A DNA stretch of 64,000 bases, from assembly GCF_000153165.2 (NCBI RefSeq), contig NC_014472.1, positions 1,485,501 through 1,549,500 of the forward strand. Direction: 5' to 3'. Every line of letters starts with the position of its first letter. Positions within the stretch are counted from its first letter, which is position 1. Under the pieces are notes generated by a model. It did no database searches and was not told the DNA's origin. It worked only from the letters and a program-made list of their open reading frames with translations. Positions 1-64,000 of this stretch are shown piece after piece. Source of the stretch: Maribacter sp. HTCC2170. Its GTDB lineage: Bacteria > Bacteroidota > Bacteroidia > Flavobacteriales > Flavobacteriaceae. The translations under genes and the position numbers were made by a program.

Positions 1-2
1 CA

Positions 3-533
3 AAATGGACCGCATACAATCAAATGATTGGCTTAGGGGGCTGGGGCGATAGAACGGAGAAGGATGGTCCTTATGTTTATTATAATGATTCTGGTGAAGA
101 GATTCGCGATATGACCCCGGGAAATGGTGGCTCCCATGGACCACAACATGAATATACCATTCAACTAAGAAATTCAGAACACCCGATAACCCGAGATATG
201 CCCTCTAAATGGCTGCACACCAAAGATGAATTGTATGAGCAACTTCGTGGTCCTGCCAAGAATATGGAGATTCTGGCCACTACATACGCTGCCAAGGAAT
301 ATAAAGGAACAGAAAGGCATGAGCCAGCATTAATGGTAATAAATTATGGTAAGGGACGTGTTTTTCATAATATCATGGGGCATGCAGACTATTCGGTACA
401 ATGTGTTGGTTTCATAACCACCATGCTTCGTGGCGCAGAGTGGGCTGCCACCGGAAATGTAAGCATCCCTATTCCGGATGATTTTCCCACTGCTAATGAA
501 TCAAGTGCTCGAATTTTTACAAAAAAAGAATAG
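3..533 (+). CDS. ThuA-like domain protein, C-terminal part (truncated by window edge)
   Basis: The reading frame is open to the left edge (it runs through codons for KWTAYNQM before the first ATG at 24), so this is the 3' part of a longer gene. The residues read like the second half of a ThuA-like (trehalose utilisation, glutamine-amidotransferase-like) domain: a short HPITRDMP element, a DELYEQL stretch, and the late motif NYGKGRVFHNIMGH, where family members carry a conserved YGKGRVF segment and a His. ThuA-like proteins in Bacteroidota are usually periplasmic or secreted and linked to sugar metabolism, but the substrate is unknown here. The stop codon directly abuts the ATG of the next gene, which suggests co-transcription. 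Confidence 0.75.
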   Translation, partial: KWTAYNQMIGLGGWGDRTEKDGPYVYYNDSGEEIRDMTPGNGGSHGPQHEYTIQLRNSEHPITRDMPSKWLHTKDELYEQLRGPAKNMEILATTYAAKEYKGTERHEPALMVINYGKGRVFHNIMGHADYSVQCVGFITTMLRGAEWAATGNVSIPIPDDFPTANESSARIFTKKE

Positions 534-926
534 ATGCAGCTGACCTTAAGTATTCCCGCGCTGCTTTTTCCGGCAATTTCATTATCAATGTTGGCATATA
601 ATGCGAGATACTTGGCAATTGCCGCTTTGATTCGACAATTGCATCAGAAATATCAGGAAACCGAATCTACCACTGTGGGTTTACAAGTTAAAAAACTGAG
701 AAAACGATTAACTATTATCAAGAATATGCAGGCCGTAGCTATAATAAGCTTTCTACTGGCTGTTATTACCATGTTTTTGATATATGTTGAGCTTGATTTT
801 TGGGCCAATCTGGTCTTCGGAATAAGTTTATTCGCCTTGATGGTTTCTTTGATTCTATCATTGATTGAAGTACAATTATCAACGAAAGCATTAGGAATAC
901 AGTTGGAAGATATGGATGTCTCTTAA
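534..926 (+). CDS. DUF2721 family membrane protein
   Basis: This 130-residue protein begins immediately after the preceding stop codon. Residues 5-30 form a hydrophobic segment ending in the family-like sequence LAIAALIRQLH, followed by a charged cytoplasmic-looking stretch (VKKLRKRLTIIKN) and two more hydrophobic helices at about 63-83 and 88-110. That three-helix pattern matches DUF2721, a family of small integral membrane proteins with no known function. Zero-spacing with the ThuA-like gene suggests translational coupling, but the two families have no established connection. No catalytic residues are evident. Confidence 0.7.
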   Translation: MQLTLSIPALLFPAISLSMLAYNARYLAIAALIRQLHQKYQETESTTVGLQVKKLRKRLTIIKNMQAVAIISFLLAVITMFLIYVELDFWANLVFGISLFALMVSLILSLIEVQLSTKALGIQLEDMDVS

Positions 927-956
927 AACTAAAAGGATTAGCGTAAAGAACTCATT

Positions 957-3203
957 ATGAATCGCTTTTTAATGAATATTGTTAATGTAATTTGTCTGAT
1001 TCCTTTATGTTTTTTTTCACTTCTAGGATCAAGTCAGGATATTGGCAATGGGCAGGCGCCTAAGGAAATTAAAGGACGTTTACTCAATAACACTGAGCTA
1101 CATTTAGATGGTATAGTAGACGAGGAATTTTGGGTGAATATTCCGGGAAATGGAAATTTTCTAATGCAAGAACCGAAAGAGGGCGGTGAACCAACGGAGC
1201 GCACAGAAATAAGGATCGCATTCGATCAGCAAAATATCTATATCTCAGTAATTTGTTATGACAGCGATCCATCAGGGATAAAGGCTTTTCAAATGAAAAG
1301 AGACGCATCACTGGAAACGGACGATCGATTTAGATGGGTTTTTGACACATTCATGGACAAACGAAGGGCTTATTTTTTTGAAATAAATCCTTTGGGATTG
1401 CGTGGAGATGGTCTTATTTCTTCAGGACAAGGGCAAACTCTGAATCAAGACTGGGATGGTATCTGGAAAGCATGGACACATATTGGCGACTTTGGCTGGT
1501 CGGCCGAAATTAGGATTCCTTTTAGGAGCATAAACTTTGATTCCAAAAGTGATACCTGGGGGATAAATTTTCAAAGAACAATCCGTCGTAAAAATGAGGA
1601 ACTACTATGGACAGGTCACCACCGTAATCAGGGATTGTTACGACCACAAAATGCCGGCATACTTACAGGCCTTGTTAATCCATCACAGGGAATAGGGCTT
1701 GAAGTCGTCCCTTACTTCATAACACAGGTAGGAAAGGAATATAACAATGAAATAGATGAGTATACAAATGACGAATCTGCGGATATGGGATTTGATATTA
1801 ATTATAACATTACGCCCCAATTGAAGGCTTCTTTCACGTATAACACTGATTTTGCACAGACCGAGGTAGACGATAGACAAATAAACCTTACTCGTTTTCC
1901 TTTACGTTTTCCTGAAAAAAGAGATTTTTTCCTTGAAGGATCTTCAATTCTACAATTTGCTCCTCAAAGTCGTGTAGATCCTTATTTTAGCCGTAGGATC
2001 GGCCTAGTTGACGGGGTGCCTGTCCCCATTAAGTATGGTGGTCGTCTTATAGGAAATATCGGCAAGAACAACATTGCACTTATACATACTCGTACAGGGG
2101 AAAAGGGGGAATTGAATCCGGAAAGTTTTACCGTGGCCAGATATAGACGCGATTTTTGGAAAGAGAGTGCAATCGGCATATTATATACCCATAGAAGTAC
2201 CGAAAACGATATGTTGTTTGGTAATCCCGTTCAAGATAGAAAAACATTAGCGGCCGATCTAACTTTGAGCACTTCCGAATTCTTGGGCGACAAAGTACTG
2301 CAGTTCTCAGCTTTTTTTGTTGGGCACAATCCTGATTCGCCTTTTGACGACTCCACAACATTGTCAGATCGATCGGTACGCGGTCTACGATTTAATTTTC
2401 CGAACCAACCTTGGTCTGCCTGGGTTTCGTATAGGGAATTTGGGGATGAGTACAATCCAGCGGTTGGGTTTAACCGAAGGAATGGTTTCAAAAGATTACA
2501 ACCAACAATTAAATACGCTCCTTTATTTGAAAAAAGCAATGTCATAAGAGAGATAGAATGGGGTATAAACTACGAGTATCTCACTTCATTAGAAAACAAA
2601 CTTCTTACCGAAAATCTTAGGTTTACCTTAGGTGAAATCAGATTCGAATCAGGTGAGAGTTTAGGTGTTGAAGTATCTAGAAACTATGAACTTCTTGATG
2701 AAAATTTTGATATACTTGGAGACGGTTCAGTAATCGTGGTTCCTGGAGAATATGTGAATTGGAATTACGAATTAGAGGCCTCTTCCGCATCATTTCGGAA
2801 GATATCTGGTTCTATTGAATACGAATCCGGAGGGTTTTGGACTGGGAATATTTCCAGCTTGGATTTGGGCTTAACTGTTCGTCCTGTACCTGGTATTAAT
2901 CTACGCAGTGGGTATAGATATTCAAAAGTAACAGCTGAAAATAGTGGGTTTAACACAAATTTGTTTCAGATAGATCTAGGGCTTGATTTTACCCCCGATA
3001 TTTCGTTGTCATCAAATATTCAGTTTGATGATGTAAGTGAGATTTTGGGCACTAATACCCGTTTTCGATGGATAGTTACTCCTGGGACCGATGTTTTTTT
3101 TGTATATAACCACAATTGGCTGAACAACCCCACATTTGACAATAGGTTTTTTACAATACAACAAGGAGGGGCTATGAAAATTGTTTACACCTACCGTTTT
3201 TAA
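957..3203 (+). CDS. DUF5916 outer-membrane protein with N-terminal CBM9-like domain
   Basis: The 748-residue product has an N-terminal signal peptide (hydrophobic core at about residues 7-24, ending near GSSQD). A CBM9-like beta-sandwich region follows at roughly 40-230 (LDGIVDEEFW near the start, later a FEINPLG segment), as in the carbohydrate-binding family 9 domains of sugar-binding proteins. The remainder, rich in alternating aromatic/polar strands and ending in the aromatic terminus TYRF, looks like a DUF5916 outer-membrane beta-barrel. Bacteroidota typically carry several paralogues of this arrangement; their ligand is not established. It lies 30 bp after the DUF2721 gene and may be in the same transcript. 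A weak hairpin at about 3263-3287 could end it. Confidence 0.8.
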   Translation: MNRFLMNIVNVICLIPLCFFSLLGSSQDIGNGQAPKEIKGRLLNNTELHLDGIVDEEFWVNIPGNGNFLMQEPKEGGEPTERTEIRIAFDQQNIYISVICYDSDPSGIKAFQMKRDASLETDDRFRWVFDTFMDKRRAYFFEINPLGLRGDGLISSGQGQTLNQDWDGIWKAWTHIGDFGWSAEIRIPFRSINFDSKSDTWGINFQRTIRRKNEELLWTGHHRNQGLLRPQNAGILTGLVNPSQGIGLEVVPYFITQVGKEYNNEIDEYTNDESADMGFDINYNITPQLKASFTYNTDFAQTEVDDRQINLTRFPLRFPEKRDFFLEGSSILQFAPQSRVDPYFSRRIGLVDGVPVPIKYGGRLIGNIGKNNIALIHTRTGEKGELNPESFTVARYRRDFWKESAIGILYTHRSTENDMLFGNPVQDRKTLAADLTLSTSEFLGDKVLQFSAFFVGHNPDSPFDDSTTLSDRSVRGLRFNFPNQPWSAWVSYREFGDEYNPAVGFNRRNGFKRLQPTIKYAPLFEKSNVIREIEWGINYEYLTSLENKLLTENLRFTLGEIRFESGESLGVEVSRNYELLDENFDILGDGSVIVVPGEYVNWNYELEASSASFRKISGSIEYESGGFWTGNISSLDLGLTVRPVPGINLRSGYRYSKVTAENSGFNTNLFQIDLGLDFTPDISLSSNIQFDDVSEILGTNTRFRWIVTPGTDVFFVYNHNWLNNPTFDNRFFTIQQGGAMKIVYTYRF

Positions 3204-3262
3204 TGGAATGGTATTGAAAAGAACAGTAAATTCTTGTTTTTTAATCTTAATTCAGATGCAAT

Positions 3263-3287
3263 GGAGGAGTTCTTTACAAACTCCTTG
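3263..3287 (+). terminator. Weak hairpin, possible terminator after the DUF5916 gene
   Basis: Complementary arms AGGAGTT and AACTCCT are separated by a short loop, about 60 bp past the stop codon. The following tract is only moderately T-rich, so this is a weak candidate. The rest of the interval up to 3468 shows nothing I can assign. Confidence 0.3.
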
Positions 3288-3468
3288 GTTTGTTCGTTCC
3301 GCATTTTCGGCATTATGATAGATTTATTGGTTGGTTATCGATGAAATTAAGGTTGAAATCGGATTAAACAAACCATTTAAAGATGGTATCAGCTTGCAAA
3401 AACAAACTAGTTAGTCTATTCTGGAAATCCTTGGTTTTTTTAAGGGAATTAATGAGTTAACGCCATTT

Positions 3469-4437
3469 TTACCCTTTTCCAATGTGAAATAGAGCATCTC
3501 CTTGGTTCACCACGGCCTGATGATTAATACTAAAAACATAACCATCATAGGGTGCTTTGATTTTTTTACTTCGCTTTGCATATGTATCAGTTATCAATCC
3601 TAGTTCTTGACCTTTTTTAATCTCACTCCCATTAGTAAGCTCAGGAATGAACATTCCTGCTGTTGGTGCTCGTAACCATTTACGCTCCTGTAATTGAACT
3701 GTTTTCATCCGCTCGACATATTTGGGCTCTATTTTAGAAATCATACTAAAATGCTTCAATACATTTAAGATGCCCTGCATACCTTCTAAAATGGAATAAT
3801 CATCAAATCGCATACTTTCCCCAGCCTCAAAAACAATGGATGGCTTGCCCATACGAAAAGCTGCATTACGAAATGACCCTTTTATCAATCTGGATGAAAA
3901 TGAGTAAGGGGCATTGAATATATGGGCCAATTCGCTACTATAATCATCTTCTTTTGTAAATCGTATTTGTGGAAAATTGTGACGCTGCGCACCTCCTGTA
4001 TGCAGATCTATCGCAAAATCCATCTGATGCATTATCTCTGACACATAATGGTAAGCAATTCTGCTGGCCATTGAGCCCGACTTTGTCCCTGGAAAACTTC
4101 GGTTTACATCCTTACCGTCAGGAACATCCCTGGAAAAATGAATAAAACCAAAAATATTAAGTATTGGTACAGCAATTACAGCACCCTTCTTAATTCGAAA
4201 CTGTTGTTCATCAAGCATTCTCCGAACGATTTCAATACCATTGATTTCATCACCATGTAAACCCGCTTGAATCAAAATGGTTGGTCCAGGGTTTTTAGCA
4301 TTGAACACGTAGATAGGAATATCTATCAGTGTTCCGGTCGGAAGTCTGTCAATATTTATTTTCAATAGCTTTTCTTCCCCCGGAGCAACTGTTTCACCTC
4401 CGATAATAATATTTCTATTTTCGTTTTCTTTGAACAT
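3469..4437 (-). CDS. Succinylglutamate desuccinylase/aspartoacylase family hydrolase
   Basis: A zinc carboxypeptidase-like (M14 fold) acylase of 322 residues if started at the ATG at 4437. That start lies inside the end of the upstream ligase gene and is preferred over the longer 4470 start because it gives a family-like N-terminus. Visible zinc and active-site elements are H61-x-x-E64 in GLHGDEING, the DVNRSFPG motif around residues 110-117, H146 in DLHTGG, and a later VFEAGE that should carry the catalytic Glu. The C-terminal 65 residues (LRAPTAGMF to the end) resemble a lipoyl/biotinyl-like beta-barrel, as in this family. It is the second gene of an overlapping pair with the RimK-like ligase; the likely substrate is an N-acylated or peptide-linked amino acid. 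The exact substrate is not predictable. Confidence 0.85.
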   Translation of the reverse strand: MFKENENRNIIIGGETVAPGEEKLLKINIDRLPTGTLIDIPIYVFNAKNPGPTILIQAGLHGDEINGIEIVRRMLDEQQFRIKKGAVIAVPILNIFGFIHFSRDVPDGKDVNRSFPGTKSGSMASRIAYHYVSEIMHQMDFAIDLHTGGAQRHNFPQIRFTKEDDYSSELAHIFNAPYSFSSRLIKGSFRNAAFRMGKPSIVFEAGESMRFDDYSILEGMQGILNVLKHFSMISKIEPKYVERMKTVQLQERKWLRAPTAGMFIPELTNGSEIKKGQELGLITDTYAKRSKKIKAPYDGYVFSINHQAVVNQGDALFHIGKG

Positions 4438-5305
4438 TTTTCTCAACAAAAAGTATAATTTCTTTAGCAATGTTTACGCCTGTGGCAGCCTCAATTCCTT
4501 GTAAACCTGGAGAAGCATTTACTTCTAACAACAATGGCCCTTTTTTAGATCTGATCAGATCCACCCCTGCAACACCAAGACCAAGATATTCAGTTGCTTT
4601 CAAGGCTATATATTTTTCCTTGGGAGTTATCTCAATACCTTCTGTAAGACCTCCCCTATGTACATTGGAGCGAAACTCATCAACTGGACTGGTGCGTTTC
4701 ATACTAGCTATAACTTTATTTCCAACTACGAAAATTCGAATGTCCTCACCATTGGATTCTTCAATATATTTTTGAAGGAGAATACTAGTATCCATCTTAT
4801 AAAAAGTATCAATAATTGATTTTGCTGATTTCTCAGATTCCGCCAATATAACCCCTAGACCTTGCGTACCTTCTTGAAGTTTAATAATCACTGGAGGGCC
4901 GCCCAACAATTCTATCTGTTCTTTTATATCGTCTGGATTTATTGAAAATAAGGTGTCGGGAATAGGAATGTGTTTTCTTGAAAGAATTTGCAACGTTCGG
5001 ACCTTATTTCGTGCTCTAGAAATGCTTAGCGCTTTCGCAGTACTGAAAACTCCATTCATTTCAAACTGTTTTACTATTGCTGCCCCGTGTCTAGTTACTT
5101 TAGCTCCTATTCTAGGTATGATGGCATCAAAAGCATTTGTCACATTTTCATTTAAATAATACACTTTTGGTCGAGATGACCCCAATTTAACGGAACATTT
5201 GGTGTGGTCTATCAACTCAATATAATGTCCAAGTTTTTCAGCTTCTTCTGCAATGCGCTTGGTAGAATACACATTCATACTCACTGAAAGAAGTCCGATA
5301 TCCAT
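4415..5305 (-). CDS. rimK: RimK-type alpha-L-glutamate ligase (ATP-grasp)
   Basis: A 296-residue ATP-grasp ligase. The N-terminal pre-ATP-grasp domain spans about 1-95, and the ATP-grasp lobe contains the glycine loop EGTQGLGV (residues 145-152). Mg ligands are expected at D249 (VAGVDLIRS) and E261/N263 (LLEVNASPG), all present. RimK family enzymes add glutamate residues to a carboxyl acceptor; the E. coli enzyme modifies ribosomal protein S6 and makes poly-glutamate, while animal relatives make N-acetylaspartylglutamate and beta-citrylglutamate. Its 3' end overlaps the hydrolase gene by 23 bases, so the two products are probably made in step. The acceptor cannot be read from the sequence; S6 modification is only one possibility, and the gene symbol marks the family rather than a proven orthologue. 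Confidence 0.85.
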   Translation of the reverse strand: MDIGLLSVSMNVYSTKRIAEEAEKLGHYIELIDHTKCSVKLGSSRPKVYYLNENVTNAFDAIIPRIGAKVTRHGAAIVKQFEMNGVFSTAKALSISRARNKVRTLQILSRKHIPIPDTLFSINPDDIKEQIELLGGPPVIIKLQEGTQGLGVILAESEKSAKSIIDTFYKMDTSILLQKYIEESNGEDIRIFVVGNKVIASMKRTSPVDEFRSNVHRGGLTEGIEITPKEKYIALKATEYLGLGVAGVDLIRSKKGPLLLEVNASPGLQGIEAATGVNIAKEIILFVEKNVQRKRK

Positions 5306-5447
5306 TAAATTAACTGGTTAGTGATTCAATTGGTATGTAATATCGGTTAAAAATTACAATTTTACCAAAACCAAAAAGGCGTTTTATACGAATTGAATCC
5401 AAATTGATTAAAATCAATCTAAATAAGGCGCTAAACCCCTGCAAAGT

Positions 5448-5478
5448 TTGTTAATATTTTAGCAGATCAGTAAATTTG
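5448..5478 (+). promoter_or_regulatory. sdh operon promoter (Bacteroidota type)
   Basis: A perfect TAnnTTTG element (TAAATTTG, 5471-5478) lies 20 bp downstream of a TTG at 5448-5450. This is the arrangement recognised by the primary sigma factor of Bacteroidota. It predicts a start of transcription near 5485 and a very short leader before the sdhC ATG at 5499. Confidence 0.7.
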
Positions 5479-5498
5479 CAACCTAAATTCAACTACCA

Positions 5499-6176
5499 AT
5501 GAGCGGGTTCTTTAATTCTTCAATCGGTAGGAAGTATGCGATGGCACTTTCTGCTTTTTTTCTTATTATTTTCTTAGTCATTCATTTAGCGGTAAACATA
5601 ACTTCACTTTTCAGTGAGAACTTATTTAATGAGCTTTCCCATTTTATGGGCACGAATCCATTAATACAGTTTGCAATGCAGCCTGTTCTTATCTTTGGGG
5701 TTGTATTTCATTTTGTCATGGGATTTGTTCTTGAACTTAAAAATAAGGGGTCAAGAAATGTAAAGTATACCAGAAACAATGGCGCTGCAAATTCTACTTG
5801 GATGAGTAGAAACATGATTTATAGCGGTTTGGCAATCCTTGCCTTTATCGTGTTGCACTTTATCGATTTTTGGATTCCTGAATTGAATACTAAATATGTT
5901 CAAGGCGATATGACCGGAATGTTGGAAGGTGCAGACGGTTATCGTTATTTTGAAGAACTACAACATAAGTTTGTTGAACCTTGGCGTGTTGGTGCCTATG
6001 TAATAGCCTTTGTGTTATTGGCATTGCACTTGCTTCACGGATTTACCTCAGCGTTCCAATCCATTGGAGCGACAATGGGAAGAAAAAAGTTTATGAAAAA
6101 TATTGGCACGGCATATTCAATATTGATTCCATTAGGATTCATTATAATAGCTCTTTGTCATCATTTTAACCATTAA
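5499..6176 (+). CDS. sdhC: Succinate dehydrogenase/fumarate reductase cytochrome b subunit (b558 type)
   Basis: Membrane anchor subunit of respiratory complex II, 225 residues. Five hydrophobic helices are visible at about 13-36, 65-83, 105-124, 166-183 and 201-222. Histidines inside them (H29 in FLVIHLAVN, others in VVFHFVMG, IVLHFID and LALHLLHG) are the expected haem ligands of the single-subunit, five-helix, di-haem cytochrome b family found in Bacteroidota and Bacillus. There is no separate sdhD, as expected for this type. It is the first gene of sdhCAB, 12 bp before sdhA. Confidence 0.93.
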   Translation: MSGFFNSSIGRKYAMALSAFFLIIFLVIHLAVNITSLFSENLFNELSHFMGTNPLIQFAMQPVLIFGVVFHFVMGFVLELKNKGSRNVKYTRNNGAANSTWMSRNMIYSGLAILAFIVLHFIDFWIPELNTKYVQGDMTGMLEGADGYRYFEELQHKFVEPWRVGAYVIAFVLLALHLLHGFTSAFQSIGATMGRKKFMKNIGTAYSILIPLGFIIIALCHHFNH

Positions 6177-6188
6177 TACCATTTACTT

Positions 6189-8204
6189 ATGTCTGTATTA
6201 GACTCAAAAGTGCCTGAAGGGCCAATTAAGGACAAGTGGACCACCTATAAGGACAAGATAAATCTTGTAAACCCTGCGAATAAACGTCATATTGATATTA
6301 TTGTTGTGGGAACTGGACTGGCAGGAGGTTCTGCCGCTGCAACCTTGGCGGAGTTAGGCTACAATGTAAAAGCATTTGCTTACCAGGATTCTCCACGTAG
6401 AGCTCACTCAATAGCAGCACAAGGTGGTATTAATGCCGCTAAAAACTATATGGGCGATGGCGATTCTACTTATCGTCTTTTTTATGATACTGTAAAAGGG
6501 GGTGATTACCGTTCTCGTGAAGCGAACGTACATCGTTTGGCTGAAGTTTCTGGAAATATAATTGACCAATGTGTAGCTCAAGGGGTTCCTTTTGCTCGTG
6601 ATTATGGCGGTCTGTTAGACAACCGTTCTTTTGGCGGGGTATTGGTTTCAAGAACTTTTTACGCTAAAGGACAAACTGGGCAACAATTATTGTTAGGTTG
6701 CTACTCAGCAATGAACAGACAAATTGCTCGTGGTAAGATTGATATGTACAATCGTCACGAAATGTTGGATGTGGTTAAGGTTGATGGGAAAGCAAGAGGT
6801 ATTATTGCACGTGATTTGATCACAGGTGAAATAGAACGTCATTCAGCACATGCCGTTGTTATTGCAACAGGAGGATATGGAAATGTATATTTCTTATCAA
6901 CCAATGCAATGGGATCCAATGCAACTGCTGCTTGGAAAATACATAAAAAAGGAGCGTTTTTCGCAAATCCTTGTTTTACTCAAATACACCCAACCTGTAT
7001 TCCACGATCAGGTGATTATCAATCAAAATTAACATTGATGTCTGAATCATTGCGTAATGATGGTAGAATTTGGGTGCCCGCAAAGTTAGAAGATGCTAAA
7101 GCAATTCAAGAAGGTAGATTAAAACCTACTGAATTGGCTGAAGAAGATAGAGATTACTACCTAGAACGTCGTTATCCTGCATTCGGTAACTTAGTGCCAC
7201 GTGATGTAGCTTCAAGAGCTGCAAAAGAACGTTGTGATGCTGGTTACGGAGTAAATGCAACTGGTGAAGCTGTTTATTTAGATTTCGCGGCTGCTTTTGT
7301 GCGTTATGGATCAGAACAAGCAAAAATAAAAGGGCTTAAGAATGCTTCGAAAGAGGAAATAATAAAATTAGGTCAAGAAATTATTGAGCAGAAGTACGGT
7401 AACTTATTTCAGATGTATGAAAAAATCATCGCTGAAAATCCGTATGAAACACCAATGATGATTTATCCTGCAACTCACTATACTATGGGTGGTGTTTGGG
7501 TTGATTACAACTTAATGACAACCGTTGATGGTTTGTATTGTATTGGTGAAGCCAACTTCTCGGATCACGGGGCAAACAGACTTGGAGCTTCTGCCTTAAT
7601 GCAAGGTTTGGCCGATGGTTACTTTGTATTACCTTATACTATTGGCGATTATTTAGCTGATGATATTCGTACTGGTCCTATTTCAACGGAGACAAAAGAA
7701 TTTGATGAAGTTGAAAAAGAGGTAAAAGATAAAATTGACTTCTTTATCAATAATAACGGAACGAAATCTGTTGACCACTTCCACAAACGTTTAGGTAAAG
7801 TAATGTGGGATAAAGTAGGGATGTCTAGAAACGAGAAAGACCTAAAAGAAGCGATGGTTGAAATTAAAGCCATTCGTGAAGAGTTCTGGAAAGAGGTAAA
7901 AGTTCCTGGTGACGCAAACGAAATGAATCCTGAATTGGAGAAAGCAGGTCGTGTAGCGGACTTTTTAGAATTAGGAGAGTTGTTCGCTAAAGATGCATTG
8001 ATAAGAAATGAATCTTGTGGAGGACATTTCCGTGAAGAATCTGTAGAATTGGACGGTGAGCAAAAAGGAGAAGCAAAACGTAACGATAAAGACTTTGCTT
8101 TTGTATCTGCTTGGGAGTATAAAGGAGAACCTGCAGATGCCGTACTTCATAAAGAAGAATTAGAATTTAAGGATATAGAATTAAAACAACGTAGTTATAA
8201 ATAG
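6189..8204 (+). CDS. sdhA: Succinate dehydrogenase/fumarate reductase flavoprotein subunit
   Basis: Catalytic FAD subunit of complex II, 671 residues, oxidising succinate to fumarate in the TCA cycle on the cytoplasmic side of the membrane. The dinucleotide-binding loop GTGLAGG is at 41-47. H73 in the segment AHSIAAQGG is the candidate for covalent FAD attachment, followed by the characteristic GGINA. Later motifs include IHPTCI, the THYTMGG segment of the capping/active-site region, and [10 protein letters not shown] near the FAD. Length and motifs fit the longer Bacteroidota/b558-type flavoprotein. Codon usage looks smoother (more regular, AT-ending) than in neighbours, consistent with high expression. 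Confidence 0.95.
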
Positions 8205-8245
8205 TGGTGAGGTATTAGATGTGAGATATTTATTTTTCTCATTTC

Positions 8246-8280
8246 TCAATACACAATACTTATTACTCAATACTCATATA
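8246..8280 (+). repeat. Heptanucleotide tandem repeat between sdhA and sdhB
   Basis: Five consecutive 7-bp units fill 8246-8280: TCAATAC, ACAATAC, TTATTAC, TCAATAC and TCATATA. The array ends two bases before the sdhB ATG and so occupies its translation initiation region. The preceding bases (8205-8245) are A/T-rich with no further feature. Confidence 0.8.
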
Positions 8281-8282
8281 GT

Positions 8283-9032
8283 ATGAATCTGACGCTTAAA
8301 ATTTGGAGACAAAAAGGACCACAGGATAAAGGCAAGATGGTCGATTACAAGGTTTCTGACATTTCAGAACATATGTCATTCTTAGAAATGATGGATGTTC
8401 TAAATGAACAGCTTGTAAATTCGGGTGAAGAACCAGTTGCTTTTGACCATGATTGTCGTGAAGGTATTTGCGGCATGTGCTCCTTGCATATAAATGGTGA
8501 AGCCCACGGTCCCGATAGAGGTATTACTACCTGTCAATTGCATATGCGTATGTTCAAAGACGGTGATACTATTACTATTGAACCTTGGAGAGCAAAAGCT
8601 TTTCCTGTAATCAAGGATTTAATAGTTGATAGAATGGCTTTCGAACGTATACAACAAGCTGGTGGATATATTTCTGTAAACACATCAGGAAATACCCAAG
8701 ATGCAAATGCCTTACCTATTTCAAAACACAATGCAGATGAAGCCATGGATGCTGCTGCTTGTATAGGTTGTGGAGCTTGTGTTGCAAGTTGTAAAAACTC
8801 TTCCGCCATGTTATTCGTTGGAGCTAAAGTTTCTCAATTTGCATTATTACCACAAGGACAAGTTGAAGCTGCTGACCGTGTTAAAAACATGGTTGCCCAA
8901 ATGGATTTGGAAGGCTTTGGAAACTGTACAAATACGGGAGCTTGCGAAGTTGAATGTCCTAAAGGAATTTCTTTAGAGAATATTGCACGTATGAACCGTG
9001 AATTGGTTAAAGCAAGTTTAATTAAGTTCTAA
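8283..9032 (+). CDS. sdhB: Succinate dehydrogenase/fumarate reductase iron-sulfur subunit
   Basis: Electron-transfer subunit of complex II, 249 residues. All three iron-sulfur cluster sites are visible: C58, C63, C66 and C84 for the [2Fe-2S] cluster; C160, C163, C166 and C170 ([11 protein letters not shown]) for the [4Fe-4S] cluster; and C215, C221 and C225 plus nearby residues for the third cluster, where [12 protein letters not shown] is typical of the [3Fe-4S] site. It passes electrons from the SdhA FAD to the quinone site of SdhC. It is the last gene of the operon and is followed by a strong intrinsic terminator. Confidence 0.95.
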
Positions 9033-9060
9033 AACACTTACCCCGACTATAAATTTTAAA

Positions 9061-9091
9061 AATCCCATCTGGTTTCAGATGGGATTTTTTT
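9061..9091 (+). terminator. Intrinsic terminator of the sdh operon
   Basis: An 8-bp GC-containing stem (TCCCATCT / AGATGGGA) extended by A/T pairs, with loop GGTTTC, is followed by seven T residues. It lies about 30 bp after the sdhB stop. Confidence 0.9.
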
Positions 9092-9101
9092 ATCTTTAGT
9101 T

Positions 9102-9584
9102 ATGCCAAAACCCTATTCCAAAGAACCCATCAAGGTTCCTCGATTTAATGAAGAATCTGGGTTTTATACTACCCCTGAACGCTCTAAAATCATGAGCAAG
9201 ATTCGTGGTAAAAACACCAAACCAGAACTTGCTTTTCGAAAAGCACTATGGGCTATAGGATATCGATACAGGGTTGATTCGAGAAAATTAATAGGCAGAC
9301 CCGATATTGTTCTCAATAAATACAAAACAGTCGTCTTCATTGATGGCGAGTTTTGGCATGGTCATAATTGGGAAGAACGAAAGCATAAAATAAAATCGAA
9401 CCGAGATTTCTGGATTGCCAAAATTGAACGGAACCAACAGCGAGATGCAGAAGTGAATTTAGCACTTGGCCAACAAGGGTATAAAGTATTCCGGTTTTGG
9501 GAGCATCAGATAAAAAAAGAATTGGATGAATGTCTTCAAAAAGTAATTGACCATCTTCAAAAAACAAGTTCTCTAAACCTTTAA
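9102..9584 (+). CDS. Vsr-like very short patch repair endonuclease
   Basis: A 160-residue PD-(D/E)XK-fold nuclease of the Vsr family, which nicks next to T:G mismatches arising from deamination of 5-methylcytosine. The family signature MSKIRGKNTKPEL is at 31-43, the catalytic Asp at D68 in GRPDIV, and the FWHGH motif at 84-88. Compared with E. coli Vsr, His64 is replaced by D81, the zinc ligands Cys66 and Cys73 correspond to E83 and W90, and no Cys equivalent to Cys117 is seen, so the structural zinc site appears to be absent. No cytosine methyltransferase gene is nearby. The ATG lies only about 10 bp after the sdh terminator, so the gene probably has its own promoter overlapping that region. 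Confidence 0.82.
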   Translation: MPKPYSKEPIKVPRFNEESGFYTTPERSKIMSKIRGKNTKPELAFRKALWAIGYRYRVDSRKLIGRPDIVLNKYKTVVFIDGEFWHGHNWEERKHKIKSNRDFWIAKIERNQQRDAEVNLALGQQGYKVFRFWEHQIKKELDECLQKVIDHLQKTSSLNL

Positions 9585-9628
9585 GGTTTTATTACTTTTA
9601 TAAATCGAGAACTAAATTATGCCCAACT

Positions 9629-10768
9629 ATGCCCATAAAATCAAAGCTCCCCAATGTAAAAACAACCATTTTTACAACTGTCGGGAAAATGGCCAAACAG
9701 CACAATGCCTTAAATCTATCACAGGGCTTTCCCAATTTTGAACCCGATCAACACCTACTCGATTTGGTTACAAAAGCCCTGAATGAAGGGCATAACCAAT
9801 ATGCACACATGGCGGGTTTGCCCAAACTAAGAGAAGTCATTACCAATAAAATATTGACCTTGCACCACAGGGAATATAACCCAGAAACAGAAATAACGGT
9901 TACGAACGGAGCTTCACAAGCTATTTTCACGGCTATTACAGCATTCGTTGAGCCCGGAGACGAGGTAATTGTATTTAAACCTGCCTATGATTGTTACGAA
10001 CCGGCTATTGAGGTAAATGGTGGCAGCCCTGTTTATTTACAATTGAATCAAAATTTCAAAGTTGATTGGGAAGTATTCCGAAATAAAATAACACAAAGGA
10101 CCAAAATGGTCATTGTGAATACCCCACACAATCCGAGTGGCACAATCTTTTCCAAAGAAGATATGCTTGAACTTCAAAAGAGTTTAAAAGACACCAATAT
10201 TATCGTTATAAGCGACGAGGTGTATGAACATATCGTCTTTGATGGTTATGTGCACGAAAGTGCATCCCGTTTTGATGATTTGGCATCACGCAGTTTTATC
10301 TGTGCTTCTTTTGGGAAAACTTTTCATGTGACAGGGTGGAAAGTGGGTTACTGCGTCGCACCTGCCGAACTAATGCATGAGTTCAGAAAGACTCACCAAT
10401 TCAATGTATTTTGTGTAGATCACCCTCTGCAACATGCACTGTCAACTTATCTTCAAGAACCTCAACATTATTTAAACCTCAATAATTTTTACCAGAAAAA
10501 GAGAGACTTATTCCTTAATGGCCTCAAGGGTTCACGTTTTGAGATAGCACCTTCAAAAGGCACTTATTTCCAATTGCTTGGATATTCAAAAATCACGGAT
10601 GAAAGTGATGTCGACTTTGCCAAAAGATTGATCATTGAATACAAATTAGCATCAATTCCCATTTCAGTATTTAACGTTGGAGGTCAAGACAATAAAGTCC
10701 TTCGATTTTGTTTTGCTAAAACGAATGATACGCTCGAACAAGCAACTGAAATTTTGAAAAAGCTTTAA
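9629..10768 (+). CDS. PLP-dependent aminotransferase, methionine aminotransferase type
   Basis: Class I/II aminotransferase of 379 residues. The PLP-binding lysine is K230 in SFGKTFHVTGWK; N164-x-P-H-N-P-S-G171 and D196 (ISDEVYEH) are the other conserved cofactor contacts. The SQGFPNFEPD segment at 31-40 and the K-T-F-H-V-T-G-W-K context match the YbdL/methionine aminotransferase branch, which transaminates methionine, His and aromatic residues using keto acids. The chosen ATG (9629) gives the family-like N-terminus; an upstream ATG at 9618 is out of frame. It is convergent with the thioredoxin-fold gene, whose stop is a single base away. Confidence 0.85.
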   Translation: MPIKSKLPNVKTTIFTTVGKMAKQHNALNLSQGFPNFEPDQHLLDLVTKALNEGHNQYAHMAGLPKLREVITNKILTLHHREYNPETEITVTNGASQAIFTAITAFVEPGDEVIVFKPAYDCYEPAIEVNGGSPVYLQLNQNFKVDWEVFRNKITQRTKMVIVNTPHNPSGTIFSKEDMLELQKSLKDTNIIVISDEVYEHIVFDGYVHESASRFDDLASRSFICASFGKTFHVTGWKVGYCVAPAELMHEFRKTHQFNVFCVDHPLQHALSTYLQEPQHYLNLNNFYQKKRDLFLNGLKGSRFEIAPSKGTYFQLLGYSKITDESDVDFAKRLIIEYKLASIPISVFNVGGQDNKVLRFCFAKTNDTLEQATEILKKL

Positions 10769-10769
10769 A

Positions 10770-11336
10770 CTAATCTACAGGTACAATTTTGTAATTAGGT
10801 ATATAAGAGGCGTTCTGAACAATAGCTTTTAGGTCTTTTTCCAAAGAAACCTTAGGGGTTTCGACAATTCGGTTTACTTCTTTCCCATCTTTCAAAATAA
10901 TAAATGTGGGGACTTTTATAATGTCATGCCCTCTTTCCTCACCAGTTGGGCTGTTTTTATAATTCTCACGTGCATTGTCCACTCCAACCATAGTGAGATT
11001 TTCCATAGGGAAATCAATACTATCCAAAATTTTATAAAAACGAGGGATTTCACGTCTGCTATCACCACACCAAGTGCCCATAAAAGCCAGAATCTCATAT
11101 TTCTTCAATCGCTTTTCAATGATGGTTAGTACTTCCGAATCTACCACATAATTATCATAATTGGTTTTGTACCATTGGGCAAAAGAATTTTGCTTTAGGC
11201 CTTCTTCATTTATAACACCCAGAAGCTTTTCTCTCCCGTTGGTGTCAGTTGATTTTTGATTGATTTCCTGAGCCCAAGTATTTAGAGTGCCCAAGCCGAA
11301 TAAAACTCCGATTATCAGTATAGTTCGTGTCTTCAT
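10770..11336 (-). CDS. Exported thioredoxin-fold protein with WCGDS motif
   Basis: The ORF extends further upstream, but the ATG at 11336 gives a clear signal peptide (MKTRTILIIG, cleavage after about TWAQ), so I use that start (188 residues). The thioredoxin-like domain spans about 60-185, with the active-site segment MGTWCGDSRRE (WCGDS, residues 89-93) and a cis-Pro-like KVPTFIIL. The second cysteine of a CxxC pair is replaced by Ser, so it cannot act as an ordinary dithiol oxidoreductase; a monothiol, chaperone or peroxidase-like role is possible. This WCGDS subgroup is common in Flavobacteriaceae. It is divergent from a histidine kinase gene that carries a periplasmic cysteine cluster. 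Confidence 0.75.
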   Translation of the reverse strand: MKTRTILIIGVLFGLGTLNTWAQEINQKSTDTNGREKLLGVINEEGLKQNSFAQWYKTNYDNYVVDSEVLTIIEKRLKKYEILAFMGTWCGDSRREIPRFYKILDSIDFPMENLTMVGVDNARENYKNSPTGEERGHDIIKVPTFIILKDGKEVNRIVETPKVSLEKDLKAIVQNASYIPNYKIVPVD

Positions 11337-11470
11337 AATAAAGGTTGTCATTTCTTCAAACCTAGGGTCAAATGGCATAATTACCCATAAAAATGTACCA
11401 TCTGCATTGAAAGTCATTTCAACAACAGTCCTGTATGAACCAACTGTTCTTTAGCGTTAATTGACGTTTA

Positions 11471-11478
11471 TACCTTTG
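11471..11478 (+). promoter_or_regulatory. Candidate -7 element upstream of the histidine kinase gene
   Basis: TACCTTTG fits the Bacteroidota TAnnTTTG element exactly, about 70 bp before the kinase ATG. No well-spaced TTG was found, so this is a partial match. Confidence 0.4.
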
Positions 11479-11550
11479 AAATAGCACTTTGTACACCAGA
11501 TTTGAGCATCTTGTACATTCTTATTACTTTTCTCATTAAATAAGTCCTAT

Positions 11551-12522
11551 ATGACATTTAAAGGCCTACATATATCCAAAATCCTAATCCACCTCCTTTT
11601 TTGGGCCTTGTTTGTATTCATATCACTTTTCGTATTTTCCAATTACTACTGGAAAGAGAATCCTTTTTTACAGTATTTCTTTATTCTTGTGGCCATTGTA
11701 TATGTGAATAATGGCATTCTTTTGCCATTTTTTGTCAAAAGAAAAATGTACTTGGTCTATGGTTTGATAATTGGGTCAATAGCATTTTTAGGTACACAAG
11801 CCTATTGCAATTATTTTGCGCAGTGTGGATGTTCGGTCATGAAATGCCTATCTGACTACCTCTGGCAAACCCTTGTACCCATCGTTTTCTTTTCTTTCCT
11901 ATGGATGTTGTATAGCTACCTTGAAAAACAGGAGGAGGTAGAACTCATTAAACAGGAACATACCGAAATGGAACTTCAATTCCTGAAATCACAGATAAAT
12001 CCGCATGTACTTTTCAATAACTTGAACACCATTTACTCCTATTCCCTTGAAAAGCCGAAAGAAGTTCCTGGAATGATCCTAAAACTCTCCGATAACTTGA
12101 AACATGTATTGTACGAGAGTGATGCCCACAAGATTGATTTACAGAAAGAGTTGGATTATATTGATAATTATATCGCCTTTCAAAAAATTAGAACCGAAAA
12201 TATAAAGGAGGTTGATTATAGCAAGGAAATTGAAGGCAATGACTTTGTAATTGCACCCCTTTTACTTATAACCCTCATTGAAAATGCTTTTAAACATAGC
12301 GCATCGAACAGCAAAATTACAATCCGTATTAGAGTAAAAAATGCTTCTTTGGAATGTATTTGTGAGAATGCTGTGAATCCAAATTATGATTCAGAGGAGA
12401 ACACTAAGATTGGTATGGTAAATTTGAAAAAACGATTAAATTTAATCTATAAAGACAAATATGAATTGAAAATCTCCAATGAGAATCTTTACAAGGTGAT
12501 CCTAAAAATTCAGCTTATATGA
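11551..12522 (+). CDS. LytS/YpdA-type sensor histidine kinase
   Basis: A 323-residue membrane histidine kinase of the His_kinase/LytS type. Four transmembrane helices are seen at about 10-29, 40-60, 70-84 and 106-122; the kinase core is cytoplasmic. The phospho-acceptor is H152 in SQINPHVLFNNLN, and the N box is LLITLIENAFKHS near residues 242-254. The loop between helices 3 and 4, predicted to be periplasmic, contains C86, C92, C94 and C99 within 14 residues, which is unusual for this family and could bind metal or sense redox state. It overlaps its response-regulator gene by four bases (ATGA), so the two form one operon. Confidence 0.88.
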   Translation: MTFKGLHISKILIHLLFWALFVFISLFVFSNYYWKENPFLQYFFILVAIVYVNNGILLPFFVKRKMYLVYGLIIGSIAFLGTQAYCNYFAQCGCSVMKCLSDYLWQTLVPIVFFSFLWMLYSYLEKQEEVELIKQEHTEMELQFLKSQINPHVLFNNLNTIYSYSLEKPKEVPGMILKLSDNLKHVLYESDAHKIDLQKELDYIDNYIAFQKIRTENIKEVDYSKEIEGNDFVIAPLLLITLIENAFKHSASNSKITIRIRVKNASLECICENAVNPNYDSEENTKIGMVNLKKRLNLIYKDKYELKISNENLYKVILKIQLI

Positions 12523-13229
12523 ACTGTATTATCATTGAAGATGAACTTCCAGCCCAACGGATTTTGCAGAACTATATCTCGAAATTACCAGATTTAACAA
12601 TCGAGGGCTGTTTTCAATCCGCCTTGAATGCCAATACGTTAATTTCAAACCAAAATATTGATGTTGTTTTTCTTGATATCAATCTCCCAGATATTTCAGG
12701 AATTCAATACATAAAGACCCTTGCCAATCCTCCTGCTGTGATTATGACGACTGCTTATCATGAACATGCGGTAGAGAGTTTTGAATTGGATACAATCTGC
12801 GATTATCTTGTAAAGCCCTTTTCATTCGAGCGTTTCTTAAAGGCCGTAAATAAGGCAAAAAAAAACCATCAAAAAAAGGCACACAACATCATCAACGTAG
12901 AAACAAGTACAGAACATGTTTTTTTAAACATTGATAAAACCCTTCATAAAATCAACTTCAGTGACATTATCTATATTGAATCTGACAAAAACTACGTGAC
13001 CGTGGTAACAGATCATGCAAAATGGTCCTATATTGAATCACTCAAAAATTGGATACTGAAATTGCCTGCTGACGATTTTATCCAAGTGCACAAATCATTT
13101 ATAGTTAGCTACAATAGAATTGAAAAAATTAATGGGAATCAATTGATAATGAAGGATAATAAAATTCCTATTGGAAGATCATTCAAGACTTCGCTTCTAA
13201 GAAAGGTTAACGGCAATGACTTAGGTTAA
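12519..13229 (+). CDS. LytTR-family response regulator
   Basis: A 236-residue response regulator. The receiver domain occupies about 1-120, with acidic residues E7/D8, the phospho-acceptor D53 (VVFLDINLPD), the conserved Thr/Ala region MTTAY and the Lys of YLVKPFSF. A LytTR DNA-binding domain follows at about 137-234 (FIQVHKSFIVSYNRI and IPIGRSFK are typical). Partner of the overlapping kinase. Targets are not visible. The 3' end overlaps the stop of the convergent serine hydrolase gene by four bases. Confidence 0.9.
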   Translation: MNCIIIEDELPAQRILQNYISKLPDLTIEGCFQSALNANTLISNQNIDVVFLDINLPDISGIQYIKTLANPPAVIMTTAYHEHAVESFELDTICDYLVKPFSFERFLKAVNKAKKNHQKKAHNIINVETSTEHVFLNIDKTLHKINFSDIIYIESDKNYVTVVTDHAKWSYIESLKNWILKLPADDFIQVHKSFIVSYNRIEKINGNQLIMKDNKIPIGRSFKTSLLRKVNGNDLG

Positions 13230-14380
13230 TCCAGGGCAGCATTGACCTTGCTCATGAAATCACCTATCTTATTTGGCTCCAACCACCTCGTAACAATCAC
13301 CAAATCGTTTTTATTGTCAATGACAATGAAATTGCCTCCAAATCCCGCAGCATAATAAATGTTCTCCGAGAGTCCTTTCCAATGGCGATTACCCTTTTTA
13401 TTTAACCACCACATATAACCATAATTTACATTGGGTTTTGAGGGTGTAATAGCTTTTTGAATCCATTCCTCGCTAATGATCCTTTCATTTCTCCATTTAC
13501 CATTGTTCAAGAACAATAAACCAAAACGTGCCATGTCTTCGGCATTTATGAATATTCCAGCACCTGAATGACCTCCACCCGTTACCGATTTCATTTGAAT
13601 TCCGTCTATCTCTGTCCAAGCATTTTTATAACCATGCCAACGCCATGTAGTCGATGCTCCAATTTTATCCATCACCTGCTCTTTTAGAATCATTGGCAAT
13701 GGTTTTCGCCACACGTGGGTAAGGGAATAAGCCAAAACATTTACACGAACATCGTTGTATTCCATAACTGTTCCCGGCTCATTGAGTTTTCTGAATTTCC
13801 AATCATCAATGTCACCTTCCTTTGGCGGTCTATCTCCCCAATCCTTACCACCCCAAAGTTCTCCAGACCAATCTGAATTTTGCTGCAAGAGATGCTCCCA
13901 TGTAATCTTGCCATTATGTTCACCTCCAAATGTACCATCCCAAATGTAATCCTCAACTATATCTTTCGTGTTTGCTATCAGCCCATGGTCCTCAGCCAAT
14001 CCGGCAATGGTTGATAAAAAACTTTTGGTAACACTAAAGGTCATATCAACTCGTTTGGTATCTCCCCATTTTGCAATTACATACCCGTTCTTTAAAATCA
14101 TTCCTGCCGGACCTCCACGCTTTTTGGTCGGCCCTAATATTTCATGAAATGGCTCTCTTTCAAATCCCTTTAATATTGCTATTCTAAGATCCCGCGAGCC
14201 AGAATATTCGTTGTTATTAGCAAATTCAACAGCAGCCTGAAGTTTTTCGGTGTCTATTTTAAATTCTTCGGAAGATTTCACCTCCCATTCTACATTTCGT
14301 TCCGGAAAGTAGAATTCTTCTTGTGAAATTGCAAAATTTGAGCATATAAGGGCTAAAAGAAGTAGTTTAAAAACTCGCAT
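13226..14380 (-). CDS. Exported serine hydrolase, class C beta-lactamase/PBP-like
   Basis: A 384-residue protein with an N-terminal signal peptide (MRVFKLLLLALICSNFAIS). The active-site tetrad SVTK is at 116-119 (S116 nucleophile, K119 general base), and an EYNDVRVN segment supplies the YxN motif. A late GGGHSGAG takes the place of the K/H-x-G motif (HSG). This is the esterase/DD-peptidase-like 'serine hydrolase' family, which is abundant in Bacteroidota. A true beta-lactamase function is unlikely to be its main role, since substrate selectivity in this family is broad. It lies 11 bp downstream of the GNAT gene on the same strand. Confidence 0.85.
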   Translation of the reverse strand: MRVFKLLLLALICSNFAISQEEFYFPERNVEWEVKSSEEFKIDTEKLQAAVEFANNNEYSGSRDLRIAILKGFEREPFHEILGPTKKRGGPAGMILKNGYVIAKWGDTKRVDMTFSVTKSFLSTIAGLAEDHGLIANTKDIVEDYIWDGTFGGEHNGKITWEHLLQQNSDWSGELWGGKDWGDRPPKEGDIDDWKFRKLNEPGTVMEYNDVRVNVLAYSLTHVWRKPLPMILKEQVMDKIGASTTWRWHGYKNAWTEIDGIQMKSVTGGGHSGAGIFINAEDMARFGLLFLNNGKWRNERIISEEWIQKAITPSKPNVNYGYMWWLNKKGNRHWKGLSENIYYAAGFGGNFIVIDNKNDLVIVTRWLEPNKIGDFMSKVNAALD

Positions 14381-14391
14381 GGTGATTGGTT

Positions 14392-14937
14392 TTATTCCTG
14401 GTTGAAGTTAATCAAATCAAATTGCATAAGCCAATCCAATTGCCTGTCTTTTCCAATGTAATAAGGGTGCATTCCAAACTTTGAGAATCCATGCCTTTCA
14501 TAGAACTTAATTGCTGCTTTATTAAGTTCCCAAACTCCTAGCCATAAGTATGACTTATTGGTCTTCTTGGCCAATTTCTTTGCCTCTTGAAGTATTTGCA
14601 ATCCCAAACCCTGACCCTGATATTCATTTATAACATAAATTCGTTCCAACTCAATCGAATCCATGTTTTTTAAATCAGATTGAGCCTCGTTTTGATTCAA
14701 TTTAAAATACCCTACGAGGTTTTCTTCTAAAAAAACAAAGTAAAAAGATGTGTTCGGATTTTTAAGTTCCTTATTCAATTTAGTCTTGTTGAATGCAAGG
14801 TCTATATAGTTTTTAAAATCTTCCGGGTCATTATCTTTTTCAAATGCATCAACGAATGTTGCTATCGAAACCTGCGTTAGCTCATTTATATCTTCCGGGC
14901 CACATTTTTTATATACAAGTTTGTGTTGCTTCCTCAT
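14392..14937 (-). CDS. GNAT family N-acetyltransferase
   Basis: A 181-residue acetyltransferase. The acetyl-CoA pyrophosphate loop is recognisable as NEYQGQGLGLQIL (Q/RxxGxG/A pattern). It is preceded by the beta-strand IELERIYV and followed by the characteristic ending in which NKAAIKFYERHGFSKFG marks the last helix and strand. The acceptor substrate cannot be predicted from the sequence; relatives act on amines of small molecules, peptides or protein N-termini. It is the upstream gene of a pair with the serine hydrolase. Confidence 0.85.
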   Translation of the reverse strand: MRKQHKLVYKKCGPEDINELTQVSIATFVDAFEKDNDPEDFKNYIDLAFNKTKLNKELKNPNTSFYFVFLEENLVGYFKLNQNEAQSDLKNMDSIELERIYVINEYQGQGLGLQILQEAKKLAKKTNKSYLWLGVWELNKAAIKFYERHGFSKFGMHPYYIGKDRQLDWLMQFDLINFNQE

Positions 14938-14954
14938 TACCCTTAAAATTAAGC

Positions 14955-14984
14955 AAAAAAAGAGCCACGTTGTGGGCGTGGCTC
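14955..14984 (-). terminator. Intrinsic terminator downstream of the 35-residue small ORF
   Basis: Read on the minus strand, GAGCCACG and CGTGGCTC form an 8-bp stem with a 7-base loop, followed by seven T residues. It lies 24 bp past the stop of the small ORF at 15009-15116 and upstream of the GNAT gene, so it closes a separate short transcript. Confidence 0.88.
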
Positions 14985-15008
14985 AAGGAATAAATTCTAT
15001 ACTAGTAT

Positions 15009-15116
15009 TTAAAGCATAAATAATTTTTTGGTCAATAAGACAACTCCACTGAAGAAGTCATTCTTGTAAACTTGTATTTTTTTAGGACTTGGGGCATGGT
15101 TAATTTGGGCTTCCAT
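15009..15116 (-). CDS. Small protein of 35 residues, unknown function
   Basis: An ATG-started ORF of 35 codons plus stop fills most of the 343-bp space between scoB and the acetyltransferase gene. The product has a polar, lysine-containing first half (MEAQINHAPSPKKIQVYKND) and a hydrophobic second half (FFSGVVLLTKKLFML). It is followed at once by a strong intrinsic terminator on the same strand, which argues for a dedicated short transcript. A near-match to the -7 element (TTACTTTG on the minus strand, about 15159-15166) lies some 45 bp upstream. I do not recognise the family. It could be a small membrane-associated peptide, or the transcript could be a non-coding RNA that happens to contain the frame. 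Confidence 0.5.
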   Translation of the reverse strand: MEAQINHAPSPKKIQVYKNDFFSGVVLLTKKLFML

Positions 15117-15280
15117 AATAAAGTAGGTTTATAGTTTTGATTTGGGTTTCAACTTTTTATTACAAAGTAAATTTAGATTAAAACGTATGTCTTCTCTAAA
15201 TTATTGTTGTGAAATAACTTTAAAATGTTGTGAAAAAAGTCAAAGGTGATTTTCATCGATGAACTACCTGCTTTTTTATT

Positions 15281-15934
15281 TTAAACCTGCATTTCAGGGA
15301 TATCTCCATCGATAATCAATACTCCTTCGGTCGCATTTTTTATGTCCTTAACGCTAACACCTGGAGCACGTTCTAAAAGTTTGAATCCTTCTTTTACCAC
15401 TTCAAGGACAGCAAGGTTTGTAACAATCTTTTTAACACAACCCACTCCTGTTAAAGGCAAACTACAATCCTTAAGTAATTTGGATTGACCAGCTCTATTG
15501 GTGTGCATCATAGCGACAATAATATTCTCTGCTGAAGCAACTAGATCCATCGCGCCTCCCATTCCCTTAACCATTTTACCTGGAATTTTCCAATTGGCAA
15601 TATCACCTTTTTCCGAAACTTCCATCGCACCCAGAATAGTAAGGTCTACGTGTTTGCCCCTAATCATGGCAAAACTGGTTGCCGAATCAAAGAATGAAGC
15701 TCCCGGTAAGGTTGTAATTGTTTGTTTGCCTGCATTTATGATATCTGCATCTTCTTCCCCTTCAAACGGAAATGGCCCCATACCCAAAACCCCGTTTTCA
15801 CTTTGAAATTCCACACTAATATCATTGCGTACAAAATTGGCAACAAGGGTGGGAATGCCTATCCCCAGATTTACATAATAGCCATCTTTGACCTCCTTTG
15901 CGATTCGCTTTGCGATTCCGTTCTTATCAAGCAT
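15281..15934 (-). CDS. scoB: 3-oxoacid CoA-transferase subunit B
   Basis: Beta subunit of a succinyl-CoA:3-ketoacid (3-oxoacid) CoA-transferase, 217 residues from the ATG at 15934; the longer frame upstream lies inside the preceding gene and is not conserved-looking. The catalytic glutamate is E46 in the SENGVLGMGP motif that defines subunit B, with LGIGIPT ahead of it. With ScoA it moves CoA between succinyl-CoA and acetoacetate or a related oxoacid, feeding ketone body and butanoate metabolism. It starts one base after the stop of an inserted small gene, so it is translationally coupled to that gene rather than directly to scoA. Confidence 0.93.
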   Translation of the reverse strand: MLDKNGIAKRIAKEVKDGYYVNLGIGIPTLVANFVRNDISVEFQSENGVLGMGPFPFEGEEDADIINAGKQTITTLPGASFFDSATSFAMIRGKHVDLTILGAMEVSEKGDIANWKIPGKMVKGMGGAMDLVASAENIIVAMMHTNRAGQSKLLKDCSLPLTGVGCVKKIVTNLAVLEVVKEGFKLLERAPGVSVKDIKNATEGVLIIDGDIPEMQV

Positions 15935-15935
15935 G

Positions 15936-16277
15936 TTAATTTCTTTTAATAATATAGGAATTAAACTTATGAGCTTTCTCACTATCATGTCTCCAAAACA
16001 TAATAGGTATACTGAATGTAAAAACTGCAATTGCTCCTAAAAAGCTCCAAAGAACTATTGTCGATATAATTCCAAGTCCAACTCCTAACAAAACAATTCT
16101 GTTATCAACAATGGCCGTAATTCTATTTAGATGTTTTTTATCCATTTTACCGCAGTTTTGGCAATTTACATGGACTTCATCACCTCTCAATTTCATTTGT
16201 AACTCAGCTCTAGTGTTCTCTTTTTCTTTAAGTGTATTTTGTTTTTTACATGCAGAGCAGGTATATGATAACTTCAT
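15936..16277 (-). CDS. Zinc-ribbon membrane protein inserted between scoA and scoB
   Basis: A 113-residue protein not normally part of a CoA-transferase operon. The N-terminal 50 residues hold two CxxC pairs (CSACKKQ at 7-10 and CQNCGKM about 30 residues later), reading as a zinc ribbon. Residues 60-95 are two hydrophobic segments or a long hairpin (IVLLGVGLGIISTIVLWSFLG and beyond), ending in a basic tail. The frame sits 17 bp after scoA and one base before the scoB ATG, so all three genes are probably co-translated. I do not recognise a named family. A membrane anchor or an unrelated passenger are both possible. Confidence 0.75.
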   Translation of the reverse strand: MKLSYTCSACKKQNTLKEKENTRAELQMKLRGDEVHVNCQNCGKMDKKHLNRITAIVDNRIVLLGVGLGIISTIVLWSFLGAIAVFTFSIPIMFWRHDSEKAHKFNSYIIKRN

Positions 16278-16294
16278 TTATTGAGTATTAGTAA

Positions 16295-16996
16295 TCAATC
16301 CCTTTGTCTTACCGTTCGTTGTTCTATTCGCTTCTCGTAATGTTCACCTTGGAATATGCGTTGTACAAATATTCCAGGTATATGTATTTCGTTTGGATTC
16401 AAGGAACCTGCAGGCACCAATTCCTCAACCTCGGCTACTGTAATTTTGGCCGCCCCACACATACAAGGATTAAAATTACGTGCAGTACCTTTAAATATTA
16501 GATTTCCTGCCTCATCCCCTTTCCATGCCTTAACAAAGGAAAAATCAGCCTCATAGGCGTTTTCCAGAACATACATCTTACCATTGAATTCTCTTGTCTC
16601 CTTTCCCTCGGCTACTTCTGTGCCGTATCCTGCAGGAGTATAGAAAGCGGGGAAACCAGCTTGAGCGGCCCTACATTTTTCCGCCAAAGTGCCTTGAGGG
16701 GTGAGCTCCACCTCCAACTCACCACTTAGCATCTGTCGTTCAAACTCGTCATTCTCTCCAACATATGAAGATGTCATTTTTCGTATCTGTCGTTTTTGGA
16801 GTAAAAGCCCCAGACCAAAATCATCAACCCCAGCATTGTTTGATATACATGAAATATCTGTAATACCCAATCGTACCAATTCGGCTATTGTGTTTTCAGG
16901 AATTCCACAGAGACCAAAGCCGCCCAACATAAATGTCATTCCGTCTTTTACCCCTTTTAATGCCTCACGTACATTCTCTACTGTTTTACGAATCAT
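16295..16996 (-). CDS. scoA: 3-oxoacid CoA-transferase subunit A
   Basis: Alpha subunit of the same CoA-transferase, 233 residues. The CoA-binding glycine-rich region [12 protein letters not shown] (around 26-37) and the [16 protein letters not shown] segment near the middle match ScoA/AtoD-type subunits. It is the first gene of the three-gene run scoA, zinc-ribbon gene, scoB. It lies next to the bidirectional terminator at 17057-17093 that separates it from the PBP gene. Confidence 0.93.
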
Positions 16997-17056
16997 AAAA
17001 ATTGTCTTGGATTAAACAAAAATATCCCTATTACTAAATTAGCATTTTAAAAAAGA

Positions 17057-17093
17057 AAATGCCCTTACTTTATTTTAAAAAGTAAGGGCATTT
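17057..17093 (-). terminator. Strong intrinsic terminator of the PBP1A-gldH-ricT operon
   Basis: A 15-bp stem (AAATGCCCTTACTTT and its complement) with a 7-base A/T loop, followed on the minus strand by a T-rich tract, lies 33 bp past the PBP stop. The stem is long and the sequence on the other side is also T-rich, so it may act in both directions. Confidence 0.9.
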
Positions 17094-17126
17094 AGCTTTT
17101 AAGATATTAGGTTATCTATGCCATTA

Positions 17127-19487
17127 TTAGAAGTCCAAATCATCTAAATCATCTGTTTCTTTTGGTGCATTGGGGTCTTCCACTGGTTTTGAACAATCCA
17201 AATTAATTGACATATTCTCAGGTTCAATGAATTCGCCATCAGAGACTCCCAATTCTTCATTTGCGTAATTTTTCTTCATGTACAGTCCCCAAATAGGCAA
17301 TGCCATAGAAGCCCCTTGACCATATCTAAGGGATTTAAAGTGTATAGATCGATTATCACCACCAACCCATACTCCGGTTACCAAATTGGGTACCATTCCC
17401 ATAAACCAACCATCACTTTGATTTTGTGTTGTTCCTGTTTTTCCGGCAATTGGGTTTTTGAACTCATAAGGGTATCCAGTTATAATCTCTTTGAACTCTG
17501 GTCTAGATTTAATTTTATCGTAACCTGTAGTTCGCAAATGAATTCCTGAACCTCCCTGTGTAACCCCTTCCATAAGGTTCACCATTGCATAAGATACTTC
17601 CTTGCTTAATACGTCCTTGGTTACAGGAACATATTCATACAATACTGTCCCGTTTTTATCTTCAATACGGGTAACCATAACCGGTTTCACGAAAACGCCC
17701 TGATTGGCAAAAGCACCATAAGCACCAACCATTTCATAAACATTCATATCTTCCGTTCCCAAAGCAATTGAAGGCACTTCTAAAATATCTCTATTAATTC
17801 CAAGGTTTTTTACAATGGATACAACAGATTTTGGACCAACCATATCTATTAGTTGGGCAGTTATTGAGTTTTTTGAATTGGCCAATCCTCTTTTCAAGGA
17901 ATACATTTCACCAGAAAACCTTCCGCTTGAGTTGTCGGGACACCAAGCTTCCATATTTCCGTGTTTATGTGCCTCTATACAATACTCCAAGTCTGGCAGT
18001 TCGTAACAAGGTGATAATCTCAACTGATCGATAGCAGCCGCATAAACGAAAGGTTTAAAGGTTGAGCCCGCTTGGCGTTTACCTTGGTACACATTATCAT
18101 ATTGAAAATGCCTGTAATCAACGCCTCCGACCCAAGCTTTTACATGTCCGGTTTGTGGTTCCATGGACATCATTGCCGTTCTTAAGTGCGTTTTATAATA
18201 CCTGATTGAATCTATCGGAGTCATGATAGTATCTTTTTCATGACCTTCACTCTTCCAATCAAAGACAGCCATTTCAGTCTTTTTTGTAAAAGAACTGCGA
18301 ATATCCTTTTCTGATTTGCCTTGTTTTTTCATTTGTCGCCAACGATCAGAAGTTTTTATGGCCTGTTCCATAATTCGGTCTATCTCCTCTTTTTCCAGAT
18401 TTAGGAAAGGAGCAGTTCTGTTCCGCTCAGGTGTATTCTGATGAAAAAACTCAGCTTGTAACTTTTTCATATGTTCCTGAACTGCCTCTTCAGCATTCAA
18501 TTGCATACGGGAATCTATAGTAGTGTAAATTTTTAATCCATCTAAATAAAGACTCCATTTATCACGTTCACCTTCAACCGCAGGCTTTGGGTTCTTTGCT
18601 ATCCACTTGTTCATAAAGCCTTGAAGGTACATTCTAAAATAGGTGGCAAGGCCTACACTATGGGACTGTGGATGGTAATTTAAATCCAATTCCAGAGCTT
18701 GTAAAGAGTCTTTTTCTGCTTCAGTTATATATTCATATCTACCTAATTGACGTAAAACGAGGTTTCTTTTATTCTGTGTTCTCTCAGGGCGGCGTAATGG
18801 GTTGTACAAAGAGGAATTCTGTAACATGCCTACTAGCATTGCAGATTCTTCCATTTTCAAATGTTTTGGCTCTTTACCAAAGTAGATTCTTGATGCAGAT
18901 TGAATTCCATCTGCATTATTGCCGAAATCATAAATGTTCAGATACATCGTTATAATTTCTTCTTTGGTATACCTTCGTTCTAGTTGTGTGGAGATTACGT
19001 ATTCTTTCGCTTTTTGTTTTATTCGTTCAATAGGGTTTCTTGATTTAGCACCAACATAAATTTGTCCTGCAAGCTGCTGTGTGATGGTACTTCCACCACC
19101 GCGACTACCTAAGTAGAAGAGTGCTCGCAATGTTCCAAACCAATCAATACCAGAATGGTTATAAAATCGAATATCTTCACTAGCGACAAGAACATCTATT
19201 AAGTTTTGTGGAAGGTCTTCATAACTCACATCTGTACGATTATCATCAAGATAAAACTTACCAAGAACTTCATCGTCGGATGATATGATTTGGGATGCCA
19301 AATTGGTCTGTGGGTTTTCTAGAGCTTCATATGTCGGTAGTGGTCCAAGCCATCCCCAAGAAGCCGATAAAAATAACAATGCAACGGATAGCACTCCAGT
19401 GGCAAAAAGAATCCAAAACCATTTAATAAAACTAATAAAACTGTTTTTTGATGTTTTTCTTTTGGTCTTTGCCATACGTTTACTCAT
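17127..19487 (-). CDS. Bifunctional penicillin-binding protein 1A (glycosyltransferase/transpeptidase)
   Basis: A 786-residue class A PBP, which polymerises and cross-links peptidoglycan in the periplasm. A lysine-rich cytoplasmic N-terminus is followed by one membrane helix (about 22-42). The GT51 domain carries the catalytic E104 in SEDIRFYNHSGID and the second motif GGSTITQQLA (131-140). The transpeptidase domain has S475-TFK478, S538-KN540 and K683-TG685. Its C-terminus is acidic (ETDDLDDLDF). Its start overlaps the end of gldH by eight bases, so the two genes are translationally coupled. Confidence 0.95.
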   Translation of the reverse strand: MSKRMAKTKRKTSKNSFISFIKWFWILFATGVLSVALLFLSASWGWLGPLPTYEALENPQTNLASQIISSDDEVLGKFYLDDNRTDVSYEDLPQNLIDVLVASEDIRFYNHSGIDWFGTLRALFYLGSRGGGSTITQQLAGQIYVGAKSRNPIERIKQKAKEYVISTQLERRYTKEEIITMYLNIYDFGNNADGIQSASRIYFGKEPKHLKMEESAMLVGMLQNSSLYNPLRRPERTQNKRNLVLRQLGRYEYITEAEKDSLQALELDLNYHPQSHSVGLATYFRMYLQGFMNKWIAKNPKPAVEGERDKWSLYLDGLKIYTTIDSRMQLNAEEAVQEHMKKLQAEFFHQNTPERNRTAPFLNLEKEEIDRIMEQAIKTSDRWRQMKKQGKSEKDIRSSFTKKTEMAVFDWKSEGHEKDTIMTPIDSIRYYKTHLRTAMMSMEPQTGHVKAWVGGVDYRHFQYDNVYQGKRQAGSTFKPFVYAAAIDQLRLSPCYELPDLEYCIEAHKHGNMEAWCPDNSSGRFSGEMYSLKRGLANSKNSITAQLIDMVGPKSVVSIVKNLGINRDILEVPSIALGTEDMNVYEMVGAYGAFANQGVFVKPVMVTRIEDKNGTVLYEYVPVTKDVLSKEVSYAMVNLMEGVTQGGSGIHLRTTGYDKIKSRPEFKEIITGYPYEFKNPIAGKTGTTQNQSDGWFMGMVPNLVTGVWVGGDNRSIHFKSLRYGQGASMALPIWGLYMKKNYANEELGVSDGEFIEPENMSINLDCSKPVEDPNAPKETDDLDDLDF

Positions 19488-19965
19488 TACTTTTTACAAT
19501 TTCATACCCGACATCTGTAATGCCTTCGAGGTTAATAATCCCATCTAAATTGCCGTTTTTACGCATGGCATGGGACAACCGTAATGTATATACGCCTGAA
19601 GAGGAAAAAACGATGTTTTCTTTATACCATAGTTTATTTTCTTTAGTATTTGCATACCCTTTACCTAACCATGTGCCGTCCGGTTTGGCCATTATAAACT
19701 CCAAAGTATCAGTGACAGTGTCACCATTTGGTTTATCAAGTTCCGCTATTAAAAATAGATTGCTGTACAGAAAAGTATTATCGTTGCGCACATTGATATA
19801 CACATGATGATTTTGAACGGTGTCCATCTCAGAAAAAGTGAATTCCACAATATTATCTTTGTTCCAAGCACCATTATTTGTTGCCTTAAAGCCTGTTTTC
19901 ACCAGAGAATCATCACAGGAAACCATTAAGGCAATAAACACAAATGATAAAAGTACCCTATGCAT
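19480..19965 (-). CDS. gldH: Gliding motility lipoprotein GldH
   Basis: A 161-residue lipoprotein from the ATG at 19965, chosen because it gives a signal peptide and lipobox (LMVSC, lipidated C17). The longer ORF upstream runs through the ricT gene. GldH is one of the lipoproteins needed for gliding motility in Flavobacterium. The FKATNNGAWNKDNIVEFTF stretch and the TFLYSNLFLIAEL segment are familiar from this family. It overlaps ricT by eight bases at its start and the PBP gene by eight at its end, forming a tight operon. Function in the machinery is not resolved in the literature I recall. Confidence 0.88.
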   Translation of the reverse strand: MHRVLLSFVFIALMVSCDDSLVKTGFKATNNGAWNKDNIVEFTFSEMDTVQNHHVYINVRNDNTFLYSNLFLIAELDKPNGDTVTDTLEFIMAKPDGTWLGKGYANTKENKLWYKENIVFSSSGVYTLRLSHAMRKNGNLDGIINLEGITDVGYEIVKSNE

Positions 19966-21124
19966 TTTTTTGTCGTCTTTTTCTATTATCGTTTCTTCTC
20001 CTTTTGCTTTTGTTTCGGTTATTTCGGCGTTTTGGCTTGTCAAAACGGGTTAGACTGTCTTGACCCACAACATTCTCGAAAACTACCTTTTCTTCAATAA
20101 TATTGTCAGCAGCATATTCCTCTAAGCTTGCAACTTTTTCTTTCTTTTTGTTTTTTGCAACAATTTCAATTACTTGATCCTTTGAAAGTATGTGCCAGTT
20201 GGCAGGTTCATCTTTATAAGAAAACCACAATGTGGCCTTAAAAATGTCGGACTTTTGACAGAACGCCATTCCCTTTTCAGTAAATAGTTTGGTGTCCTGA
20301 GGCGGAAAATCTTTCAAGGCTTCCAAATACAAATCGAGTTCATAATTAAGGCAGCATTTTAATTTACCGCATTGTCCCGCAAGTTTTTGGGGGTTTAGAG
20401 AAAGCTGTTGGTAACGCGCTGCCGAAGTACTCACTGACCTAAAATCAGTCAACCACGTAGAACAACACAATTCTCTACCGCAAGAGCCAATACCCCCTAA
20501 GCGTTGGGCCTCTTGACGGTAACCAATCTGGCGCATTTCGATACGAATTCCAAAGGCTTTGGCCATATCTTTTATCAATTGTCGAAAATCGACCCGTTCT
20601 TCCGCTGTATAATAAAAAGTTGCTTTCGACCCATCACCTTGAAACTCAACATCAGAGATTTTCATCTGCAATTTTAGAATTATGGCAATTTCCCGGGAAC
20701 GTTTCTTTATTTCTTCTTCTCTATCCCTTGACTTTTGCCAAATGTCGATGTCTTTTTGGGTAGCTTTTCGATATAATTTTGCAATCTCCTCAGAGTCGGA
20801 TTTCACCTTTTTCTTTTTCATTTGCACTTTAACAAGTTCCCCTGTTAATGTAACCATGCCAATATCATGACCTGATTGTGCTTGGGTGGCGACTATGTCA
20901 CCAATTGAAAGTGATAGGTTTTCTGTATTCCTGAAGAACTCTTTTCTGCTATTTTTAAATCGGACCTCAACAACGTCAAACGGTTTTGCACCACTTGGAA
21001 GTGACATGTTGGAAAGCCAATCAAATACCGTTAATTTATTACAGCCGTCTGTGCCACAAGTACCATTGTTCTTGCACCCTTTTGGCTGTCCATCCTTACC
21101 GGTTGAACAACTGTTACAACCCAT
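19958..21124 (-). CDS. ricT: PSP1/RicT-family regulatory iron-sulfur protein
   Basis: A PSP1-domain protein of 388 residues from the ATG at 21124; the frame extends 14 codons further, but the shorter start gives the Cys-rich N-terminus MGCNSCSTGKDG. Clusters of cysteines are seen at the N-terminus (C3, C6, C17, C23, C28), then in the PSP1 core as SCGRELCCSTWL and GQCGKLKCCLNYE. B. subtilis RicT (YaaT) works with RicA and RicF in a complex with Fe-S clusters that controls RNase Y activity, competence and biofilm. The C-terminal tail is strongly basic (KPKRRNNRNKSKRRR) and not part of the core domain, possibly RNA-binding. RicA and RicF partners are not in the window. Confidence 0.82.
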   Translation of the reverse strand: MGCNSCSTGKDGQPKGCKNNGTCGTDGCNKLTVFDWLSNMSLPSGAKPFDVVEVRFKNSRKEFFRNTENLSLSIGDIVATQAQSGHDIGMVTLTGELVKVQMKKKKVKSDSEEIAKLYRKATQKDIDIWQKSRDREEEIKKRSREIAIILKLQMKISDVEFQGDGSKATFYYTAEERVDFRQLIKDMAKAFGIRIEMRQIGYRQEAQRLGGIGSCGRELCCSTWLTDFRSVSTSAARYQQLSLNPQKLAGQCGKLKCCLNYELDLYLEALKDFPPQDTKLFTEKGMAFCQKSDIFKATLWFSYKDEPANWHILSKDQVIEIVAKNKKKEKVASLEEYAADNIIEEKVVFENVVGQDSLTRFDKPKRRNNRNKSKRRRNDNRKRRQKNA

Positions 21125-21262
21125 ATTTTGTATCTTGATTTGGGAAAAACCAAAAATTTTCCCCAAAAAAGGTTCATATTAATCTTAAATGTAAAGATAG
21201 TATAATTTGTTGCAGATATAAAGCATGCTCTTGCAATTGAAAAAATACCCTGTCTACAGTTC

Positions 21263-22294
21263 TTATTTTTTAAACTTCAAAACCTCGGAACGTCCTTTTT
21301 TGAAGATTTTATTACTCGCAGTTTTCCCTTTTCGCAACCTTTTTTGCTCCTCAAAGGGCAATGCTGAAACATTCTTACATTCCTGAGAGCAACAATCACT
21401 CATTTTTTTTGCGCATTCCTCACATTGGATAAATAACAGGTGGCATGCCTCATTGGCACAGTTTACATGAGTATCGCAAGCCTTACCACATTGATGGCAT
21501 TGAGCTATGATATCTTCTGAAATACGCTCACCTCTTCTATGGTCAAAGACAAAATTCTTTCCAATAAACTTGTTTTCTAGATTTTGGTCATTGGCCTGTC
21601 TTGCGTATTCAATAATACCCCCTTCCAACTGATAGACATTTTTGAAACCTTTGTGCTTATAGTATGCGCTTGCCTTTTCACAACGAATACCTCCTGTGCA
21701 GTACATGACCAGTTTCTTGTTCTCTTTGAAGTCTTCAAGGTCTTTCTCTATTATATCCAACGAATCACGAAAAGTATCAACGTCAGGTGTAATGGCATTT
21801 TTAAAATGGCCTATTTCACTTTCATAATGATTACGCATATCAACTAAAACCGTATTGGAATCTTCAATAAGTTCATTGAATTTAACGGCGTTTACATGGA
21901 TCCCTATATTGGTAACATCAAAAGTCTCGTCATTAAGACCATCTGCCAAAATCTTCTTCCTGACCTTTACCTTTAACTTTAAGAAAGATTTGTTGTCCTG
22001 CTCTATGGCTATGTTCAATCGTACATCTTTCAAAAAAGATATGCTGTCCAAATGATTTTTAAAGGAATCAAAGTTTTCAGCTGGAACCGATAATTGGGCA
22101 TTTATGCCCTCATTCGCAACATAAATCCGTCCCAAAACATCAATTTCATTCCAATTGATGAATAAATGATTTCTAAAAATAGAAAGGTTCCCTATGTGTG
22201 CATATTGGTAAAAGGAAATTGTTAAACGTTCTTGTCCCGCTTGTTCAATAAGAGATTCCCTTTCCTTTGCACTTAATGTATTGTACAGTTGCAT
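21263..22294 (-). CDS. trhO: tRNA uridine-34 hydroxylase, rhodanese family (TrhO/YceA)
   Basis: 343 residues from the ATG at 22294. It has an N-terminal ferredoxin-like/acylphosphatase-like domain (about 20-120), a rhodanese domain with active-site C199 in MYCTGGIRC (residues 197-205), and a Cys-rich C-terminal tail with CHQCGKAC, CANEAC and CEEC repeats that probably binds zinc. TrhO uses O2 to convert U34 of certain tRNAs to 5-hydroxyuridine. It is the downstream member of a same-strand run with a ferredoxin and TrhP, about 55 bp after the ferredoxin gene. An ordinary sulfurtransferase function is possible but the overall architecture is the TrhO one. Confidence 0.9.
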   Translation of the reverse strand: MQLYNTLSAKERESLIEQAGQERLTISFYQYAHIGNLSIFRNHLFINWNEIDVLGRIYVANEGINAQLSVPAENFDSFKNHLDSISFLKDVRLNIAIEQDNKSFLKLKVKVRKKILADGLNDETFDVTNIGIHVNAVKFNELIEDSNTVLVDMRNHYESEIGHFKNAITPDVDTFRDSLDIIEKDLEDFKENKKLVMYCTGGIRCEKASAYYKHKGFKNVYQLEGGIIEYARQANDQNLENKFIGKNFVFDHRRGERISEDIIAQCHQCGKACDTHVNCANEACHLLFIQCEECAKKMSDCCSQECKNVSALPFEEQKRLRKGKTASNKIFKKGRSEVLKFKK

Positions 22295-22349
22295 GCTATA
22301 CCAATCGTTTAAGTTAAAGAATAGTTTAAACGACAAAGATAGAATAATC

Positions 22350-22580
22350 CTAAGTTATTTTGGTGGTTATAATCTTCACCGGGCAAGCCAACTGTGCCTG
22401 TAAACAAGGTTCGTAAGTACTATGGTCATGGGATTTGATGGTAAAAAACCCTTTCTTTTCTGTAGATTTCAACAAAACGGTCTTTCCATCTTTTTTGGAC
22501 ATTTGAAATTGTTCGGGTGCCAGTTCAACACAATAATTGCACCCAATACATTTTTTACGTTGTAGCGTAACAACTACCAT
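22350..22580 (-). CDS. Small [4Fe-4S] ferredoxin between trhO and trhP
   Basis: 76 residues. C11, C14 and C17 (CIGCNYC) with C66 in ACPVK form the four ligands of a single [4Fe-4S] cluster; C59 is an extra cysteine. The region between is a polar loop of about 45 residues. The gene starts exactly at the end of the trhP gene (22580), with a one-base overlap, so its synthesis is coupled to trhP. A single-cluster ferredoxin is a plausible electron carrier for TrhP or for TrhO, but the redox chemistry of neither is proven to need one. Confidence 0.82.
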   Translation of the reverse strand: MVVVTLQRKKCIGCNYCVELAPEQFQMSKKDGKTVLLKSTEKKGFFTIKSHDHSTYEPCLQAQLACPVKIITTKIT

Positions 22581-23821
22581 TATTCTTGGACTATTTTATA
22601 CAATTTATCAGAAGGGCGGACCTTAAACCCTGTAGGGATTGTACAATTATGGCCTTTTTTTACTTGGTCAGCTATGACATCGTCAACCATCATTTCTTTT
22701 AGTTCCAATTCTTCAACCCCAGTTGTAGGACCCGTGATCAGCAACTTGTCCCCGACTTTTATATCAAAAGCTTCAATTTTGAATTCAGCGATACCAGGCC
22801 TTGGATAATAATGAATTCCCTTACCAACATACAATTTCTTTTGAGTGGCATGAGAACCAGAACCGTCACTCCATTCTCCAAGTTTTTGACCCAAGTAATA
22901 ACCGCTCCAAAACCCCCTATTATACACTTTTTCAAGCTCAACCATCCAATCTTCTATCTTTTCTTTGGAGTAGGTATTATTTTCATGGGAATCTATAGCA
23001 TCTCTATATGTTTTTATAACGGTAGCTACATATTCAGGTGCCCTACCTCTACCTTCAATCTTCAAAACTTTTACACCTGCTTCAATTATTTGATCCAAAA
23101 AATCAATTGTACACAGGTCTTTCGGTGACATCATATATTCATTGTCCAACTCAATCTCAAAACCACTTTCCTGATCAATAACTGTGTATTTCTTGCGGCA
23201 GTTCTGCTTGCAAGCACCTCTATTTGCCGATGAATTATGGGAGTGTAGACTTAGGTAACATTTCCCAGACACAGCCATACACAAAGCCCCGTGTCCAAAA
23301 ATCTCAACTTCAATTAGATTGCCAGAAGGCCCTTTTACCTCTTCCTTTTGTATTTGATTACAAATGTTTTTGATCTGTCGTAAACTTAACTCGCGACTCA
23401 AAACCACTGTATCTGCAAATAAGGAGTAAAACTTTACAGCTTCAATATTGGTGATGTTGATTTGGGTTGAAATATGGACTTCCAAATTTATTTGCCTAGC
23501 ATAGGCAATCACAGCTTGATCCATGGCTATCACCGCCGTAATATTGGCTTTTTTGGCCAAATTCAGAATGGTTTTTATTACTGAAAGGTCATGGTCATAT
23601 ATAATCGTGTTAAGGGTAAGATAGGTCCTAATATTCTTTTTAATACATCGGCTTGCAATCTCGGGCAAATCCTCCAAAGTAAAATTAATACTTGCCCTGG
23701 CGCGCATATTCAGCTGTTCAACACCAAAGTAAACCGAATCAGCACCATTTTCAATAGCTGCTTGCAAGGATTCAAAATTCCCGGCCGGCGCCATCAATTC
23801 AATTTTTCCACTTGTTGTCAT
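22580..23821 (-). CDS. trhP: U32-family tRNA hydroxylase (TrhP/YegQ-like)
   Basis: 413 residues from the ATG at 23821, which gives the conserved start leading into ELMAPAGNFESLQAA. Length and lack of a DUF3656 extension fit TrhP (YegQ) rather than RlhA. Conserved cysteines C181, C188, C204 and C208 (in GALCMAVSGKCYLS and GACKQNC) supply the expected Fe-S ligands. TrhP is a prephenate-dependent tRNA U34 5-hydroxylase in E. coli. It is the first gene of a three-gene block with the ferredoxin and TrhO. Other U32 relatives act on ubiquinone or rRNA, so the RNA target should be regarded as likely, not proven. Confidence 0.88.
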   Translation of the reverse strand: MTTSGKIELMAPAGNFESLQAAIENGADSVYFGVEQLNMRARASINFTLEDLPEIASRCIKKNIRTYLTLNTIIYDHDLSVIKTILNLAKKANITAVIAMDQAVIAYARQINLEVHISTQINITNIEAVKFYSLFADTVVLSRELSLRQIKNICNQIQKEEVKGPSGNLIEVEIFGHGALCMAVSGKCYLSLHSHNSSANRGACKQNCRKKYTVIDQESGFEIELDNEYMMSPKDLCTIDFLDQIIEAGVKVLKIEGRGRAPEYVATVIKTYRDAIDSHENNTYSKEKIEDWMVELEKVYNRGFWSGYYLGQKLGEWSDGSGSHATQKKLYVGKGIHYYPRPGIAEFKIEAFDIKVGDKLLITGPTTGVEELELKEMMVDDVIADQVKKGHNCTIPTGFKVRPSDKLYKIVQE

Positions 23822-23929
23822 ACCTGCAAGGTCTTTGATTTTGGACCGCAAAGATACGTTTTATAAGAAAATTAATAAGTAAGCCCAATATCTTGTGTAT
23901 TGTAACTCTAAAATCTGAATGTATTGCAT

Positions 23930-23959
23930 AAAAAAGAGTCTTGAAATTTCAAGACTCTT
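23930..23959 (-). terminator. 26-bp perfect palindrome with T-run, minus-strand terminator
   Basis: The palindrome spans 23934-23959 (arm AAGAGTCTTGAAA) and is followed on the minus strand by six T residues. It is oriented to end a transcript coming from the recA side, but it lies upstream of trhP, not downstream of any annotated gene. A short RNA made in this interval is the simplest explanation. Confidence 0.85.
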
Positions 23960-24065
23960 AATTGGCCACTCCATTTTTTCTTTTTCATAGCATTCTTAAA
24001 ATGCAAAAGGGAAATGACCACCGTTGACCATTGTCCTGAGACAAATGGTTTATATATAGAGTTAG

Positions 24066-24145
24066 TATATACAGTTTTTAGTAAGATGTACTTTTTGCAA
24101 AAAGGTTGCGTCATAAAAAAATACAGCACCTAAAAACTGTGTATA
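24066..24145. repeat. Long inverted repeat with nested palindrome, recA-trhP intergenic region
   Basis: Arms TATATACAGTTTTTAG (24066-24081) and CTAAAAACTGTGTATA (24130-24145) are complementary at 15 of 16 positions, with 48 bp between them. Inside lies the perfect 14-bp palindrome CTTTTTGCAAAAAG (24091-24104). The whole 391-bp space between trhP and recA holds this element, the 26-bp palindromic terminator at 23934-23959 and no convincing gene. The element could be an operator for divergent transcription or part of a structured RNA. Confidence 0.7.
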
Positions 24146-24212
24146 AAATAATTTGGGGCAATGGTTTTATGAAAAAAGAATTGGTAAATTAGCGTTCCTA
24201 ATTTTATACGAA

Positions 24213-25217
24213 ATGAGTTCTGAAAAAGAAGCAAAATTAAAAGCATTAAAACTAACCCTTGATAAATTGGACAAGACTTACGGCAAAGGTGCCGTAATGA
24301 AAATGGGAGATAGTGTTGTAGAAGATGTTGAAGTAATCCCATCTGGTTCTCTAGGTCTTGATATTGCCCTCGGTGTTGGTGGTTACCCACGCGGCAGGGT
24401 TATTGAAATTTATGGTCCCGAATCTTCTGGTAAGACGACCTTAACACTACATGCGATTGCAGAAGCACAAAAAAATGGTGGAATAGCAGCTTTTATTGAT
24501 GCGGAACATGCTTTTGATCGTTTTTATGCCGAAAAATTAGGTATTGATATTGACAACCTCATTATTTCGCAACCAGACAATGGTGAACAGGCCTTGGAAA
24601 TTGCTGATAATTTAATCCGTTCAGGAGCAATTGATATCGTAGTGGTCGATTCTGTTGCCGCCTTAACTCCAAAGAGCGAGATTGAAGGTGAAATGGGAGA
24701 CTCAAAAATGGGGCTGCATGCAAGACTAATGTCACAAGCCTTAAGAAAATTGACAGGGTCAATCAGTAAAACCCATTGCACAGTTATATTTATCAACCAG
24801 TTAAGAGAAAAAATTGGGGTTATGTTCGGTAATCCAGAAACTACAACAGGTGGTAATGCTCTTAAATTCTATGCCTCCGTTCGTTTGGATATTCGTCGTT
24901 CAACACAAATCAAAGATACAGACGGTGCCGTGCGAGGAAACAAAACAAGAGTAAAAGTTGTTAAAAACAAAGTTGCCCCGCCCTTTAGATTAGCCGAGTT
25001 CGATATCATGTATGGTGAAGGTATTTCTAAGGTTGGTGAAATCATAGATTTAGGTGTTGAATATGAAATCATAAAGAAAAGTGGTTCTTGGTTCAGTTAT
25101 GGTGATACTAAACTTGGTCAAGGTAGAGATGCTGTAAAAGCGTTACTAAATGATAATCCAGAATTATATGAAGAACTTGATGTAAAAATTCGTGAGGCCA
25201 TTACAACAGTAAAATAG
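24213..25217 (+). CDS. recA: Recombinase RecA
   Basis: The central homologous-recombination and SOS protein, 334 residues. The ATG at 24213 gives the standard N-terminus [19 protein letters not shown]; the frame continues upstream only through an unlikely TTG. Walker A is GPESSGKT at 68-75, and the [21 protein letters not shown] and [22 protein letters not shown] motifs are all present. The C-terminus is short (ending AITTVK) compared with acidic-tailed proteobacterial RecA. It has its own terminator and a structured upstream region shared with trhP. Confidence 0.98.
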
Positions 25218-25238
25218 GATTCAATCATTAAATAGTAT

Positions 25239-25264
25239 AAGGCACCTTTACGGTGCCTTTTTTT
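25239..25264 (+). terminator. recA terminator
   Basis: Stem AAGGCACC / GGTGCCTT with loop TTTAC and a run of T residues, 21 bp past the recA stop. Confidence 0.95.
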
Positions 25265-25384
25265 GTCCTAATTTTTTGTAGCTCGAAGGAGAATTTCTTG
25301 AGCTGAACAACTTTTCTTGTACCTTAACGACAATAAACGCAACCATAGTCAAATAGTTTCATCTTAGAAATAAATTATCAGCTT

Positions 25385-25804
25385 ATGAAAAGGATGTTTT
25401 TGGCACTATGTGCCCTAGCGGTATCCCTAACCTTTAGTTCTTGCGATTTAGAAGATGATGGCCCAAATTTTCATTTTGTTCCATTACAAATAGAAAGTGT
25501 TGAAATGCCTGAATCGTTTGACCTCGAAGAAACGTATGAAATCAAGGTTACATATATTCTTCCTGATGGGTGTACTTATTATGAAGGTTTTGATGTGTTT
25601 AAGGATGATTTGACCACAAGACAAGTAGTGGCAATCGGCTCACAACGCACTGATGACGAGGCATGCACACAGGCAATTCGTGAAGAAATGGCATCATTCG
25701 ATTTCATAGTGCTTCATAACCAAACATATTTATTCAAATTTTATCAGGGTGAAGATGCAGATGGTAACCGACAATATTTAGAGGTTGAAGTTCCTGTGAA
25801 CTAA
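25385..25804 (+). CDS. Hypothetical lipoprotein
   Basis: A 139-residue protein with a lipoprotein signal peptide: MKRMFLALCALAVSLTFSSC, lipobox FSSC, lipidated C20. The mature part is acidic and reads as a beta-rich domain with two cysteines (in GCTYYEG and EACTQ) that could form a disulfide. No enzyme motif is seen and I do not recognise a named family. It lies 26 bp upstream of an ECF sigma factor gene in the same direction, so it may be co-transcribed with the sigma/anti-sigma pair. Confidence 0.75.
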   Translation: MKRMFLALCALAVSLTFSSCDLEDDGPNFHFVPLQIESVEMPESFDLEETYEIKVTYILPDGCTYYEGFDVFKDDLTTRQVVAIGSQRTDDEACTQAIREEMASFDFIVLHNQTYLFKFYQGEDADGNRQYLEVEVPVN

Positions 25805-25830
25805 ACCTACACCATAACCTAACCAATATT

Positions 25831-26397
25831 TTGAGTCTGGAAGAACTCATAGATAAATGTAAAAAGGGCGATAGAAAGGCGCAGGAGCAGTTATATAGGA
25901 AGTTTTCCCATATACTGTTCGGTATCTGTCTCAAGTATTCGCGCAATAAAACGGAGGCCGAAGATAGTCTCCATGATAGTTTCATGACCATTTTTGAGAA
26001 AATTGGACAGTATAAATCAAAAGGTTCTTTTGAAGGTTGGATCAAAAGGATCACTGTAAACACAGTATTACAGAAATATAGAAAAGAAGAATACTTAAAG
26101 GTAGTTACAGACAATGTGGAAGGGGAGGAAGAAATTGAAACGGAACATACTGATGTTGGTCTCCAAACACTGCTAAAATATATTCAGGAACTCCCAAATA
26201 AATATAGAATGACCTTTAACTTATACGTATTGGACGGTTATTCGCATAAAGAAATAAGTGCAATGTTGGGAACGTCAACTGGAACGTCAAAATCAAATCT
26301 TGCTAGAGCAAGAATGATATTAAAAGAGAAAATCGAAAACAAAACAAACAAGGCAATCATTGGAATTTTAATCATTGCGTTGGGTATAAACTTGTGA
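25831..26397 (+). CDS. ECF-type RNA polymerase sigma factor
   Basis: A 188-residue sigma-70 family member lacking regions 1 and 3. Region 2 covers about 20-90 (KTEAEDSLHDSFMTIF is the core-binding stretch, GWIKRITVNT the -10 recognition area). Region 4 covers about 115-170 (YRMTFNLYVLDGYSHKEISAMLG and SKSNLARARMILKEKI form the helix-turn-helix). The best start is TTG at 25831, since no ATG gives the family N-terminus. A short hydrophobic C-terminal tail, IIGILIIALGINL, is unusual for an ECF sigma. It is followed 58 bp later by a gene whose product looks like its membrane partner. Confidence 0.85.
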   Translation: MSLEELIDKCKKGDRKAQEQLYRKFSHILFGICLKYSRNKTEAEDSLHDSFMTIFEKIGQYKSKGSFEGWIKRITVNTVLQKYRKEEYLKVVTDNVEGEEEIETEHTDVGLQTLLKYIQELPNKYRMTFNLYVLDGYSHKEISAMLGTSTGTSKSNLARARMILKEKIENKTNKAIIGILIIALGINL

Positions 26398-26455
26398 GCC
26401 AATATTTAGTTCACATCAGAATCAAAAAAATGAACCTTGCTTAACAAATAGCAAA

Positions 26456-27958
26456 ATGAGTAAAAAGAACCTGGACAAAATATTCCAAGAGAAATTCTCG
26501 GAGTTTTCAGACATCCCTACAGAAAAAGTCTGGAAATCTATTGAGGCCTCTTTGAATAAAAAGAAGAAAACCCGCATGGTTATCCCCTTTTGGTGGAAAC
26601 TAGGTGGTATTGCCGCAGCTCTGGCAATTGGATTATTTCTCATTAATCCTTTCAAGAATGGCGAAAACGGGACCAATACAATCATTACGGATGTAGAAAC
26701 CCTGAATGAAAAACAAGGGATTAATCAATCGGCAACCTCTGAACAGAAAGAAGTTGTTGAAACCACGAAATCTGATAGTGGGACTTTAGAAGAATTAAAC
26801 AAGGGCCCAAAGGAAAGATCAAACATCGAGAAAACGGTTGATACCAACATCAGTTTGGCAGAAAACGACAAACCTGTAAATACTGAACAGAAGCAAAACA
26901 TTACCAAAACAGGAATTGCAATAACAAAAAGTGAAGTTACGGTTGAGAAAAGGAACGATATTGTTAATGATGTTATTTCCAATAAAAAAGAGACCGAAAT
27001 TGCTGCCAATCAATCCAAGGATCCCAATAAAAAAATAGCCGAGGGCATTTCAGTCATTACAACTGAAAGTGAAACAGGGACCAAAGATTTAAACGAGCGG
27101 AATATAATTACTGAAGTAGCCGAAGAGAAAACCGACAATCTCAAACAAGAAATTGAAGAAGGTAAAAAATCAATTTTTGATGAGATTGAGGAACAGAAGA
27201 AAGAGGAAATTGTGGCAGAGGCTACAAAAAGCAGATGGTCTGCTGGTCCTAGCATAGCACCTGTTTACTTTGACGCCATTGGTGAGGGTTCCCCTGTCCA
27301 TTCAATATTTGTCCCTAATTCAAAATCGGGCGATATTAATCTTAGTTATGGACTTGCCGTCTCTTATGAAATAAACAAAAAGCTATTAATAAAAACTGGG
27401 GTTCATAAAGTTGATTATGGTTATAACACAAATGATATTGAGTTTTCATCATCATTGGAGGCTTTGGGGGGTGGCCAAATTGACAATATTGATTATAGTC
27501 TTGCTTCAAGAAATATTGTAGTTGAAAGTAAGGTAAATGGACGAAACTCCTTTGCAGAAAATGCTGCATTGGATGCTGCTGCACAAGATCCATCCTTATT
27601 GGGAGTAATGGCACAACAGTTTGGGTATTTAGAAATTCCATTGGAACTCAATTATTCCCTAGTTGATTCTAAGTTTGGTGTTAATCTTATCGGTGGTGTT
27701 AGTTCTTTGTTCTTGATTGATAATTCGGTTACACTCACCTCAGGTGAATTGGTTACCAAAATGGGCGAAGCCAACAATGTAAACGATGTGAACTTTAGTA
27801 CCAATGTTGGTTTTGGCCTAAATTATAAATTCTCTCCTAAAGTACAGATGAATATTGAACCCGTCTTCAAATATCAATTGAACACATTTTCTGGTACTTC
27901 GGGCGATTTCAGACCTTTTACCATTGGTGTTTATAGTGGGCTGAATTTTAAGTTTTAA
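26456..27958 (+). CDS. Anti-sigma-like protein fused to an outer-membrane beta-barrel
   Basis: 500 residues. The N-terminal 44 are charged and look cytoplasmic (with the basic KKKKTR just before the membrane), followed by one transmembrane helix (about 45-64). Then comes a long low-complexity linker rich in E, K, T and N (about 66-255), and finally a barrel-like domain of about 240 residues ending in the terminal aromatic GLNFKF that is typical of outer-membrane proteins. The place directly after an ECF sigma gene, with the DIPTEKVWKSIE segment in the cytoplasmic part, suggests that it holds the sigma factor and senses something at the outer membrane. Such sigma/'outer membrane beta-barrel' pairs recur in Flavobacteriia, but the physical route of signalling is not established. 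Confidence 0.72.
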   Translation: MSKKNLDKIFQEKFSEFSDIPTEKVWKSIEASLNKKKKTRMVIPFWWKLGGIAAALAIGLFLINPFKNGENGTNTIITDVETLNEKQGINQSATSEQKEVVETTKSDSGTLEELNKGPKERSNIEKTVDTNISLAENDKPVNTEQKQNITKTGIAITKSEVTVEKRNDIVNDVISNKKETEIAANQSKDPNKKIAEGISVITTESETGTKDLNERNIITEVAEEKTDNLKQEIEEGKKSIFDEIEEQKKEEIVAEATKSRWSAGPSIAPVYFDAIGEGSPVHSIFVPNSKSGDINLSYGLAVSYEINKKLLIKTGVHKVDYGYNTNDIEFSSSLEALGGGQIDNIDYSLASRNIVVESKVNGRNSFAENAALDAAAQDPSLLGVMAQQFGYLEIPLELNYSLVDSKFGVNLIGGVSSLFLIDNSVTLTSGELVTKMGEANNVNDVNFSTNVGFGLNYKFSPKVQMNIEPVFKYQLNTFSGTSGDFRPFTIGVYSGLNFKF

Positions 27959-28000
27959 AAAAAGTTGGTTAGGTAGGTCATTGTTGGTCACAATGACACC

Positions 28001-28038
28001 CAAAGCCCTGTCGATCTCTCGGCAGGGCTTTGTTTGTT
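28001..28038 (+). terminator. Terminator of the sigma/anti-sigma operon
   Basis: A 13-bp stem including one G-T wobble (outer part CAAAGCCCTG / CAGGGCTTTG) with loop ATCTCT, followed by a T-rich tract, about 40 bp past the stop. Confidence 0.85.
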
Positions 28039-28082
28039 GTTTTAATTCTATATTAGACAATCAAACAAATTTAAAGAGATAG

Positions 28083-28586
28083 ATGCTACTAATAAAAACA
28101 GACAGAATTATTGTCCAACGAGCAGTATTAAGTGATGCCCCTTTTATTTTTGAATTGTTGAATAGCCCTACATGGCTAGAATTTATAGGAGACAGGGGTA
28201 TTTCAAACTTAAAAAAAGCCGAAAGGTATATTCAAGAAAGTTTAATAGATTCCCTTGATAAAAACGGTTATGGATTGTTAAAGGTCTGTTTGAAATTAAA
28301 TGAAACGCCCATCGGACTTTGTGGTTTTTTAAAACGAGACTATTTAGAAAGTGTTGACATTGGCTACGCAATTCTTCCTGCATTTGAAGGTAAGGGATAT
28401 GCCCATGAGGCAGCCCAAGCTGTAATAGACTATGGTCAAAAAGAATTGGGTTTGAGTCCAATCCTGGCCATTACCTCTCAAAAAAACAAAAAATCGCAGA
28501 ATCTGTTGTCCAAAATTGGTTTGAATAAAAAGGGTTTAATCAAAATTGACGGAGATATAAAAGAGGCGTTGCTATACTCAACCTGA
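28083..28586 (+). CDS. GNAT family N-acetyltransferase, RimJ/RimL-like
   Basis: 167 residues, an Acetyltransf_3 type domain. It opens with the family-like TDRIIVQRAVLSDAPFIFEL, has an IGLCGFLKRD strand, a VDIGYAILPAFEGKGYAHEAAQA segment carrying the acetyl-CoA loop (EGKGYA), and LAITSQKNKKSQNLLSKIG towards the end. Relatives acetylate protein N-termini or small amines; the target here is unknown. The gene stands alone between the sigma operon terminator and the convergent plsC gene. Confidence 0.85.
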   Translation: MLLIKTDRIIVQRAVLSDAPFIFELLNSPTWLEFIGDRGISNLKKAERYIQESLIDSLDKNGYGLLKVCLKLNETPIGLCGFLKRDYLESVDIGYAILPAFEGKGYAHEAAQAVIDYGQKELGLSPILAITSQKNKKSQNLLSKIGLNKKGLIKIDGDIKEALLYST

Positions 28587-28591
28587 AACAA

Positions 28592-29332
28592 TTACGAGTT
28601 AGTGATAAGTTCATTTAAAATGATATTTCGTACCTCTTCCCTTAAAGTGGACTTGTCCTCATCTTCTAAAATTCCTGTTTCAAAAAAAGAATGCACTTTG
28701 GCCCTAATCATTCCCGGGCCTCCACTTAAAAATGTAAATGAAAAACGTTTTTTGTTGTCATAAAATGTCATCGGCACTACTGGTATATTATGCGCAATGG
28801 CCATTTTAAAAGCACCATCTTTAAAAGAATCCAATAATATTTCTTCCTCAGGCACCCCTCCCTCGGGAAAAATACAAATACTCAAACCTTGGTCCAATCT
28901 TCGTTGTGCCCTTCTGTATACACCTGTCCTACTCCTGCTATCTTCTCTGTCGACCATGATACAAACACGTTTATAGAAAAACCCAAAAAGTGGAATTTTT
29001 ACAAGCTCTTTCTTTCCGACAAAAACAAAAGGGTTTCTACTAATACGGAGCATTAACATAATGTCCAACATACTGGTATGATTGGCAACCAACATATAAC
29101 TCTTGCCACTTACAAGCTTCTCTTTCCTGATAATTCTTTGGGGACAGCCCATTCCCAACAAAATTGGTCTGGCCCACAAATTCCTGGCCAACCAGAAAAA
29201 TTGGGGATACCATTTTTCAGACAAGGTTGAAACCACCAAAAACGGAAAGAAAAGGATTATGGGCAATGTGACCATTACATAAAACCAAATTCGGTATAAA
29301 ATATGTCCTATGTTACGTACAAATTTCGGCAT
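28592..29332 (-). CDS. plsC: 1-acyl-sn-glycerol-3-phosphate acyltransferase
   Basis: A 246-residue membrane-associated acyltransferase of the PlsC/LPLAT family, transferring an acyl group to lysophosphatidic acid in phospholipid synthesis. A hydrophobic anchor lies near 12-36. The catalytic H85-x4-D90 motif (NHTSMLD) is followed by the FPEGG substrate motif near 155. Length is usual for the family. A related lysophospholipid or ornithine-lipid acyltransferase is possible, since LPLAT sequences resemble one another. Divergent from trpS. Confidence 0.88.
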   Translation of the reverse strand: MPKFVRNIGHILYRIWFYVMVTLPIILFFPFLVVSTLSEKWYPQFFWLARNLWARPILLGMGCPQRIIRKEKLVSGKSYMLVANHTSMLDIMLMLRISRNPFVFVGKKELVKIPLFGFFYKRVCIMVDREDSRSRTGVYRRAQRRLDQGLSICIFPEGGVPEEEILLDSFKDGAFKMAIAHNIPVVPMTFYDNKKRFSFTFLSGGPGMIRAKVHSFFETGILEDEDKSTLREEVRNIILNELITNS

Positions 29333-29355
29333 TGATCAAAAATAACAATTTGATG

Positions 29356-29383
29356 TTGTTATTTATGATTTGTTTTACCTTTG
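29356..29383 (+). promoter_or_regulatory. trpS promoter candidate
   Basis: TACCTTTG (29376-29383) fits TAnnTTTG exactly, with a TTG at 29356-29358 seventeen bases upstream and another TTTG at 29349-29352. The predicted start of transcription is about 15 bp before the trpS ATG. Confidence 0.55.
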
Positions 29384-29404
29384 TGCTTCCTTGAAACCAA
29401 ACCA

Positions 29405-30373
29405 ATGGCAAGAATACTAACAGGCATACAGAGTACAGGGGTTCCCCACTTAGGAAACATCTTGGGTGCAATTGCACCGGCGATACAAATGGCTAAGAAT
29501 CCCAAAAACGAATCATTTCTGTTTATAGCGGATATGCATTCGTTGACCCAAATTAAAAATGGGGAGGAACTAAGACAAAACACTTATGCAACTGCTGCTA
29601 CATGGCTTGCTTTTGGGTTGGATATAGATAAAACTGTCTTTTACAGGCAAAGTGATGTTCCTCAAGTAACCGAACTAGCTTGGTATCTCAGTTGTTTTTT
29701 TCCGTATCAACGTTTAACTCTCGCACATTCTTTTAAAGACAAAGCAGATAGGCTTGAAGATGTAAATGCAGGATTGTTTACTTACCCGATGTTAATGGCT
29801 GCTGATATTTTATTGTACGATGCCAATATTGTCCCTGTGGGCAAAGACCAGTTGCAACATATTGAAATGACACGAGATGTAGCTTCTAGATTTCATGCCC
29901 AACTGGGAGAAGTATTTGTGGTTCCTGAAGGAAAAGTTCATGAAGAAACTATGTACATTCCTGGAACCGATGGCCAAAAGATGAGTAAAAGCAAAGGGAA
30001 CCTTATCAATATCTTTCAGCCGGACAAAAAATTACGAAAGCAGATAATGGGCATAAAAACGGACAGTACGCCAATGGAGGATCCAAAAAATCCTGAAACG
30101 GATAATGTCTTCGCGCTTTACAAGATTCTTGCGTCTCCTGAACAAATTGCTGAAATGAGATCCAATTACAAAGGTGGAAACTACGGATACGGTCATGCAA
30201 AACAGGCATTGTATGAAGTGCTTTTGGAAAAGTTTGGTTCGGCACGCGAAAAATTCGATTACTATATGACTAATCTTGATGAGGTTGATCATGCCCTTGA
30301 AATCGGGGCTGAAAAAGCCAAAAAAGTGGCAAATGAAGTTCTCCAGAGGGTTAGGGGCAAGGTTGGTTATTAA
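29405..30373 (+). CDS. trpS: Tryptophan--tRNA ligase
   Basis: A class I aminoacyl-tRNA synthetase charging tRNA-Trp, 322 residues. The ATG at 29405 gives the typical start MARILTGIQSTGVPHLGN; an 8-codon longer frame begins at a TTG inside the predicted promoter and is rejected. The HIGH-equivalent is H15-LGN18 and the KMSKS signature is K192-MSKS196. Length and motifs are standard for bacterial TrpRS. Confidence 0.96.
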   Translation: MARILTGIQSTGVPHLGNILGAIAPAIQMAKNPKNESFLFIADMHSLTQIKNGEELRQNTYATAATWLAFGLDIDKTVFYRQSDVPQVTELAWYLSCFFPYQRLTLAHSFKDKADRLEDVNAGLFTYPMLMAADILLYDANIVPVGKDQLQHIEMTRDVASRFHAQLGEVFVVPEGKVHEETMYIPGTDGQKMSKSKGNLINIFQPDKKLRKQIMGIKTDSTPMEDPKNPETDNVFALYKILASPEQIAEMRSNYKGGNYGYGHAKQALYEVLLEKFGSAREKFDYYMTNLDEVDHALEIGAEKAKKVANEVLQRVRGKVGY

Positions 30374-30503
30374 TTTTTGGTCAAGGGCTTGAAATTGTAT
30401 GATTTTTGATACAATTTTTGTATATTTTCTTTGCAAGTGAAGATGCGAAGTGGATGCATATTGATCTTAACTCTATTACCGCCCGTAAAACCTTTTTCAA
30501 TTA

Positions 30504-32978
30504 ATGAAAAATCCAACCACAACCATTCAATGTCTTATTTTTTTTCTTTTACTAGGGTGCTTTGTCAATAGCCAGAATCCAGAAACATTGATACTATCCG
30601 ATAAGATCAATGGGCTGATTTTAAAGGAGTTGGATTCCAGTGTTACACAATACAGTTATCATAATCCTGTAGAAAAAATGTATCTCCATACAGACAGGGA
30701 TTTTTTCTCTTCTGGGGAAAATCTATGGTATAAAGCTTATACCGTTCTAGGAGAGCGCCACCTATTTTCATTGGCCAGTAAGGTCCTTCACGTTGACCTC
30801 ATTGGTCCTGATACTCAAATCTTGGTTTCTCAAACACACGAACTTGTTGATGGCAAGGCCATTGGTTCCATAGCACTTCCCAAGGATTTCATTTCAGGGA
30901 ATTACCAACTACGAGGCTATACCAATTGGATGCGGAATTTTGACGATAATTTCTTTTTCACAAAAACGATAAAGGTGGTCGGTGCAACAGATATGCATCT
31001 TCCGCCCCAGAGTATTTCGGATTCAATGGACCTACAGTTCTTCCCGGAAGGAGGACATTCTGTGTTAGGCCTTATGGGGCAGGTGGCCTTTAAAGCCATT
31101 GGGAGTGATGGGCTGGACAGAAAAATTCGGGGTTATATCAAGGATTCGAAAGGAAAGCCTGTGGCGCATTTAGGCACCATTACAAGAGGAAGTGGCTTTT
31201 TCTATCTTAAGCCTGAGATAGGTGAAAACTATACTGCTATCTTGGACAATGGCTCGGAGTATCCACTTCCCAAAATTATGAATCAGGGTTATAGCATGAC
31301 CATAAATAATACGGGCAAAAAGAACATCAAAATAAAAATACAGGCTACAGAATTTTTAAGGAAAGTACCTTTTTATATCCTAGGGATTATAAATAACACA
31401 ACATATTTTCAAGGTGCGTTTGATTTTGATAGTAAGAAATCAGTTAGCTTTGAGATTCCAAAAAATGGAATTCCAAGTGGTGTAATGGCCCTCACCCTTT
31501 TTGATCAGAACAAGAAGCCTTGGTGCGAAAGGGTGGTGTTTATCAACAATCAGAAAGAGTTGGTGATAAATGCAAAAATAAGCCCGGAAAAGCCCTTAAA
31601 AAGAAGTGAAATCACAGTTGATGTAAATGTCACCAACAATGATGGAGAACCAGTCTCTACAGAACTTTCCTTGGCCATAACCGATGCGGGTCAAGTCATA
31701 AAAAATCCTAATTCAGGAAATATATTGACTCACCTTTTATTACAGTCCGATATCAAAGGTCATATAAGCAATCCAGGACTTCTTTTTCAGAATCAAAATA
31801 GATTAACATTACATGCCATGGATTTGGTAATGCTAACCCATGGCTGGCGAAAATTTCCGTGGCTAGATCTTCATGAAGGCACCACCCTCCCCTCCAAGGA
31901 ATTCGACTTCACAAAAGGACTTACCATATCGGGCCAGGCCAGAAGCAAATTTGATAAACTTTTTAAAAATGTAGATCTTAATGTAATTGCCAAATCTGGT
32001 GATTTTGTGGGTATGTTCTCCACTAAAACAGGACGGGATGGAAAATTCATAATACCTGATTTTAATTTTAGTGACACTACGCGAATTGTTTTCAATGCGC
32101 TTAGTTCCACAAAAAAACCCATGAATGTAAAAGTGGTCTTGGACACCAACATTATAACAGTGCCTTTGTCTCATTTTAAAAGTATGCCTACAGTCAAGGA
32201 TATAGAAGCGACTAATGAATACTCCAATTTTTCGGCAACACGAAAAAATATGCGCCTTTTGTACGATTATAATAAAACCACTGAGCTTGACGAGGTCGTA
32301 GTTACAAAAAGAATTGCAAAAAGGATAGACCCTTCAATGCCCTCCACCCTCGGTCAGACCCCAGATGCGACCTTACGAACAAAAGACACGCGTGAAACAG
32401 GTCTAAGCTTAATGGACTTCGTTGCAAGATTCGCAGGTGTAACAGTTTATGGATCATTTCCATACATTGCCGTAAGTATACGTGGGCGTGGTGCTCCGTT
32501 ATGGGTACTCAATGGTATTCCAGTCAGTAACGATATTGGAAGTTTAAGACCAAGTGTACCTGCGCAAATTGCTTCAATGGATATCTCCAATGTAGAAAGG
32601 GTAGAACTTCTTAAAGGACCATCCGCGGTTATTTGGGGTTCGAGGGGTGCCAATGGGGTCTTCCTTGTTTATACAAAAAGAGGTGGTGGAAGTGAACTTG
32701 TACTCTCCCCAGAATTTGATATTATGGGGCATGCAAAAGAAAGAGAGTTTTATTCTCCCAATTACAGTGTAAAGCTTGACAGGCACAGTCTACCAGACCA
32801 TCGCGCAACGCTCTATTGGAACCCTTCGTTTACAACGAATGAGAGTGGTAATGCCTCCCTGAAATTTTTCAATTCAGATAATGCCCGTCAATTTCAGGTG
32901 GCCATTGAAGGGCTTTCTAATCAAGGAACCCCAGGGGCCTATTTGAATTCTTTTAACGAAGTAGAGGAAAAGCCATGA
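30504..32978 (+). CDS. MG2-like/Plug-domain protein without a beta-barrel (paralogue 1)
   Basis: 824 residues with a signal peptide (cleavage near VNSQN). The first part carries macroglobulin-like beta domains; NPVEKMYLHTDRDFF begins the region resembling MG2. A TonB-box-like LDEVVVTKR precedes a TonB-receptor Plug domain (about 605-730: GRGAPLWVLNGIP, VERVELLKGPSAVIWGSRGANGV). About 95 residues follow, far too few for the 22-strand barrel of a receptor; they resemble another MG-type beta domain (ATLYWNPSFTT). Members are usually annotated as TonB-dependent receptor plug proteins. Function unknown; it cannot be a self-sufficient transporter. It is tandem with paralogue 2, with which it shares near-identical stretches. 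Confidence 0.8.
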   Translation: MKNPTTTIQCLIFFLLLGCFVNSQNPETLILSDKINGLILKELDSSVTQYSYHNPVEKMYLHTDRDFFSSGENLWYKAYTVLGERHLFSLASKVLHVDLIGPDTQILVSQTHELVDGKAIGSIALPKDFISGNYQLRGYTNWMRNFDDNFFFTKTIKVVGATDMHLPPQSISDSMDLQFFPEGGHSVLGLMGQVAFKAIGSDGLDRKIRGYIKDSKGKPVAHLGTITRGSGFFYLKPEIGENYTAILDNGSEYPLPKIMNQGYSMTINNTGKKNIKIKIQATEFLRKVPFYILGIINNTTYFQGAFDFDSKKSVSFEIPKNGIPSGVMALTLFDQNKKPWCERVVFINNQKELVINAKISPEKPLKRSEITVDVNVTNNDGEPVSTELSLAITDAGQVIKNPNSGNILTHLLLQSDIKGHISNPGLLFQNQNRLTLHAMDLVMLTHGWRKFPWLDLHEGTTLPSKEFDFTKGLTISGQARSKFDKLFKNVDLNVIAKSGDFVGMFSTKTGRDGKFIIPDFNFSDTTRIVFNALSSTKKPMNVKVVLDTNIITVPLSHFKSMPTVKDIEATNEYSNFSATRKNMRLLYDYNKTTELDEVVVTKRIAKRIDPSMPSTLGQTPDATLRTKDTRETGLSLMDFVARFAGVTVYGSFPYIAVSIRGRGAPLWVLNGIPVSNDIGSLRPSVPAQIASMDISNVERVELLKGPSAVIWGSRGANGVFLVYTKRGGGSELVLSPEFDIMGHAKEREFYSPNYSVKLDRHSLPDHRATLYWNPSFTTNESGNASLKFFNSDNARQFQVAIEGLSNQGTPGAYLNSFNEVEEKP

Positions 32979-33088
32979 AAATTGTTAGTCGCAAATCGGA
33001 TCATGGGTAAGGTAGGGTATTAGTTTTATTGTTTTCACATTAACATTCTGAGCTTTAGTTCGTAACTTTAGCTAAAGAGGTATTAGTC

Positions 33089-36000
33089 ATGGGACGAGTC
33101 ACAAGGTTTCTCACAATTTTTTTCATAAGTGTAAGTGCGTTTTCCCAAACTCCCAATCCAAAGGAAATTAATGGTAAGGTCATTGACAATGCTACTGGTG
33201 AACCTATACCCTATTGCAATATAACCGTGGAATCATCCTTCACCGGTACTGCAAGTAATGAGCTAGGAGAATTCGTCCTGGATGTGGATTCATTACCCAC
33301 TAAACTTGTCTTTTCTCACCTCAACTATGAAAAACAGCAATTGGAAATATCAGATGCCTCGGATTTGACCATCAATCTTATACCCCTGACCAATAATCTT
33401 GACGAGGTGGTGGTCGTGGATTCCAAAAGGGACAAATATGCCTATGAACTGGCCAGAAAAGCATTTGAAAAGGCTAGTCGAAATTCTAACAAACGTAACT
33501 ATGGAAGGGCTTTTTACAGGCAGAAATCAAAAAACGATGATGCTTATTCCGAGTTTTCAGAAATTATCTATGACCTTCATTATACTTCAAAAGGTATCGG
33601 GAATTGGGAAATATTGGAAGGGCGTTATGCCTTAAAACCGGGAGGTGTCCATAATAAAAACTATACGCTTCTTTCTCGTTTATTAACTCCTTTGCAACCG
33701 GCTACAGATGATCTAATTTTTCCAATGCATTCTGATCTTGCCTCATTTTATACGGTCAAAATCATCGAATATATTTCATCTGAAAATGGCAAAATTGCCG
33801 TGCTATGGTTCAAACCAAAAAAAAATCTTCAAATTCCAATCTTTGATGCTGAAGTATATGTTAATACATCCAATCATGAGATTCTTAAAATTAAAGGTGA
33901 TTTGGCCCATGACAATTTGAAATTGGTAAAACTTACTGAAAAAAATAGCTCATGGAAAGACTATTCCATTTCCTATGAAATTGTTTACCGGCAGGACAGT
34001 GTTCTTAAATCGGTAGTTGATTATATTAAAATTGACCAGGAATTTGACTATTATAAAAATGACAGCCTCCAATATCATACTACGTCAACATCCAATTTGA
34101 CTTTTTTCGAACATTACATCCCCACCTCACGAAAAAAATTGGGTGGCCAGTTCAGAAAAAATAAAAGCGATTGGCAGAAGCTAGATGAAATTGGTTATAA
34201 CGAAAAGTTTTGGCAGGACAATCCTATCATAAAGCGGACACCTGTGGAAAAAGAGGTCATTGATTCTTTTGAAAAGAACGGGGCGTTTGGTTCTATATTT
34301 TTGAACAGTCGTAATCAAATAGCACTGATGAAATCTAATTTGGCAGGTGATCCATTCATTAAAGAAATGGGTAAGAATGTTGGTCTATATAACAATTATA
34401 ATCCTGTAGAAAAAGTATACCTGCATATTGATAAAGAGTTGTTTTCTGCAGGAGAAGATGTTTGGTATAGTAGTTATGTGGTATTGGGATCCCATCACCA
34501 TTTCTCAACGGGCAGTAAAGTTCTCTATGTTGACTTAATAGGGTCTGAAAACAAAATAATACGTTCACAGACCAATGAAATAATTGGAGGAAAATGTTAT
34601 GGTTCCATTAAACTTCCTGAAAATTTACCATCCGGAAAGTATCAAATACGTTCTTATACCGATTGGATGCGAAATTTTGAATCTGAATTCTTTTTTACTC
34701 GTACAATCGAGGTTGTAACTGAAGGAGGCAAACCACAGGTATTGTCCAAGATGGAAGATAAGATTGATCTACAGTTTTTTCCGGAAGGAGGTCATTCAGT
34801 TGATGGTCTTATTAGTGTAATGGCTTTTAAAGCCATTGGAAGTGATGGTCTCGAAAGAAAAATAAAGGGACGAATAGTGGATTCGCAAGGTAAATTTGTG
34901 GCTACCTTAGGAACCATGGCAAGAGGTTCGGGTTTTTTCTCTTATAAACCCAAATCTGGGGAGCGGTATACGGCAATTTTAAATGACGGGACCGAGTTTA
35001 AGCTTCCTGAAATTATGGAAGAGGGCTATACGATGACCGTGAACAATGTTAATCCAAAAAGCATTCAAGTAAAAATACAGGCCACCTCACTTTTAAGGAA
35101 GAAACCCTTCTATATTGTAGGTCACTTAAACAATAAAAAATATTATCAGGGCAAGTTTGAATTTGAGGATTTGGAAACTGTTAGTTTTGAAATTCCAAAA
35201 AATGGAATTCCAAGTGGTGTAATGGCCCTCACACTTTTTGATCAGGACAAAAAGCCTTGGTCCGAACGTGTGGTTTTCGTGAACAATCAGGATGAATTGG
35301 TTGTTACTGCTAAAATCAATCAAAAAAAATTCAAAAGAAGAGATAAGGTTGCCATAGACGTTCATGTGACAGATACTTATGGACGGCCTATTTCGGCAGA
35401 ACTTTCTATGGCGGTGACTGATAAAGGACAGTTAGTTAAAAATCAGGATTCAGGGAATATCCTTACTCATCTCCTCCTGCAATCAGACGTAAAAGGTCAT
35501 ATAAGCAACTCCGGCCTACTCTTCAAGAACCAAAGAAGGTCAACAATGCACAGTCTTGATTTGGTTATGCTAACACATGGTTGGCGAAAATTTCAGTGGC
35601 AGGATATCAATAAAAACCATAATACTCCAAAGAAATATCCTTTTTCGAAAGGACTTATAATATCTGGGATTGCCCAAAATTTAAGCGGCAAAACCTTAGA
35701 TAATACAACACTAAATGTAGTAGGCAAATCCGAAGAGAATTTAGATATGTTTTCTGCCAAAACATCTCACGAGGGTAAATTTTCAATACCTAATTTTAAT
35801 TTTAGGGATTCTACAAAGTTAGTGTTCAACGCGCTTGACAAAAGAAACGCTGCAATAGATGTTCAAATAATACTGGACACCAACAAAATCAATCTACCCT
35901 TGCCAAGACACAGCGGGTTCCAAACAAATAAGAGTACAGAAGCGATTAAGGAATATGCCAATTTCTCGGCGACACGAAAGAATATGCGTCTTATATATGA

Positions 36001-36709
36001 TTTTCAGAATGCCACGGAGTTGGAAGAGGTAGTACTTACTGAACGAATTATAAAAAATGATATGCCAACAATGCCCTCTACTCTTGGGCAGACACCTGAT
36101 GCTACTTTATATACAAAAGACACTCATGAAACAGCTTTAACCTTAATGGCCTTCATAACAAGATTTGCGGGTGTAACGGTTACAGGGTCCTTTCCTTACA
36201 TTACAGTAAGTGTACGCGGAGGTGGTGCTCCTCTATGGGTGCTTAATGGTAATCCAGTCATTACTGATATTGCACAGTTAAGACCTAGTGTACCTAGTCG
36301 AATTGCCTCAATGGATATCTTAAACGTTGAAAGGGTAGAGCTCCTAAAGGGGCCTTCTGCAGCCATTTGGGGTTCAAGGGGTGGCGATGGAGTCTTTCTC
36401 GTCTATACCAAAAGAGGAGGTAGTGAAACCCTTGACCTTCCGCAATCACCAAGTTTTTCAATTTTTGGGCATGCCGCCAAGAGAGAGTTTTATTCACCGA
36501 AATATGATGCTAATTTTGAAGGAAATGATGTTCCCGACTATCGTGCCACGCTATACTGGAACCCCTCTTTTACCACTGACAGAAATGGTAATGCCCAGTT
36601 GATTTTTTACAATTCTGATAATGCAACACAACTTCAAGTAGACATCGAAGGACTATCAGAATATGGTACCCCTGGTGTTTATCTTAAAACTTTTGGTCAA
36701 AAAGATTAA
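33089..36709 (+). CDS. CarboxypepD_reg-like/MG2-like/Plug protein without a barrel (paralogue 2)
   Basis: 1206 residues. After a signal peptide there is a carboxypeptidase-regulatory-like domain (about 25-110: NGKVIDNATGEPIPYCNI). A second domain of about 300 residues is not present in paralogue 1 (the AFYRQKSKNDDAYSEFSEIIYD region is a family mark of such proteins). From about residue 440 the protein parallels paralogue 1: MG2-like beta domains from NPVEKVYLHIDKELF, the LEEVVLTER box, and a Plug domain (about 985-1110) ending with a short tail. Again no barrel. The first two domains resemble those of SusC-type receptor N-termini. The two genes look like a duplication with domain gain or loss. 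Confidence 0.8.
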   Translation: MGRVTRFLTIFFISVSAFSQTPNPKEINGKVIDNATGEPIPYCNITVESSFTGTASNELGEFVLDVDSLPTKLVFSHLNYEKQQLEISDASDLTINLIPLTNNLDEVVVVDSKRDKYAYELARKAFEKASRNSNKRNYGRAFYRQKSKNDDAYSEFSEIIYDLHYTSKGIGNWEILEGRYALKPGGVHNKNYTLLSRLLTPLQPATDDLIFPMHSDLASFYTVKIIEYISSENGKIAVLWFKPKKNLQIPIFDAEVYVNTSNHEILKIKGDLAHDNLKLVKLTEKNSSWKDYSISYEIVYRQDSVLKSVVDYIKIDQEFDYYKNDSLQYHTTSTSNLTFFEHYIPTSRKKLGGQFRKNKSDWQKLDEIGYNEKFWQDNPIIKRTPVEKEVIDSFEKNGAFGSIFLNSRNQIALMKSNLAGDPFIKEMGKNVGLYNNYNPVEKVYLHIDKELFSAGEDVWYSSYVVLGSHHHFSTGSKVLYVDLIGSENKIIRSQTNEIIGGKCYGSIKLPENLPSGKYQIRSYTDWMRNFESEFFFTRTIEVVTEGGKPQVLSKMEDKIDLQFFPEGGHSVDGLISVMAFKAIGSDGLERKIKGRIVDSQGKFVATLGTMARGSGFFSYKPKSGERYTAILNDGTEFKLPEIMEEGYTMTVNNVNPKSIQVKIQATSLLRKKPFYIVGHLNNKKYYQGKFEFEDLETVSFEIPKNGIPSGVMALTLFDQDKKPWSERVVFVNNQDELVVTAKINQKKFKRRDKVAIDVHVTDTYGRPISAELSMAVTDKGQLVKNQDSGNILTHLLLQSDVKGHISNSGLLFKNQRRSTMHSLDLVMLTHGWRKFQWQDINKNHNTPKKYPFSKGLIISGIAQNLSGKTLDNTTLNVVGKSEENLDMFSAKTSHEGKFSIPNFNFRDSTKLVFNALDKRNAAIDVQIILDTNKINLPLPRHSGFQTNKSTEAIKEYANFSATRKNMRLIYDFQNATELEEVVLTERIIKNDMPTMPSTLGQTPDATLYTKDTHETALTLMAFITRFAGVTVTGSFPYITVSVRGGGAPLWVLNGNPVITDIAQLRPSVPSRIASMDILNVERVELLKGPSAAIWGSRGGDGVFLVYTKRGGSETLDLPQSPSFSIFGHAAKREFYSPKYDANFEGNDVPDYRATLYWNPSFTTDRNGNAQLIFYNSDNATQLQVDIEGLSEYGTPGVYLKTFGQKD

Positions 36710-36913
36710 GTTTCCCGGAAACAAACCACTTAGTTGGTTTTAGATTGATTGAGTTTTGTATCAAAAGCTCCATTGTTCAGATTTCAATCCACGCTTTATC
36801 GATGAAATACCGTCTTAACGTAGATTTGATGGAAACAGGGACAATGAACAAACTACTCGGTTTGTAAATTGTGGATTGAAACTCGTGCTAAAATGACAAT
36901 AAAGTGGTCTGAT

Positions 36914-38017
36914 TTAGATTACTTCGAACAATTTTCCTGGCAATGGCCGAACAACACCTTTCATTTCCATATTCAGTAGCGTAGAGGAAACTTTGAAAAT
37001 TGGCAAATTGCAATCCAAGGCGATACTATCCAATAATTGTTTGCCTTCCTTCTCCAAATATGAATAAATAGCTTTCTCAACCTCATCCAATTCAACGAAC
37101 AACTGTTTTTGAATAGTTTTACCTTCTTTTTCCTCGAGTTCCCAATTCAATAAATAGATTAAATCTGCAGCTGATGTAATCATATGTGCTTTTTGCTGTT
37201 TAATCAAGTTATTGCAGCCAGAACTGTACTTGTCTTGAGCCCTTCCAGGAACGGCAAATACATCACGGTTATAACTGTTTGCAATGTCGGCCGTGACCAG
37301 ACTGCCGCCCTTCTCTGCTGATTCTACAACAATGGTAGCCTCACTCATACCTGCAATAATCCGGTTTCTTTTTAAAAAATTCTCTCTGTCTGGATTACTG
37401 GTGCTCCAAAACTCGGTAAAAAAGCCTCCATTTTTCTCTATCTCCTCAACATATTTTGAATGAACCTTTGGGTATATTTGATTTAATCCGTGGGCCAAAC
37501 ACCCTATGGTCTGCAAACCGTGTTTTATTGCTGTTTTTTGTGCACAAATATCGACCCCATAAGCAAAACCACTCACTATTACAGGGTTAAGTGGTGCCAA
37601 ATCTTCTATTAACTTTTCACAAAACGCAGTGCCGTAACTCGTGACTTTTCGAGTACCAACAATACTTATAGTTTTTTGCTCCTCAAGGTCAATATTGCCC
37701 TTCTTGAACATAATCAATGGGCCGTCAACGCAATGCTTCAAATACTTAGGATATGTACTATCAGTAAAATATGAATAGGAAATGTTATGATCCTGAATGT
37801 ATTTTAATTCATTCTCGGCGGCTTCTTTATGTTCTGAATCATGAAGTCCTTTGATGGTAAAGCTGCCAATCCCATCTATCTTAAGCAGGTTTTGCGATTT
37901 ATCGTTGAAAACAGCCGTTGGACTGCCGCAATGCGAAATAAGTTTTTTAGCCGTGACATCCCCAATATTGGGAATGCTCTGCAGTCTTAAAACCGCAATT
38001 AATTCATCTGTAGTCAT
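36914..38017 (-). CDS. dprA: DNA-processing protein DprA
   Basis: 367 residues. It has an N-terminal helix-hairpin-helix/SAM-like region (1-70), then the Rossmann-type DprA/Smf core with VGTRKVTSYG, SGFAYGVDICAQ and the LAHGLNQIYP segment, and a C-terminal winged-helix part (about 305-367). DprA loads RecA onto incoming single-stranded DNA in natural transformation; its presence fits a competence role, though it is also conserved in non-transformable species. The gene is convergent with the Plug protein and divergent from the HU/SPOR gene. Confidence 0.93.
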   Translation of the reverse strand: MTTDELIAVLRLQSIPNIGDVTAKKLISHCGSPTAVFNDKSQNLLKIDGIGSFTIKGLHDSEHKEAAENELKYIQDHNISYSYFTDSTYPKYLKHCVDGPLIMFKKGNIDLEEQKTISIVGTRKVTSYGTAFCEKLIEDLAPLNPVIVSGFAYGVDICAQKTAIKHGLQTIGCLAHGLNQIYPKVHSKYVEEIEKNGGFFTEFWSTSNPDRENFLKRNRIIAGMSEATIVVESAEKGGSLVTADIANSYNRDVFAVPGRAQDKYSSGCNNLIKQQKAHMITSAADLIYLLNWELEEKEGKTIQKQLFVELDEVEKAIYSYLEKEGKQLLDSIALDCNLPIFKVSSTLLNMEMKGVVRPLPGKLFEVI

Positions 38018-38121
38018 TTATGGTCAGTGCTTAGTTATCCACAAATTACCAAAAATATAATGTTAATAAAAAGTCCATTCCAGCCTATTGATGCTATGAA
38101 TTTTTTACAATATTTGTTGAA

Positions 38122-39072
38122 ATGGTCTTAGAACGCTATATATCAGATTTACTTTACCGTTACAACTGTGTGGTTGTACCTAGTTTTGGTGCATTTTTGT
38201 CCCAACACAAATCGGCGGTGCTCAATAAGAATTCCAACTCATTTTATCCTCCTTCAAAGTCATTGTCCTTTAACAAGCAATTATCATCGAATGATGGTCT
38301 TTTGGTTTCGTACATGGCCGAAATTGAAAATTGCTCCTATGAGGAAATGTTGCAAAAGGTATTGGAAACGGTAAATGAATGGAAGCGTGTATTGGATAAA
38401 GGCGAGCGTTTGACATTAGAGAATATTGGTGATCTGAAATCAAGTAAAGAAGGAAGAATGTTGTTTCAACCTTCTTATCAACTCAACCATTTAACCTCAT
38501 CCTTTGGATTGTCATCATTTGTCTCTGCCCCAATTATCCGGGAAGTCTTGAAAGAAGAGGTAGTTGCAATTGAGGAAAAAGTACCTTTTATTATTACTCC
38601 TGAGCGCAGAAGCGAGTCATCACTAAGACCCTATTTAAAATACGCCGCTATTATTCTTTTAGCGCTTTCAGCAGGATTAACTGGATATAGACTTTATAAT
38701 GAAGGCCTTAACCAGCAACAAATAGTAGTTGAAAAAGCACAGGAAAAAGTTTCAAAAAATATTCAGGAGGCAACTTTCTTTGATACTGCCCCCTTGGAAT
38801 TACCAACATTAAACCTTGAAGTAATAACCAAGAAACCACAATTGGCCATGCACCATATAGTTGCTGGTGTATTTAGATTCAAGCCAAACGCGGATAAAAA
38901 AATACGCCTTTTACAAAGACAAGGTTATGATGCTACTTATCTAGGAACAAATGAGCATGGTTTACATATGGTAACCTATAGTAGCTATACAGATGCCCAA
39001 GAAGCTTTACGGGTTTTAAGGCAAATAAAGAGAAGTCATTCAAAAGATGCTTGGATGAAATCTGTTAGATAG
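38122..39072 (+). CDS. HU-CCDC81-like and SPOR domain membrane protein
   Basis: 316 residues. The N-terminal 125 resemble the bacterial HU-like CCDC81 domain (YNCVVVPSFGAFLSQHK, LENIGDLKSSKEGRMLFQPS). A transmembrane helix lies at about 172-190, and the C-terminal SPOR domain (about 240-312, HHIVAGVFRFKPNADKKIRLLQRQGYD) binds denuded glycan strands of peptidoglycan. This two-domain architecture is specific to Bacteroidota, links the cytoplasm to the septal wall, and is expected at the division site. The frame begins at an ATG; a near -7 element lies just upstream. Confidence 0.82.
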   Translation: MVLERYISDLLYRYNCVVVPSFGAFLSQHKSAVLNKNSNSFYPPSKSLSFNKQLSSNDGLLVSYMAEIENCSYEEMLQKVLETVNEWKRVLDKGERLTLENIGDLKSSKEGRMLFQPSYQLNHLTSSFGLSSFVSAPIIREVLKEEVVAIEEKVPFIITPERRSESSLRPYLKYAAIILLALSAGLTGYRLYNEGLNQQQIVVEKAQEKVSKNIQEATFFDTAPLELPTLNLEVITKKPQLAMHHIVAGVFRFKPNADKKIRLLQRQGYDATYLGTNEHGLHMVTYSSYTDAQEALRVLRQIKRSHSKDAWMKSVR

Positions 39073-39108
39073 ACCCTATTCTGCCCCCTTTACTTTCTTT
39101 CAATAAAT

Positions 39109-39116
39109 TATCTTTG
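39109..39116 (+). promoter_or_regulatory. Candidate -7 element for the acyl-CoA thioesterase gene
   Basis: TATCTTTG matches TAnnTTTG exactly, 14 bp before the ATG at 39131. No well-spaced TTG is present, so support is partial. Confidence 0.4.
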
Positions 39117-39130
39117 TCCAAAACTTGAAT

Positions 39131-39646
39131 ATGCATTCAAAGAATCCCAGTGAATCCCGTACCATAATGACCGATATGGTTCTCCCTAGTGAGACCAACC
39201 CTTTAAATAATCTTTTTGGAGGAGAACTACTAGCACGAATGGACAGAGCTGCAAGTATAGCTGCACGAAGACACAGTCGAAGAATTACTGTCACGGCCTC
39301 TGTAAACCATGTTGCATTCAACCACGCTGTTCCGTTGGGTAGTGTTGTGACTGTTGAAGCTAAGGTTTCACGAGCGTTCAACACCTCTATGGAAGTATAT
39401 ATTGATGTTTGGATGGAAGACCGTTATAACGGCAAACGTTCAAAGGCCAATGAGGCTATTTATACGTTCGTGGCCGTTGATGAAACTGGCAAACCAACTG
39501 AAGTACCTGCTATTGAGCCTGAGACTGAATTGGAAAAAGAACGTTTCGCCGCAGCTTTGCGCAGAAAGCAATTGAGTTTGGTACTTGCCGGCAAAATGAA
39601 ACCCAATGAGGCCACGGAGCTAAGAGCCTTATTTATGGGTGAATAG
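39131..39646 (+). CDS. Acyl-CoA thioesterase, hotdog fold
   Basis: 171 residues from the ATG at 39131 (the frame also opens at a TTG two codons upstream). It is a single hotdog domain related to YciA and the BACH acyl-CoA hydrolases: FGGELLARMDRAASIAARRHSRR carries the conserved N-terminal helix, and VNHVAFNHAVPLGSVV the following strand. The enzyme hydrolyses the thioester of acyl-CoAs in the cytoplasm. Length suggests a homohexamer as in the family. The gene appears monocistronic. Confidence 0.88.
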   Translation: MHSKNPSESRTIMTDMVLPSETNPLNNLFGGELLARMDRAASIAARRHSRRITVTASVNHVAFNHAVPLGSVVTVEAKVSRAFNTSMEVYIDVWMEDRYNGKRSKANEAIYTFVAVDETGKPTEVPAIEPETELEKERFAAALRRKQLSLVLAGKMKPNEATELRALFMGE

Positions 39647-39662
39647 TCTGTTTTAAATAAAA

Positions 39663-40511
39663 CTAGAAATCAAAATTATCGGGGTCAGGGCCAAATCTTT
39701 GCCCTTTTTCCAAACCATCCAAATAAGCGACCTCGTCATTCGAAAGTTCAAAATCGAAGATATCAGCGTTGTCTATTATGCGTTCTTTTTTAGAAGATTT
39801 AGGAATGGTTATCACACCTTTTTGCAAATCCCAACGTAGAACTACTTGAGCAGGAGATTTGCCATGCCTTTCCCCTATTTCTTTGATGCTGTCCAAATTA
39901 AAGATTCGACCTTGCATCATAGGAGACCAGGCCTCATATTGTATGTTATTGGTATTACAAAAATCGATTAAGTTTTGTTGAACCAGATATGGATGAAACT
40001 CCATTTGATTGACCATCGGTACAATTTCAGCTGTACCCAACAAATCTTCCAAATGGTGTTGTAAAAAATTACTTACTCCTATAGCCTTAACTTTTTTCTC
40101 TTTATATAACTGTTCCAAAGCCCTCCAAGTTTCTTTATACTTGCCTTTAGTTGGCCAATGTACAAGGTATAAATCCAAATAATCCAACCCAAGTCTATTT
40201 AGGCTATCGTCAAAAGCTTTCAACGTGCTTTCATAGCCTTGGTCTGCATTCCACACTTTACTTACGACAAAAATTTCTTCCCTTTTAATTCCACTTTGCT
40301 TAATACCTTCTCCAACTCCCTCCTCATTATTATAGATTGATGCAGTGTCAATATGCCTATAGCCGGTTTTAATAGCCCACTTTACCGCATTTATAACTTC
40401 TTGCCCATCTTCAGACAAATACACCCCTAATCCAAAATAAGGCATTTGAACACCGTTGTGTAGTTTGAAGGTTCCTGCTAAATTGGTAATAGTCTTTTTT
40501 TCGAAGGTCAT
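39663..40511 (-). CDS. Aldo/keto reductase
   Basis: A 282-residue NADPH-dependent reductase with the family (beta/alpha)8 barrel. The catalytic tetrad is D55, Y60 (DTASIYNNE), K85 (VVSKVW) and H118 (LVHWP). The NADP-binding segment ITIPKSSKKERIIDNADIFDFELS near the C-terminus is standard for the 2,5-diketo-D-gluconate reductase branch (AKR5). The physiological substrate is unknown. Ends nine bases before the EnvC-like gene begins on the same strand side, so it could be last in that operon. Confidence 0.9.
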   Translation of the reverse strand: MTFEKKTITNLAGTFKLHNGVQMPYFGLGVYLSEDGQEVINAVKWAIKTGYRHIDTASIYNNEEGVGEGIKQSGIKREEIFVVSKVWNADQGYESTLKAFDDSLNRLGLDYLDLYLVHWPTKGKYKETWRALEQLYKEKKVKAIGVSNFLQHHLEDLLGTAEIVPMVNQMEFHPYLVQQNLIDFCNTNNIQYEAWSPMMQGRIFNLDSIKEIGERHGKSPAQVVLRWDLQKGVITIPKSSKKERIIDNADIFDFELSNDEVAYLDGLEKGQRFGPDPDNFDF

Positions 40512-40520
40512 TTTAAATGA

Positions 40521-41762
40521 TTAAAGTTGATAAACCCATTCCTCGGGGTTTAGACGTGAGGTATCTTGATAAAGGTAGAATTTTAGGCGAGTCTGACCAT
40601 TAGACCGATTGGTATAAATTTTACCAAGCTCAGATTTAATGGCAACTTTATCTCCTTTTTTTACATATAGGTCAGATAGATTGTAATAGGTGCTGATAAA
40701 ATTCCCATGTTTTATCTGAACACCTTTATTACCCCCTGGCACCGATAGAATAGCAATTACTTCGCCTTCAAAAATAGCTCTTGCTGTTGCCCCTTCATCG
40801 GTAGTTATGATTACCCCATTGCTCTGATGCTTTATTCCAGGGTACACCGCATCTTTATAAACCCCAAAACCTTGACTCTTTATTCCCTTTTCAACGGGCC
40901 AAATGAGTTTCCCCTTATTAGCCGAGAAATTGTTGGCTACCAATGTGGCTTCTGGCGTTAGAAAGAATTTATTGGCAGAGGTTCGTCTAGTTTTTCCCGC
41001 TCCTGAATTTTTATTGGAAGCAGCAATTGCCGTACGAATCAATTTTTCAATTTGTCTATCTATCTTGCGAGCCTCCCTTTTTTTCTTTTGAATAGCAGAT
41101 GCGTACTTACTTTCATTTTGACGAATGCTTCCCAGTAATGTCTTTTGGGATTTCATTTCTTTCATTAATTCCGCCTTCGCACGATTGTTTGTTGCTATCA
41201 ATTGGTCTTTCTCTTTGCGCTGAGCGGTTAAATCAACATTCAATTGTGTAAGTTCGTCTGTTTTGACCATAATCTGCTCTCCCTGTTCTTTGCGGTACTG
41301 CGTATACTGTTTCATGTACTGCATGCGCTTGAATGCCTGAAAAAAATTCTCGGAGGATAACAGAAACATTAATCTGCTTTGCTGCGATTTATTTTGATAC
41401 GATTTCCGAATCATAGTAGCATATTCCTCCTTAAGCAATTTTAAATCCTCACGAAGTTTTGAGATATTTCGAATATTGGCATTGATTTGCCTATTCAATA
41501 AATTTGATTGTTGATTGGTGACTCGAATCAACTGTTGCCGAACATTTATCTTTTTGTCCAAGGCCTCCATCTGATCCAATACATTGCCCCTTTCTTTCTT
41601 TTCGGCAAAGAGTAGGCGATTAATTTCATTTATCTCTTTTTGAAGCTGTTCACGTTTGACCTCCAATGCTTTTTGTTCATTGGTTTGGGCGTAAACGTTC
41701 CCTAATGACAAAAAAGTCAAAAGCAGTACTAAGCAAAAAAGTGAAACTTGTTTATAGGGCAT
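40521..41762 (-). CDS. EnvC-like murein hydrolase activator with degenerate LytM domain
   Basis: 413 residues. A signal peptide ends near NVYAQ, then a long coiled coil (about 28-245, rich in E, K, Q and R) and a C-terminal M23/LytM-like domain (about 285-410). The metal ligands of active M23 peptidases are incomplete: the first motif is HQSNGV with the Asp absent, and the later HxH is YYNL. So the domain is probably non-catalytic and regulates an amidase, as E. coli EnvC does for AmiA/AmiB. It overlaps the DUF4292 gene by 11 bases. Confidence 0.83.
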   Translation of the reverse strand: MPYKQVSLFCLVLLLTFLSLGNVYAQTNEQKALEVKREQLQKEINEINRLLFAEKKERGNVLDQMEALDKKINVRQQLIRVTNQQSNLLNRQINANIRNISKLREDLKLLKEEYATMIRKSYQNKSQQSRLMFLLSSENFFQAFKRMQYMKQYTQYRKEQGEQIMVKTDELTQLNVDLTAQRKEKDQLIATNNRAKAELMKEMKSQKTLLGSIRQNESKYASAIQKKKREARKIDRQIEKLIRTAIAASNKNSGAGKTRRTSANKFFLTPEATLVANNFSANKGKLIWPVEKGIKSQGFGVYKDAVYPGIKHQSNGVIITTDEGATARAIFEGEVIAILSVPGGNKGVQIKHGNFISTYYNLSDLYVKKGDKVAIKSELGKIYTNRSNGQTRLKFYLYQDTSRLNPEEWVYQL

Positions 41763-42537
41763 TAGTGTCTATAGTGATCTTTTTAAAACCTTTTGGTATT
41801 TTATATGGAAAGTTCAACGATCCATTGAATTCAATATTACGATAATCTATGTTGATAATACTCTCAGTATTGACCTCCACTGCAGTAACCACAATCTCAT
41901 TGGGCAGAATCTTTTTATCTATTTTTTGATAGTTCTTGTACTCAATGTCCAATAAGCGTTTCTTTAAGGGTTGAGATAGCTGTTGAGAGGATATTTTAAA
42001 ATTCTCAGGTTCAATCCTATACATGGTTTTGAACAAAGTCAATGGCTTTTTTGGGTTTAGAATATAGCCAGTTGATGCAATTGATGCTTCATATTTGTCT
42101 TTTCTCAAATCAAAAAGTGCCTGGCCCAAAAGCAGATTTTGGAGTTTATCAAAATCCAATTCAGTCCCTAACATATTACTCAAATATGAAAAATCACCAT
42201 CAAAATACTCGTTTTGCAACTTATTGTAAAAAGAAACCCTATTGGGTGTAACGTAGGCTTTGACCACACCGAAAGGCGCGCTGATCCAAATGGCCTTGTC
42301 TTTTTCCATTCGCAAGCTAACTGTTGTGCTTTTTGAGGATTCCCCATCAAAATACCCAATCTTCATCCTGCCCCTTAAGGTTTTAAAATTTATCTGATTT
42401 TGATAGTGTGTTCGAATAATAGCCTTTGCAGACATATTTTCATCAACCGTACCATCTGAAACAAGTTTTTTGGATTTGCAGGAAAATATTAGCAGTACAA
42501 TAACACTGAGCTGTGCCCATCGAATAAAAGTAGTCAT
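41752..42537 (-). CDS. DUF4292 lipoprotein
   Basis: 261 residues with a lipoprotein signal (lipobox IFSC, lipidated C20, then KSKK). The mature part is a beta-rich domain with the typical MKIGYFDGESSKSTTVSLRMEKD and IWISAPFG segments of DUF4292, a family with a LolA/LolB-like lipoprotein-carrier fold. It might help lipoprotein or outer-membrane traffic. It sits between a TPR gene (three bases away) and the EnvC-like gene (overlapping), a gene order recurring in Flavobacteriaceae, so it is part of a cell-envelope operon. Confidence 0.8.
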   Translation of the reverse strand: MTTFIRWAQLSVIVLLIFSCKSKKLVSDGTVDENMSAKAIIRTHYQNQINFKTLRGRMKIGYFDGESSKSTTVSLRMEKDKAIWISAPFGVVKAYVTPNRVSFYNKLQNEYFDGDFSYLSNMLGTELDFDKLQNLLLGQALFDLRKDKYEASIASTGYILNPKKPLTLFKTMYRIEPENFKISSQQLSQPLKKRLLDIEYKNYQKIDKKILPNEIVVTAVEVNTESIINIDYRNIEFNGSLNFPYKIPKGFKKITIDTNAL

Positions 42538-42540
42538 AGT

Positions 42541-43473
42541 CTAAAACCCGGGTTTTATCATTCGAAGATACGTATTTGCCTTCGAAGAATTATTCAAGGC
42601 CGTATGTGCATCGACCAATTCTTGATATATATTGTTCAACAATGGCACATCATCAAGCATATAATCCAAAGCAGCTTCTAAGATTTCTATGGCCTCTTTG
42701 TGTTTTGCACTTTTATTCAAAGCGTGCCCATTCAAATAATAAAAATAGGGTTGGGAGGGGTAATTCTCTATTGCTTCTTCACTTTGTTGAACCAATTCCG
42801 AAATTTTGTTTTGAACCATTAATTCGGTCAATCTTGTCTTAAGTTCCTTTAAGGGGTACGTCTTGACTTCAATTGGAACAGGAGCATTTTTATTTTCTCT
42901 TCTTACTTCATTCTCCTTAATTGAATCGTTTATTTTCGAAGTTAAATCTTGTTTAAAAGATGACTTCTTAACCTCTGATAGTATTGCCAATGCATTTTGA
43001 TAGTTCTTCTGCCTAAAATAAATCAATGCCAGATTTTCTTTAAGTTTGTTATTGCTCCAAGGAATGCCCAGATTCTCCTGATCTAAAGAACTACCCTGCA
43101 TTTGTATCGTCTGGACCATGGTGTCAAGATACCAGAGATTGGTGGGTTCTGCCAAAAGTGCTGAAAGTGCATAATCCTGAGCGGAAATATATTGTTTATC
43201 GACCAAATAGACTTTGGCCAATTCATGATCGACCACGTGGTTTTTTGCATCCAGCAACTTGCATTCCAATAGCAAATTGATGGCCTTGTCATAATTTTCA
43301 ATTCCCTTTTGCTTTAACGCTTCAAAGAAATTTTCTTGAAAAGAATCGGAATATTCCTCTAGAAAGACTTCGGCACTATCTTCAATATTGATTTCTTGGT
43401 CTTGAGCAACAACCAAAAAGGTATTTAGCATAAATGCCATTAACAATACCGATACCGATTGTACTTTTTTCAT
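42541..43473 (-). CDS. Tetratricopeptide-repeat periplasmic protein
   Basis: 310 residues with a signal peptide (MKKVQSVSVLLMAFMLNTFLVVAQ). Several helical repeats with the TPR pattern follow (KQKGIENYDKAINLLLECKLLDAKN, VYLVDKQYISAQDYALSALL, NYQNALAIL, AKHKEAIEILEAALDY). TPRs bind other proteins, so this is a likely scaffold in the periplasm or at the outer membrane. It is the upstream gene of the TPR-DUF4292-EnvC run. No enzyme motif is present, and no partner can be named from the sequence. Confidence 0.8.
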   Translation of the reverse strand: MKKVQSVSVLLMAFMLNTFLVVAQDQEINIEDSAEVFLEEYSDSFQENFFEALKQKGIENYDKAINLLLECKLLDAKNHVVDHELAKVYLVDKQYISAQDYALSALLAEPTNLWYLDTMVQTIQMQGSSLDQENLGIPWSNNKLKENLALIYFRQKNYQNALAILSEVKKSSFKQDLTSKINDSIKENEVRRENKNAPVPIEVKTYPLKELKTRLTELMVQNKISELVQQSEEAIENYPSQPYFYYLNGHALNKSAKHKEAIEILEAALDYMLDDVPLLNNIYQELVDAHTALNNSSKANTYLRMIKPGF

Positions 43474-43602
43474 TCTAGTCTTAATGAATTACTCTTTGAA
43501 ATGAATAACGAAGTAAAATTATCAATAAGTATTCCAGAGCCCTTCTGTTTTTTGTTAAAACACCCTTAAAGAAACCCTTAACTGATTAAAGCCTACCTAA
43601 AA

Positions 43603-44037
43603 CTACTTTGTGCCTGTACTTCCAAAACCGCCAGCACCTCTTGAAGTATCCGATAGCTCTTTTACCTCTTGCCACTCGGCACGTTCGTGTTTTGCAATAA
43701 CCAATTGTGCCACCCGTTCCCCGTTTTCAATGACGAAGGGATCATTTGATAAATTTACTAGTATAACCCCTATTTCACCTCTATAGTCCGCATCTACCGT
43801 TCCTGGAGCATTTAGTACTGTTATGCCTTTTTTTGCAGCCAGACCGCTCCTAGGGCGAACTTGCGCCTCATATCCAATGGGTAATTCAATAAACAAACCG
43901 GTTTTGACTATTGTGCGTTCTAAAGGTTGTAAAGTTATTGTGTCCGTGCTATTTGCCCTCAAATCCATACCAGCCGAAGCAATAGTTTCATAATGTGGCA
44001 GGGCATGGGCAGATTTATTAATTATTTTAATATTCAT
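43603..44037 (-). CDS. dut: dUTP diphosphatase
   Basis: A 144-residue homotrimeric dUTPase that hydrolyses dUTP to dUMP and keeps uracil out of DNA. All five motifs are visible: AGMDLRA (1), [11 protein letters not shown] (2), [16 protein letters not shown] (3, with the catalytic Asp), GERVAQLVI (4) and [10 protein letters not shown] (5). It overlaps the flippase gene by four bases (ATGA), so it is translationally coupled to it, as often seen in Flavobacteriaceae. Confidence 0.96.
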
Positions 44038-45542
44038 TTTTTAAGAAATATTTTTTTTAGGTTATTATTTTCAAGCTTATAGACCATTCCCAAAAATAAC
44101 AGCAACAAAGGAATACCATAGAACAAATTACGATCAAAAACGTAAAATGACAAGGCCGAAAATAGTATTGAGATTAATAGATAAAAAGTTATTTTTCTGA
44201 AATTATACGGAATAGGGTAGTACATTCTGCCAAAAAACAGGGAAAGTATCGTCATACTTCCATAAGCCGCCAATGTTGCCACCGCAGAGGCCATATACCC
44301 AAAATGCGGAATAAACACAAGGTTAATGATAATGGTTATAATGGCTCCAATAATTGAAATATAAGCCCCATATTTGGTTCTATCCGTTACTTTATACCAT
44401 ACTGAAAGATTGTGGTAAATACCTAAAAAGAAACTAGCAAGAATTATGATAGGTACGATGCTCATTGCCTCCCAATATTTGGGGTCCCTAACAAAAAGCT
44501 CCTTCAAAACATCTGCAAACACAACTACCCCCAATAAAATAATACTCCCCAAAACAACAAAATAATTGGTAATTTGGGCATATGCCTTTTGTGGATTTTC
44601 TGTTTTTGAATGGCTAAAGAAAAACGGTTCAATTCCCATACGAAAGGCTGTTGCGAACAAGGTCATGAACAATGCCAGCTTATAACAGGCCGAATACATT
44701 CCCACTTCGCTATCAGCAACATCCGCTGGCAGTAACCTCTCCAACAATATCCTATCAAAAACTTCATTAATTGTAAAAGCGACGCCAGCCACAAGAACAG
44801 GCATTGCATATTTCATCATTTTCCACCAGAGCACCTTGTCAAAGACATACTTGGTCTTTAAATACAGCTGCAGCATAAGGAAAAGTGTAATGGCACTGGC
44901 AATGAGATTAGCGATGAAAATGTACGATATTTCAAAATTTGGCCGATAAATACCACTGAACAAACCATCTGGATTCGATTGCGCCAACTTAGGCAAGAAA
45001 TAAAGAAAGAACACATTCAGTCCAAGGTTCACAACAACATTCAAGATTTTGACTACGGCATAGCGCATTGGTCTTTCATTTGCACGTAACCATGCAAACG
45101 GAATAATTACCAATGCATCCAATGTCAAGATAAATATGGCGTATCTCAAATAATTTGGATTTATATTGGTTGCCACGGAAATACTATTTTGAAGCAATAA
45201 GGCAATTACCATAAATGCCACAGTAGTTATTATTACTGATACCAATGAGGTTGAAACGACTTTTTTCTTACTGTCAGTGCCATTGTAAAAGCGGAAAAAA
45301 GCAGTTTCCATTCCATAGGCCAAAAACACGTTAAAAATGGCAAACCAGGCATAAATAACAGAAAGTTGGCCATAGTCAGCAGTTTGTAAAATATCTGTAT
45401 GAAACGGCAATAGAAGAAATGAAAGCATTCTGGGAAATACCGTGGCGAGCCCGTAAATCGCAGTCTGCTTAAAAAGTTTGTTCAAAAGGTTCAAATGAGA
45501 GTAATTAGAGCTTAAAAATAGGTATTTATCGCAAGGCAACAA
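44034..45542 (-). CDS. Polysaccharide flippase-type membrane protein (Wzx/MATE-like)
   Basis: 502 residues from the ATG at 45542, with about 13-14 hydrophobic helices and the polysaccharide-biosynthesis signature at the N-terminus ([39 protein letters not shown]). It belongs to the oligosaccharide flippase (RfbX/Wzx) group, moving lipid-linked saccharides across the inner membrane. The first 19 codons are not family-like; a TTG at 45485 gives a start similar to relatives and could be the real one. The gene follows the atp operon terminator and is coupled to dut. Confidence 0.85.
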
Positions 45543-45569
45543 AGAAGGTCCGTTCCATTAGATTTAATC

Positions 45570-45597
45570 CAAAAAAAACCTCGCATGATGCGAGGTC
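45570..45597 (-). terminator. atp operon terminator
   Basis: Arms ACCTCGCAT and ATGCGAGGT form a stem around a very short loop (45578-45596), followed on the minus strand by eight T residues. It is 50 bp past the atpG stop. The other side is also T-rich. Confidence 0.85.
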
Positions 45598-45647
45598 TGT
45601 TTTTTATTAAGGTTTCAGCTTCCGAATTAAAAGCCAAATTCTAGTTT

Positions 45648-46508
45648 TTAGTTATTCAAAGCTTCCGCTCCACCAACAATTTCAAGAATTTCATTTGTAA
45701 TTGCAGCTTGCCTCGCTTGGTTGTAGGTCAATTTCAATTGATCTCTAAGCTCTGTAGCGTTATCTGTTGCCTTATGCATTGCTGTCATACGTGCGCCATG
45801 CTCACTGGCAAAAGAATCACGAATTGCCTTGTACAATTGTGTTTTCAATGATTTTGGAATCAATTGCTCAACAATCTCAGCTTTTGAAGGCTCAAAAATA
45901 TAGTCAGCACCCGAAGCCTCAGAATCTTCAGAAGGAACAATTGGTAAAAATTGTTCGGACATCACAATCTGCGTAGCCGCGTTTTTAAACTTGTTATAAA
46001 CCAATTCTATTCGATCATAAGAGCCGTCTCTGAACAACTCCATTAATTCCTCGGCTATGACAGCCACATTTTCGAAGGTCAAATCATCGAAAACATCACT
46101 ATGATTAGAAATTACGGCTGCGTTTTTGCTTAAAATATCATTGGACTTTTTCCCAATCGCGACAAAATCAACTTGCTTACCTCCGAATGATTCGTCGGTT
46201 AAAGTTGCACATTGTTTAATGATATTGGTGTTGAACGCACCACATAATCCACGATTCGAAGTAATAGCTACTACCAATACTTTATTTATTGGACGATTGT
46301 CGGCATAAGTGCTCCCAGAATCAGCATCCAAACTCGCACTTAAGCTCTGCAACAGCTCAGTAAGCTTGTTAGCGTAAGGCCTCATTGCGGTAATTGCATC
46401 CTGTGCCTTCTTTAATTTTGCAGCTGAAACCATTTTCATGGCACTGGTAATCTGCATCGTTGAAGAAACCGATGATATTCTGTTACGTATTTCCTTTAAA
46501 TTTGCCAT
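45648..46508 (-). CDS. atpG: F1Fo ATP synthase gamma subunit
   Basis: The central rotor stalk of F1, 286 residues. The N-terminal helix (MANLKEIRNRISSVSSTMQITSAMKMVSAAKLKKAQ) and the C-terminal helix (MTAMHKATDNATELRDQLKLTYNQARQAAITNEILEIVGGAEAL) are standard; the latter contains the conserved Ala-Met and NxAR segments that contact alpha and beta. It is the last gene of the operon and is separated from atpA by a palindromic element. Confidence 0.97.
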   Translation of the reverse strand: MANLKEIRNRISSVSSTMQITSAMKMVSAAKLKKAQDAITAMRPYANKLTELLQSLSASLDADSGSTYADNRPINKVLVVAITSNRGLCGAFNTNIIKQCATLTDESFGGKQVDFVAIGKKSNDILSKNAAVISNHSDVFDDLTFENVAVIAEELMELFRDGSYDRIELVYNKFKNAATQIVMSEQFLPIVPSEDSEASGADYIFEPSKAEIVEQLIPKSLKTQLYKAIRDSFASEHGARMTAMHKATDNATELRDQLKLTYNQARQAAITNEILEIVGGAEALNN

Positions 46509-46518
46509 ACTTCTTATT

Positions 46519-46580
46519 TGTCATATCGCACTAAGTGCGGAATCAATTGATTACGGATTCCTGCCCTCGCAGGAATGACA
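46519..46580. repeat. Nested palindromic element between atpA and atpG
   Basis: The 62-bp element is bounded by TGTCAT and ATGACA. Inside are the hairpin CGCACT-A-AGTGCG (46527-46539), the 12-bp palindrome AATCAATTGATT and the hairpin ATTCCTGC-CCTC-GCAGGAAT (46557-46576). It fills almost the whole gap between the two genes. It resembles the small palindromic intergenic elements scattered through many Bacteroidota genomes, but no second copy was noticed in this window. Confidence 0.7.
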
Positions 46581-46585
46581 ATTAT

Positions 46586-48166
46586 TTATGATCTATACTT
46601 CCCTGTCAAATCTTTACAAACACTTGTCAGAGTTTCTGTAACCTCATCTGTAAGCTTCCCTGCTTTTAACAAATCCAATACATCTCTATGCTTGGCATTC
46701 ATAAATTCGATAAAATCATTTTCAAATTCTTTTACCTTCTCTACAGGAACATCACGTAATAAGTTTTTAGATCCTGCATAAATGATTGCAACTTGATCTT
46801 CAACAGTGAAAGGATCATTTTGAGCTTGTTTCAAAATCTCAACATTACGACGTCCTTTTTCAATAACGTTCAATGTAGCCGCATCCAAATCGGAACCAAA
46901 CTTTGCGAACGCTTCCAATTCTCTAAACTGGGCCTGATCCAGTTTCAAAGTACCTGCTACTTTTTTCATTGATTTTACCTGTGCGTTACCACCCACCCTT
47001 GATACCGAAATACCTACGTTAATAGCAGGTCGAACACCTTGGTTGAATAAATCTTGTTCCAAGAATATTTGTCCGTCAGTAATAGAAATTACGTTTGTTG
47101 GAATATATGCTGATACATCTCCCGCTTGCGTTTCAATAATTGGCAATGCGGTTAACGATCCCCCACCTTTAACCAAAGGTTTCAAGGCATCTGGTAAATC
47201 ATTCATGTCTTTTGCAATATCATCATCAGCAATCACTTTTGCGGCGCGTTCCAATAATCTTGAATGCAGATAGAATACATCACCTGGATACGCCTCACGT
47301 CCCGGTGGACGTCTTAGTAATAATGAAATTTCACGGTAAGCAACAGCTTGCTTAGACAAATCATCATATATAATCAAGGCTGGTCTACCAGTATCTCTGA
47401 AATATTCACCTATCGCAGCACCAGCGAAAGGAGCGTAAACCTGCATTGGTGCAGGGTCAGAAGCATTAGCCGCTACAATAGTTGTATATGCCAAGGCGCC
47501 TTTATCCTCCAACACTTTCGCGATGTTCGCAACGTTGGAAGCTTTTTGGCCAATAGCGACATAAATACAATAAACAGGCTCGCCTGCATCGTAAAATTCT
47601 TTTTGGTTTAGGATGGTATCAATACAAACCGTTGTCTTACCTGTTTGACGGTCACCAATCACCAATTCACGTTGTCCACGACCAACAGGAATCATAGCAT
47701 CAATTGCTTTAATACCTGATTGTAGTGGCTCGGTTACCGGCTGACGAAATATAACACCTGGAGCTTTACGCTCTAAAGGCATTTCGTATAAATCTCCAGA
47801 TATAGGTCCTTTACCATCTATAGGAGCTCCTAGAGTATCTACTACACGACCAACAATACCTTCACCTACATTTATCGATGCGATACGTTGAGTACGTTTA
47901 ACTGTAGCTCCTTCTCCAATTGCTTTGGAGTGGCCTAACAATACAACACCTACATTATCTTCTTCTAGGTTCAAAACGATACCCTCAAGGCCTCCTTCGA
48001 ACTCAACCAATTCACCATACTGTGCATTTGATAATCCGTATACCCTTGCGATACCATCACCAACCTGCAATACAGTTCCTACTTCGTCTAAAGAAGCGGT
48101 TGCTTCAAATCCTGATAATTGTTGTTTTAAAATTGCTGATACTTCAGCGGCTTTTACTCCTGCCAT
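46586..48166 (-). CDS. atpA: F1Fo ATP synthase alpha subunit
   Basis: 526 residues. Walker A is GDRQTGKT (171-178) in the non-catalytic nucleotide site; [16 protein letters not shown] and the arginine-finger region [12 protein letters not shown] follow. The N-terminal helix and beta-barrel part ([20 protein letters not shown]) are typical. Length is slightly longer than the E. coli subunit. No atpD (beta) follows, which is the usual Bacteroidota arrangement. Confidence 0.98.
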
Positions 48167-48210
48167 TTGTTTTAGATATAAAGTTTTAGACCCAAAGGCC
48201 TTAAAATATA

Positions 48211-48750
48211 TTAAAGACTATTTGTAAATTCTCTTTTTAAACTACTTAATTTATTGGCGACACTTGCATCAAACTGCAAATCGCCTACTCTTAGCACAAA
48301 ACCTCCGATGATGTTTTCGTCGATTTTATTCTCAATAGTTACTTCGTTACCCGTAATCTTATTGACTTGTCCCAAGATTTTCTTTTCCAAGTCCTTGGTC
48401 AACGGAACAGCTGTGGTAACAACAGCAACATCCTGACCTTTTAATTGTTCATTGAGAATGATGTACTTTAAAGCAACCTCATTCAACATGCCCACTCTTT
48501 TATTGTCTACCAAAAGCTTGATCATACCTTCAGTAATAGCATGACTTCCTTTGAAAATCTTAGATAAGGCAACTTTCTTGTCTTCTCCCTTAATGATAGG
48601 ACTTGACAACAAATCTTTTAGTTCTTTACTATCAGAAATGGTACTCACCACAGAGCGCATATCTTTTTCAATTGCATCAGTTGCTTTATTGTCAACTGCA
48701 ATATCCAAAATTGCTTTTGCGTATCGTATGGCTGCTCTAGTATCCTTCAT
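48211..48750 (-). CDS. atpH: F1Fo ATP synthase delta subunit
   Basis: 179 residues, the peripheral stalk cap joining F1 and the b subunit. The N-terminal helical domain ([19 protein letters not shown]) and the C-terminal beta domain ending [26 protein letters not shown] are characteristic of the delta/OSCP family. It lies between atpF (seven bases upstream) and atpA. Confidence 0.95.
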
Positions 48751-48757
48751 TCTTACC

Positions 48758-49258
48758 TTAGTTCAATTTAATGTCACCCAACATATCATCAACCAATTTC
48801 AACTGTTTGTCTTTATTGGCCAATTGTTCTCTAATGACTTTCTCAGCAATATCAACTGACAGTTCTGCTACTTGGTTTTTGATGTCTGAAACAGCCGCTT
48901 TCTTTTCGCTCTCGATTGTAGCCTGAGCCTGCTTGATCATTTTATCACCTTCAACCTTGGCTTGCTCTTTTGAATCAGCGATTAATTTATCTTTTATTTC
49001 ACGAGCTTCTTTCAACATAGCTTCACGTTCTGCTCTAGCCTCTTTTAACAATTTCTCACTATCAGCAGTGACATTCTGCATTTCCTTTTTTGCTTCCTCA
49101 GCAGCAGCGAGCGCACTTTTAATTCCATCTTCACGATCATCTACCGCATTTAGAATTGGTTTCCAAGCGTACTTGCGCAATAATAGCAGCAACAATACAA
49201 AAAGTAATATCTGCCAGAAAAATAGCCCAAATGAAAAATCATTAATTAACTTATCCAT
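48758..49258 (-). CDS. atpF: F1Fo ATP synthase b subunit
   Basis: 166 residues forming the peripheral stator. One N-terminal membrane helix (about 7-27, FSFGLFFWQILLFVLLLLLL) is followed by a long charged helix (to about 160) with the family-like LRKYAWKPILNAVDDRE directly after the membrane. A strong terminator-like hairpin precedes it in the transcript (49282-49321), immediately after atpE. Confidence 0.95.
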   Translation of the reverse strand: MDKLINDFSFGLFFWQILLFVLLLLLLRKYAWKPILNAVDDREDGIKSALAAAEEAKKEMQNVTADSEKLLKEARAEREAMLKEAREIKDKLIADSKEQAKVEGDKMIKQAQATIESEKKAAVSDIKNQVAELSVDIAEKVIREQLANKDKQLKLVDDMLGDIKLN

Positions 49259-49281
49259 ACTATTTTATTTAATCAATTTAT

Positions 49282-49321
49282 AAAAAAACAAAGGCCACAA
49301 CCAACCGTTATGGCCTTTGTT
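49282..49321 (-). terminator. Terminator-like hairpin between atpE and atpF (attenuator)
   Basis: On the minus strand, an 11-bp stem (AACAAAGGCCA / TGGCCTTTGTT, loop of 13 bases) is followed by seven T residues. This is a complete intrinsic terminator in the middle of the operon, placed after the gene for the c subunit, which is needed in the greatest number of copies. Confidence 0.85.
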
Positions 49322-49329
49322 CAATACTA

Positions 49330-49521
49330 CTAGCCCACAAACAACGCTGCAAAGCCAATACCTTCAATAAGCGCTGCTGCTATCAACATCGCTGTTTGAA
49401 TCTTACCAGTAGCCTCAGGCTGACGGGCGATAGCATCCATTGCTGAACCACCAATTCTACCGATACCGATACCTACACCGATTACGATCAAACCTGCTCC
49501 TACTATAGTTGGTACTTCCAT
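49330..49521 (-). CDS. atpE: F1Fo ATP synthase c subunit
   Basis: 63 residues, the rotor ring subunit: two membrane helices with a polar loop (MDAIARQPEATGKIQ). E53 in ALIEGIGF is the ion-carrying carboxylate. It is followed by Gly instead of the Ser/Thr of sodium-binding rings, and no Gln ligands are seen in helix 1, so a proton-coupled ring is likely. The conserved ARQPE loop contacts F1. In the mRNA, its gene is followed by the terminator-like hairpin. Confidence 0.95.
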   Translation of the reverse strand: MEVPTIVGAGLIVIGVGIGIGRIGGSAMDAIARQPEATGKIQTAMLIAAALIEGIGFAALFVG

Positions 49522-49554
49522 AATATATATAAATTAAAAATTAAACATTCAAAA

Positions 49555-50637
49555 TTAATGTGCCTCATCATGCTCGTGCTCCTCTACTGCAAAGCCAAAA
49601 TACAAAGCCGATAATAAGGTGAAAATATAGGCCTGTAAGGCCGCAACCAATAACTCAATAATAGAAAGGAAAAAGGCAAGCACTAAAGACAACCCACCTC
49701 CAAGCCAATTCTGGACTGTGAAAACCAAGGCTATAATACTCATTAGAACCACGTGACCTGCCATAATATTGGCATATAAACGAATCATTAGGGCAAACGG
49801 TTTGATAAACACACCCAATAATTCAATAGGGGCCAAAATAAACTTCATTGGCACAGGCACTCCAGGCATCCAAAAAATATGCTTCCAATAATTTCCATTT
49901 CCGGAAAATTGAGTAATTAAAAAAGTTATTATTGCTAGGGCAAAAGTAACTGCGATATTGCCAGTAACATTTACTCCAAGCGGAGTAAGGCCAAAAAGAT
50001 TCAAAAACCATACAAAGAAGAATACCGTCAATAAATAGGGCATAAATCGCTTGTATTTCGTTTCGCCAATGTTTGGTCTTGCAATGTCATCACGAATATA
50101 AAGTACTATAGGCTCAAAGAAACGACCGGCTCCTTTAGCAATAGGTCCTTTTCCGAACGACTTAGCCAAACCACTAAACAATAAAAACATTAACAAGCCT
50201 GTCACAAACATCATTACCACATTCTTGGTAATCGAAAAATCAATTGGCTTTACATTAGTGGCGTGATGGTCCTCATCATAATTGATGGTACCCTCCGCGT
50301 CCGTCTTATAAATTTTACTGTGGTATAGTTTATAATAATTGCCATCTACCTCCGCCAATGTTTCGCCATGATGGAATTTAGATGAAGAGAATACTTTTAA
50401 ACCGTCATCCCATAAAATTACAGGAAGCGAAAAGCCGTAGTGTTTATTCTTCTTAGAATCTGAAAAAAAAGTAAACGAATGTGAATCCTTAATATGATGA
50501 TCGATATCTTCCTTGATTTTGGTCTTTAAATCCTTTTCAGGCTCTTTAGAAGAAGTATCACTTATGTTCGCAAAAGAGATGTTGCCCAAAAGAAGAACAG
50601 CGGCCAAAAGAAATTTCAATAAAAATGGATTTCGCAT
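49555..50637 (-). CDS. atpB: F1Fo ATP synthase a subunit
   Basis: 360 residues from the ATG at 50637; the frame also opens at a TTG three codons upstream. It has an N-terminal cleavable signal-like segment and a polar extension of about 110 residues before the first main helix, typical of Bacteroidota AtpB but absent in E. coli. Then come the five-helix core and the stator arginine in MIRLYANIMAGHVVL. The C-terminus is His-rich (EEHEHDEAH). It is the first gene encoding the Fo part, following a 109-bp gap after a small membrane-protein gene. Confidence 0.94.
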   Translation of the reverse strand: MRNPFLLKFLLAAVLLLGNISFANISDTSSKEPEKDLKTKIKEDIDHHIKDSHSFTFFSDSKKNKHYGFSLPVILWDDGLKVFSSSKFHHGETLAEVDGNYYKLYHSKIYKTDAEGTINYDEDHHATNVKPIDFSITKNVVMMFVTGLLMFLLFSGLAKSFGKGPIAKGAGRFFEPIVLYIRDDIARPNIGETKYKRFMPYLLTVFFFVWFLNLFGLTPLGVNVTGNIAVTFALAIITFLITQFSGNGNYWKHIFWMPGVPVPMKFILAPIELLGVFIKPFALMIRLYANIMAGHVVLMSIIALVFTVQNWLGGGLSLVLAFFLSIIELLVAALQAYIFTLLSALYFGFAVEEHEHDEAH

Positions 50638-50755
50638 ATCACTCAAAAATATCGGTCTCTAAAAATCGGTGCAAATGTATGATTTTCTACTAAAAAGAAA
50701 AAAGCATTTTAGAGTTTATTTTCAGGGATTTGGCAAAGAAAAAGGAATAGGATAA

Positions 50756-51148
50756 TTAATCAAGTTTTTTTAACAGCCTGGCGGTAAAAACCGTCTCAAC
50801 AACTAAAGAAATACCATAAGGAATAAAAAAAGAGGCGAACTCCATTCCGCTCATTTCTCCATCCGCTTTATAGACGGGGTAAAAAAGAATGAAAAAGAAG
50901 ATGAATTTCAAGAAACTACCTCCTATAAATAAGAAACCTATTTGATTTTTAAGCTTATTTCTAAATGCATAAAGGCCAGCGAAAATAGTCCCAGCCAAAA
51001 TACCATTAACAACATAAGAAAGTACAATAAGATTGTCAAATTGTGGTAGTTCATTAGTTTTAAGAAAAACAATGTGCAGAAAAAATGCTACAGCCAATGA
51101 AGTTATCAAGAGGGCAATAAATTGAACGATTGGGTTAATCTTGGCCAT
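50756..51148 (-). CDS. Small four-helix membrane protein at the atpI position
   Basis: 130 residues with four hydrophobic helices (about 7-28, 40-60, 68-92 and 102-125). It has no assigned reaction. Its place between AtpZ and atpB is the position of atpI in other bacteria, and AtpI helps insert the c ring, so a similar job is likely; sequence similarity to E. coli AtpI is not obvious by eye. It overlaps the AtpZ gene by one base (TAATG), so the two are translationally coupled. Confidence 0.75.
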   Translation of the reverse strand: MAKINPIVQFIALLITSLAVAFFLHIVFLKTNELPQFDNLIVLSYVVNGILAGTIFAGLYAFRNKLKNQIGFLFIGGSFLKFIFFFILFYPVYKADGEMSGMEFASFFIPYGISLVVETVFTARLLKKLD

Positions 51149-51378
51149 TAGTTTCTAATTCTTTTAAGCTGTCGTAAAACTACCCAAATAGAAATTGCCA
51201 CACCTATGAGTGTAGCAATTGCTGTAAATATTCTTTTATCTGTTTGATAGTGTTCGTCAAGCCAAACACCCCCTTTGGCCGCTAAAAATATTATAGCGCC
51301 CATCTCAAATGCAATACCCGAAAGCATTGCAAAATTTTTAAGATTATTCTTTTTCTTAGGAGGCTTTTGCTGGTCCAT
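51148..51378 (-). CDS. AtpZ/AtpI-family ATP synthase accessory protein
   Basis: 76 residues: a basic N-terminus (DQQKPPKKKNNLKNFA), then two membrane helices (about 18-36 and 50-68) with a KGGVWLDEHYQTDK loop between, and a basic tail. This is the AtpZ pattern; in other bacteria AtpZ (often with AtpI) is linked to Mg transport or assembly of the c ring. The first codons overlap the end of the bactofilin gene by 23 bases. Confidence 0.85.
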   Translation of the reverse strand: MDQQKPPKKKNNLKNFAMLSGIAFEMGAIIFLAAKGGVWLDEHYQTDKRIFTAIATLIGVAISIWVVLRQLKRIRN

Positions 51379-51805
51379 TACTACTTACAGCGGATTTAAA
51401 ACCGCCAGTATTGGATGGGTTGTTTCCACTTTTAAATGATCCGCCCTTACCTTTCATGGTACAAGAAGCATTAAAGGTGGCCCCAGGTTCAACGGCCAAT
51501 TTTGTCACAGCCACTGTTCCTTCAATAACTGCGGAAGCTTTTAACGATAATAAATCTGAAACCAAAAGTTCTCCATTAAAATTACCTTCGATATCGGCAT
51601 TTACACATTCTACTTTTCCGTGTATGTAACCGTCTTTTCCAATTACCACTTTACCGGAAGTTTTAACATTTCCGTCTAATTTTCCGTCGATTCTAAAATC
51701 TGCTTCAGAGATGATGTCTCCTTTGATTTTTGTGTTTTTCTCGATTCTGTTTGGTTGTCCACCGATTTCATTCATAGTTCTAGGTTTTTTGTTATCTGAA
51801 AACAT
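51356..51805 (-). CDS. Bactofilin
   Basis: 149 residues. The central part (about 22-120) is the beta-helical bactofilin domain, recognisable from the repeated pattern IKGDIISEADFRIDGKLDGNVKTSGKVVIGKDGYIHGKV, which polymerises into filaments without nucleotide. N- and C-terminal tails are disordered and polar. Bactofilins act in cell shape, polarity and motility. The ATG at 51805 begins two bases after the SprE stop codon, and the 3' end overlaps AtpZ. Confidence 0.88.
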   Translation of the reverse strand: MFSDNKKPRTMNEIGGQPNRIEKNTKIKGDIISEADFRIDGKLDGNVKTSGKVVIGKDGYIHGKVECVNADIEGNFNGELLVSDLLSLKASAVIEGTVAVTKLAVEPGATFNASCTMKGKGGSFKSGNNPSNTGGFKSAVSSNGPAKAS

Positions 51806-51807
51806 GT

Positions 51808-54363
51808 TCAAGGTTTTGGGGTTAAAACGATATTCTTATAATCTAATAAGTTTTTATGTATTTGTATGATTTTATAGTTGGAAGATAAAATTACAAAATT
51901 CTCTTTGCTAACCTTGTAATCCCTGTTAATTTTTAGGAGTTCGGCATATCCCAAGGCAAATTCCTTTGATTTAAAACCGTGAACTACCACAAATTGATCT
52001 TCGAGATTGTAAATATCTTTTGAAACAATGTTCCTGTATTTAAGATCTACAATCGATTTCTCCAGAAGCTCCTTGAGTTTCAACGCCTCTTCATTGTTAT
52101 GTCTTTTAAAAGGAAAAACCACTTTCCAATTTCCTGCGCCAGAAGAACCAACTTCCGGCGAGAATTCCTTAGGCTCCAATTTTGGTAATTGCTCGGCAAC
52201 CATTTGCTCCGCCTTTTTACCTTCAGGATTATTCGGGTATGTCAAGGCAACATAATTAAGGGCTTCCTTAAAATCCTCAAACCCTTGTAATCTACCAATC
52301 GCATTTGCCTTCAACATTTCAAATTTAGGTACAATTGGATCACCAGTGTATTTGTTTATGCTTTCCTCGGTGGCAGTTATCACTTTCAAGAATTCTTGCC
52401 CTTGAAACAATTTATAAAGTTTTACATATTGGGCATCCGGGCTATCCGAATTACCCTCTAAAACAGCCGCAGGATTCAACAAAATCTCAGCATATCGAGA
52501 ATCGGAATGATTTTGAATGATATTCTCTTTCATGTTGGCCGCCAATGGGCTACCCTCTTCTTCGTAAATTTTATACAGATTATATTTTGACGGAAGTATC
52601 AATCGCTCCTCTGGTTTGGAAGCCAAAACATCCTCCAATTTGCCCGTGGCCAAAAGGTTCTCTTTGAATTTTTCTTTATAAATCAGTCCCAATTGATAGT
52701 TGGCAAAATTTCGCTCGGTCTTAAGACTATCGATAATGGCCACATCGTTAGGTATCTTATCCATATAAAAATCCAACGAAAATTTCTCATCCTCCGAAGG
52801 TTCCAATTCCTGATCGTTGGCATCGACAATGGATTCGCCATTTTCATCCGAAATGGCTATAGTGTTTTTATTCGACCATCGCCAGTCATCTTCAAGGGTA
52901 CGTTTGCCCCATTTGTTGGTAAAATCATTCTTACCATAACCAAGGCTGGTAATATTATAAAAATAGAATTTGCCCTTGTTTTCTTTCCCGCCTTTACTCT
53001 CTGTAAACGCCGCAAAACCTTCCGTAATTCGTTCTACTTCCTTTTTCTCAGCTTCTTCTTTTGCTTTTTTCAAAGCTTCGATATGCGCTTCAAAATAAGC
53101 TATTTGTTTGTCTTTGGGTAAATCAAAAAGTGTAATTACACTATCAGTATAATGAACTATGTCCTCATATTTGATTACGTCTTCTAGATTGTCTAGTTTC
53201 TTTTTAATCGATCGGTACTTCTTGGTGTTCTCCGGGAGATTGGTCAAAACGCTATCATAATAGGAACCAGCTGCTTTGTACTCGTTCAAATCAAAATTAT
53301 AAACCGCTAAATTCTCATAATTAAGGGCGTTCAATTTTGGTTCATTTTGTGTTGCCCGTAAAGACTTGTTAAAGTAAACCAATGCCAAGCTATCAGAATT
53401 GCTTTCTAAATGATATTCTGCCAATTGACGATATATCTTATCCAAAAACGGCCGGTTCTCCCGATTTTCTTCCAGTTCGGTCAAATATTCAAATAACTCT
53501 AAGCTATTCTCATCTGTAAGTTCTGTGTTTTTTATTTTTTGGAGATGCGCATTTATCATATATACGCGTGGAGATTTTCTATTCAACTCAATCACCCTAT
53601 CAAAAGCATAGCTAGCGCTGTCTTTATGCTGTAATTGATTGTACAATTGCCCTATGATGTAATAATATCGTCCTTTTTCAGGGTTCTTTTTAGTGTAATA
53701 CGACGCTACTTTTAGATGCTGTATGGCAGTATCTGGTACGTTTAGATTAATATAGGCCTGTGCCATCATTGCACGGGCATCGGCATATTCTTGATCCTTT
53801 AGGTTCTCAAACTTCATTAAACGCTTCAAGTTCTTAATGGCAAGTTCTTCGTTTTCTAAGCGAATGTTTACTTTTTCCCTCCAGATATTGGCCTCGTTTA
53901 ATTTATCGCTTTCATAGTATTTTTTAAGGATATAATTGAAAGCTTCCAATGCTGGCATATAACGTTGATCAAAATACCTTGCCTTCCCCAAAAGCAAAAA
54001 TGCCTCATCGGTCATTGGGTTTCGTTCTTCCTCATTAATATCCATACTATGTTTCTGTATGGCCTTGGTCGCCTTCTCTTCTGCTATTATAAAATTGGGG
54101 TTGTTGTCCTCGGAATCGAGTTTTATATTTTCGGTTACTTCTAACCGCTCTATGGGCAGAACCTCCCAATAATCATCCTGATAACTGGAGTTGAGTTCTT
54201 CTCTCCCTTGTTCAAATGCAATATCTCCATTGTACAAAGTGTTGAACTTTGTATTCATAGCATGCCAATTTCTATTGAGAAATGCGTCTTTTTTGGTAGA
54301 GCAGGCACTTAAGATGAGCGTTGCCAAAACCGCGGTTAAGATGATTTTATATTGAAGCTTCAA
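51808..54363 (-). CDS. sprE: SprE/PorW-type T9SS lipoprotein with TPR repeats
   Basis: 851 residues if started at a TTG at 54363. That start gives a lipoprotein signal (LKLQYKIILTAVLATLILSAC, lipobox LSAC), whereas the longer ATG frame at 54453 puts 30 unrelated residues in front of it. After the lipidated Cys come STKKDAFLNRNWHAMNTKFNTLYNGDIAF, a sequence typical of SprE/PorW, and then many TPR-like helical repeats. SprE is needed for gliding and for the type IX secretion system in Flavobacterium, and PorW for it in Porphyromonas. It is coupled to bactofilin. The TTG start is an inference from the signal peptide. Confidence 0.85.
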   Translation of the reverse strand: MKLQYKIILTAVLATLILSACSTKKDAFLNRNWHAMNTKFNTLYNGDIAFEQGREELNSSYQDDYWEVLPIERLEVTENIKLDSEDNNPNFIIAEEKATKAIQKHSMDINEEERNPMTDEAFLLLGKARYFDQRYMPALEAFNYILKKYYESDKLNEANIWREKVNIRLENEELAIKNLKRLMKFENLKDQEYADARAMMAQAYINLNVPDTAIQHLKVASYYTKKNPEKGRYYYIIGQLYNQLQHKDSASYAFDRVIELNRKSPRVYMINAHLQKIKNTELTDENSLELFEYLTELEENRENRPFLDKIYRQLAEYHLESNSDSLALVYFNKSLRATQNEPKLNALNYENLAVYNFDLNEYKAAGSYYDSVLTNLPENTKKYRSIKKKLDNLEDVIKYEDIVHYTDSVITLFDLPKDKQIAYFEAHIEALKKAKEEAEKKEVERITEGFAAFTESKGGKENKGKFYFYNITSLGYGKNDFTNKWGKRTLEDDWRWSNKNTIAISDENGESIVDANDQELEPSEDEKFSLDFYMDKIPNDVAIIDSLKTERNFANYQLGLIYKEKFKENLLATGKLEDVLASKPEERLILPSKYNLYKIYEEEGSPLAANMKENIIQNHSDSRYAEILLNPAAVLEGNSDSPDAQYVKLYKLFQGQEFLKVITATEESINKYTGDPIVPKFEMLKANAIGRLQGFEDFKEALNYVALTYPNNPEGKKAEQMVAEQLPKLEPKEFSPEVGSSGAGNWKVVFPFKRHNNEEALKLKELLEKSIVDLKYRNIVSKDIYNLEDQFVVVHGFKSKEFALGYAELLKINRDYKVSKENFVILSSNYKIIQIHKNLLDYKNIVLTPKP

Positions 54364-54518
54364 AATTCTCTGTATTCGTACATCTAGTAAACTGAAAAAC
54401 AGCGGGATTATTATGCTGTTTATCGACAAAATGCATAATTTATCCAATGCCACTTATTTCCTAGATTGTAGCGAACGGGATATTTCAATAAAAATATGTG
54501 AAGCTTTTCGCTACAGGT

Positions 54519-55238
54519 TTATTCCTCAGTCTCAGAAACAGGGCTTCCTGCAAAGAAGCTTTCAAGTTCTCGAAGTGTTTCGGCAGAAGTCTGAATATCT
54601 TTTACGATTTCGCCCTTGTTCAATACAACTATACGTTCGCAAACCTCAGTTACGTGCATAAGGTCGTGACTTGAAACCAGAACGGTAACTTCTTGTTTGG
54701 CTGCCAAATCTTTTATAATCGCTTTTAATCTTATTTGGGTCGTTGGATCCAAGTTAGCAAAAGGCTCATCCAAAATTATCACTTCGGGATTACCTATGAA
54801 AGACGCTACAATACCTGCTTTCTTCTGGTTTCCTTTAGATAGGTCACGTAGAAACTTTTTCTGCCCTAAAATCTCACCATGGAAGAGTTCTTCAAAATTG
54901 GATAACAGCGAATCAACATCCGCCTTATTTTCACCACGTAATTCACCAATAAAATAAAAGTACTCTTCGGGTGTTAAATACCCAATTAGAAATGATTCGT
55001 CGATAAAAGAGGAGGTAAAAGGTTTCCAATCCTCACTAGTGTTCACTTGTACACCATTGTTCACTATATGACCGGTCGTAGGTTGAATCAAATCCAACAA
55101 CAAACTAAAATAAGTGGTTTTACCTGCACCATTATTTCCTACCAAACCAAAACTCTGGCCTTTAGGAATTTCTAAATGCTCAATATTCAAAACCAACTGG
55201 CTGCCGTATTTTTTGGTCAAATTTTGTGTTGTGATCAT
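54519..55238 (-). CDS. ABC transporter ATP-binding protein
   Basis: 239 residues. Walker A is GNNGAGKT (34-41), the signature LRDLSKGNQKKAG (near 129) and Walker B VIILDEPFANLDPTT are followed by the D-loop and the H in VLVSSHDL. It is an ATPase of the ABC-2/DUF5687 exporter type, acting with the permease 33 bp upstream. Same strand as the permease and the PadR-linked genes. The cargo is unknown. Confidence 0.92.
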   Translation of the reverse strand: MITTQNLTKKYGSQLVLNIEHLEIPKGQSFGLVGNNGAGKTTYFSLLLDLIQPTTGHIVNNGVQVNTSEDWKPFTSSFIDESFLIGYLTPEEYFYFIGELRGENKADVDSLLSNFEELFHGEILGQKKFLRDLSKGNQKKAGIVASFIGNPEVIILDEPFANLDPTTQIRLKAIIKDLAAKQEVTVLVSSHDLMHVTEVCERIVVLNKGEIVKDIQTSAETLRELESFFAGSPVSETEE

Positions 55239-55271
55239 ACTTTACTTTTAAGTGTCAAGTTTTATTTTCTA

Positions 55272-56741
55272 TTAACTGTTCTGTTCTTTGAACCCAGCTA
55301 TCATTCCGTATTTCTTTTTTCTGTATGCCTCTGTTACTTTATCTAAAAGCGATTTCCTAAGTGCAAAACCAATTATTCCCAACACCGCAAGTGTAATAAT
55401 AGCCGCTTCGAAAGAAACCAGCATTTTTAAACCAAAATAGATAAGACTTGGAACGACCATTAGAGGTAACAGTACCAAAAATTGGGTCGCACTGGTTCCT
55501 TGCATATTTCCAATTGCGCTTTTTGTAAGATCTATTCGTTTTTTATTGAATGATCCAAAAAACAAGATCACCGGTACATTAACTCCCAAATTGTACAAGG
55601 CACACGCAAAATTTATGGCCAAGGCCTTCCAACCAAAATAAACATAAGGTATAGACAACAAGAACATTACTACAATACTAACTGATATTAGTCCTGCTTT
55701 TGATTCAAGATATTTTCGTAGCGGAATATTCTGTGACATCATCATTCCATAGTATTCGCTATCCCACGCGGGAATGAATTGCCCAAAGTTAGAAAGGAAA
55801 ATTCCCGTCATAAAAATCCCCACAAAAAGGAATATGGTGCTTGTTTGGCCGTAAGCATCCATTCCATAAAAAATCAATCCATAAAGAATCATTGCCAAGG
55901 ATATGAAGACCTGCATTTTGGTACGCTTGTTTCTCCATATCAATTTTAGATCTAATTGAAGAAAGGGGGCAATGTCCCCAAAACGTTTTGTCCAAGACAA
56001 ATCTGAGGTAACCGCTTCTTTGGCTTTCTTTTTAAGTGATGCGTCTAAAAACAGACGCTTGCGAAGGAAATTATAATTGACATAATACGTTCCTAAAGCC
56101 AAACCAAATGGCACAAAGGCCAAAATTGGGTTTTGGTATAAATAGTAGAATACCTTGCCAGCATATTCTTTTACTGGAAAGAAGTTGAAATACTCCAACC
56201 CATAAAGAGTCAAAATTAAAGTAGCCAAGACTATTAAAATCTTGTCGCTTTTATTGATTATGAAATTGGTGTAGTTGATTGTCAATACAATACATACTAC
56301 CGCAAACAACCAAACCAAAACGTTAAGCATGGGATAACCCTGTACTAACAATACAACAGAAAATGGCACAGCGATAAACAGGGCCATAAAGTTATACCCT
56401 GAGAGTCCGGATTTTGCCAATATATAATGGGTGATGCTACTTTTTTTAATTGGATTGTTAAGCAGAGGCTTTACATCCATTACCGGTAATTTTTGCATAA
56501 AGTAACGAACTAGAAGCTCTATCAGTACCCAATACAACATAAAGCCACTAACGGTCAACATAGGGTCAACATCTGGGTATAATTTTTTAAGAATAAAGAA
56601 AAGCCCAACACCAAGGCCTGCAAAAGAGACCATCATGTAAATTGCGAAAAAGCCCATTAACAATTTAAGGGCAAGGCCCTTTCCAAAATTGGATGACCTA
56701 AAAAATGCTTTCCATTGTAGCTTAACAAAGTGTTTGAACAT
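55272..56741 (-). CDS. DUF5687 ABC transporter permease
   Basis: 489 residues with about ten to twelve predicted membrane helices (first at about 27-52). It belongs to DUF5687, a Bacteroidota-specific permease family found next to ABC-2 ATPases. An N-terminal segment (KLQWKAFFRSSNFGKGLALKL) and a later MMMSQNIPLRKYLESKAGL resemble other members. With the ATPase it probably forms an exporter. Function and cargo are unknown. Confidence 0.83.
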   Translation of the reverse strand: MFKHFVKLQWKAFFRSSNFGKGLALKLLMGFFAIYMMVSFAGLGVGLFFILKKLYPDVDPMLTVSGFMLYWVLIELLVRYFMQKLPVMDVKPLLNNPIKKSSITHYILAKSGLSGYNFMALFIAVPFSVVLLVQGYPMLNVLVWLFAVVCIVLTINYTNFIINKSDKILIVLATLILTLYGLEYFNFFPVKEYAGKVFYYLYQNPILAFVPFGLALGTYYVNYNFLRKRLFLDASLKKKAKEAVTSDLSWTKRFGDIAPFLQLDLKLIWRNKRTKMQVFISLAMILYGLIFYGMDAYGQTSTIFLFVGIFMTGIFLSNFGQFIPAWDSEYYGMMMSQNIPLRKYLESKAGLISVSIVVMFLLSIPYVYFGWKALAINFACALYNLGVNVPVILFFGSFNKKRIDLTKSAIGNMQGTSATQFLVLLPLMVVPSLIYFGLKMLVSFEAAIITLAVLGIIGFALRKSLLDKVTEAYRKKKYGMIAGFKEQNS

Positions 56742-56796
56742 AGGTTGGTATTTTGCTCTGTGGAGTTAGTATAAAGGAAAGAGGATTTGTTACATA

Positions 56797-57507
56797 TTAA
56801 GTTACCATATTATACTCCGGATAGGTTTCGGACAAGAGTTCCACCGCTTTTTGGGGAATAACTTTGACGACCACGTAACAAAACACTATCAAACAAACTA
56901 CCAACAATGCAAAAGAGAGGTCAATAAGAAAACTATACTCCATAAAGTAATTACTGAAAAAAGGTAAATTAAGCATTATAGGGAAGAGGTTGATAATCTG
57001 AATACTATTTGCAAATGAATAAATCTGATCTTTTAGCATCCACTTTTTACCATCTTTAATTCGTTCCGATTGATAATTATTTCGATTCCGGAAATAGATG
57101 ACAAATAGGATTATTTCAATTGCAAATAAGATGCCCACAAAAGTATAATGCTTAAACTCCATTGGAATCAACCTGCATAATGCAGTTACGACTAAAATTG
57201 AAGTAACTGTCATTGCCAACTTAGGAAGCTTGAAATATTCTTTATAAAATTGAAAAATAATCTTCCAGTAACGCCAAGACATGGCATTTGTCTTTTTATT
57301 GATAACTTCCTGAAAACCAAAAACCCCGAATTTCTTGAATTCCAGATTAAGAGCCTCTTTAAACGTTATTTTGGGTTGTAGACTTATTTGCTCCTCAATG
57401 CCATTTGCCAAATGATCAACCAATTCGGTCTGCACATCGTAATGCTCCACATAATGTTTGCGAGTAAATTTAAACAGTTCTTGTATTTGGTCTTGAGTGA
57501 ACTTCAT
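56797..57507 (-). CDS. HAAS-like membrane protein (paralogue B)
   Basis: 236 residues. The N-terminal 70 (MKFTQDQIQELFKF..., YDVQTELVDHLANGIEE, FKEALNLEFKKFG) resemble the HAAS/DUF1700-like cytoplasmic domain found beside PadR regulators in Firmicutes. Four to five membrane helices follow (about 93-113, 120-140, 166-186 and 195-222). It is 55 bp upstream of the permease gene and overlaps its paralogue by four bases. The role is unknown; a modulator of the ABC exporter would fit. Confidence 0.7.
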   Translation of the reverse strand: MKFTQDQIQELFKFTRKHYVEHYDVQTELVDHLANGIEEQISLQPKITFKEALNLEFKKFGVFGFQEVINKKTNAMSWRYWKIIFQFYKEYFKLPKLAMTVTSILVVTALCRLIPMEFKHYTFVGILFAIEIILFVIYFRNRNNYQSERIKDGKKWMLKDQIYSFANSIQIINLFPIMLNLPFFSNYFMEYSFLIDLSFALLVVCLIVFCYVVVKVIPQKAVELLSETYPEYNMVT

Positions 57508-58172
57508 GCAAAAGTCAACTTTTTTGAACTCTGATGCGATTTATATAAGTCCCAAAAGGTATATGCGAAAGACAATAGGAACGAATGAAAGAACAAACCC
57601 CAATAATATGTCTTTTCTATATCGAAAATCATGTTCGATTCAGGCAACAATGGGTTAAAAGCCAGGTACATAAAGGCAAAACCAATAGTGTTTATTTTAT
57701 ACAAATAACTATAAGTGGTTTGGTAATCCGTCGCTTTAATTCTCCAGAAGAACAATAGCGTTAAACCTAAAATTGCGATATAAACCAATCCTACAAAGCC
57801 ATCCATTATGTTCAAATGGTCATTTCCTATTAAACTTATATAGGTCATGTGAATCATTAAAGAGATAACTGCAGTGGCCAACAAACTCTTTAAATAGAAT
57901 TTCTTTGTTTCCTTAACAGCTTTTATAATCATTAATTTAGGTCCGGTCCAAGCCCATCCTATCCAAAAACTGGAATAATTTACCAGTTCTGGATTCCATT
58001 TGTTGATTTCTTGGTTAAAGGCTTCTTTAAAAGTCAACCCTTCTTCTTGAATTGATTCTTCAATTGCATTCGCCATATGATCTAATACTTCATTTCTAAG
58101 ATCTAAATGGGTAAGCTCCTTAGAATCAAGATAAGTCTCTATTTGTTGTATCTGATTTTGAGTTAATTTCAT
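57504..58172 (-). CDS. HAAS-like membrane protein (paralogue A)
   Basis: 222 residues from the ATG at 58172, which makes its start equivalent to that of paralogue B (MKLTQNQIQQIE versus MKFTQDQIQEL). The longer start at 58193 would overlap the PadR gene. The N-terminal domain again reads as HAAS-like (LRNEVLDHMANAIEE, FKEAFNQEINKW), followed by membrane helices (about 100-120, 127-147 and more). It lies five bases after the PadR stop. The pair probably arose by duplication. Confidence 0.7.
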   Translation of the reverse strand: MKLTQNQIQQIETYLDSKELTHLDLRNEVLDHMANAIEESIQEEGLTFKEAFNQEINKWNPELVNYSSFWIGWAWTGPKLMIIKAVKETKKFYLKSLLATAVISLMIHMTYISLIGNDHLNIMDGFVGLVYIAILGLTLLFFWRIKATDYQTTYSYLYKINTIGFAFMYLAFNPLLPESNMIFDIEKTYYWGLFFHSFLLSFAYTFWDLYKSHQSSKKLTFA

Positions 58173-58177
58173 AAAAT

Positions 58178-58516
58178 CTAGTTTATACTCCAATCAGGGT
58201 TTACCAAGTTTTGCATACTGCGAATAAAATCCTCCAATTCGGCCAAACGGTTTACGGTTTCTTTTTCTCCTTGTTCTGTGAGTTTATAATACTTGCGCAG
58301 CCGGTTATCAACTTTGGCCACCTCAACATCTAAAAGACCTTCTGCCTCCAGTTTATGCAATGCAGGGTAAAGCGCTCCTTCGGTAATGTTCAATTCTCCT
58401 TTAGTGAGTTCTTTTACCTTTTGTGTAATCTCATAACCATACATCTTCCCCTTTTCCTCCAATAATTTGAGGATTATCGTATTTAGACTGCCCTTGTATA
58501 ATTTAGAATTCGCCAT
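58178..58516 (-). CDS. PadR-family transcriptional regulator
   Basis: 112 residues, a winged-helix repressor. The pattern KGSLNTIILKLLEEKGKMYGYEITQKVKE and the wing ELNITEGALYPALHKLEAEGLLDVE are typical PadR elements; KYYKLTEQGEKE and a C-terminal helix follow for dimerisation. It is the first gene of the PadR-HAAS-HAAS-permease-ATPase operon, probably autoregulated. A palindromic site lies upstream at 58571-58597. Confidence 0.9.
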   Translation of the reverse strand: MANSKLYKGSLNTIILKLLEEKGKMYGYEITQKVKELTKGELNITEGALYPALHKLEAEGLLDVEVAKVDNRLRKYYKLTEQGEKETVNRLAELEDFIRSMQNLVNPDWSIN

Positions 58517-58570
58517 TCACATTTAACTTAAATTCCCGACTGCTCCTTAACCAGTAGTTGAATCAAATAT

Positions 58571-58597
58571 ATACTTAATTTTCTTATGCATAAGTAT
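58571..58597. promoter_or_regulatory. Palindromic operator candidate upstream of padR
   Basis: ATACTTA (58571-58577) and TAAGTAT (58591-58597) are complementary arms, enclosing the perfect 12-bp palindrome CTTATGCATAAG (58583-58594). It sits 55 bp before the padR start and 85 bp before the divergent reductase gene, a good place for the PadR operator. Confidence 0.45.
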
Positions 58598-58681
58598 TTT
58601 AGGTATGTTTTTTTTTAGTTTCCGTTTTAAATCGATTTACCAATGCTTAGCTTTGCAGATTAATTTCAATGAAACAATAAA

Positions 58682-59737
58682 ATGGCCGATTTATATCCAC
58701 TTACGGTACAAAGCATAAAACCACTTACCCCAACATCTGTAGCTATCACCTTTAATATTCCCAAAGAGTTGAAACAAACCTTTGCCTTTGTTCCTGGGCA
58801 GTATATAACCATTAAGAAAGAAGTAAATGGTAAAGAACTGCGCCGTGCATACTCAATTAGTTCTTCCTCAAAACGAGATTATCTGACCATTGGGGTTAAA
58901 AAAGTGGATAAGGGTGGATTCTCAGCATACGCCAATACTAACTTAAAAGAAGGTGACGTGCTTGAAGTTATGCCTCCTGAAGGCCGGTTCATTTTCAAAC
59001 GTGCAGATGAACCCAAAAACATCGCGGCATTCGCTGCCGGTAGTGGCATTACGCCAATAATGAGCATTTTAAAGTCGGTATTAACAAGTAATACCAGCAA
59101 CAAATTTGTATTGGTGTATGGTAATAAATCAAATGCAGAAACCATGTTCTATAAGGAATTGGTTAAACTTCAGTTGGAATATGCTAATCGATTCTTTGTC
59201 TATTTCACTAACAGTAAAACCCAAGAAGAAGGTTCGCTTTTTGGTCGCATTGATACATCAACGGTAAATTATGCCTTAAAGAACAAACACAAGGACACCC
59301 AGTTTGATGCTTTTTATCTTTGTGGTCCTGAGGACATGATTCATTTAGTAAGTAATACACTTCAAGAAAATGGAATTAATAAAGAAAAGATTCATTTTGA
59401 GCTTTTCACCACTTCTGAAACCATAGCTGAAGTGACCCCTACAACTTCTTCAGACGGTAAAACCCAGGTCACGGTAGTTTTAGACGATGAAGAATATGCA
59501 TTGACCATGGGTAAGAACGATGTGGTTCTTGATGCGGTTTTAAAAGAAAATATTGACGCGCCCTATTCCTGTCAGGGTGGTGTTTGCAGCAGTTGTATTG
59601 CCAGAATTACTGAAGGAAAGGCCGAAATGGTAAAGAATCAAATACTCACCGATGGCGAAATTGAGGAAGGTTTGATCCTTACCTGTCAGGCTAAACCAAC
59701 GACCCCTTCTCTAACGGTTGATTATGATGATGTTTAG
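58682..59737 (+). CDS. Ferredoxin-NADP reductase-type oxidoreductase with 2Fe-2S domain (PaaE-like)
   Basis: 351 residues. An FNR-like FAD-binding domain (RRAYSISS, residues 54-61), an NAD(P)-binding domain (GSGITPIMSILKSVL; FYLCGPEDM) and a C-terminal plant-type ferredoxin domain with the [2Fe-2S] ligands C297, C302, C305 and C335 (CQGGVCSSC...C). This is the PaaE/HmpX-type flavodoxin or phenylacetyl-CoA oxygenase reductase layout. It moves electrons from NADPH through FAD to a 2Fe-2S cluster and on to an unknown oxygenase. No paa genes are in the window, so the phenylacetate role is not supported. Confidence 0.88.
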   Translation: MADLYPLTVQSIKPLTPTSVAITFNIPKELKQTFAFVPGQYITIKKEVNGKELRRAYSISSSSKRDYLTIGVKKVDKGGFSAYANTNLKEGDVLEVMPPEGRFIFKRADEPKNIAAFAAGSGITPIMSILKSVLTSNTSNKFVLVYGNKSNAETMFYKELVKLQLEYANRFFVYFTNSKTQEEGSLFGRIDTSTVNYALKNKHKDTQFDAFYLCGPEDMIHLVSNTLQENGINKEKIHFELFTTSETIAEVTPTTSSDGKTQVTVVLDDEEYALTMGKNDVVLDAVLKENIDAPYSCQGGVCSSCIARITEGKAEMVKNQILTDGEIEEGLILTCQAKPTTPSLTVDYDDV

Positions 59738-59780
59738 CAATTGGCACCCTTTATAAGACCCTTTTTGTTTTTCAATTTAC

Positions 59781-59798
59781 AAACCACTTAGTCTGTTG
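59781..59798. promoter_or_regulatory. Candidate TetR operator 1 (degenerate)
   Basis: AAACC-N8-TGTTG, a degenerate copy of the AAACC-N8-GGTTT pattern shared by three other sites around this locus. It lies 44 bp past the reductase stop and 237 bp before the glycosyltransferase ATG. Confidence 0.3.
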
Positions 59799-59906
59799 GG
59801 TTGTTTTCTTTCACTTAATGTTTAGAGCTTATTGCCTTTCATCGATCAATACGGGTCTACAATCCCAATTCAGTGATTTAGCACATCTATTTTAACTTCA
59901 CAAATC

Positions 59907-59924
59907 TGACCTGATGGTCGGTTA
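59907..59924. promoter_or_regulatory. Candidate TetR operator 2
   Basis: TGACC-TGATGGTC-GGTTA. The inner GACC-TGAT-GGTC is a true palindrome; the GGTCGGTT half matches operators 3 and 4. It lies 111 bp before the glycosyltransferase ATG. The remaining intergenic bases (59738-60034) show nothing else I can assign. Confidence 0.55.
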
Positions 59925-60034
59925 AGCGTTTTCATCCTTTAGAATATGATTGAAGCTTGTTTGTTAAGTTATTCTATGCTTATCGACTCATATTAAACAG
60001 GTATTATTGTAAATTTACTACTACATTAGTTAAA

Positions 60035-60724
60035 ATGCGAGCACCGATTACACATAAAACTGCCATTTTGGTTTTTGCCCTTTCACCACATGAGGAAATG
60101 AGGCGAAAAAAAATCAATGGTGCTGGCTTATTGTTTTCTACACTTTCAGCACATACTCTTAACACCGTTAAAAAAACAGCTCTTCCGTATTTCTATCTTA
60201 CAGAAAAAGAACAAAACGGAATATCTTTCGGAGAGCGTTTTACCAATGCATTTCAGTTTGTTTATGACAAAGGGTTTGACCAAGTCATCGCAATAGGCAA
60301 CGATACTCCACACCTGAATGCTTCCCAAATAATCAGGACAGCAGATATATTATCAGAAGAAAAAGTGGTTTTAGGCCCTTCAACTGATGGTGGATTCTAT
60401 TTGCTGGGAATGCATAAGGTCAATTTCAATCAAAAATCCTTTAAGTCATTACCATGGAAGACCATGGGGTTAAACGGTCAATTTATAAATGAGTTTATTA
60501 CAGTTGGTGTTGAACTTATTCAACTAAAGAGACTGAAAGATATTGATGATTCGAACGATATAAGGTACATTATTTCGTATACAACAGGATTACCCATACA
60601 GGTTTTTAGAATTCTCCTCGCCATTATTAGGCAAAATCCTGTGTTTTATAAGTTCGGTTTACCTCTGGTGGAATCACATGGCCTTGGCCTACTTCACAAC
60701 CGTGGTTCTCCAATACAATTGTAA
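60035..60724 (+). CDS. DUF2064 glycosyltransferase, TIGR04282-like (arsenosugar cluster type)
   Basis: 229 residues from the ATG at 60035, preferred over the TTG at 59957 because the family-like start follows. The nucleotide-sugar binding core is visible in IAIGNDTPHL (in place of an SD-x-P motif) and VLGPSTDGGFYLLG. TIGR04282 members are annotated as arsenosugar biosynthesis glycosyltransferases because they cluster with arsS. The sugar donor and acceptor are unknown; transfer to a dimethylarsinoyl-containing product is an inference from the neighbourhood. It is the first gene downstream of operators 1 and 2. Confidence 0.8.
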   Translation: MRAPITHKTAILVFALSPHEEMRRKKINGAGLLFSTLSAHTLNTVKKTALPYFYLTEKEQNGISFGERFTNAFQFVYDKGFDQVIAIGNDTPHLNASQIIRTADILSEEKVVLGPSTDGGFYLLGMHKVNFNQKSFKSLPWKTMGLNGQFINEFITVGVELIQLKRLKDIDDSNDIRYIISYTTGLPIQVFRILLAIIRQNPVFYKFGLPLVESHGLGLLHNRGSPIQL

Positions 60725-60852
60725 AAATCCCATCACCCTGGATATTCACTTAAAATATCCACAATCATCTATTTAATTAATCAACACGTGAATTTGTTGT
60801 TCGCATCAAATGTGAATGGTTTTCACTAACACAATTACTAATAAACTATTAT

Positions 60853-61188
60853 ATGGCAAACTCATATTATGACCCAACGGATTTAAGAAAATTTGGAAAA
60901 ATAACAGAATGGAGTGAGGAACTAGGGACCAAGTTCTTTGATTATTACGGAAAAGTGTTTGAAGAAGGAGCACTTTCCGCCCGTGAAAAATCACTAATTG
61001 CATTGGCAGTGTCACACGTGGTCAAATGCCCATATTGTATTGATGCCTATACCAAAGACGGGCTTCAAAAAGGAATCACCAAAGAAGAAATGATGGAAGC
61101 AGTTCATGCCGGGGCCGCTATTGAAAGTGGAGCAACACTGGTGCATGGTGTTCAAATGATGAATAAGTACAATAAAATTTCAATGTAA
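60853..61188 (+). CDS. Carboxymuconolactone decarboxylase-fold protein, arsenosugar-cluster type
   Basis: 111 residues, a CMD/AhpD-like fold. A CxxC pair C59/C62 (KCPYCIDAY) lies in the same place as the redox centre of AhpD, and LREKSLIALAVSHVV-like and VHAGAAIESGATLVHG segments are conserved. This matches the 'arsenosugar biosynthesis-associated peroxidase-like protein' that typically lies beside arsS. It may reduce peroxides or a thiol intermediate. It is 128 bp after the glycosyltransferase and 64 bp before arsS on the same strand. Confidence 0.85.
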   Translation: MANSYYDPTDLRKFGKITEWSEELGTKFFDYYGKVFEEGALSAREKSLIALAVSHVVKCPYCIDAYTKDGLQKGITKEEMMEAVHAGAAIESGATLVHGVQMMNKYNKISM

Positions 61189-61252
61189 AATTATTGTTCG
61201 CTGTTAGTTCTAAAGAAAACTTACAACTAACGAACAATATTCAGATAAAAAA

Positions 61253-62308
61253 ATGGCTCTAAAATCTCTAAAAGCAAGGCATGACGAACTTGCAAAAACC
61301 AATAAGCAGTTAGATATTCTTAATGGTGGAATATTCGAAGAAGGCGAGTTGCCCTACTTTAAGGATAAAATAGCAAATACTGGTAATTTTCCTCTTCGCC
61401 CCAAAAAATTAGAAGTTTTACAGATTAATGTGGGCTATATGTGCAATCAAGTTTGTGAGCACTGCCACGTAGACGCGGGACCTGACCGGAAAGAGATTAT
61501 GACCAGAGAAACAATGCATCTTTGTCTTGAGGTAATTCGCAATACAGGCGCGCATACGCTTGATCTCACCGGAGGTGCTCCAGAAATGAATCCTGATTTT
61601 CGATGGTTCGTCGAAGAAGCGGCCAAGGCGGGAATTAAGGATTTTATCGTAAGGTCAAATCTGACTATAATTCGGGCGAATAAAAAATATCATGATCTTC
61701 CAGAGTTCTTTAAAAAACACAATGTACATGTGGTTTCCTCTATGCCCCACTATACAAGAGGTAAAACTGATAAGCAACGGGGGGATGGTGTTTTTGACAA
61801 ATCAATAAAAGCCTTACAAGAATTGAATTCCGTTGGTTATGGTATGCCAGATAGCAATCTAAAATTGGATTTGGTCTATAATCCTTCAGGCGCTTTTCTT
61901 CCCGGGGACCAAATGGCAATGGAAAAAGATTTTAAAAAGGCCTTGAATGAAGATTTTGAAATTCAGTTTCACAATCTATTTGCAATCACGAACTTACCTA
62001 TTGCCCGGTTTCTTGATTATCTAATTGCTTCAGATAATTATGAAGATTATATGTATGCTTTGGTAGAAGCATACAATCCTACCGCTGTTGAAAATGTAAT
62101 GTGTACCAATACAATTTCAGTAAGTTGGGACGGGTGGCTCTATGATTGTGATTTTAACCAAATGCTGGATTTAAAGGTTGCGAGTAAAATAAAGCATATC
62201 AAAGATTACAATGAAGATATTCTCAATGACCGAAACATTATTATTTCGCAGCATTGTTACGGTTGCACTGCTGGTGCAGGTAGTAGTTGTCAAGGTACAG
62301 TTACGTAA
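61253..62308 (+). CDS. arsS: ArsS-type radical SAM protein, arsenosugar biosynthesis
   Basis: 351 residues. The radical SAM cluster ligands C64, C68 and C71 (CNQVCEHC) bind a [4Fe-4S] cluster and S-adenosylmethionine. The GGAPEMN segment follows near 107. The DUF3641-like C-terminal part is Cys-rich: C283, C299, and then C335, C338 and C346 in CYGCTAGAGSSCQG. ArsS is thought to join a 5'-deoxyadenosyl or ribosyl unit to dimethylarsinous acid. Some relatives are selenoproteins with Sec near the C-terminus; here all positions are Cys and no in-frame TGA is seen. No arsM methyltransferase is in the window. Confidence 0.9.
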   Translation: MALKSLKARHDELAKTNKQLDILNGGIFEEGELPYFKDKIANTGNFPLRPKKLEVLQINVGYMCNQVCEHCHVDAGPDRKEIMTRETMHLCLEVIRNTGAHTLDLTGGAPEMNPDFRWFVEEAAKAGIKDFIVRSNLTIIRANKKYHDLPEFFKKHNVHVVSSMPHYTRGKTDKQRGDGVFDKSIKALQELNSVGYGMPDSNLKLDLVYNPSGAFLPGDQMAMEKDFKKALNEDFEIQFHNLFAITNLPIARFLDYLIASDNYEDYMYALVEAYNPTAVENVMCTNTISVSWDGWLYDCDFNQMLDLKVASKIKHIKDYNEDILNDRNIIISQHCYGCTAGAGSSCQGTVT

Positions 62309-62374
62309 AACAATCCTAAAATCAAGCAATATGTAGGAATACTCCTATCTCTTTATCTTGATAAACTAACACTT

Positions 62375-62392
62375 AAACCGACCATGTGGTTT
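62375..62392. promoter_or_regulatory. Candidate TetR operator 3
   Basis: AAACC-GACCATGT-GGTTT: outer arms are perfectly complementary. On the opposite strand it carries the GGTCGGTTT half seen in operators 2 and 4. It lies 67 bp past the arsS stop in the tetR leader region. Confidence 0.55.
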
Positions 62393-62506
62393 GTCCTCCA
62401 CTCAAAAAATAAGGTTATACATCGATAATTACTCATTTCAACGAGTTTTTCTCTTGCTACGTCTTTGATAAATGCTTATAACCCAATTCCGAGGGTTCTT
62501 TGTATA

Positions 62507-62524
62507 TGACTTAACGGTCGGTTT
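62507..62524. promoter_or_regulatory. Candidate TetR operator 4
   Basis: TGACT-TAACGGTC-GGTTT, ending 22 bp before the tetR ATG. That is where an autorepressor would block its own promoter or leader. Confidence 0.6.
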
Positions 62525-62545
62525 AACCCCAAATCAAAAACCATT

Positions 62546-63163
62546 ATGGACAAGAATCTAAAACGCATGGCAACCATGCAACGTATGCAAGTAACAGGCT
62601 TGGAATTGTTTTATAGAAAAGGATATTACAATACAAGCGTCGATGACATTCTCAAAGAGCTTTCGCTATCTAAAGGAGCTTTCTACTATCATTTTGACTC
62701 CAAAGAGGATTTCTTTATTCAAATCATAGAAAATTTATTGGTACGTAGAGTATATAGTTTGCTTATTGAACCAATAGAAGGTCACGACAATGCTTTAGAT
62801 CTTATCACAAATTGCTTTGAAAACGCATTGGAAACTGCTGTCCATAATGAGTTGGACTATGGTTTTGTATTGAACAATTTTGTCAATGAATTCAATGGTA
62901 GAAATGATAAGATCATGAAACATTTGAATGACATCCTTAAAATATGGGAAGTGAACTTGGTTTCAACCATCCAAAAAGGAAAATTCAATGGTCATATAGA
63001 TAGACATGTTGATGCAGAAGGTGTTGCTTTGTTTTTGATGAGTTCTTTTATCGGTGTACGTACCCTAATGGCAGAATCTACCCCTAGTGCTCGTAAATAT
63101 CGTTTCATGGCTCAATTGAAACAGTATTTTAAATCTATAGAGGTAAAGCAATCTACTTTTTAA
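62546..63163 (+). CDS. TetR-family transcriptional regulator
   Basis: 205 residues. The DNA-binding helix-turn-helix lies at about 12-60 (RMQVTGLELFYRKGYYNTSVDDILKELSLSKGAFYYHFDSKEDFF; the GAFYYHF sequence is the family hallmark). The remaining helices form the ligand-binding domain. Candidate operators occur in front of it and in front of the glycosyltransferase, so it probably controls itself and the ArsS operon. The ligand is unknown; a lipid or organo-arsenic effector are both only guesses. Confidence 0.9.
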   Translation: MDKNLKRMATMQRMQVTGLELFYRKGYYNTSVDDILKELSLSKGAFYYHFDSKEDFFIQIIENLLVRRVYSLLIEPIEGHDNALDLITNCFENALETAVHNELDYGFVLNNFVNEFNGRNDKIMKHLNDILKIWEVNLVSTIQKGKFNGHIDRHVDAEGVALFLMSSFIGVRTLMAESTPSARKYRFMAQLKQYFKSIEVKQSTF

Positions 63164-63177
63164 AAATCAACGTAGTT

Positions 63178-64000
63178 TTATCCCAAGAGCTGCTTCACTT
63201 TTTTGATTACAACTGAAGGTGGAATGGTTTCCATAACCTTTTCATACCCGTTAGGAACCTTGTTACCATAAACAGATGTCGGAATAAGCGGAAATTTATT
63301 TCGGTCAGATAGTAGCGCATTTTGAGGGTCTTGTCCAAATGGGGCAAAACCAGCATACGGGTGTGTTACCCCCCAAAGGGTCACAGTGGGTATTCCATAT
63401 AATGATGCGAGATGGGCATTGCCACTATCCATAGATAGCATTACATCAAGGTTTGATATTAAAGCCAATTCTTCCTCAAAGGAGAGCCTACCAACCATGT
63501 TGGTACAATTGATGAATTTGCCTTCCCAGGAACCCAGAAGTTCTTTTTCTTTTTCACCGCCCCCAAAAAGCAATATTTTATACTTATTGGTATTATCTAT
63601 TTTTTGTACCACTTCTTCCATTAACTTAAGTGGATACATCTTTCCTGAAAATGCAGCAAAAGCTGCTATTCCCAACCATTTTTTGTCCTTCTTCCCAACA
63701 ATACTTATGGTATTGGAACTACATTCCTTTTTTGGTAATACATTCTCCGCCAATAAAGAAATAGGGAACTTAAGTTTGTCAAAAACATCGGCATAACGTT
63801 GGTGGGTAGACTGCAAAGGGTTAAAAACTTTATTCTCAAGTGATGTGAGTCTCTTCTTTTCATTTCTTCCTTTATCAATCTGAAGGAACGGAGTGCCACT
63901 TAAGCGAAAAAACTGCATCAAAATATTGCTTCGCAATACGTTATGTAAGTCAGCCACAGCATCAATATCCAAACCCCTGAGTTCTTTGTATAGTCTCCAA
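63178..64000 (-). CDS. Glycosyltransferase family 9 (heptosyltransferase-like), truncated at the right edge
   Basis: The frame is open to the window end (codons for WRLYKELRG continue past the first TTG), so only the C-terminal 270-odd residues are visible. Motifs of ADP-heptose:LPS heptosyltransferases are present: KWLGIAAFAAFSGKMYPLK as the donor-side strand, ILLFGGGEKEKELL, and SMDSGNAHLASLYGIPTVTLWG, a GT-B nucleotide-sugar loop with the DSG(N/M)H element. It probably adds a sugar in lipopolysaccharide or lipooligosaccharide core assembly at the inner membrane. Convergent with tetR. Confidence 0.88.
   Translation of the reverse strand, partial: WRLYKELRGLDIDAVADLHNVLRSNILMQFFRLSGTPFLQIDKGRNEKKRLTSLENKVFNPLQSTHQRYADVFDKLKFPISLLAENVLPKKECSSNTISIVGKKDKKWLGIAAFAAFSGKMYPLKLMEEVVQKIDNTNKYKILLFGGGEKEKELLGSWEGKFINCTNMVGRLSFEEELALISNLDVMLSMDSGNAHLASLYGIPTVTLWGVTHPYAGFAPFGQDPQNALLSDRNKFPLIPTSVYGNKVPNGYEKVMETIPPSVVIKKVKQLLG

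Follow-up and report, generated by a model that had tools for sequence, protein, structure and literature searches.

Escherichia coli makes 5-hydroxyuridine at tRNA position 34 (ho5U34) by an O2-dependent route through TrhO (YceA) and a prephenate-dependent route through the U32-family protein TrhP (YegQ), as described in the available text of PMC6599085. Six TrhP residues were mutated in that work, and E162, C170 and C177 are named there as essential. Roughly 1 Mb separates the two E. coli genes, and the 15 kb retrieved around trhP contain no annotated ferredoxin. Bacillus subtilis, as the same partial text describes it, has a two-gene U32 system for ho5U34, TrhP1/TrhP2 (YrrO/YrrN), in which TrhP1 has a C-terminal motif. 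UbiU-UbiV, U32 proteins with [4Fe-4S] clusters, carry out O2-independent hydroxylation of a different substrate, ubiquinone; prephenate is reported as their O donor (cited in the available part of PMC11574389), and ferredoxin has 0 mentions in the part of PMC10470549 available. The accessible text of PMC11574389 also gives CX6CX15CX3C as the cluster motif of U32 oxidases, and treats O2-free hydroxylation by these enzymes and the role of their clusters as an open question.

The window analysed here, a 64,000-nucleotide stretch of Maribacter sp. HTCC2170, carries a U32 gene, a ferredoxin gene and trhO together between recA and ricT. Its features are:

17127..20043, minus strand: gldH and a gene for a penicillin-binding protein of class A, further conserved neighbours (synteny and NCBIfam)
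19958..21166, minus strand: ricT (YaaT family), conserved downstream neighbour (NCBIfam RicT 257 bits versus a cut-off of 70; synteny)
21263..22294, minus strand: trhO, 343 aa from the conserved ATG (NCBIfam TrhO; CTGGIR loop)
22334..22341, minus strand: TATCTTTG, putative -7 element belonging to trhO itself, in the gap from the ferredoxin stop to the trhO start
22350..22580, minus strand: ferredoxin, 76 aa, one predicted [4Fe-4S] site (C11, C14, C17, C66; Fer4_13)
22580..23821, minus strand: U32-family protein, TrhP-like, 413 aa (ATG at 23821; stop ends at 22580)
23849..23856, minus strand: TATCTTTG, -7 element of the Bacteroidota type (TAnnTTTG consensus), ahead of the U32 gene
23934..23959, minus strand: hairpin then T run, terminator-like, between recA and the U32 gene (consensus scan)
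24153..25217, plus strand: recA, divergent upstream neighbour closing the conserved interval (NCBIfam RecA 564 bits versus 325; synteny)

The initial annotation had placed the three genes here on one strand, with a one-base overlap between the 76-residue ferredoxin and the U32 gene, and this was confirmed: all three are on the minus strand, and one base (taATG) is common to the U32 stop and the ferredoxin start. The trhO start common to relatives is the ATG at 22294 (MQLYNTL), leaving a 55-nt gap after the ferredoxin. Both flanking reading frames were longer in the program's list, where the U32 frame opens at TTG 23851, upstream of ATG 23821, and trhO spans 21263-22336, opening at TTG. Among the further neighbours, GldH scored 101 bits (NCBIfam cut-off 78.7), and the PBP1A family model gave the class A penicillin-binding protein 466 bits, below its cut-off of 509. 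The U32 protein is the single one of its kind in this genome. Rfam at gathering scores gave 0 matches in the window, and no tRNA was found in it.

TrhO of the window scored 259 bits on its NCBIfam model (cut-off 170), shows the Pfam order UPF0176_N, Rhodanese, Rhodanese_C and has the CXGGXR loop as CTGGIR. By these marks it is a plain TrhO member, an O2-dependent tRNA U34 hydroxylase like YceA. The U32 protein matched Pfam Peptidase_U32 with 244 bits. On the NCBIfam TrhP equivalog model it scored 191 bits, far below the cut-off of 534; E. coli TrhP scored 875 bits and E. coli RlhA 172 on the same model. Its identity is 30% with TrhP, 30% with RlhA and 34% with UbiU, and the curated UbiU model also placed it below cut-off (174 versus 440 bits). 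E. coli TrhP has 453 residues and RlhA 653, against 413 here, and comparison by length and identity did not reveal the long RlhA architecture; separate open frames of 605-639 aa, 34-38% identical to the U32 protein, occur in other genomes. The CX6CX15CX3C motif, with predicted cluster ligands C181, C188, C204 and C208 (numbering from the ATG), and E173 were invariant in 112/112 Bacteroidota homologues. E173, C181 and C188 align to the TrhP residues E162, C170 and C177. Sequence alone does not secure the name TrhP.

As in E. coli TrhP, a C-terminal domain is predicted to follow the U32 domain. Peptidase_U32_C (PF16325) gave no Pfam match in it at E <= 10, and a sequence search for a solved homologue returned one match (E 0.1), none convincing. 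The predicted fold of the C-terminal domain matched 4he5, a solved C-terminal domain from a U32 protein of Geobacillus (TM 0.83 by target length, rmsd 1.7 over 80 columns). Two structure models were built (mean pLDDT 70.5 and 72.8), and their C-terminal domains alone were used (blocks 71-90 and 81-94). The U32 model was poor round the Cys motif (pLDDT < 50); when it was searched whole, Foldseek put TIM-barrel enzymes top by E-value, with 4he5 10th and the U32 structure 5d88 13th. Judged by this domain, and by the complementarity and fusion with TrhO described below, the U32 protein is probably a TrhP-type, O2-independent tRNA U34 hydroxylase. The initial annotation of trhP and trhO together is retained in full for trhO and in this softer form for its partner, which failed the TrhP cut-off.

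The ferredoxin is of the single-cluster [4Fe-4S] type, as judged from Pfam cut-offs (Fer4_13, 45.2 bits versus 24.5; Fer4_15, 39.6 versus 22.4) and four Cys ligands. C66 was kept in 101/101 ferredoxin rows and the other three in 100/101, one row being truncated. We surveyed 249 genomes of the family (Flavobacteriaceae), applying E-value limits of 1e-80 to U32 and TrhO and of 1e-6 to the ferredoxin. The ferredoxin was found in 84 of the 85 genomes with the U32 protein and in 0/164 without it (Fisher P 1e-66). U32 and ferredoxin genes were same-strand neighbours in 77/85 genomes, separated by at most 1,079 nt, an adjacency that exceeds chance. The pairing still held in seven genomes with the two genes at separate places; there, the ferredoxin adjoins ricT in five cases (L193, L194, L195, L197, L199) and trpS in the other two (L196, L198). 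Since TrhO was present in 163 of the 164 genomes without U32, none of which had the ferredoxin, the latter appears to serve the U32 enzyme and not TrhO. Not all U32 proteins of this kind need it: a recognisable ferredoxin lay within 1.5 kb at 0/9 loci of distant homologues (43-48% identity), and none accompanies a close one (G119, 54%) or the U32 protein of one family genome, G340. No paper describing such a ferredoxin was found in the literature listings and abstracts searched, and the word is absent from the available text of PMC6599085; in the B. subtilis system, another U32 protein takes the partner's place. This near-obligate companion of one U32 protein, never present without it, is a candidate redox partner that can be deleted, purified and measured.

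Both hydroxylases occurred in 61 family genomes, TrhO only in 163, U32 only in 24 and neither in one (Fisher P 1e-11). With U32 in 24 of the 25 TrhO-negative genomes, the two enzymes look interchangeable. These 25 comprise 20 that were listed and 5 deduced by absence from the match table; as absence was scored at E <= 1e-80 (the weakest TrhO among the matches listed was 2.6e-130), a divergent TrhO could still be present in the 24. On the U32 tree (FastTree, local supports), TrhO switches between present and absent at least 11 times, and supported branches require 4 of these switches. A phylum sample (n=148) held both enzymes in 29 genomes, U32 only in 39, TrhO only in 56 and neither in 24, so the mark would not be universal. 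Six of the 74 U32-matching genomes had been left out of the U32 count beforehand (G005, G021, G078, G084, G087, G138), having only RlhA-like, tail-domain or weaker partial matches.

The two proteins also share a domain. Unlike YceA, TrhO of many Flavobacterium and of their kin ends in a U32-type C-terminal domain or in a whole U32 protein. A copy of the domain was borne by TrhO of Flavobacterium, Myroides and Kaistella (18/44 named loci with TrhO), and its predicted fold likewise matched 4he5 (TM 0.86 by target length). One genus had 144 genomes with U32, and in 4 of them TrhO and U32 form a single reading frame of 774-792 residues with both enzymes' motifs intact. We call this genus Flavobacterium as one of its genomes (G680) shares a protein with a F. 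franklandianum record (L277). An alignment that set the fusion against separate TrhO and U32 rows proved misaligned and was left out. Such domain sharing, together with the full fusion, links two unrelated enzymes to one probable substrate, and a natural fusion makes two routes to one tRNA mark testable with a single protein.

Neighbourhoods of both genes in relatives, the check proposed with the initial annotation, proved conserved in most genomes with both hydroxylases: all three genes were together on one strand in 51/61, convergent in 1 and apart in 9. This clustering exceeds chance. U32-TrhO neighbours occur in two orders within the conserved recA/ricT interval, and 36 of the 41 fetched trhO loci have trhO flanked by recA and ricT, with or without the U32-ferredoxin pair, so that the linkage is partly inherited synteny. 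For 30 of the 85 U32 genomes, this assessment of the neighbourhood drew on about 1.5-3 kb of flanking sequence.

We searched for promoters with TAnnTTTG, which we take to be the Bacteroidota-type -7 consensus; the inference uses this -7 half only. Of ten loci with the window's gene order, all had a -7 element in the 80 nt before the U32 start and seven had one in the 80 nt before trhO; upstream of the ferredoxin, one was found at only 1/75 loci, suggesting that the ferredoxin is probably read with the U32 gene. In the window, trhO and the U32 gene each have such an element, and trhO may have its own promoter. The operon and common control that had been proposed accordingly need qualification: adjacency and shared strand are borne out, and joint control is partly supported by the rarity of -7 elements at the ferredoxin, and the frequent one at trhO would fit a promoter of its own. 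The full -33/-7 pattern occurred 9 times in the window versus 5.5 expected, with none at the U32, ferredoxin or trhO genes. The hairpin upstream of the U32 gene is no evidence by itself, as the scan gave 5 terminator-like sites versus 5.5 expected in shuffles.

We consider it reasonably probable that the U32 protein and its ferredoxin form a dedicated two-component, O2-independent ho5U34 hydroxylase, acting in parallel to TrhO or replacing it. The pair would make at tRNA position 34 the same product that TrhO makes with O2, as E. coli TrhP does alongside its TrhO route. The U32 protein would hold its own Fe-S cluster, its C-terminal beta-barrel probably helping to bind tRNA; prephenate would be the oxygen source, and the ferredoxin would move electrons to or from the U32 cluster. 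If prephenate supplies the oxygen and is left as phenylpyruvate and CO2, two electrons would be released and the ferredoxin could be their acceptor (RH + prephenate -> ROH + phenylpyruvate + CO2 + 2 e- + 2 H+). If the oxygen does come from prephenate, a role as acceptor or activator is more likely than one as donor. More tentatively, and with doubt as to the whole, the ferredoxin may take electrons off the U32 cluster and, in some Flavobacterium, a bifunctional TrhO-U32 protein may make the mark with or without O2. The ferredoxin offers a testable lead on U32 hydroxylation chemistry. In P. aeruginosa, ho5U rose on loss of chorismate synthesis, which is read against a chorismate role in the available text of PMC12300143, where the authors call their own ho5U signal unreliable. 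That ho5U could come from TrhO.

The ferredoxin might instead act outside turnover, repairing or activating an oxygen-sensitive U32 cluster in bacteria that meet O2. Its absence beside the more distant U32 homologues of the phylum and its attachment to one enzyme only would fit such a role, as would a prephenate that is merely deoxygenated, which needs no net electrons; against this, it is an ordinary member of its family with all four ligands conserved. Sequence does not tell the two roles apart, and we regard activation as unlikely. Less likely still is another target for the pair, such as 23S rRNA, a quinone or another tRNA site, with proximity to trhO reflecting inherited order. Sequence gives TrhP no preference over other U32 enzymes, and trhO keeps its place with or without the pair; but TrhO complementarity, the shared C-terminal domain and the end-to-end fusion tie U32 to TrhO's substrate, and a U32_C-like domain, here predicted from the fold match to 4he5, is a TrhP/TrhP1 feature in the available text of PMC6599085.

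Two further clients for the ferredoxin were weighed. The initial annotation had it donating electrons to both TrhP and TrhO, as the adjoining of the three genes in most genomes with both hydroxylases might suggest. This proposal is not supported and appears highly improbable: 163 family genomes have TrhO without such a ferredoxin, a -7 element of its own is frequent at trhO, and E. coli TrhO made as a recombinant protein formed ho5U34 alone in 2-mercaptoethanol buffer with no ferredoxin (available text of PMC6599085). RicT, whose family NCBIfam names an iron-sulfur complex subunit, could be the real client and the U32 link secondary, and the ferredoxin does stay beside ricT in the five genomes whose U32 gene moved away. 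The two beside trpS do not fit, and ricT adjoins trhO in 30 fetched loci from genomes where the search gave no ferredoxin, so this reading is not favoured and seems to us barely credible.

Modification beyond ho5U34 was also considered. As an end product, cmo5U was rejected: CmoB was above cut-off in 0/100 family genomes, 92 of which gave weak methyltransferase matches. PF01596 O-methyltransferases were above cut-off in 11/14 control genomes as well as in the window's, and no curated model names the single copy of the latter (179 bits), which could act like TrmR.

Following the initial annotation, which had placed trhO, a ferredoxin gene and trhP in one operon, we located three genes on one strand of the window, the ferredoxin gene lying in the middle and overlapping the U32 gene by one base:

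23821 (ATG) to 22580, minus strand: U32-family gene, 413 aa (ORF and Pfam)
22580-22350, minus strand: ferredoxin gene, 76 aa, with the one-base overlap
22294 (conserved ATG) to 21263 (stop), minus strand: trhO (ORF and curated model)

Divergent recA is the upstream neighbour of the U32 gene, and ricT, gldH and a class A PBP gene lie downstream of the three. A Pfam model detected a single U32 protein in the whole genome (one contig, 3.87 Mb).

The trhO product is securely assigned from its sequence, with 259 bits against a curated cut-off of 170, three Pfam domains and the CTGGIR loop. Its ferredoxin neighbour is by sequence of the single-cluster type: C11, C14 and C17 are kept in 100 of 101 aligned sequences (one row being incomplete) and C66 in all 101, S28, D31 and G32 are kept in at least 100, and the fifth Cys of the window copy is not conserved. 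The name trhP held only in part. The U32 protein scored 191 bits on the curated TrhP model, below the cut-off of 534, and E. coli RlhA scored 172; identity is 30% to TrhP, 30% to RlhA and 34% to UbiU. However, the three residues named as essential in TrhP in PMC6599085 are retained together with CX6CX15CX3C, and all are invariant in 112/112 aligned Bacteroidota homologues. A Pfam search of the U32 protein did not detect the C-terminal domain. The predicted fold of this domain matches 4he5, a Geobacillus U32 protein with a solved C-terminal domain (TM 0.83 by target length), and the architecture is thus predicted to be that of TrhP.

Conservation of the ferredoxin beside U32 genes was confirmed in the family survey (249 genomes, 202 genera). 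The U32 protein was found in 85 genomes and the ferredoxin in 84, every one among those 85; the sole exception was G340, and none of the 164 genomes lacking the U32 protein carried the ferredoxin. In seven genomes (G169, G247, G256, G270, G313, G317 and G357) the two genes co-occur although they lie apart. All 20 ferredoxin genes of the phylum sample (148 genomes) adjoin a U32 gene of at least 52% identity, and one genome, G119, has a U32 gene of this class without the ferredoxin. No ferredoxin was found within 1.5 kb of remoter U32 homologues (43-48% identity; 9 loci examined), where two frames match the CxxCxxC pattern and neither is a recognisable ferredoxin. Among named loci found via the ferredoxin (best 80 of 209), a U32 gene precedes the ferredoxin gene on its own strand in 75. 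At five loci (L193, L194, L195, L197 and L199) the U32 gene has moved off and the ferredoxin gene remains beside ricT; this may reflect an association with the Fe-S biology of RicT, though none is needed.

The order trhO-U32-ferredoxin occurs in 41 of the 85 U32 genomes and the window's order, U32-ferredoxin-trhO, in 10. All three genes thus form a same-strand cluster in 51 of the 61 genomes with both hydroxylases. A further 25 U32 genomes have the U32-ferredoxin pair without adjacent trhO, one has the pair with a convergent trhO, and U32 stands alone in eight. The gene order recA / trhO / ricT-gldH-PBP is conserved (window 17127-25217), with trhO between recA and ricT in 36/41 trhO loci fetched for comparison. 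Within this interval the pair lies before trhO, after it, or alone. Since trhO stays in the interval, its linkage to the pair is in part a matter of inherited synteny. A RecA-RicT-PBP1A tree of 96 loci requires 2 changes between the two gene orders and no fewer than 12 in whether the interval contains the pair. Inherited synteny leaves unexplained that U32 and ferredoxin appear and vanish together.

We scanned 80 nt upstream of each gene for TAnnTTTG, which we take to be the -7 element consensus (shuffled sequences give about 2-7%). The element precedes trhO in 39/41 loci with trhO first, 7/10 with U32 first and 36/38 without adjacent U32. It precedes U32 in 14/41, 10/10 and, without adjacent trhO, 22/27 loci, and the ferredoxin in 1/75, so the ferredoxin is probably transcribed with the U32 gene. 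Common control is thus probable for that pair, whereas trhO in the window is probably transcribed from a separate promoter.

TrhO and U32 show a complementary distribution within the family: both occur in 61 genomes, TrhO alone in 163, U32 alone in 24 and neither in one (G198, 94% complete, 8% contamination; Fisher P 1e-11), TrhO being scored as absent where no match reached E <= 1e-80. TrhO presence switches at least 11 times on the U32 tree, four of these forced by supported branches. At E 1e-20, no TrhO was found in 11/23 named ferredoxin-bearing genomes, including three Capnocytophaga and three Lutibacter. Complementarity is weaker across the phylum sample (both 29, U32 only 39, TrhO only 56, neither 24).

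The two enzymes also share a domain. Among the matches listed, the TrhO reading frame extends through a copy of the U32 C-terminal domain at 18/44 named TrhO loci, giving ORFs of 450-461 aa in what the record titles call Flavobacterium, Myroides, Kaistella and unassigned kin; eight phylum-sample genomes have the same form, five of them without this U32 protein. Loci with such a tail include L211, L212, L210 and L239. The predicted fold of the tail likewise matches 4he5 (TM 0.86). TrhO and the entire U32 protein form one open frame in 4 of 144 U32-bearing Flavobacterium genomes (299 searched), namely G555, G574, G677 and G680 (F. franklandianum), with 774-792 codons and both catalytic motifs intact (L277:2689-4998, plus strand; likewise L373, L374 and L376). 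The four form one clade (support 92, 62-row tree), indicating one origin kept through some divergence. Both the shared domain and the end-to-end fusion suggest that the two enzymes act on one substrate.

Alongside the gene anatomy, pairing, complementarity and fusions observed here, U32 and ferredoxin would be a putative O2-independent ho5U34-forming pair. According to PMC6599085, E. coli TrhP requires prephenate, whereas O2 is the oxygen source of TrhO, which is active in vitro without other proteins. The electron donor proposed as common to TrhO and U32 was not borne out by this activity, and a ferredoxin fuelling both hydroxylases is the least likely picture. If prephenate (C10H10O6) gave its hydroxyl and ended as phenylpyruvate (C9H8O3) and CO2, RH to ROH would free 2 e- and 2 H+, and an acceptor would be needed. 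Alternatively, prephenate might merely be deoxygenated, a neutral step leaving the ferredoxin a role in activation. In PMC12300143, ho5U was raised in P. aeruginosa mutants lacking chorismate, which counts against prephenate in general; there its authors term the ho5U signal unreliable, and TrhO could be the source. No CmoB scored above cut-off in 100 family genomes, making cmo5U unlikely; mo5U as end product is a possibility only. The window's own genome encodes a catechol-O-methyltransferase-type protein (PF01596; L342:1462-2103, plus strand), which could methylate ho5U like TrmR, the match not being specific.

Among known systems, E. coli TrhP and B. subtilis TrhP1/TrhP2 come closest. The B. 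subtilis system joins two U32 proteins, whereas here a ferredoxin takes the place of the second. No description of the pairing was found in the literature searched for the ferredoxin, a search not reaching three key papers.

Three records stand apart. In G092 (L021 and L192), a genome assigned no closer than to the same phylum, identity to the window is 75% for the U32 protein but only 50-51% for the ferredoxin, at the beginning of a contig of 11.8 kb; either gene transfer or a misplaced contig would account for this. L230, a record titled Candidatus Rokubacteria, is probably a misplaced bin: its U32 gene is 77% and its ferredoxin gene 72% identical to those of the window. In the Flavobacterium genome G579 (C1:1595163-1596397) the U32 gene lies in two overlapping pieces, residues 1-206 and 202-412, and is therefore probably interrupted.
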